Source: a virus. From it: a stretch of 22,196 nt of DNA. Below, one piece after another: positions 1-22,196 of the stretch (within the stretch, counting starts at the first letter, position 1; each line of letters opens with the position of its first letter). Below the pieces are notes generated by a model. The model was not told the origin of the DNA. It worked only from the letters and a program-made list of their open reading frames with translations, and did not search any database. Position numbers and translations under genes: made by a program. The stretch covers positions 1-22,196 of the IMG/VR virus record IMGVR_UViG_3300030085_005115; one strand, given 5' to 3'.

Positions 1-2
1 AA

Positions 3-3000
3 AAATTTGGTCCTTTAGCTGTGAGTCAATGGTTGGCTAATGCTCAAGCTGTTACTTATATGAGAGTTTTAGGCGCCGGGGATGGAAAACAAAGAAATTC
101 AGAAACAGGTAATGTTAATAACGCGGGTTTTGTTGTTGGAAATCAAACAGTTCAAGCAAACGGAAATGTCGGCAACAATCCATTTGCGACTCCTGGAGTT
201 GGCGCAGTAGAAGGTAGAACTTACTTCTTAGGCTGTTTCATGTCGGAGTCACTTGGATCAACAATATTTAGTGATGCAGGAATTCAGTCTGCGCCTGTGG
301 GTGTCGAACCAGCGCTTTTAGCAAGTGCTCTGGACACAGACACAGCAACTACGCAAAACAACGATACAATAGTCTTTACTGTTCCAACAGCAGCCGGCGG
401 TCAAGGAACCACAACAATTAAATTTACTAGTAGCGATGCAACAGGAGACGCAGTTGATGACGCAAATATAATCGGTATTGGTATTGGTTCCGGACCAAGT
501 AAAGCTGATCTACAAGCTGCAATTATTGCAGCAATTAACGGCACGTCAAACGGTAGAGTAACTTTAGCACCAAGTGCAAATGGAACTGCTGGTGTCCAAG
601 GTATTACAGCGACTGATGCTGGTTCAAATGCAATTACAATCACAGCGGCAACTAGTGTAGGAAGCGCAGGTAATAGTATAACTTTGGCCATGGGAGCAAA
701 TTCACTACTTGCAGGTGGTGCAGCTAGCGTCACACTCGCCGGAGGTATCACAGCTTCAAGATCAGCTCCAATTCTCAGAGGGGTTCTTCTTGCGCCGAGT
801 GGTGTCATCTTGCATTTAAGCGGTAATGCTCAAGCTGCAAACACGGCGCCTTCTAAATCTGATCGAGCTACAGTCAATAAAAAAGGTGACTTGACAGGGT
901 CAGTTAATTTGGCCAGTCAAGAATTTGTGATGTTAATGAACGGTTATAGTAACTCAGTCATTTCTAAAAAGACAGCTGTTACTGCTTCTTTTGACATGAC
1001 TGCACCTAATTACTTTGCCAATGTTTTTAACAGAGATCCACTTAAAATTGAAGAAGAAGGTCACTTACTTTATGGAAGTTATGATATATACCCAGACTTA
1101 GCAGTTGTGACTGGTAGCGGTATTATTAAAACACAAACTGATGCCAAAGAAGACATATCTTTTCTTTTGACATCATCATTAGATAGAAATACCGGTAATG
1201 CAACGATACCAAACTATGAGAATTTTGAAGATAGATTTACGCATGCAAAGACACCTTTTGTAATTTCTCAAAAATTTGGATCAGTTAATAAAAACTTATT
1301 TAGAATCCATCTCTTATCAGACGGAGAGAATGTAAGTAATAAGTTTAAATTCTCAATTGAAAATATTAGAAAGTCTAGGTCTGAACTAGATAAGTTTGGT
1401 ACATTTGATTTACTAGTAAGAAGATTTAATGATACAGATGAAGAACCTATTGTCCTAGAATCTTTTAGAGGTCTTTCGTTAGATCCAAGTTCAGATAGGT
1501 ATATCGCTAGAGTAATCGGAGATCAGAACATCTATTATAATTTTGATGCTGCTAGTTCTAGTCAAAAAATTATAGTTAAAGGAAGTCATCCTGTTTCTTC
1601 TAAATACATAAGAGTTGAGATGGCTGCAAGTGTTGATAATGGAACAGAAGAACAAGAAGCACTTCCGTTTGGTTATAGAGGGTTTGGTCATGTTGTTACT
1701 AGTGGATCAATACTGTCTAATGTTCCTGATGCTTCTGTTTTTACAAAGACAACGGCTGTCCAAGAAGTAGTTGAACCGCCTATCCCGCACAGAAAAACAA
1801 TAGCGTTAGGCACAGGTATACAAAAGAGATCAGACGCAAGACTTTACTGGGGCATCCAGACTTCTAGAAAAACGTCACCCACACAACCTAACTTACAAGG
1901 CTTGTTTGATAATTCTTTCAACACTTATGTAAAACATTTCCCAGGACACAGAAAAGATGAGCTTAAGTTCTTATCAGAGAATAGTAATTCAGCTGATGCT
2001 TTCAATAATAATAAATTTTCTCTAGAGAATATTTTAGTAAGAACCGGTTCTGATACAAATGCTGACCCTGAATACTGGCTTAGTGCTTCTTACGTTAGAG
2101 GTGGTAATATTTCTAGCAATGATGCTAATAAGACACGCGCTTTTAAAGTTACAGACTTGGAAAAAGTTGGTAATATTAAATTTGCTAAGTTTACTTTTAT
2201 GGCTCAAGGTGGATTTAACGGTAACAACATTTTTAACGAGTCTAGATATAACTTAGAAAATAATGCTGTTAAAAGAGAAATGGATGACACTAACGCAGAC
2301 GGTGTGAATGACAACACAGTAGCAGCATATAGAAAGGCAATTGATGTGATGTCATCTAAAACAGACGTCGACGTCCAATTACTGTCTGTACCTGGTATAA
2401 GACACGCCGCCGTAACAGACTATGCAATACAGAAAATTGAAGATAGGTTTGATGCCATGTTTATTATGGATGTTGAAGAAAGAGATCAAACAAATGCTGT
2501 TATTACATCATCACTTCAGACTCCTCACGTTCTTAACACAGTCACTTCGTTTAAAAATAGATCACTAGATACTTCTTTTGCAGCTGCTTATTTCCCAGAT
2601 GTGGTTATCAAGGATCCGGACACAAGAACATTAGTTCAAGTTCCTCCTTCAGTATCCGTCTTAGGCGCATACTCTTTAAATGATAGAGTAGCACATCCAT
2701 GGTATGCACCAGCAGGTTTCACGCGAGGTGCTTTAAATACGGTAGAAATGGCGTCTGTTAGACTAAATAGAACAAATCTAGATGATCTTTATGAATCAGA
2801 CATTAATCCAATTGCTGATTTTCCAGGTGTAGGAATCACAATTTGGGGTCAAAAAACGCTACAAGCAGCAAATTCTGCTTTAGACAGAATTAATGTTAGA
2901 AGACTTTTGATTGATGTTAGAAGGAAAGTAAAGGCTGTTGCTAATACACTGTTGTTTGAGCCTAACAGAGAGGAAACACTGGAAAAATTCACTTCCTTAG

Positions 3001-3194
3001 TTAATCCTATTTTACAAAGAGTGCAAGATCAGAGCGGTGTTGAAAGATACAAAGCAGTTATTGATACTAGTACTACAACTCAAGCTGACGTTGAAAACAA
3101 CACTATACGCGGGAAAATTTACTTACAACCAACACGCTCAATTGAGTTTGTTGCTTTGGACTTTGTTGTAACAAATGCAGGTTCAAATATTTAA
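3..3194 (+). CDS. gp18: Tail sheath protein, T4 gp18-like (5' end outside window)
   Basis: Contractile tail sheath subunit, which polymerises around the tail tube and contracts on infection. The frame is open to the left edge, and the codons before the GTG at 21 read KFGPLAV, continuing into SQWLANAQAVTYMRVLGAGDG. That is the conserved sheath block 'FGP...(S/Y)QW...TY.R.LG', so the GTG is an internal valine and the gene is 5'-truncated. The C-terminal ~110 residues (RINVRRLLIDVRRKV..., LLFEPNREETLEKF, IRGKIYLQPTRSIEFVALDF) match the sheath C-terminal domain that makes the inter-subunit mesh. With over 1060 residues it is much longer than T4 gp18 (659 aa). Part of the excess is an Ala/Gly/Thr/Ser-rich, beta-looking insert at about nt 330-760. 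It is followed after 35 bp by the tail tube gene, the classical 18-19 order. Confidence 0.93.
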   Translation, partial: KFGPLAVSQWLANAQAVTYMRVLGAGDGKQRNSETGNVNNAGFVVGNQTVQANGNVGNNPFATPGVGAVEGRTYFLGCFMSESLGSTIFSDAGIQSAPVGVEPALLASALDTDTATTQNNDTIVFTVPTAAGGQGTTTIKFTSSDATGDAVDDANIIGIGIGSGPSKADLQAAIIAAINGTSNGRVTLAPSANGTAGVQGITATDAGSNAITITAATSVGSAGNSITLAMGANSLLAGGAASVTLAGGITASRSAPILRGVLLAPSGVILHLSGNAQAANTAPSKSDRATVNKKGDLTGSVNLASQEFVMLMNGYSNSVISKKTAVTASFDMTAPNYFANVFNRDPLKIEEEGHLLYGSYDIYPDLAVVTGSGIIKTQTDAKEDISFLLTSSLDRNTGNATIPNYENFEDRFTHAKTPFVISQKFGSVNKNLFRIHLLSDGENVSNKFKFSIENIRKSRSELDKFGTFDLLVRRFNDTDEEPIVLESFRGLSLDPSSDRYIARVIGDQNIYYNFDAASSSQKIIVKGSHPVSSKYIRVEMAASVDNGTEEQEALPFGYRGFGHVVTSGSILSNVPDASVFTKTTAVQEVVEPPIPHRKTIALGTGIQKRSDARLYWGIQTSRKTSPTQPNLQGLFDNSFNTYVKHFPGHRKDELKFLSENSNSADAFNNNKFSLENILVRTGSDTNADPEYWLSASYVRGGNISSNDANKTRAFKVTDLEKVGNIKFAKFTFMAQGGFNGNNIFNESRYNLENNAVKREMDDTNADGVNDNTVAAYRKAIDVMSSKTDVDVQLLSVPGIRHAAVTDYAIQKIEDRFDAMFIMDVEERDQTNAVITSSLQTPHVLNTVTSFKNRSLDTSFAAAYFPDVVIKDPDTRTLVQVPPSVSVLGAYSLNDRVAHPWYAPAGFTRGALNTVEMASVRLNRTNLDDLYESDINPIADFPGVGITIWGQKTLQAANSALDRINVRRLLIDVRRKVKAVANTLLFEPNREETLEKFTSLVNPILQRVQDQSGVERYKAVIDTSTTTQADVENNTIRGKIYLQPTRSIEFVALDFVVTNAGSNI
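330..760 (+). other. Inserted beta-rich domain in the tail sheath with raised GC
   Basis: This segment of the sheath gene encodes a Thr/Ala/Gly/Ser-rich stretch (about residues 110-253 of the visible protein) with phrases such as TTTIKFTSSDATGD, DLQAAIIAAINGTSNG and AITITAATSVGSAGN. It interrupts sheath sequence that resumes at SAPILRGVLLAPSGV. The line 541-600 is 48% GC, whereas 1321-1380 in the same gene is 27%. The composition and strand/turn pattern suggest a surface-exposed beta-sandwich decoration domain. Function is not known, and the borders are approximate. Confidence 0.6.
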
Positions 3195-3229
3195 TTACTA
3201 GATATATAATAATATAAAAGGAGAATAAA

Positions 3230-3721
3230 ATGGCAGAAACCCTATCAGTCACAGATATGCTACCAAATAAGTTTGAACCTAAAAGAGGCTACCGATGGGT
3301 TCTAGCTATAGAAGGTATTGACTCATTCTTAGTGATGTCAACAAAAAGACCAGATGCAACAATTAATGCTACAGAGATTAAGTTTATTAATAGTTATCGA
3401 ATGATATCAAACGGTAAAGTTAAGTGGGGTAACATTTCAGTTGAACTTCACGACCCTATCGCGCCTTCCGGTGCACAACAAGTGATGGAGTGGATTAGAA
3501 CTCACTACGAGTCAGTGTCCGGTCGTGCAGGTTATGCTGATTTTTATAAGCGTGATCTACAGTTAAAGATGTTAGATCCAATTGGTACAGTTGTTGAATT
3601 GTGGGATATCAAGGGTGCAATCATAACAAACGCAACTTTTGGTGCTTTAACTTATTCTGGTGATGAATTAATGAAAATTAGTTTGACATTAGAAGTTGAT
3701 AATTGTGTACTGCAATTCTAA
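3230..3721 (+). CDS. gp19: Tail tube protein, T4 gp19-like
   Basis: Subunit of the inner tail tube through which DNA is delivered. The 163-aa length equals that of T4 gp19. Family hallmarks are visible: an N-terminal NKFEPKRGYRWVLAIEGID, then TEIKFINSYRMISNGKVKWGNISVELHDPI, a GYADFYKRDLQLKMLDPIG block, and a C-terminal strand ending in CVLQF. The ATG is preceded by AAGGAG at 3218-3223 with 6-nt spacing, so the start is secure. It follows the sheath gene directly and is followed by a strong terminator, which suggests high, separately bounded expression, as expected for a major structural protein. Confidence 0.95.
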   Translation: MAETLSVTDMLPNKFEPKRGYRWVLAIEGIDSFLVMSTKRPDATINATEIKFINSYRMISNGKVKWGNISVELHDPIAPSGAQQVMEWIRTHYESVSGRAGYADFYKRDLQLKMLDPIGTVVELWDIKGAIITNATFGALTYSGDELMKISLTLEVDNCVLQF

Positions 3722-3747
3722 TTAAATAATTAATTAACTTTTACTAT

Positions 3748-3776
3748 AAACTCCTGTATAATTACAGGAGTTTTTT
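3748..3776 (+). terminator. Rho-independent terminator after the tail tube gene
   Basis: The arms AAACTCCTGTA (3748-3758) and TACAGGAGTTT (3763-3773) pair perfectly around a TAAT loop, and the T run extends to 3776. It lies 26 bp after the tail tube stop and 20 bp before the gp26 start. No obvious promoter fits in the short remaining gap, so the downstream genes probably depend on partial read-through. Confidence 0.9.
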
Positions 3777-3795
3777 AGTTTATGGGAGGCAATAC

Positions 3796-4590
3796 ATGCA
3801 AGATAAAGTTAATGATATTATGAAAAATGAATTTAATTGGGAAGTACCTTATGAGTCAATACCACTCCCATCAGAAGGTGTTCTGTATAATCCAGACTTA
3901 ACTTTATTTAATCGTCAAACTTTGCAGATCAAAGCAATGACTGCTAAAGAAGAAGATATTTTAACTAGTCAAGCTTACATAAAAGACGGGACAGTAATTC
4001 AGAAGCTAATTAGTTCTTGTTTGGTAGATAAAACATTCGATGTCAACGATTTAATTGTTGGAGATAGAAATGCTCTTTTAGTATCTGTGAGAATCACTGG
4101 TTATGGAAGCGATTATAAAATGACACACACATGTCAACATTGCTCTTCTAAAAACAATGTAGTTGCTCAGTTATCTGAACTAGGAATCAAGAGACTAAAG
4201 GATCAACCGATTGAACCTGGGAAAAATTTATTTAAATATGAACTACCTGTGACTAAAAAAATAGTTCATTACAAATTTTCGACCGGTCATGATGAAAATG
4301 AAGAAGAGATAACAAACAAAAGAAGACAACAGCTAGGTATGCAAACACCCGGTAAAGTTACTTCTTTTCTAGAGAGATCAATAGTGTCAGTTGACGGCAT
4401 CACTGATAAAAATAAAATTACACATTTTATACGAAATATGCCGGCATTAGATTCTAGACGCCTTAGAATTCATATGAAAGAAAATGAACCAGGTATTGAC
4501 ATGACCTGGCATTATAATTGTGACAATTGTCGTGGGGAAAATAAGATAGACCTCCCACTGACCTCTGAATTTTTTTGGCCCAGTACATAG
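3796..4590 (+). CDS. gp26: T4 gp26-like baseplate protein with zinc ribbon
   Basis: 264-aa protein resembling the T4 baseplate protein family that contains gp26 (recognised by eye, not searched). The N-terminus has the family-like phrase PYESIPLPSEGVLYNP (about residues 18-33) followed by LQIKAMTAKEEDILTSQAYIK. Two CxxC knuckles, CQHC (113-116) and CDNC (242-245), can form a zinc ribbon. GGGAGG at 3784-3789 supports the ATG at 3796 rather than the in-frame ATG at 3820. The frame ends at TAG 4588-4590 right after FFWPST. A conserved-looking C-terminal extension then continues in the +1 frame (see next entries), so this may be the short product of a frameshift pair. Its place just upstream of the tape measure is where tail assembly chaperone pairs usually sit. 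Confidence 0.8.
   Translation: MQDKVNDIMKNEFNWEVPYESIPLPSEGVLYNPDLTLFNRQTLQIKAMTAKEEDILTSQAYIKDGTVIQKLISSCLVDKTFDVNDLIVGDRNALLVSVRITGYGSDYKMTHTCQHCSSKNNVVAQLSELGIKRLKDQPIEPGKNLFKYELPVTKKIVHYKFSTGHDENEEEITNKRRQQLGMQTPGKVTSFLERSIVSVDGITDKNKITHFIRNMPALDSRRLRIHMKENEPGIDMTWHYNCDNCRGENKIDLPLTSEFFWPST
4570..4590 (+). other. Candidate +1 translational frameshift site
   Basis: The zero frame reads TTT TTT TGG CCC AGT ACA TAG. The +1 frame is open from 4562 (after TGA 4559-4561) to 4831, so any shift must occur between 4562 and the TAG. Two slippery features lie in this overlap: seven T at 4570-4576, and CCC followed by A (4579-4582), where a proline tRNA could slip to CCA. A shift at CCC keeps FFWP and gives a 344-aa fusion. 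A one-base error in the T run would have the same effect, so an assembly or sequencing artefact is the main alternative. Confidence 0.5.
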
Positions 4591-4831
4591 CTGGCGCGAA
4601 AATATTCTAGAAGAATTTTTTCTGCTCCAGATGCACCTCAACATGTCATATTCAGAGGTCAAAAGCTTACCAATAAGATATAGACATTGGTACTTAAATA
4701 GACTTGCACGACATTTTGAAGAAAGAAACCAATTGCAAGAATCTGCTAAAAATAGCAGCAAGACTAGCAATAGTGAAAACTTAGATAAGTTTGCTCAGTT
4801 TGAATCTCAAATAAATAACAAACTTAAATAG
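4583..4831 (+). CDS. C-terminal extension of gp26-like protein, probably made by +1 frameshift
   Basis: In the +1 frame the sequence reads VHSWRENILEEFFLLQ followed by MSYSEVKSLPIRYRHWYLNRLARHFEERN, then a polar tail ending in INNKLK. The pattern 'x(I/L)xEEFFLL...SxxEVxxLPxRYRxWYLxRL' resembles the C-terminal part of gp26-type proteins and tail assembly chaperones in other phages. The first ATG is at 4631, but neither it nor the ATG at 4646 has a ribosome-binding site, and coding similarity starts well upstream of both. Independent translation of a 66-aa peptide from 4631 is therefore less likely than expression as a fusion. It ends 29 bp before the tape measure gene. Confidence 0.6.
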   Translation, partial: VHSWRENILEEFFLLQMHLNMSYSEVKSLPIRYRHWYLNRLARHFEERNQLQESAKNSSKTSNSENLDKFAQFESQINNKLK

Positions 4832-4860
4832 CAGATAGTTATTATATATGAGAGGTAAAT

Positions 4861-6816
4861 ATGGCAGAAATTAGTCTTGAAGACTTAACAAAGGCAGTAA
4901 AAGCAGGAATGGACGAGTCTCTAGGCTTTACCGGAGGTATGACAGCAAGTGAGAGGAGAGCAGCATTGGGAGCTAGTTCCCCTTCTCAATCGAGTTCAGA
5001 TGTTACTACATCTCAAAGCACAACGACAACGACTAAACCCGGTGCAGGTAAATTTGATTCGTCAGAATACATGAAGCGACTAGCGAAACAATTAGGCCCA
5101 GCAGGTGAGGCCATCCCTTCAGCACTTGTCGGTGCCATTGATTTTATTGGTAAAGCCATCCAAGGTCAAAATGACATGGTAAAACAAATCGTTGCAGATG
5201 ATCTAGACTACATAATGTCAGCAAGAGAGATCTTTGGTAATATCTCTATGGATATGGCAACTGGTCATCTTAAAATTGCCGGTGATGCCAAGCAGTATGT
5301 TGAAAATTTTGAAAGTATATTGGTGGACGCCACTAACACAATGCAGGAATCCTCTGAGTTGTCTTTTAAAGAAGGTTACGGTTCAAACTTAGATCCGATG
5401 TACAACTTTTTTGTTTCTGCAACAGCTGCAGCTGAAAAGTTTGGCAAGATTATGGAAGCAGTAGGATCTGATACCCCTAAGATAATTCAAGAAATTAATG
5501 ACATAGAAGCCAAAAAAATAACATTTTTTGCACAGACTCTAGGCATTGTTGAGCGTGATGTTTCAACTTTACTTGAACGACAATATGCATTTACAGGAGA
5601 AGCTTCTGACAAGATCTTAGGTGATATTGGTACTACAGCAAAGGCACTGTCAGATACAACAGGCATTGCAGCAAAACAGCTTAAAACGGGCATAGTTGAC
5701 ATTATGCGTGACGTGGATAAATTTGGTGACATCGGTGTTGATTCAGCAGGTAGAATCTCAGCTGCCTTACTTCAGTTAGGCGTAGACTTTAATAGTTTTC
5801 AGAGAATGACAGATCAGTTTATGAATTTTGATAGTGCGGCTGGTAAAATGGGTGAACTCTCAACACTCTTTGGAATACAATTGGATGCCATGGAAATGAC
5901 ATACCTAGCAAATGAGGATCAAGAAGAGTTCCTATTTAGAATGAGAGAAGAAATACTCGATGCTGGAATCGACGTGGAGAATATGTCTAAGACCCGAGCA
6001 CGAGCTTTAACTTCGCAATTAGGTTTAAAATCTGTCACAGAAATGAAAACTTTTTTAAGAGAAGGAGAGTTGTCTTTTGATCAAGAAACTCTTGAAGGAT
6101 CGACAGCTATGGCAGAAGGTATGGACGCGCTAACAGTTGCCGGACGTGATTTTGGTAACGAATTTGCTAGATCAGCTCAGACAGCAGCAGAGGCTATGGA
6201 TGAAAAATTTATACCCGGTATTGTTTCCAGTAGGGACGAGATGTTTAAGTTAGGATCGCAGGCAAATCAAACATACGCGGCTATTCAGCAATTTAAACTT
6301 CCGGAAGGCTTTGATAAGTTTCGAAATGAAGTCACAGATATTCGTATAGGGGTTGAGCAGACTAAAACAGTGTTTGCCGACAACCTTACTGATGGTGTAA
6401 ATTTACTTGGTGAATCAGCTGCTGATTTTTTATTTGATACATATGAAGACAATCTCAAAGACTTTAAAGACAAAATGTTAAAAGAAGTTGAGGACTTTTA
6501 CAATAAGTATAAACCTGAAAATATCGACGCTATAAAACAAGAAATGCAAGTTGAAATTGCAGCTATCGATACAAACTCGATACAGAAAGTAGTCGATCAA
6601 CAAGCAATCGTTAATCTTAAAACTCAAGAACAAGTAGCAACGTTGCTAGATGTGCTAGTAACTTCAAAGCAGCAACACGAGACTTTAATGACAAAGCTAA
6701 ACAATGAAGAACCGATAATCTTTAGAGTCGATCTAGACGGTGACACGATAGCCGACACAACATACAAAGTACTACTGAAAAACGGACAGATTATAACTGC
6801 AGATACTAGGTCATAA
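4861..6816 (+). CDS. Tail tape measure protein (T4 gp29-type role)
   Basis: 651-aa, largely helical protein whose position after tube and gp26-like genes and before the hub fits the tape measure that sets tail length. T4 gp29 has 590 aa, so the tail should be of similar length. An N-terminal Ser/Thr-rich linker (about residues 38-60) precedes long helices. A central block, FQRMTDQFMNFDSAAGKMGE and the following LSTLFGIQLDAMEMTYLAN, is of the type seen in tape measure proteins of marine myoviruses. There is no convincing membrane segment. The C-terminus (IIFRVDLDGDTIADTTYKVL) is a small beta element that may bind the hub. GAGAGG at 4850-4855 supports the ATG. The assignment rests on context and character rather than a defining motif. 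Confidence 0.72.
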   Translation: MAEISLEDLTKAVKAGMDESLGFTGGMTASERRAALGASSPSQSSSDVTTSQSTTTTTKPGAGKFDSSEYMKRLAKQLGPAGEAIPSALVGAIDFIGKAIQGQNDMVKQIVADDLDYIMSAREIFGNISMDMATGHLKIAGDAKQYVENFESILVDATNTMQESSELSFKEGYGSNLDPMYNFFVSATAAAEKFGKIMEAVGSDTPKIIQEINDIEAKKITFFAQTLGIVERDVSTLLERQYAFTGEASDKILGDIGTTAKALSDTTGIAAKQLKTGIVDIMRDVDKFGDIGVDSAGRISAALLQLGVDFNSFQRMTDQFMNFDSAAGKMGELSTLFGIQLDAMEMTYLANEDQEEFLFRMREEILDAGIDVENMSKTRARALTSQLGLKSVTEMKTFLREGELSFDQETLEGSTAMAEGMDALTVAGRDFGNEFARSAQTAAEAMDEKFIPGIVSSRDEMFKLGSQANQTYAAIQQFKLPEGFDKFRNEVTDIRIGVEQTKTVFADNLTDGVNLLGESAADFLFDTYEDNLKDFKDKMLKEVEDFYNKYKPENIDAIKQEMQVEIAAIDTNSIQKVVDQQAIVNLKTQEQVATLLDVLVTSKQQHETLMTKLNNEEPIIFRVDLDGDTIADTTYKVLLKNGQIITADTRS

Positions 6817-6820
6817 AATT

Positions 6821-7030
6821 ATGAAAGACATTATTAAAGAAGAAATAAACAACTATATTAAAAGCCAAAATTTAACCGACGAAGAAACAAGAGTCATGGA
6901 TACTTATGTTAAAGAGTTAATTGAGTATATCGATCCTCTTCTGAAGGTGAGTGATATCTTAAAAGATAAAAGTCAAGCAAGAAAAATTGTTAATATGATT
7001 TTAGAAGACCTAGGAGATAGAATTGGCTAG
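6821..7030 (+). CDS. Small acidic helical protein, unknown function
   Basis: 69-aa protein, predicted mostly helical and acidic (MKDIIKEEINNYIK, EETRVMDTYVKELIEYIDPLL, ARKIVNMILEDLGDRIG). It starts 4 bp after the tape measure stop and its last 8 bases overlap the TTG start of the next gene, so it is translated within the baseplate operon and carries that gene's ribosome-binding site. The only upstream Shine-Dalgarno-like sequence is a weak AGG about 11 nt away, suggesting coupling to the tape measure gene. It could be a tape measure or baseplate assembly chaperone, but I do not recognise it. Confidence 0.7.
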   Translation: MKDIIKEEINNYIKSQNLTDEETRVMDTYVKELIEYIDPLLKVSDILKDKSQARKIVNMILEDLGDRIG

Positions 7031-10000
7031 AGAAAAACTAAAAGATTTTTTAAATCAGAAGGGTTCGAATAGTGATATGATAACATATGTCCGAACCGAG
7101 GCACCTGATGGTATCGGTGTAGATCCTGGCACCGGTGAAGAACTCTTAGATCTTAACAACGATCTGAAAGGGTTGCTAGGTGATTATGTTAGATTTATAA
7201 TGGAAGACGCTAATAACGATTTTTTACCGAACCCAGGAAATGAATTAGCAAGCCCTTCAAAAAAAGGAGATGACTTAGTATTAGCAGATCTGCAAGGTTT
7301 TGAAAAAGTTCACGTGCCGCAAGGGACAGAGCTTAAATCCAAGCTCAACGAGAATAGTAACAGTGGTAAATTTGATGATCTGAGCACTTTAATAGATAAG
7401 GTTGGTAAAAACTTTAGTAATCAAGAAAAGTTAAAAGAAATACAAGGACGACCTCTTAGTAAGCAAGGAGAAACACTAGTGTCACCGTCTGGCGAAAACA
7501 ATGATATCGTCAAGGCAACACAGCAGATGTTTCTAAAAAATAACAGATTTGCTAATGTAGGTGATGAAAAGTCAAAAGCTTTTGCCGAGAAACCTGTCGA
7601 CCCTAAACAATTTGAAATGGAAAAAGATTCTAACGAGGGAAGTGTTGTCATACAAAATAAGTTTGGTCAATATGATAAAGATCTAAACAAGACCAATTTG
7701 GACGGCATTAAAAAGATAGGTGCATCAATCTTACTTAAGTCTTCAGGTTTTTCAGCAGGAAGTACCCCTGGAGAATCTGATAATGTTGATGACGTTATTG
7801 CTAGCATTAACGATTTAACTTCTAATAACTTAGATGTTAATTCTGGGTTCACAAAGATAGATTTTAATATAATCAGGCCTAAAAACGCAAAAGGTTTCCC
7901 AGAAGATATATCTGGTAATTCTGTTAGGGACAATAGGGGAGAGTGGATAAACGCAGACCCGGACTCGATTAACTCAAAAACATTTGGATCTACATATAAC
8001 TCTGAGTTTAGGTTCACTGGAAATACAATTAAATTACATAAAATTCAAGCAGCCATATCAATGATCGCCGTAAAAAATGTAGGTAAGATCTTTTATGAAG
8101 GCTTGATATCGACACTAAGAGAAGCTGATAAGATTGACTTAATTAAGTCAGGTGAAGAATATCAGACTGCTAATCCAGAAGGCGATTTACTTTCGCATAT
8201 TATGGGAAAATCAAGAAGTCTTCAATCATCAAAGTTACAATTTAATGTATTTAGCAATTTACTAGCGAATACAACACACAATTACGGTTCAGCAGTCAAT
8301 CAAGGCATTAAAGAGATATTTGGAGAACCTTTTGAGTCTAACAGTTTAGATTCAATCGCAAATAGTAAAAATATTTCTCAGAGCCCAGGTTTTTGGATCG
8401 CGGTAGCTCGATCTGTTTTGAAGTCTTTTGACAATATTCAAAGCAATATAACAGGCCTAGATAGTTTAAATTCAAATGAGTTATTTTTGGTTTATAAAGA
8501 TATAATTGAATCTAATAAATTTATACAATTTTTTAATGCTATGGCAATCATAGGTGATGTATCACTGTTATCAAATAACAGTGTCACTAGCGAGGCTGGT
8601 AATGTTAGAGATGTAGATTTAATACCAGATACCAATTCCATCCCGGGTAAAAGTAGAAAAAAGAATGGCAGGTATAAAAATGAGTTGTCTTGGAATCAAG
8701 ATTCTAGTCCATCAATGTATCTTTTACCTGTAAACATTATTAGAGCTGCATCTAGATTAAGCAACACAGTTAGGGGAGAAAGTCCTGTCAGAGCGATGTT
8801 TGGATCTAAATTAGTAGAAAATACATATACTGGTATAGATGTGGATGGAAGCTACAATAGAATTCCTAATGAAGTTGTTAAAATTGTTGAGGACAAACTC
8901 GAAGCTGAGTATGTTCCTTTTTATATACAAGATCTTAGAACAAATGAGATTGTTTCTTTTAAAGCTTTTTTGGATCGACTAACTGATACAATTACACCCA
9001 ATTACACTGGTGTTTCTTCTTATGGCAGAATGGATGATGTACAGATATATCAAAGCACTTCTAGAAGTTTAAGTGTAGGTTTTACTATGTATGCCACTAA
9101 TAAAGAAGACTTTGACAGTATGTGGTACAAGATAAATAAATTTGTGACACTTCTATATCCTCAGTGGACCCCAGGAACAATGGTATCAAATGCTGATAAT
9201 TCAAAATTTTACCAGCCTTTTAGTCAAGTTGTTGGAGCTTCACCTATTGTTAGAATAAGAATAGGAGACATTGTTAAATCAAACTATTCTAGATTTGGTT
9301 TGTCTAGGGTCTTCGGTATAGGAGATAACAACGTCAGCCCTATGTCTGATGATTATCTTTACGGCGGCACTAGCAAATTTGCAGCAATATCTAAAAAAGT
9401 TTACGATATATACACAGAAGTAATTTTAAAGCTTTGGCTTTTAGGCGCAGGAAGTCCACAATCAGCAATTAGCGTAGCATTTGGTTCAGCAGGTGAATCA
9501 GCAAATTCTCAAGTTAAAATTGCAAAAAACTTTGCAAAAAAAATTAGCATGCAGGGTTTAGCTAGCCAAGAAGACTTATTTGGTCAAGGTAGTATTATTA
9601 ACGGTTTTGCAAACCCATTAGCTGTCAATGAATTAATGAATCAATTGGTAGATCCTAACACAGATCCATCAAATCCAAAATTAGGTTTTAAGGGTGATAC
9701 AGACTCCTTAGGCGCTTTACGTCAGGTATATCTTAAACCTAATGTAAACCTAGGTTACTTATGCACAAACGGCAAGAAGTACTTAATTAATAGAAAAATT
9801 AAAGTAAGAGTTGTGGAAAAAGGTAGACTTTCTGATATATCAAATAAATTTTCGTCTGATAAAATTGGATATCGTGTTCTGTGTGTTGATCCTGCCTCTC
9901 CAAGTGGATTGTTAGACTCAGGAGAATCTCTAATAGTTAAACACGAAGATATATATCCGGATCCTAAACTTCTTTTTAACGCTAGCTACACAGGCTTAGG

Positions 10001-10499
10001 TTTAGTTGCATCTGATCCTTTAGTAGGTGCAGCTGATACTGCTGTAGCACAAGGAAAAATTATTGAGAATGCATTGAACTTAGGAATTCCGGCTGATACA
10101 ATCGATTGGGCTAGAACTTTTACTCTTAGACAAGAAGGTTTCTTTATGTTACCTGAGATTAATCCTTATGTTAGAGCTTTTGATACAACAAAAGGCCGAG
10201 GATTAGCTGGTGTAATTAAATCTGTTCAGTTTGATTGGTTAAGTGATTTTCCATGGGAGACTGACTTTAATTCTCGGGCACCGATAGGTTGTAAGATTAG
10301 CTTTCAATTTGATGTTATTCATGACTTACCACCTGGAATGGACCATAGTGGTTATAATAAAGCGCCTCTTTACAATGTTGGAGGTATTATGAGAAACATT
10401 AGCGGTGATGTTTACTCAGATGACGGTAGATCAGCAGAGCTTAACTTTAGAAATGCCGGAAAGAATACATCTAGAGTAAAAGGTGAAAACAATAGGTAG
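7023..10499 (+). CDS. Large baseplate / tube-associated structural protein (1158 aa)
   Basis: The start is TTG: AGGAG at 7012-7016 lies 6 nt upstream, and the next in-frame methionine (residue 19) has no such site. The first ~350 residues are polar and Asp/Asn/Lys-rich. At about residues 646-710 there is a block (ITPNYTGVSSYGRMDDVQIY, STSRSLSVGFTMYATNKEDF, WYKINKFVTLLYP) with the pattern 'GR.(D/E)....Y..T.R...(V/L).F....' found in CIS-tube and baseplate tube-initiator proteins of contractile systems. A second conserved-looking block sits near residues 1070-1120 (SVQFDWLSDFPWETDFN, FQFDVIHDLPPGMDHSGYNK, APLYNVGG). The next gene is a LysM-like protein, the usual partner of such tube-initiator domains. 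It is far larger than T4 gp48 or gp54, so it may be a fusion of several baseplate functions. Confidence 0.65.
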   Translation: MAREKLKDFLNQKGSNSDMITYVRTEAPDGIGVDPGTGEELLDLNNDLKGLLGDYVRFIMEDANNDFLPNPGNELASPSKKGDDLVLADLQGFEKVHVPQGTELKSKLNENSNSGKFDDLSTLIDKVGKNFSNQEKLKEIQGRPLSKQGETLVSPSGENNDIVKATQQMFLKNNRFANVGDEKSKAFAEKPVDPKQFEMEKDSNEGSVVIQNKFGQYDKDLNKTNLDGIKKIGASILLKSSGFSAGSTPGESDNVDDVIASINDLTSNNLDVNSGFTKIDFNIIRPKNAKGFPEDISGNSVRDNRGEWINADPDSINSKTFGSTYNSEFRFTGNTIKLHKIQAAISMIAVKNVGKIFYEGLISTLREADKIDLIKSGEEYQTANPEGDLLSHIMGKSRSLQSSKLQFNVFSNLLANTTHNYGSAVNQGIKEIFGEPFESNSLDSIANSKNISQSPGFWIAVARSVLKSFDNIQSNITGLDSLNSNELFLVYKDIIESNKFIQFFNAMAIIGDVSLLSNNSVTSEAGNVRDVDLIPDTNSIPGKSRKKNGRYKNELSWNQDSSPSMYLLPVNIIRAASRLSNTVRGESPVRAMFGSKLVENTYTGIDVDGSYNRIPNEVVKIVEDKLEAEYVPFYIQDLRTNEIVSFKAFLDRLTDTITPNYTGVSSYGRMDDVQIYQSTSRSLSVGFTMYATNKEDFDSMWYKINKFVTLLYPQWTPGTMVSNADNSKFYQPFSQVVGASPIVRIRIGDIVKSNYSRFGLSRVFGIGDNNVSPMSDDYLYGGTSKFAAISKKVYDIYTEVILKLWLLGAGSPQSAISVAFGSAGESANSQVKIAKNFAKKISMQGLASQEDLFGQGSIINGFANPLAVNELMNQLVDPNTDPSNPKLGFKGDTDSLGALRQVYLKPNVNLGYLCTNGKKYLINRKIKVRVVEKGRLSDISNKFSSDKIGYRVLCVDPASPSGLLDSGESLIVKHEDIYPDPKLLFNASYTGLGLVASDPLVGAADTAVAQGKIIENALNLGIPADTIDWARTFTLRQEGFFMLPEINPYVRAFDTTKGRGLAGVIKSVQFDWLSDFPWETDFNSRAPIGCKISFQFDVIHDLPPGMDHSGYNKAPLYNVGGIMRNISGDVYSDDGRSAELNFRNAGKNTSRVKGENNR

Positions 10500-10502
10500 A
10501 TT

Positions 10503-10808
10503 ATGGCACTAAATAGATATTCATTTTCACCCCAGGGTAAGAATAGTCTGGGACAAAACTTTATAAGTAAGTCTAATGTTAATTATAAAATATATAATGC
10601 AGCTGAGCTTGGACTTATTAGCGTTAACACACACATACTGGAAGAGGGTGAAAGACTAGACTACTTAGCAGGTTTAAATTATGGAGACTCTTCATTATGG
10701 TGGATCATAGCAGCTGCCAGTGGCATTGGTTATGCTTTACAGGTACCACCTGGCACCATTTTAAGAATACCAAATAATATTACAGAAGTTTTTGGAGTCA
10801 TAGTTTGA
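10503..10808 (+). CDS. LysM-like baseplate wedge protein, gp53/XkdP-type
   Basis: 101-aa protein. The core GERLDYLAGLNYGDSSLWW followed by IIAAASGIGYALQVPPGTILRIP has the LysM-like order: 'D.LA...YGD...WW.IA..N', then 'PPGT.L.IP'. Such domains occur in the T4 gp53 wedge component and in XkdP-like proteins, where they bind other baseplate proteins rather than cell wall. T4 gp53 has 196 aa, so this is close to a bare domain with an N-terminal strand region. It begins 3 bp after the previous stop. Its TGA (10806-10808) overlaps the TTG start of the hub gene, implying coupled translation. Confidence 0.7.
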   Translation: MALNRYSFSPQGKNSLGQNFISKSNVNYKIYNAAELGLISVNTHILEEGERLDYLAGLNYGDSSLWWIIAAASGIGYALQVPPGTILRIPNNITEVFGVIV

Positions 10809-13800
10809 AAGGTAAGTACGATAAAATAACTAATTTTAATTTAAGTTATGAAAACCTCTTAGAGGCGATAGCTGACTTTGACGGTTTTATTACAGGGCTG
10901 TCTCACAATGACATTATTTTGTTTAACAAGACGACACTACCTAATGAAATACATAAGTTAAGAAACAAAGGTTACGAAGATGAGGGTTTAAGAATATTCT
11001 TGAAGCACATATACAGTCGCATATTAGACAGAACTACAGGCGCATATCAAATATACGACATGTTAAGTGGTAACACTGCTGATAAATACTTTAAACATGT
11101 GACTAATTACTTTGATTCTCCTTTAGTAGAAAATTTTCCAGGAAACTTAACAGATGAATTTACCGGTGCAGGAGAAGGTTTAGGTAAGTATATGCATATT
11201 GTTTTACCTACACAACACGACATGTTTTTACCATCTGGAAGAGGGGCTAATATATTTACAGCGTGTTCACCAACTGACTTTAGAATGAATAAAATAATAA
11301 GTTATCAAGTTCCTACTCAGTCCGGACTTAAAAAAAAGAACGTTGTTAATGATAAAGGTGAACTCAAGTTTGATGACAATAACCTTCCTAAACAAAGATG
11401 GACAACAGAGGGTAACTCTTTTGAAGCAGGTGGAATTGTCCACATTAATAGAGATAATTTAGGTAGTAGATTTGGCCGGCCAAGTTTAGGAGCTTTTGTG
11501 ATGAGGCACCCTAAAACATCCGTGATGGGAAGAAATAAATCACACTTACCAATATTTTTCAACGCAATACCACCAGTTGAAATGTCAAGATGCACGCCTT
11601 ATATAAAAATAGAAGTTGTGAGGCAAGACTTTAGTAATTCTTCGGAAAAAATAAGTAACATGAATCAAGTAGCGTACATGAGATTTACTAAAGGTGGGTC
11701 AGGTACATATGAGCTTGATGACGCTGTGGGTTTTTCAAATATTAAACCGATTAACAGTAAAAGTACATTATCAGAAAGAAATCTTCAAGACAGCGAAAAG
11801 ACAAAATTTTCTTTCATGGATATATTCACAGCGCCTCAAACCATGGCTAACGCTGATATAAACAAAAAAAATGTGAGTCTTTTTAGTTTAAATTATAACA
11901 ATGATGATCCTGTACTCGACCCAATCACACCTATGCTTTCATTAAATAGTTTGAACGTTAGTATTACAGGTGCTGGGTTTGGTTTACTTTCTTCAAAAAA
12001 AGGATCTTTGTCAATGACTTTGCACGATCGATCTAGAATGAGAGATTTAGCGCCACTTATATCAAGTACACAATTTGCAACAACAAAAATAATTATTGAA
12101 TATGGTTGGAATCACCCAGAGGGAGGCGTCAACTCTGATAATGTTATCGGCAAATATTTAAACGGATTAAAGGATCGATCCGTTTTTCAAGTTATTGGTA
12201 CCGACTTTCAGTTTTCAGATGGTAATACAGTAAAAATTGACGTTAATTTAGCTGCTTACGGATTTAGACAAAATGACAAAATACATTGCGGGAGTGGACC
12301 AGAGGTACCGCTTAACGTTATCGAAGATCATATTAAAAAAGTAACATCTGACTTAACAAAAAATAATGAAGACATCAAGGACGCTCCTGAAATAAGACAA
12401 CAGATCAAATTAAACTCTAGAAACGCAAGATCTATTAACTCTTCGATATCTTGGCAAGCTTACGACAAGCTATCTCCTTTCTTAAGAAACGGAGGGGAGA
12501 AGGAAGAGTTTGTCGATATTGTAAAAAATATATTAATTCCGGATGTTGAACTTTACAATAGCACTACCAGCGGAGATAAAATTAATACAGACACAGACGT
12601 CTCAAAAGAAATAAAGGCAGCTGAAGAAGAAACAGAAGATCAGATTGCAAGAATGATAGGTAAACTAGAAGATATTAAATCTGCTGAGAGTATAGACCCT
12701 TACCTCGAATCAACTGTTACTGATGGCTTTAATTCTAAATTTTATGAACAGACAGGCGAAGATGTTGTCTCACTTGGTAAGGTTATTTCCCATTTCATAG
12801 GTCACCCATTAGCATCATCTTGTATATATGATGAAGTTCAATTAGTTTTTTATCCTCTTAATCATCACGCTGCAGGTGGAAGAGTGCACACAACAGCTAG
12901 TCTACCAATACCCATTAAAAAACTAGAAGCTGCTATTGATAATAAGCTGAACAAAACTAGCAATATATCAGTCAACTCTTTCTTTAAATTAATTGAAAAA
13001 ATTGTCAGGGATAGAAATATTTCTGCATATGGGTTGTCTGATATATTTAAAGATATAAATACATTAAGAGGTAATGACAAAGAGACACAACTTAAGTTGA
13101 TAAAAACTAAAGCTAAGTCAGGCAATATTGAAGGGATGGGCGCAGATGATCCGGACGTCCAAGAAATTATTGAAGCTGAAAATCCCGATGCTATTTATAA
13201 TGAAGAAATTCAAGGATCTGTTAAAAAAGTAGGTGAAGAAAATCAAAAGTTATCACAAGAAATACAAGATATCAGTAAGAAAATATCTGACATAGACGGC
13301 GAAAACAAAGTAATACAGGAAAGAATCAATAAAAGAACAGAAGTAATAGGTTTGTTAAGTCCATCTACACCGCCTGAGGAATTTATTAGGTTGGCTGATG
13401 ATACTAGCAATGATTATAAATTAATTAGCGAAAACAATAATGCAAAAAGGGACTTAGAAAGAGAAAAAGCTAGTAAAAAATTAAAATTAGAAGGAAATAA
13501 GAACAAGTCTGACGCTTTGTTAAAAAAGAAAAAGACTTATGACAAGCTGCTTAAGCAAGCAATACAACAAGAAACAGCAGAAGTTAAAAAAAGCGTTCAC
13601 AAGAGATGTACTGATATATACGAAAACGATAATTTAAAAGATATATACCCAGCCGAGTCTAAGTTTATCAGACCTAATCTGTCCATGGATTTTGAAGTTT
13701 TGGAAGCAATAGATCCTCCAAATAGCAGTGAGTACAAGTTTTATCAATTAAGTAAGCGATATCAAGAAAACAAAAGTGGTACAAACGGACTTAAAGATAA

Positions 13801-14395
13801 TGTAACAATTCTTAGAGTACATATTTATGATGAAGAGTCTGTTTTAGACCCGGCAAAATATGCTTTGCACAGTTCATTAGTAGAAGGTGCAAACAATAAA
13901 TTTATCGGCAGTAAAAACTACATAGATGTGCTAAAAGAAGAGTTAGGCAATTTAAACTACAATGCTGTTAAACAAATAATGAAAAGATCATACCCGACCA
14001 TCATATACGGGTCAAATGGGTCGACTGTTAAAAATATATCAGTTAGTGCAAATACGTCAGGAGAATTAAGTAATGTTCTAGCTGTTGAAAGCTATGGTAA
14101 ACTTAGGGACGGACAAATAAAAGGACACAGTTACGAGAGTGAATATGAAAGCATAACAACATTACCGAACACAGTAACTGTTAACATGTTAGGTCAACCT
14201 ATGATAGGAAGAGGTAACAATATCTTTATAGACTTTGGAACAAATACTAGCTTAGATAACATTTATACAGTCAAAACTGTTTCTCATTCTTTAAATAAAG
14301 GAGACTTCTCAACAACTGTACAGTTAGTTCCATCTAATATAGGCGCAATCTCTAGCTTTAAAGATAGGATGAAAAGCACACTTGAAAATTTATAG
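10805..14395 (+). CDS. Baseplate hub protein, gp27/gpD-like, with coiled-coil insert
   Basis: 1196 aa from a TTG start with GGAG at 10794-10797, overlapping the previous stop as TTGA. The middle (about residues 375-480: LNSLNVSITGAGFGLLSSKK, GSLSMTLHDRSRMRDLAPLI, TKIIIEYGWNHPEG, VIGTDFQFSDGNTVKIDVNL) and the extreme C-terminus (MIGRGNNIFIDFGTN, then IYTVKTVSHSLNKGDFSTTV and QLVPS) match the pattern of hub proteins, whose last domain carries 'Y.V..V.H.....F.TT..L.'. Residues ~780-930 are Lys/Glu-rich and look like a long coiled coil. T4 gp27 has only 391 aa, so this is a strongly enlarged hub. No lysozyme domain is visible. It closes the tail operon. Confidence 0.68.
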   Translation: MKGKYDKITNFNLSYENLLEAIADFDGFITGLSHNDIILFNKTTLPNEIHKLRNKGYEDEGLRIFLKHIYSRILDRTTGAYQIYDMLSGNTADKYFKHVTNYFDSPLVENFPGNLTDEFTGAGEGLGKYMHIVLPTQHDMFLPSGRGANIFTACSPTDFRMNKIISYQVPTQSGLKKKNVVNDKGELKFDDNNLPKQRWTTEGNSFEAGGIVHINRDNLGSRFGRPSLGAFVMRHPKTSVMGRNKSHLPIFFNAIPPVEMSRCTPYIKIEVVRQDFSNSSEKISNMNQVAYMRFTKGGSGTYELDDAVGFSNIKPINSKSTLSERNLQDSEKTKFSFMDIFTAPQTMANADINKKNVSLFSLNYNNDDPVLDPITPMLSLNSLNVSITGAGFGLLSSKKGSLSMTLHDRSRMRDLAPLISSTQFATTKIIIEYGWNHPEGGVNSDNVIGKYLNGLKDRSVFQVIGTDFQFSDGNTVKIDVNLAAYGFRQNDKIHCGSGPEVPLNVIEDHIKKVTSDLTKNNEDIKDAPEIRQQIKLNSRNARSINSSISWQAYDKLSPFLRNGGEKEEFVDIVKNILIPDVELYNSTTSGDKINTDTDVSKEIKAAEEETEDQIARMIGKLEDIKSAESIDPYLESTVTDGFNSKFYEQTGEDVVSLGKVISHFIGHPLASSCIYDEVQLVFYPLNHHAAGGRVHTTASLPIPIKKLEAAIDNKLNKTSNISVNSFFKLIEKIVRDRNISAYGLSDIFKDINTLRGNDKETQLKLIKTKAKSGNIEGMGADDPDVQEIIEAENPDAIYNEEIQGSVKKVGEENQKLSQEIQDISKKISDIDGENKVIQERINKRTEVIGLLSPSTPPEEFIRLADDTSNDYKLISENNNAKRDLEREKASKKLKLEGNKNKSDALLKKKKTYDKLLKQAIQQETAEVKKSVHKRCTDIYENDNLKDIYPAESKFIRPNLSMDFEVLEAIDPPNSSEYKFYQLSKRYQENKSGTNGLKDNVTILRVHIYDEESVLDPAKYALHSSLVEGANNKFIGSKNYIDVLKEELGNLNYNAVKQIMKRSYPTIIYGSNGSTVKNISVSANTSGELSNVLAVESYGKLRDGQIKGHSYESEYESITTLPNTVTVNMLGQPMIGRGNNIFIDFGTNTSLDNIYTVKTVSHSLNKGDFSTTVQLVPSNIGAISSFKDRMKSTLENL

Positions 14396-14418
14396 TGTAA
14401 ATTTAAAATATTTAGCTA

Positions 14419-14424
14419 TATTAT
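14419..14424 (+). promoter_or_regulatory. Possible -10 element for a leaderless polymerase transcript
   Basis: TATTAT lies 6 nt before the ATG at 14431, so transcription starting at the usual distance would begin at or next to the start codon. No purine-rich ribosome-binding site exists between 14396 and 14430. No good -35 box is present. A+T-rich DNA makes chance -10 matches common, so this is weak evidence. Confidence 0.25.
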
Positions 14425-14430
14425 ACAAAC

Positions 14431-15495
14431 ATGTATGAATATAGAAAAAACATCATCAAGAGTATCGTCATAGAAGGAAAATTCTCTTCAAGCGGTAAAA
14501 AAGTATTAATTAATATCGATAATGAAGGTATCGATATCACAGTAAATACATTATCAAAAATTAGAAAGCTTTCGAATCTTGATAGCATTTTAACTATAGA
14601 TCAGTACTATAAAAATTTTTTCAGTGTCTTGAATTTAAAATCTATTGTTGACTATAATAAAATACTGGGCAACATTAAAACAAACGAATACAACAGATAT
14701 CTTAAGCAAAAAATAATTGATAGTGTGAAACTAGTTACCTCATACCATTCAGAAATATTTCCTATCAGAAATATGTGCTACTTGAATTTAGCTGATGTCT
14801 ACTTAGACAATGAACTTTTAGAAAAGCCAACATACGATCACACAGGTGTGACCGGTAGAACTAGCATAACAAAAGGATTTAATTTTCTAACCCTGAAAAA
14901 AGACTTAAGAAAAAAATTGACGATCAAGAATAAAAACTTGAAACTAGTAGAATTAGACTTTAAGTCGTGTGAGCCCTTTTTCTATTTAAAGTCGCAAGGT
15001 TTTGAAATAGCCGGCAATGACGTCTACTTGTGGCTTTGCGAAAAATATAAAATTGACTTTAAAGATAGAGATAGTGTCAAAAGAGGAATTCTATCAATGA
15101 TATACGGTGCAAATGCAAAAACTATATCTAGAATTATGAATCTCAAAGAATCAAAAATTAACCTAATTAAAGAAGAATTAGGAATTAACGCGCTAAAAGA
15201 TAGACTAGATAAAGAATTTACTGAACATGGTTTTGTTCTTAATTACTATGGAAGACCTATTACGAGCAATAATAACCTAGTCAATTACTGGATACAATCA
15301 TCAACAGTAGATTATTGTTCTTTAGCATTTAATCAATTCAAAAAAGAGAACAAAATAAAGCCTGTTTACTTTATTCATGACAGCATGACATTCCAAGTTC
15401 ACAACGAAGACGTACAAGATATTTTTGAAAAAACTCAAATAAGAGAAGAAAAATCAAATATCGCTATTCCTATAGAATATACAATTATTAGTTAA
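14431..15495 (+). CDS. Minimal family A DNA polymerase (palm/fingers only)
   Basis: 354-aa protein with the ordered motifs of family A DNA polymerases (E. coli Pol I numbering in brackets): TGRTS (141-145; R668 region), motif A LDFKSCEP with D176 [D705] and E181 [E710, the sugar gate of DNA polymerases], O-helix R213-x3-K217-x7-Y225-G226 [R754, K758, Y766, G767], GR at 274-275, N285/Q289 [N845/Q849], and motif C HDS 316-318 [H881, D882, E883]. L221 occupies the F762 position and S318 replaces E883. Only ~140 residues precede the TGR motif, so both exonuclease domains are absent and the thumb is shortened. T4-like phages normally replicate with a family B polymerase (gp43), so this is likely accessory, perhaps repair or gap filling. 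No ribosome-binding site precedes the ATG. The gene is visibly A+T-rich (14641-14700 is 27% GC). Confidence 0.85.
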   Translation: MYEYRKNIIKSIVIEGKFSSSGKKVLINIDNEGIDITVNTLSKIRKLSNLDSILTIDQYYKNFFSVLNLKSIVDYNKILGNIKTNEYNRYLKQKIIDSVKLVTSYHSEIFPIRNMCYLNLADVYLDNELLEKPTYDHTGVTGRTSITKGFNFLTLKKDLRKKLTIKNKNLKLVELDFKSCEPFFYLKSQGFEIAGNDVYLWLCEKYKIDFKDRDSVKRGILSMIYGANAKTISRIMNLKESKINLIKEELGINALKDRLDKEFTEHGFVLNYYGRPITSNNNLVNYWIQSSTVDYCSLAFNQFKKENKIKPVYFIHDSMTFQVHNEDVQDIFEKTQIREEKSNIAIPIEYTIIS

Positions 15496-15500
15496 TATTT

Positions 15501-15522
15501 ATGTTATGCAGGAGTATAACAT
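15501..15522 (+). promoter_or_regulatory. Hairpin presenting the ribosome-binding site in its loop
   Basis: ATGTTAT (15501-15507) and ATAACAT (15516-15522) are perfect inverted repeats. The 8-nt loop between them contains AGGAG (15510-15514), the ribosome-binding site for the ATG at 15525. The distance from AGGAG to ATG is 10 nt, and folding would keep the site single-stranded. The stem is A+T-rich and only 7 bp, so stability is modest. Confidence 0.45.
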
Positions 15523-15524
15523 TT

Positions 15525-16040
15525 ATGAGTAATATTGACGAAATAGGTATGGGTGCATTTAGACCTGAATTAACACCGACTGGTAAACATAATCCAGCTG
15601 GAATGATGATGTCACCTAGAGCTGATGCTGACAGTTTATTTGCAACAACTATGGCAAAACTAGCATATGAAGACGTTGAAGATAATGAAGAGGAAGAAGA
15701 GCCTGACTTAATCAAAGAACACGATTGTATATTAAACGCTCGTGTCAGAAAAGGTAGAAAATATTTTTTAGAAGAAACTCTACTGAGATTAGAAGAAAAT
15801 GTTGATTACGCTGGTAAATTTAAAATGAAGATGGATAAAATCACAAATACCGCAAAGGAAAGAATAAGTGATATTAATGAAGAAGAAGAGCAACCATTAG
15901 ATGAATTTTCAGGTGCTATAGCTGGAGGTGGAGGCCCTGTACCACCCATGGGTTATACAGCTAAAGGGAAACCTGAGACAAGGACACAAAGAAAAAAGCG
16001 ACAAAAGTTTAACAGAGAAAAAAGTTTTCCATATCGCTAA
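15525..16040 (+). CDS. Acidic protein with basic tail upstream of gp32, unknown function
   Basis: 171 aa from the ATG at 15525. An upstream in-frame ATG at 15501 is rejected because AGGAG (15510-15514) lies after it and correctly before 15525. The N-terminus (MSNIDEIGMGAFRPELTPTG) is followed by an acidic run (DNEEEEEPD), a helical middle (VRKGRKYFLEETLLRLEENV), a second acidic run (EEEEQPLDEFSGAIAGGGG) and a strongly basic end (RTQRKKRQKFNREK, SFPYR). In T4 the genes next to 32 encode the late-transcription coactivator gp33 and helicase loader gp59. The position invites that comparison, but I see no motif that proves it. The GAIAGGGG stretch looks like a flexible linker between an acidic body and a nucleic-acid-binding tail. 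Confidence 0.75.
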   Translation: MSNIDEIGMGAFRPELTPTGKHNPAGMMMSPRADADSLFATTMAKLAYEDVEDNEEEEEPDLIKEHDCILNARVRKGRKYFLEETLLRLEENVDYAGKFKMKMDKITNTAKERISDINEEEEQPLDEFSGAIAGGGGPVPPMGYTAKGKPETRTQRKKRQKFNREKSFPYR

Positions 16041-16070
16041 TTTATTTTAATAAATTCTTTCATTGCTGTC

Positions 16071-16076
16071 TATAAT
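16071..16076 (+). promoter_or_regulatory. Putative -10 box for gp32
   Basis: A perfect TATAAT stands in the gap before gp32, 64 nt upstream of its start codon. No good -35 hexamer lies at 16-18 nt spacing, so an activator or a modified polymerase would be needed. TATAAT also occurs before uvsX. A transcript from here would start near 16083 and begin almost exactly with the heptad array. Confidence 0.5.
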
Positions 16077-16086
16077 GTTATAGTTC

Positions 16087-16128
16087 AATTTAAACATTGC
16101 ACATTGGACATTACAAGTTAAACATTAA
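16087..16128 (+). repeat. Six tandem 7-base units in the gp32 leader (putative gp32 operator)
   Basis: The 42 bases split into six contiguous heptads starting at 16087, 16094, 16101, 16108, 16115 and 16122. All fit the pattern A-N-N-T-T-R-N; four of them begin ACATT. The array ends 1-2 bases before the GGAGG ribosome-binding site (16130-16134) of gp32. It is A+T-rich and unlikely to fold strongly. T4 gp32 represses its own mRNA by cooperative binding to an unstructured leader, and its site size is about 7 nucleotides, so this array is a plausible cooperative operator. Confidence 0.55.
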
Positions 16129-16139
16129 TGGAGGAAATA

Positions 16140-16913
16140 ATGGCACTTGATTTTGATGCGATCAGACGTAAACTAGACAAACTTAGCGGTAATAACACTA
16201 GCAGAAATGTAATGTGGAAGCCTGAAGAAGGACAAGAATACAAGGTAAGACTTCTTTCTTTTCCAGATAACGACGGACAACCATTTAAAGAATTGCAATT
16301 CTACTACAATATTCCAGGTCAACGAGGATTACTTGCACCAAGCCAATTCGGTAAGCGTGACCCGATCCAAGAGTTGATTAATAAGCTTCGCGACGAAGGA
16401 ACAAAAGAAAGCTATGAAATGGCAAAGAAATTGTATCCTAAAATGCGTGTATACGCACCTGTCGTTGTAAGAGGTGAAGAAGGTGAAGGTGTACGAATTT
16501 GGTCGTTTGGAAAATTAGTATATCAGTCTTTACTATCACTTATGATGGACGAAGACTATGGTGATATCACTGATCTTAAAACCGGTACAGATCTTAAGAT
16601 TAAATGTACAAAAGCTCCTGGTCAACAGTGGGCAAAAACTGAGGTATTGCCTGTTCGCAAGGCATCAGCACTTTCTAAAGACTCTAAACAAGTCAAAGAA
16701 TGGGTTGAGGGCATTCCAAACATTAATGATATTTTTAGACTTAAGTCTTATGACGAGTTAAGTAATATTATTAATAGCTGGTTAAATGGTGAAGAAGAGA
16801 CAGAAAGTACAGGTTCTGAATGGAATAGTAACCAAAAAACCACCGATAACAATGAAGAGGGAGGAAAAAGTTATTCAAGTTTGGATGATGCTTTTTCTGA
16901 TCTCATGAGCTAA
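16140..16913 (+). CDS. gp32: Single-stranded DNA-binding protein, T4 gp32-like
   Basis: 257 aa from the ATG at 16140, chosen because GGAGG (16130-16134) lies 5 nt upstream. An in-frame ATG at 16128 overlaps that site and is unlikely. The body shows gp32-like order: N-terminal helix (ALDFDAIRRKLDKLSGNN), an OB-fold region (YKVRLLSFPDNDGQPFKELQ, YPKMRVYAPVVVRGEEGEGV, RIWSFGKLVYQSLLSLM), then a polar linker and the acidic end YSSLDDAFSDLMS, which in gp32 binds partner replication proteins. The zinc-binding Cys/His set of T4 gp32 is missing; the only cysteine I see is in KIKCTK. It has its own candidate promoter, operator-like leader and terminator, so it can be expressed independently. Confidence 0.85.
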   Translation: MALDFDAIRRKLDKLSGNNTSRNVMWKPEEGQEYKVRLLSFPDNDGQPFKELQFYYNIPGQRGLLAPSQFGKRDPIQELINKLRDEGTKESYEMAKKLYPKMRVYAPVVVRGEEGEGVRIWSFGKLVYQSLLSLMMDEDYGDITDLKTGTDLKIKCTKAPGQQWAKTEVLPVRKASALSKDSKQVKEWVEGIPNINDIFRLKSYDELSNIINSWLNGEEETESTGSEWNSNQKTTDNNEEGGKSYSSLDDAFSDLMS

Positions 16914-16939
16914 GTACTAATTTATCAACATTGTTTTCG

Positions 16940-16971
16940 AGCCTGGGTATTTACCCAGGCTTTTTCTTTTT
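16940..16971 (+). terminator. Rho-independent terminator after gp32
   Basis: GCCTGGGT (16941-16948) pairs perfectly with ACCCAGGC (16953-16960) across a 4-nt loop, extended by A16940-T16961, and is followed by two T runs to 16971. It lies 27 bp after the gp32 stop and closes a monocistronic gp32 unit. Confidence 0.93.
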
Positions 16972-17009
16972 TATCATAATATATATAAAAGATACTCGGA
17001 GGCAATATA

Positions 17010-17981
17010 ATGAAAAATATTTTAGATAGTAGAGTTAAAAATTATAGAGGTTATAGACTTCAGGAAACTGTTTTTAATCTCAAAGACCGGCAAGACCAGC
17101 ACGATCAAATCCAACAAATTATTAATGAAATAGAATTTTTGACACGTAACCATTCTGCTGATACTTTACTAGAAGGTTCCTTTGGTGGGAAAATGCTTTA
17201 TAAGTTTATAGCTAAATTAATCACAACAGTTGTCCAATTTTTCGGAGATCAATACACCGGTGACGTCGGTGGTATTGTAATGCTTCCTGCAGCTTTGGCT
17301 AAAAATGCGTATGATTTAAATAAATCAAATAAAATAATTAGACCAATTATAGATAAGGTACAACAGCAAGATTTGACGCCTAAGGACATTGCGGATTTGC
17401 AAGAGTTAGTTGGCGAAATAAAAGGAGATATATCAGATTTAGTTAGAGCCCTAGTCATTGCAATTCCTGGTTTAGGGCTTGACGAAGCTGCCGGAGCTCT
17501 ACTAGGTTTTCTGGAAGACACATCTGTCGGTTCATCTCAAGCTATCCTTGCTTGGTTTAGGTCAGCTCGACAACGTGGTGGATTAAAAGGTATGATAGCA
17601 ACAATAGCGACATATGTTTCATACTTTGGAGGTGGGTCTATATTTGCTGACGCACTTGACAATCTAATAGAAGCTGAAGCTGTCCTCAAAGCCGGCGGAG
17701 TAAAGATGACTACATTACCTGCTCCTGAAATAGAGACACTGGAAGATTTGCAAAGAATAAATGATCAGGATTCGAATGGTCTTCAGCAATCAGATAATAT
17801 AGAAGATGTTGACAGTGGAGGACTTCCACCTCTAGATTTAGACTCCTCAGGAGATATGCCCGAACCAACACGAGGTAGTCACTTAAGAATCGTCGATGCG
17901 GATGATGATTTAGGCCCTAATAATCTCGCAGAGTCAAAAATTAACTTAAGAAGGTGGCAAAAACTTTCAGGTTTAATTTAA
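17010..17981 (+). CDS. Unknown protein A with C-terminal RWQKLSGL tag
   Basis: 323 aa; GGAGG at 16998-17002 supports the ATG. A polar, helical N-terminus (RDQHDQIQQIINEIEFLTRN) is followed by Ala/Gly/Ile-rich segments that could be buried or membrane-associated (DISDLVRALVIAIPGLGLDE, MIATIATYVSYFGGGSIFAD), then an acidic linker (about residues 250-300) and the end NLRRWQKLSGLI. The next gene encodes a protein of nearly equal length with the same tag and a similar order of segments, for example GGIVMLPAALAKNAYDLNKS here against VLVGSASIAATLLDMKSLND there. The two are likely diverged paralogs. I do not recognise the family. It stands between gp32 and uvsX, which could mean a replication-time membrane or virion-internal role, but neither is shown. 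Confidence 0.8.
   Translation: MKNILDSRVKNYRGYRLQETVFNLKDRQDQHDQIQQIINEIEFLTRNHSADTLLEGSFGGKMLYKFIAKLITTVVQFFGDQYTGDVGGIVMLPAALAKNAYDLNKSNKIIRPIIDKVQQQDLTPKDIADLQELVGEIKGDISDLVRALVIAIPGLGLDEAAGALLGFLEDTSVGSSQAILAWFRSARQRGGLKGMIATIATYVSYFGGGSIFADALDNLIEAEAVLKAGGVKMTTLPAPEIETLEDLQRINDQDSNGLQQSDNIEDVDSGGLPPLDLDSSGDMPEPTRGSHLRIVDADDDLGPNNLAESKINLRRWQKLSGLI
17951..17971 (+). repeat. 21-bp perfect direct repeat, copy 1 (C-terminal tag)
   Basis: Encodes the RWQKLSG part of the tag of protein A. It is identical to 18961-18981, 1010 bp downstream. Including eight bases upstream, 27 of 29 positions agree. The rest of the two genes does not show comparable identity. Confidence 0.9.
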
Positions 17982-18001
17982 GAATAATAGGGTGCTAAAA
18001 C

Positions 18002-18991
18002 ATGAAAAATAAAAGATACGATTTAATAAGTACATTAGAGAAAATGAGTGAACAAGTTCTTTTTGAAAATTTAGACTTGGACTTAGATGGGATAGATAGA
18101 GATGCGCTAAGAGGGACTTCCTCAGCAGCTCGCGCTGCTAAAGGTTTAGGAGGGGCATTTGAAAAATTACCACAAATAGCCAAATTTTTACCCAAGGCAG
18201 CAGGCAACCTAATTAAATCAACGGTCATGGCAATTCCTGTTGTTGACGTTTTAGTAGGTTCTGCATCTATTGCAGCTACGCTGCTTGATATGAAAAGTTT
18301 AAATGATAAGATGTCAATATTGTTAGACTTAGATGGCGAATCTTTTGGAAAGTATATTTTGGCAGGAAACGATGCTGAATATGCCGACTTAATGTCTAGG
18401 GTTAATAGATTGCCTGAAGATGACAGGCAGATCCTAAGAGAAGATTTTGAATCTGCTCTGGAAAACTTAAAGAAGTTGATTTTAACGATCGTCCAATCCT
18501 ATGATACTGTTGCTGCAGCAGTCCCGGCTGCAGGTGCAGGCGCTGCATCTTTTGGTACTGGTGCAGTTGCTGTAGAAGCCGGCACCAATTTGACAACTGC
18601 TGTTCTCGGATTTTTAGGATCTATGGTCCCTATCGAAAGATTTTTACTTGAATTAGCAGGTGAATCGGGTGAAGCCGGAAGAAAATTGTCTTCTCTTCTT
18701 AAAACTTCCTTTAAATCAGATCCGGACGAGGGTAAATTAGGCGAAATAAAAGAAAAAGGTGGGCCTTTAGTCTATTATTTTCTCTCTAATTATCTTAATC
18801 CTAATTCCAACATCGAACCCGGCTTAAGACTTTACACATTCTATAAACAACTTAAGAGAGAAGGAGAAGACTCATACTTGAGTCAAGCTGTTAAAGGCAC
18901 AGCAAATGCCATGATCTCTGGGCAAGGAGAAGAGTTTTTATCCGAGGGATATAATTTAAAAAGGTGGCAAAAACTTTCAGGATTATCTTGA
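18002..18991 (+). CDS. Unknown protein B, diverged paralog of protein A with the same tag
   Basis: 329 aa, starting 20 bp after protein A, with AGGGTG (17989-17994) as a moderate ribosome-binding site. It has Ala/Gly-rich hydrophobic stretches (KSTVMAIPVVDVLVGSASIA, AAAVPAAGAGAASFGTGAVA, TAVLGFLGSMVPIERFLLEL) that could be membrane-active or pack into a helical bundle. It ends in NLKRWQKLSGLS. Weak collinearity with protein A includes the LPEDDRQILREDFESALENL stretch against LTPKDIADLQELVGEIKGDI, each followed by an Ile/Leu/Val helix. The central Ala/Gly-rich segment is specific to B. Function unknown; an ejected virion-internal protein or a membrane protein are both possible. Confidence 0.8.
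   Translation: MKNKRYDLISTLEKMSEQVLFENLDLDLDGIDRDALRGTSSAARAAKGLGGAFEKLPQIAKFLPKAAGNLIKSTVMAIPVVDVLVGSASIAATLLDMKSLNDKMSILLDLDGESFGKYILAGNDAEYADLMSRVNRLPEDDRQILREDFESALENLKKLILTIVQSYDTVAAAVPAAGAGAASFGTGAVAVEAGTNLTTAVLGFLGSMVPIERFLLELAGESGEAGRKLSSLLKTSFKSDPDEGKLGEIKEKGGPLVYYFLSNYLNPNSNIEPGLRLYTFYKQLKREGEDSYLSQAVKGTANAMISGQGEEFLSEGYNLKRWQKLSGLS
18961..18981 (+). repeat. 21-bp perfect direct repeat, copy 2 (C-terminal tag)
   Basis: Second copy of the sequence at 17951-17971, encoding the tag of protein B in the same reading phase. Recombination between the copies would remove exactly one gene length (1010 bp) and leave one intact tagged gene. Confidence 0.9.
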
Positions 18992-19017
18992 AAATCTAGC
19001 GCTTTCCTATGTATAAT
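18988..19017 (+). promoter_or_regulatory. Sigma70-type promoter for uvsX
   Basis: TTGAAA (18988-18993, five of six matches to TTGACA) and TATAAT (19012-19017, perfect) are separated by 18 nt. The -35 box overlaps the stop codon of the upstream gene. Predicted transcription start is near 19024, about 18 nt before the uvsX ATG. This is the best host-type promoter I can see in the window and should drive the uvsX-rnh-gp41 operon. Confidence 0.7.
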
Positions 19018-19036
19018 ACTCCTATAAACTAGGAGT
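19018..19036 (+). promoter_or_regulatory. Hairpin that pairs with the uvsX ribosome-binding site
   Basis: ACTCCTA (19018-19024) and TAGGAGT (19030-19036) form a perfect 7-bp stem with a 5-nt loop. The 3' arm contains the AGGAG ribosome-binding site of uvsX. The 5' arm lies before the predicted start of the uvsX promoter, so only transcripts reading in from upstream would contain the whole hairpin. No T run follows, so it is not a terminator. Confidence 0.6.
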
Positions 19037-19041
19037 GAATA

Positions 19042-20208
19042 ATGGGAAAAAAAGATGATTTTACCTCGCAACTTATAAAGTCTTTAAATAAAGATTACAA
19101 GACAAAAGTTGCTTACAATTTAGCAGAAGATGAAAGCCCAACACAAGTAAAACGCTGGATATCTACCGGTTCTAAATTGTTAGACTATATTTGTGCAAAT
19201 CAAGAAAACGGAGGTTTTCCAGAAGGACGCATTGTTGAAATGTTTGGGCCTCCATCAATTGGAAAATCGCACATTGCCACACAAATTGCAAGAAGTACTC
19301 AGAAGATGGGTGGTATTGTTGTTTACATCGATACTGAGAACGCAACAAGTATTGAAAATTTAGGCAATTTAGGCGTGGATGTTTCGCAAAGATTTGTATA
19401 TGTAGATACGCATTGCACTGAAGAAGTGCTCGACTTGGCTGAAAAGACTATTCTTAAAGCACGTGCACTAGATAAAGACGTACCTGTTACAATTATCTGG
19501 GACAGCGTTGCTGCTTCATCACCAAAGGCAGAATTGTTAGGTGACTATGATAAAGAAAGTATTGGGCTGCAAGCTAGAGCTATTTCTAAAGGCATGAGAA
19601 AAATTACAGGTGTGATTGGGCAAACAAACAGTCTTTTAGTTTGCTTAAATCAAATACGAACAAAAGTAGGAGTTATGTATGGAGATCCTGATACTACACC
19701 CGGAGGTAAGGCAATCCCTTTTCACTCATCTATACGAATCAAATTGGGAGCGGGACAACAGATCAAAGAAGGGGACGACGTTATCGGCATTAATGTCTGG
19801 GCTAAAACGGTTAAAAACAAAGTTGCGCCCCCGTTCAGAAAAGTAGCATTCCAAATTCATTTTGGAAAAGGTATCGTTGAACACGAAGAAACTTTTGACT
19901 TACTAAGAAAGCATGGTATGGTGACTCACGAAGGTCGATGTTACTTAGTCTCTGGTACTGGTGGCTGGAAGACAATTCAGATCATGGACGAGAATGGTGT
20001 TGAAATAGAAACTAAAAAGTTTAGAAAGACAGAATTCAACGAAGTTATGGAAGATAACTTCTGGGGACCTATTGTTGACATCATCTTAAAAGACGCAATG
20101 ATTAAAAAGATGGGCACCTCAGATGGCGTCGATATCGACCCAGAGTCGTATGAGGAAGTAAAAGAAGTTGGCAATCTATTATTAGACTTTGATGAGAATG
20201 ACATATAA
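19042..20208 (+). CDS. uvsX: UvsX RecA-like recombinase
   Basis: 388 aa, almost the length of T4 UvsX (391). It forms filaments on single-stranded DNA and drives strand exchange for recombination-dependent replication. Visible motifs: Walker A GPPSIGKS (69-76), catalytic-glutamate region VVYIDTEN (E99), Walker B TIIWDSVAA (D154), and the conserved DNA-loop region NQIRTKVGVMYGDPDTTPGG (203-222). AGGAG (19031-19035) lies 6 nt before the ATG but can be hidden in a hairpin on read-through RNA. The stop TAA overlaps the next ATG by one base (TAATG), so rnh is translationally coupled. Partners expected from T4 are gp32, UvsY and the gp41 helicase. Confidence 0.96.
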   Translation: MGKKDDFTSQLIKSLNKDYKTKVAYNLAEDESPTQVKRWISTGSKLLDYICANQENGGFPEGRIVEMFGPPSIGKSHIATQIARSTQKMGGIVVYIDTENATSIENLGNLGVDVSQRFVYVDTHCTEEVLDLAEKTILKARALDKDVPVTIIWDSVAASSPKAELLGDYDKESIGLQARAISKGMRKITGVIGQTNSLLVCLNQIRTKVGVMYGDPDTTPGGKAIPFHSSIRIKLGAGQQIKEGDDVIGINVWAKTVKNKVAPPFRKVAFQIHFGKGIVEHEETFDLLRKHGMVTHEGRCYLVSGTGGWKTIQIMDENGVEIETKKFRKTEFNEVMEDNFWGPIVDIILKDAMIKKMGTSDGVDIDPESYEEVKEVGNLLLDFDENDI

Positions 20209-21185
20209 TGGTAAAGAATAGAATCTTAATATTTGATGCGCTCAATGTCTTCATGCGGCATTATGTCGCACATCCAGCAATGTCAGATAACGGTGAACAA
20301 ATTGGTGGGATTGTGGGTTTCTACTACAATCTCGTCAACCTTATAGACAAGTGTAAACCTGAAGGCGTCATTGTTGTTTGGGAAGGGGGAGGTTCTAAGA
20401 GAAAGCGAGATCTCTATCCAGACTACAAAAAAGGTAGTCGACCAGCGAAAATGAATAGATACTACAGTAAAGAAGAGATACCAGACACGTTAGAGAATAG
20501 AAATTTTCAGATCAGAAATTTGGTAGGGATACTTGGTAACTTACCAGTTTGTCAGGTCTATATTGAAGATGCAGAAGCAGACGATGCAATTGGTTACCTC
20601 TCAAAATACAAGCTTAAAGATAAGAATAAAGTTATCGTCACCGGTGATCATGATTTCTATCAGCTCGTTGACGAAAATTGCATTCTGTACTCTCCAAACT
20701 CAAAATCATTTATCAACACGGATAAAGTTTTAGAAAAGTATGGTGTGCATCCTCATAACTTCTGCCTAGCTAAATCAATAGTAGGAGATAAGTCTGATAA
20801 TATTCCAGGCGTACCAGGAGCCGGCTATAAAACTTTGGTAAAAGAATACGGAGAATTATTTAAAAGAGAAGACTTCGAAAATAATGCATTCCAGTTGTTT
20901 ATCGAAAACGACGTTAAACACCAGAGCAATCCAAAGAAAAAGATATATAAATCCATTAAAGATAATGAAAAGTTGATTGAGCGTAACGTTAGACTAGTCA
21001 GATTGGATGTAGATAACTTGGTGCATATGCAAACTAAAAAACTTGATGAAAGCATTGAAAATTTTAAACCTTCATGGAATAATATGAATGCAATAAAATA
21101 CCTAAGAGAAAATAATATAAAAAATATAGACATACTTCAACACGGGTATCTTTTTAGAAACCTCAAACAAGGAAAAATTTTGTGA
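20208..21185 (+). CDS. rnh: Rnh-like 5'-3' exonuclease / flap nuclease
   Basis: 325 aa (T4 Rnh 305 aa), a FEN-family 5' nuclease that removes RNA primers and flaps from lagging-strand fragments. Metal-binding acidic residues and family blocks are in order: ILIFDALN (D10), VVWEGGGSKRKRDLYPDYKK (57-75, the helical-gateway region), EADDAIGYL (E123, D125, D126), VTGDHDFYQL (D147, D149) and IVGDKSDNIPGVPGAGYKT (191-209; D194, D197 and the helix-3-turn-helix DNA-binding motif). It is coupled to uvsX by TAATG and to the helicase gene by a 1-base overlap (TGATG), which fits coordinated synthesis of lagging-strand factors. Confidence 0.94.
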   Translation: MVKNRILIFDALNVFMRHYVAHPAMSDNGEQIGGIVGFYYNLVNLIDKCKPEGVIVVWEGGGSKRKRDLYPDYKKGSRPAKMNRYYSKEEIPDTLENRNFQIRNLVGILGNLPVCQVYIEDAEADDAIGYLSKYKLKDKNKVIVTGDHDFYQLVDENCILYSPNSKSFINTDKVLEKYGVHPHNFCLAKSIVGDKSDNIPGVPGAGYKTLVKEYGELFKREDFENNAFQLFIENDVKHQSNPKKKIYKSIKDNEKLIERNVRLVRLDVDNLVHMQTKKLDESIENFKPSWNNMNAIKYLRENNIKNIDILQHGYLFRNLKQGKIL

Positions 21186-22196
21186 TGAATGCACCCATTA
21201 ACCCAAATTACTTTTCAAAGTACGGAAAAGACTTTCAAGAAAAAATATTTCAAGCACTTTTAGATGATCATTCTTGGGCTTCACAAATGATGGAGGTAAT
21301 GAAATACGATTATTTCGAACTTAAATACCTCCAGTTTCTTTGTGACAGATTTTTTAGTTTTCATGAAAAATATAGAAATTTCCCCACACTCCAACTTTTA
21401 GTTTCTATTATCAAGGATGATTTATCTACTGGTGATGATGTTATTCTCCGTGAACAAGTGATAGAATATCTTTCGCGCATGAAAGCAAACCCTAACTTAA
21501 GTGATCTCAAATATGTGAAAGATAAATCATTAGATTTCTGTAAAAAGCAAGCGTTACAGCAAGCATTAGAAGATAGTGTCAAGGCAATTAAATCAGAAAA
21601 TTATGAGTCTGTTCTTAGCATCATGAAAGACGCTGTTTTCAAAGGTAATTCTTCTACTTTAGGCCACAATTTCTTTGAAGATCACGAAGCACGTTTTCAA
21701 CTTATCGATCGTGCCACATGTCCGACAGGCATTAGTCACTTAGATAAAAAAGACGTCTTAAATGGTGGTCTTGGTCGAGGTGAAATTGGTGTAGTTGTGG
21801 CAAATACCGGTGTTGGAAAGTCTCATTATTTAGTTGCTATGGGTGCTGAGGCTTTACGACGAGGAAAAAATGTAGTTCATTATACTTTTGAGTTAACTGA
21901 AACTGCAGTTGGTATAAGATATGACAGTAATTTGTGTAATATTCCATCTTCAAATGTTATTCAAAATAAGGAAAAAATACTCGAAACTTATTCAGATAAT
22001 GACTTTGGAAGGTTGATAATTAAGCAATATCCTACGGGCGCGGCAAGCATCGTAACTATTAGAAATCACCTAGAAAAACTAGCAATGAAAGATTTCAAAC
22101 CGAGCTTACTCGTGATCGATTACGCGGATATTATGCGATCTACACGAACTTACGATTCACTTAGACACGAACTAAAATTAGTATACGAAGAACTTA
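21185..22196 (+). CDS. gp41: Replicative DnaB-type helicase, T4 gp41-like (3' end outside window)
   Basis: 337 complete codons are present. The start ATG at 21185 overlaps the rnh stop (TGATG), with AAGGAA at 21169-21174. Residues 1-155 form the helical N-terminal part that interacts with primase or loader. The RecA-like motor begins near residue 180 (CPTGISHLDKKDVLNGGLGR). Walker A is ANTGVGKSH (206-214, K212 S213), the following strand reads VVHYTFELTE, and Walker B is LLVIDYADIM (308-317, D312). T4 gp41 has 475 aa, so about 140 residues are missing at the right edge. As a hexamer it unwinds the fork and works with gp32 and the lagging-strand machinery. Confidence 0.94.
   Translation, partial: MNAPINPNYFSKYGKDFQEKIFQALLDDHSWASQMMEVMKYDYFELKYLQFLCDRFFSFHEKYRNFPTLQLLVSIIKDDLSTGDDVILREQVIEYLSRMKANPNLSDLKYVKDKSLDFCKKQALQQALEDSVKAIKSENYESVLSIMKDAVFKGNSSTLGHNFFEDHEARFQLIDRATCPTGISHLDKKDVLNGGLGRGEIGVVVANTGVGKSHYLVAMGAEALRRGKNVVHYTFELTETAVGIRYDSNLCNIPSSNVIQNKEKILETYSDNDFGRLIIKQYPTGAASIVTIRNHLEKLAMKDFKPSLLVIDYADIMRSTRTYDSLRHELKLVYEEL

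Follow-up and report, generated by a model that had tools for sequence, protein, structure and literature searches.

A compact family A DNA polymerase core without exonuclease domains in a conserved phage replication block, with a probable accessory role

A DNA polymerase that is encoded without any exonuclease domain, and that lies between the tail genes and the replication genes of a phage with T4-like components, raises the question of what such an enzyme contributes to DNA metabolism, and of which polymerase it works beside. The window analyzed in the present work spans an entire IMG/VR contig (22,196 bases), itself a 22-kb fragment, in which the polymerase gene has the following neighbours:

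10805..14395, + strand: 1196-aa protein, conserved upstream neighbour, tail- or baseplate-associated by position
14431..15495, + strand: stand-alone family A DNA polymerase core, 354 aa, ATG start, intact; divPolA1-slot protein
15501..16040, + strand: conserved downstream neighbour, 179 aa in the window
16128..16913, + strand: gp32-like single-stranded DNA-binding protein
19042..20208, + strand: UvsX/RecA recombinase
20208..21185, + strand: FEN-type 5'-3' exonuclease, for which the top NCBIfam hit is the N-terminal domain of DNA polymerase I
21185..22196, + strand: DnaB/gp41-like replicative helicase, truncated where the contig stops and complete in the related contig G001

The polymerase gene and the predicted fold of its product

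The open reading frame at 14431-15495 is genuine, and its match to family A is not a chance one. The family A residues that the original prediction had named in it are all present and map onto E. coli Pol I, with the equivalences given below taken from an alignment of the family with MG1655 PolA:

14854..14859, + strand: TGR motif, G142-R143 (R143 = R668)
14956..14973, + strand: motif A, D176-F-K-S-C-E181 (D176 = D705, E181 = E710)
15067..15108, + strand: motif B or O-helix, R213...K217...L221...Y225-G226 (R213 = R754, K217 = K758, Y225 = Y766; F762 replaced by L221)
15283..15297, + strand: N285...Q289 (N285 = N845, Q289 = Q849)
15376..15384, + strand: motif C, H316-D317-S318 (H316 = H881, D317 = D882; E883 replaced by S318)

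The protein possesses the TGR motif and motifs A, B and C that define family A, with the equivalents of R668, D705, R754, K758, Y766, Q849 and D882, and it departs from the E. coli enzyme at two positions, F762 (L221) and E883 (S318). The Pfam DNA_pol_A model matches the 354-aa protein with an E-value of 2.5e-6 and 27.2 bits, against Pfam's own cut-off of 34.3, and this curated cut-off is passed in 7 of the 19 related records described below. A PHROG DNA polymerase family matches the protein at 3.9e-8, and a profile built from 15 relatives matches a Pol I among the PDB sequences at 9.5e-9; the NCBIfam search returned no match for the polymerase, and the PADLOC search returned no match to a defence-system family. 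The Pfam search found no exonuclease domain in the protein, as had been predicted, and the fused 5'-3' and 3'-5' exonuclease domains of bacterial DNA polymerase I are absent from it.

An AlphaFold2 model generated from the 15-sequence alignment has a pLDDT of 92.2 and a pTM of 0.88, and replaces a run on 4 sequences in which the N-terminus was poor (pLDDT 70). The family A palm anticipated from the motifs is borne out in this predicted structure, which contains the palm/fingers fold of the family: every one of the best 50 listed PDB matches is a family A DNA polymerase, and the named matches in a viral fold library are DNA polymerases, including the 313-aa PolA of Lau218, on which a literature search found nothing. 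The TM-scores of the model are modest (0.4-0.5 by query length) and the rmsd is large, which suggests that the placement of the domains, or the thumb and N-terminus, differ from those of the matched structures. The model puts two helices, 75-99 and 105-115, at the location where a thumb would be expected, and a very short thumb is plausible.

Conservation of the gene, its neighbourhood and the replicase beside it

Scanning viral contigs with protein and profile queries identified 19 viral loci which encode relatives of the polymerase, with identities of 51-61% in a close group and 35-39% in a second group; G001, a 58-kb contig from the same species as the window, encodes an identical polymerase, and no relatives were found in bacterial and archaeal genomes. 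In the conservation alignment, which comprises 15 members out of the 19 loci, R143, D176, E181, R213, K217, Y225, N285, Q289, H316 and D317 are invariant in all 15. Position 762 is Leu, except in two members which have Ile, and position 883 is Ser or Ala, so that the kinetics of the polymerase may differ. The two non-identical pairs that are closest to each other have dN/dS ratios (Nei-Gojobori) of 0.06 and 0.13, the remaining pairs being near saturation of synonymous sites. Because the motifs are invariant and dN/dS is low, the gene is under purifying selection. Decay, which the original prediction had associated with a loss of motifs A and C in close relatives, is thereby ruled out, and two damaged copies are isolated cases: the gene of G005 is frameshifted (locus L006, about 10750) while the near-identical copy in G002 is intact, and that of G018 (locus L047) has a TAG at 8823, where the family has a conserved Trp. 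These two copies may reflect either sequencing error or isolated loss.

The gene order around the polymerase is likewise conserved, and runs from the tail genes through the PolA core, the conserved neighbour, gp32, a variable interval, UvsX, FEN and DnaB to RNR in the window, in G001-G005 and in loci L032, L037, L038, L042, L044, L046 and L048, as far as each of them reaches. The location between the tail module and gp32 had been thought unexpected; it is instead a slot that the phage group as a whole conserves, and one from which a PolA-like protein, divPolA1, has already been published (PMC11348598).

Several features of the surrounding genes may be recorded. The downstream neighbour of the polymerase (window 15501-16040; L006:11070-12323; homologs) ranges from 162 to 448 aa, and its long form has, in its C-terminal part, a weak match to GNAT acetyltransferases, a part which is missing from the 179-aa form of the window. 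The interval between gp32 and UvsX is highly variable among relatives; the two proteins that it encodes in the window (17010-17981 and 18002-18991) are otherwise unlike but have the common C-terminus NL(R/K)RWQKLSGL, and a protein of G011 (149459-150940) ends similarly in LSRWQRLAGL. Many otherwise different proteins of G011, G005, G001 and other relatives (loci L086-L097 and L012-L020; for example G011:26418-28709 and G001:42146-43135) share an N-terminal segment, M(K/R)(I/L)(T/S)(K/R)xQLxxLIxxxLxE, which a simple pattern finds in 23 of the 188 open reading frames of G011, where 0 are expected in shuffled N-termini. Judged from sequence, this segment resembles a tag for sorting or packaging.

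The identity of the replicase is central to any account of the small polymerase. The original prediction had contrasted the latter with the family B polymerase (gp43) of T4-type replication modules, but Pfam DNA_pol_B has no match in any of the 19 related records, each of which contains exactly one PolA match, and a family C replicase, DnaE, is encoded in four of them: G001, G005, G010 and G011. The family B contrast is therefore inapplicable, and the lineage is T4-like in its tail, single-stranded DNA-binding protein and recombinase, yet has a replicase of bacterial type. DnaE is 1172 aa long in the copies translated (G001, G005, G011), and in G011 it comprises PHP, pol3-alpha, finger and HHH domains; a DnaE stretch gave no DNA-level match in named phages. 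The records that lack DnaE are possibly fragments, although some are long (134 and 136 kb).

Genes for accompanying replication and repair functions are distributed among the same records. An exonuclease encoded near the polymerase, which had been held to weigh against a stand-alone enzyme, was found for one polarity and not for the other: the neighbouring open reading frames tested gave no 3'-5' exonuclease match, but the 5'-3' FEN lies 4.7 kb downstream. FEN genes are present in 11 of the 19 records, including all eight that exceed 50 kb, and in two copies in G005, G010 and G011. The largest record, G011 (236 kb), has genes for a DnaG-like primase, recognised by its DnaG-type zinc ribbon, for a DnaQ-like exonuclease, an ATP-dependent DNA ligase and an Fpg glycosylase, and additionally for an SbcCD-like fusion, a chaperonin and a sigma-70 factor. 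DnaQ occurs in two records, and Fpg/MutM-type DNA glycosylases in five relatives (for example G011:90788-91594, G005:39692-40504 and G001:37329-38174); ligase, primase and DnaQ were seen only in the larger relatives, and none of the three in the 22-kb contig of the window. The SbcCD-like fusion (G011:158587-161715) is a 1043-aa chain joining an SbcD-like phosphoesterase to an SbcC/Rad50-like ATPase, in which the functions of T4 gp47 and gp46 are apparently fused.

Comparison with divPolA1 and with other family A polymerases

Judged by the tail tube, Microcystis phage Mel-JY01 and Flavobacterium phage immuto are the nearest named phages. The same slot is occupied in immuto by gp001 ('DNA polymerase family A', 441 aa), beside a second, full-length PolA; in Mel-JY01, whose replicase is a PolB, by a 408-aa protein; and in LR756508 (484 kb) by a 451-aa protein. 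The Mel-JY01 protein (PP395634.1, 50397-51623; WWT39333.1), labelled a 'hypothetical protein', is an unannotated divergent PolA-like protein. The name divPolA1 was given to the immuto-type protein, which has been described from 14 phages where it lies beside a regular PolA, PolB or PolC. In that account the thumb of divPolA1 is truncated and its exonuclease inactivated, the replication genes downstream of it are conserved, and a role in replication was proposed from the gene neighbourhood (PMC11348598, 2024). Because divPolA1 has been reported in the same slot, the window protein is regarded as another form of a protein type already in the literature. Both are divergent family A polymerases encoded in addition to a regular polymerase of family A, B or C, both lie upstream of genes for a single-stranded DNA-binding protein, a RecA-like recombinase, a 5'-3' exonuclease, a DnaB helicase and RNR, and neither has active proofreading.

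They differ in length and in the active site. The window protein, at 354 aa, begins about 65 residues later in the alignment than the immuto and LR756508 proteins, and the N-terminal region which in divPolA1 is reported to be an inactivated exonuclease is missing from it, with no exonuclease match. E710, R754 and H881 are kept in the window's clade, whereas the immuto, LR756508 and Mel-JY01 proteins have His, Tyr and Tyr at these positions and Phe, rather than Leu or Ile, at position 762; all three retain K758, Y766 and the two aspartates that bind metal. The occurrence of E710H, R754Y and H881Y in syntenic proteins suggests that Pol I-like catalysis may not be a requirement of the slot. A tree built on the palm and fingers gathers the 15 short proteins into a single group and the three syntenic homologs into a second, both of them long-branched and without a settled place among full-length polymerases. 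An hhalign comparison of the window's family gives similar scores for the divPolA1 profile (E 8e-8) and for E. coli Pol I (E 9e-7), and a common descent of the window protein and divPolA1 would rest on position and not on sequence. The slot proteins may have had one ancestor, or the slot may have been refilled by another PolA. The window protein looks like a more stripped-down form of the divPolA1 kind, set apart from the three slot proteins with which it was compared, while some divPolA1 proteins of the PolC-type phages may equal it in form.

The divPolA2 proteins of barbaviruses resemble the window protein in being a stand-alone palm without an exonuclease, beside another replicase, and in the sequence of motif A (DFKxxE), but their gene neighbourhood is variable (PMC11348598) where that of the window's clade is fixed, and the profile comparison with divPolA2 AUR84708 is weak (E 0.03 over 92 columns). 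E. coli PolA, or its Klenow fragment, shares the polymerase motifs and fold with the window protein, and bacterial DNA polymerase I probably also shares its setting, in which DnaE is the replicase and a FEN nuclease acts together with the polymerase; the window protein, however, has no 3'-5' exonuclease domain, its FEN is a separate gene, and its palm and fingers comprise 225 residues as against 274 in E. coli, about 50 fewer. Polymerases of the T7 type are also phage-encoded family A enzymes with the same motifs, but T7 gp5 is a replicase which proofreads, while in the window's clade the replicase is DnaE. PHROG 15971, a 'DNA polymerase I' family of 376 positions, is similar in length and has a local profile match to residues 208-335 (E 6.5e-6). 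The split polymerase of RM378, a possible precedent, was rejected, as the gene labelled 'DNA polymerase' in RM378, p024, encodes a family B exonuclease domain.

The role of the polymerase core

The interpretation that is on balance favoured is that of an active family A core, devoid of exonuclease, which serves as an accessory gap-filling polymerase beside a family C (DnaE/Pol III alpha) replicase. It retains from the original prediction the stand-alone, exonuclease-less and probably accessory enzyme, linked to gap filling or recombination, and leaves behind the family B contrast. The conservation of DnaE, the presence of FEN in the block and the small, non-proofreading character of the polymerase together make gap filling the likeliest task, in primer removal, in repair and in recombination, as bacterial Pol I performs it, and the accessory role is supported by the fact that the slot is filled whether the replicase is PolB (Mel-JY01), a full-length PolA (immuto) or DnaE. 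Bacterial Pol I would then be reproduced in outline as separate genes: the FEN nuclease would remove RNA primers or flaps, the PolA core would fill the resulting short gaps on a gp32-coated template, and the phage ligase would seal them. Short-patch repair, for instance following the action of the phage Fpg glycosylase, could fall to the same core, which could also extend the recombination ends made by UvsX. We infer the catalytic activity of the protein, its partners, its phenotype, its division of labour and its absence from bulk replication.

The clustering of the polymerase with gp32, UvsX, FEN and DnaB would equally fit a direct role at the fork, and the possibility that the PolA core is the principal replicase, with DnaE secondary, draws on the fact that it is the PolA core, and not DnaE, that is found within the conserved helicase, single-stranded DNA-binding protein and recombinase block. 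This is nevertheless improbable, given that the DnaE of the window's species and that of G005 share 91% identity while the PolA core is only 56-58% identical, that the polymerase does not proofread, and that other phages of the group change their replicase and keep the slot. A more specialized function in recombination, in which the polymerase would extend invading 3' ends in D-loops formed by UvsX and gp32, start or restart recombination-dependent replication and then hand over to DnaE, has the better claim of the two, since the gene forms one conserved block with gp32 and UvsX and a non-proofreading enzyme suits short D-loop extension; but the same block contains FEN and DnaB, so that recombination is not singled out, no UvsX-binding feature was recognised in the polymerase, and as a principal function it is judged rather unlikely.

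The lack of an exonuclease domain could also be read as the mark of a translesion or damage-tolerance polymerase which uses its missing proofreading to pass lesions, and the Fpg glycosylase of the same phages points to base damage. The sugar gate and O-helix residues are canonical, however, the protein is too small to hold large insertions in the fingers or thumb, and Leu at position 762 makes Taq polymerase slower but more accurate, according to work cited in PMC6302109, so that this reading is given a low probability, slightly above that of the principal replicase. The least probable reading of all is that of a catalytically idle fold kept to bind primer-template or partner proteins: E710, R754 and H881 are all replaced, identically, in the three syntenic homologs, but each of them is invariant over the 15 diverged members of the window's clade.

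A broader picture, less likely than not, may tentatively be drawn, in which a clade of phages with a Pol III-type replicase has rebuilt bacterial Pol I as a FEN nuclease and a bare core of about 350 aa, in a slot that outlasts exchanges among family A, B and C replicases and that houses two types of active site, canonical here and E710H/R754Y/H881Y in cultured relatives, with perhaps two chemistries. The retention of an accessory PolA slot through swaps of the main replicase, and the contrast between two active-site types at one syntenic position, would give these phages their particular interest, and a natural, minimal, nuclease-free family A polymerase would be useful for asking what the thumb and exonuclease domains of the family do.
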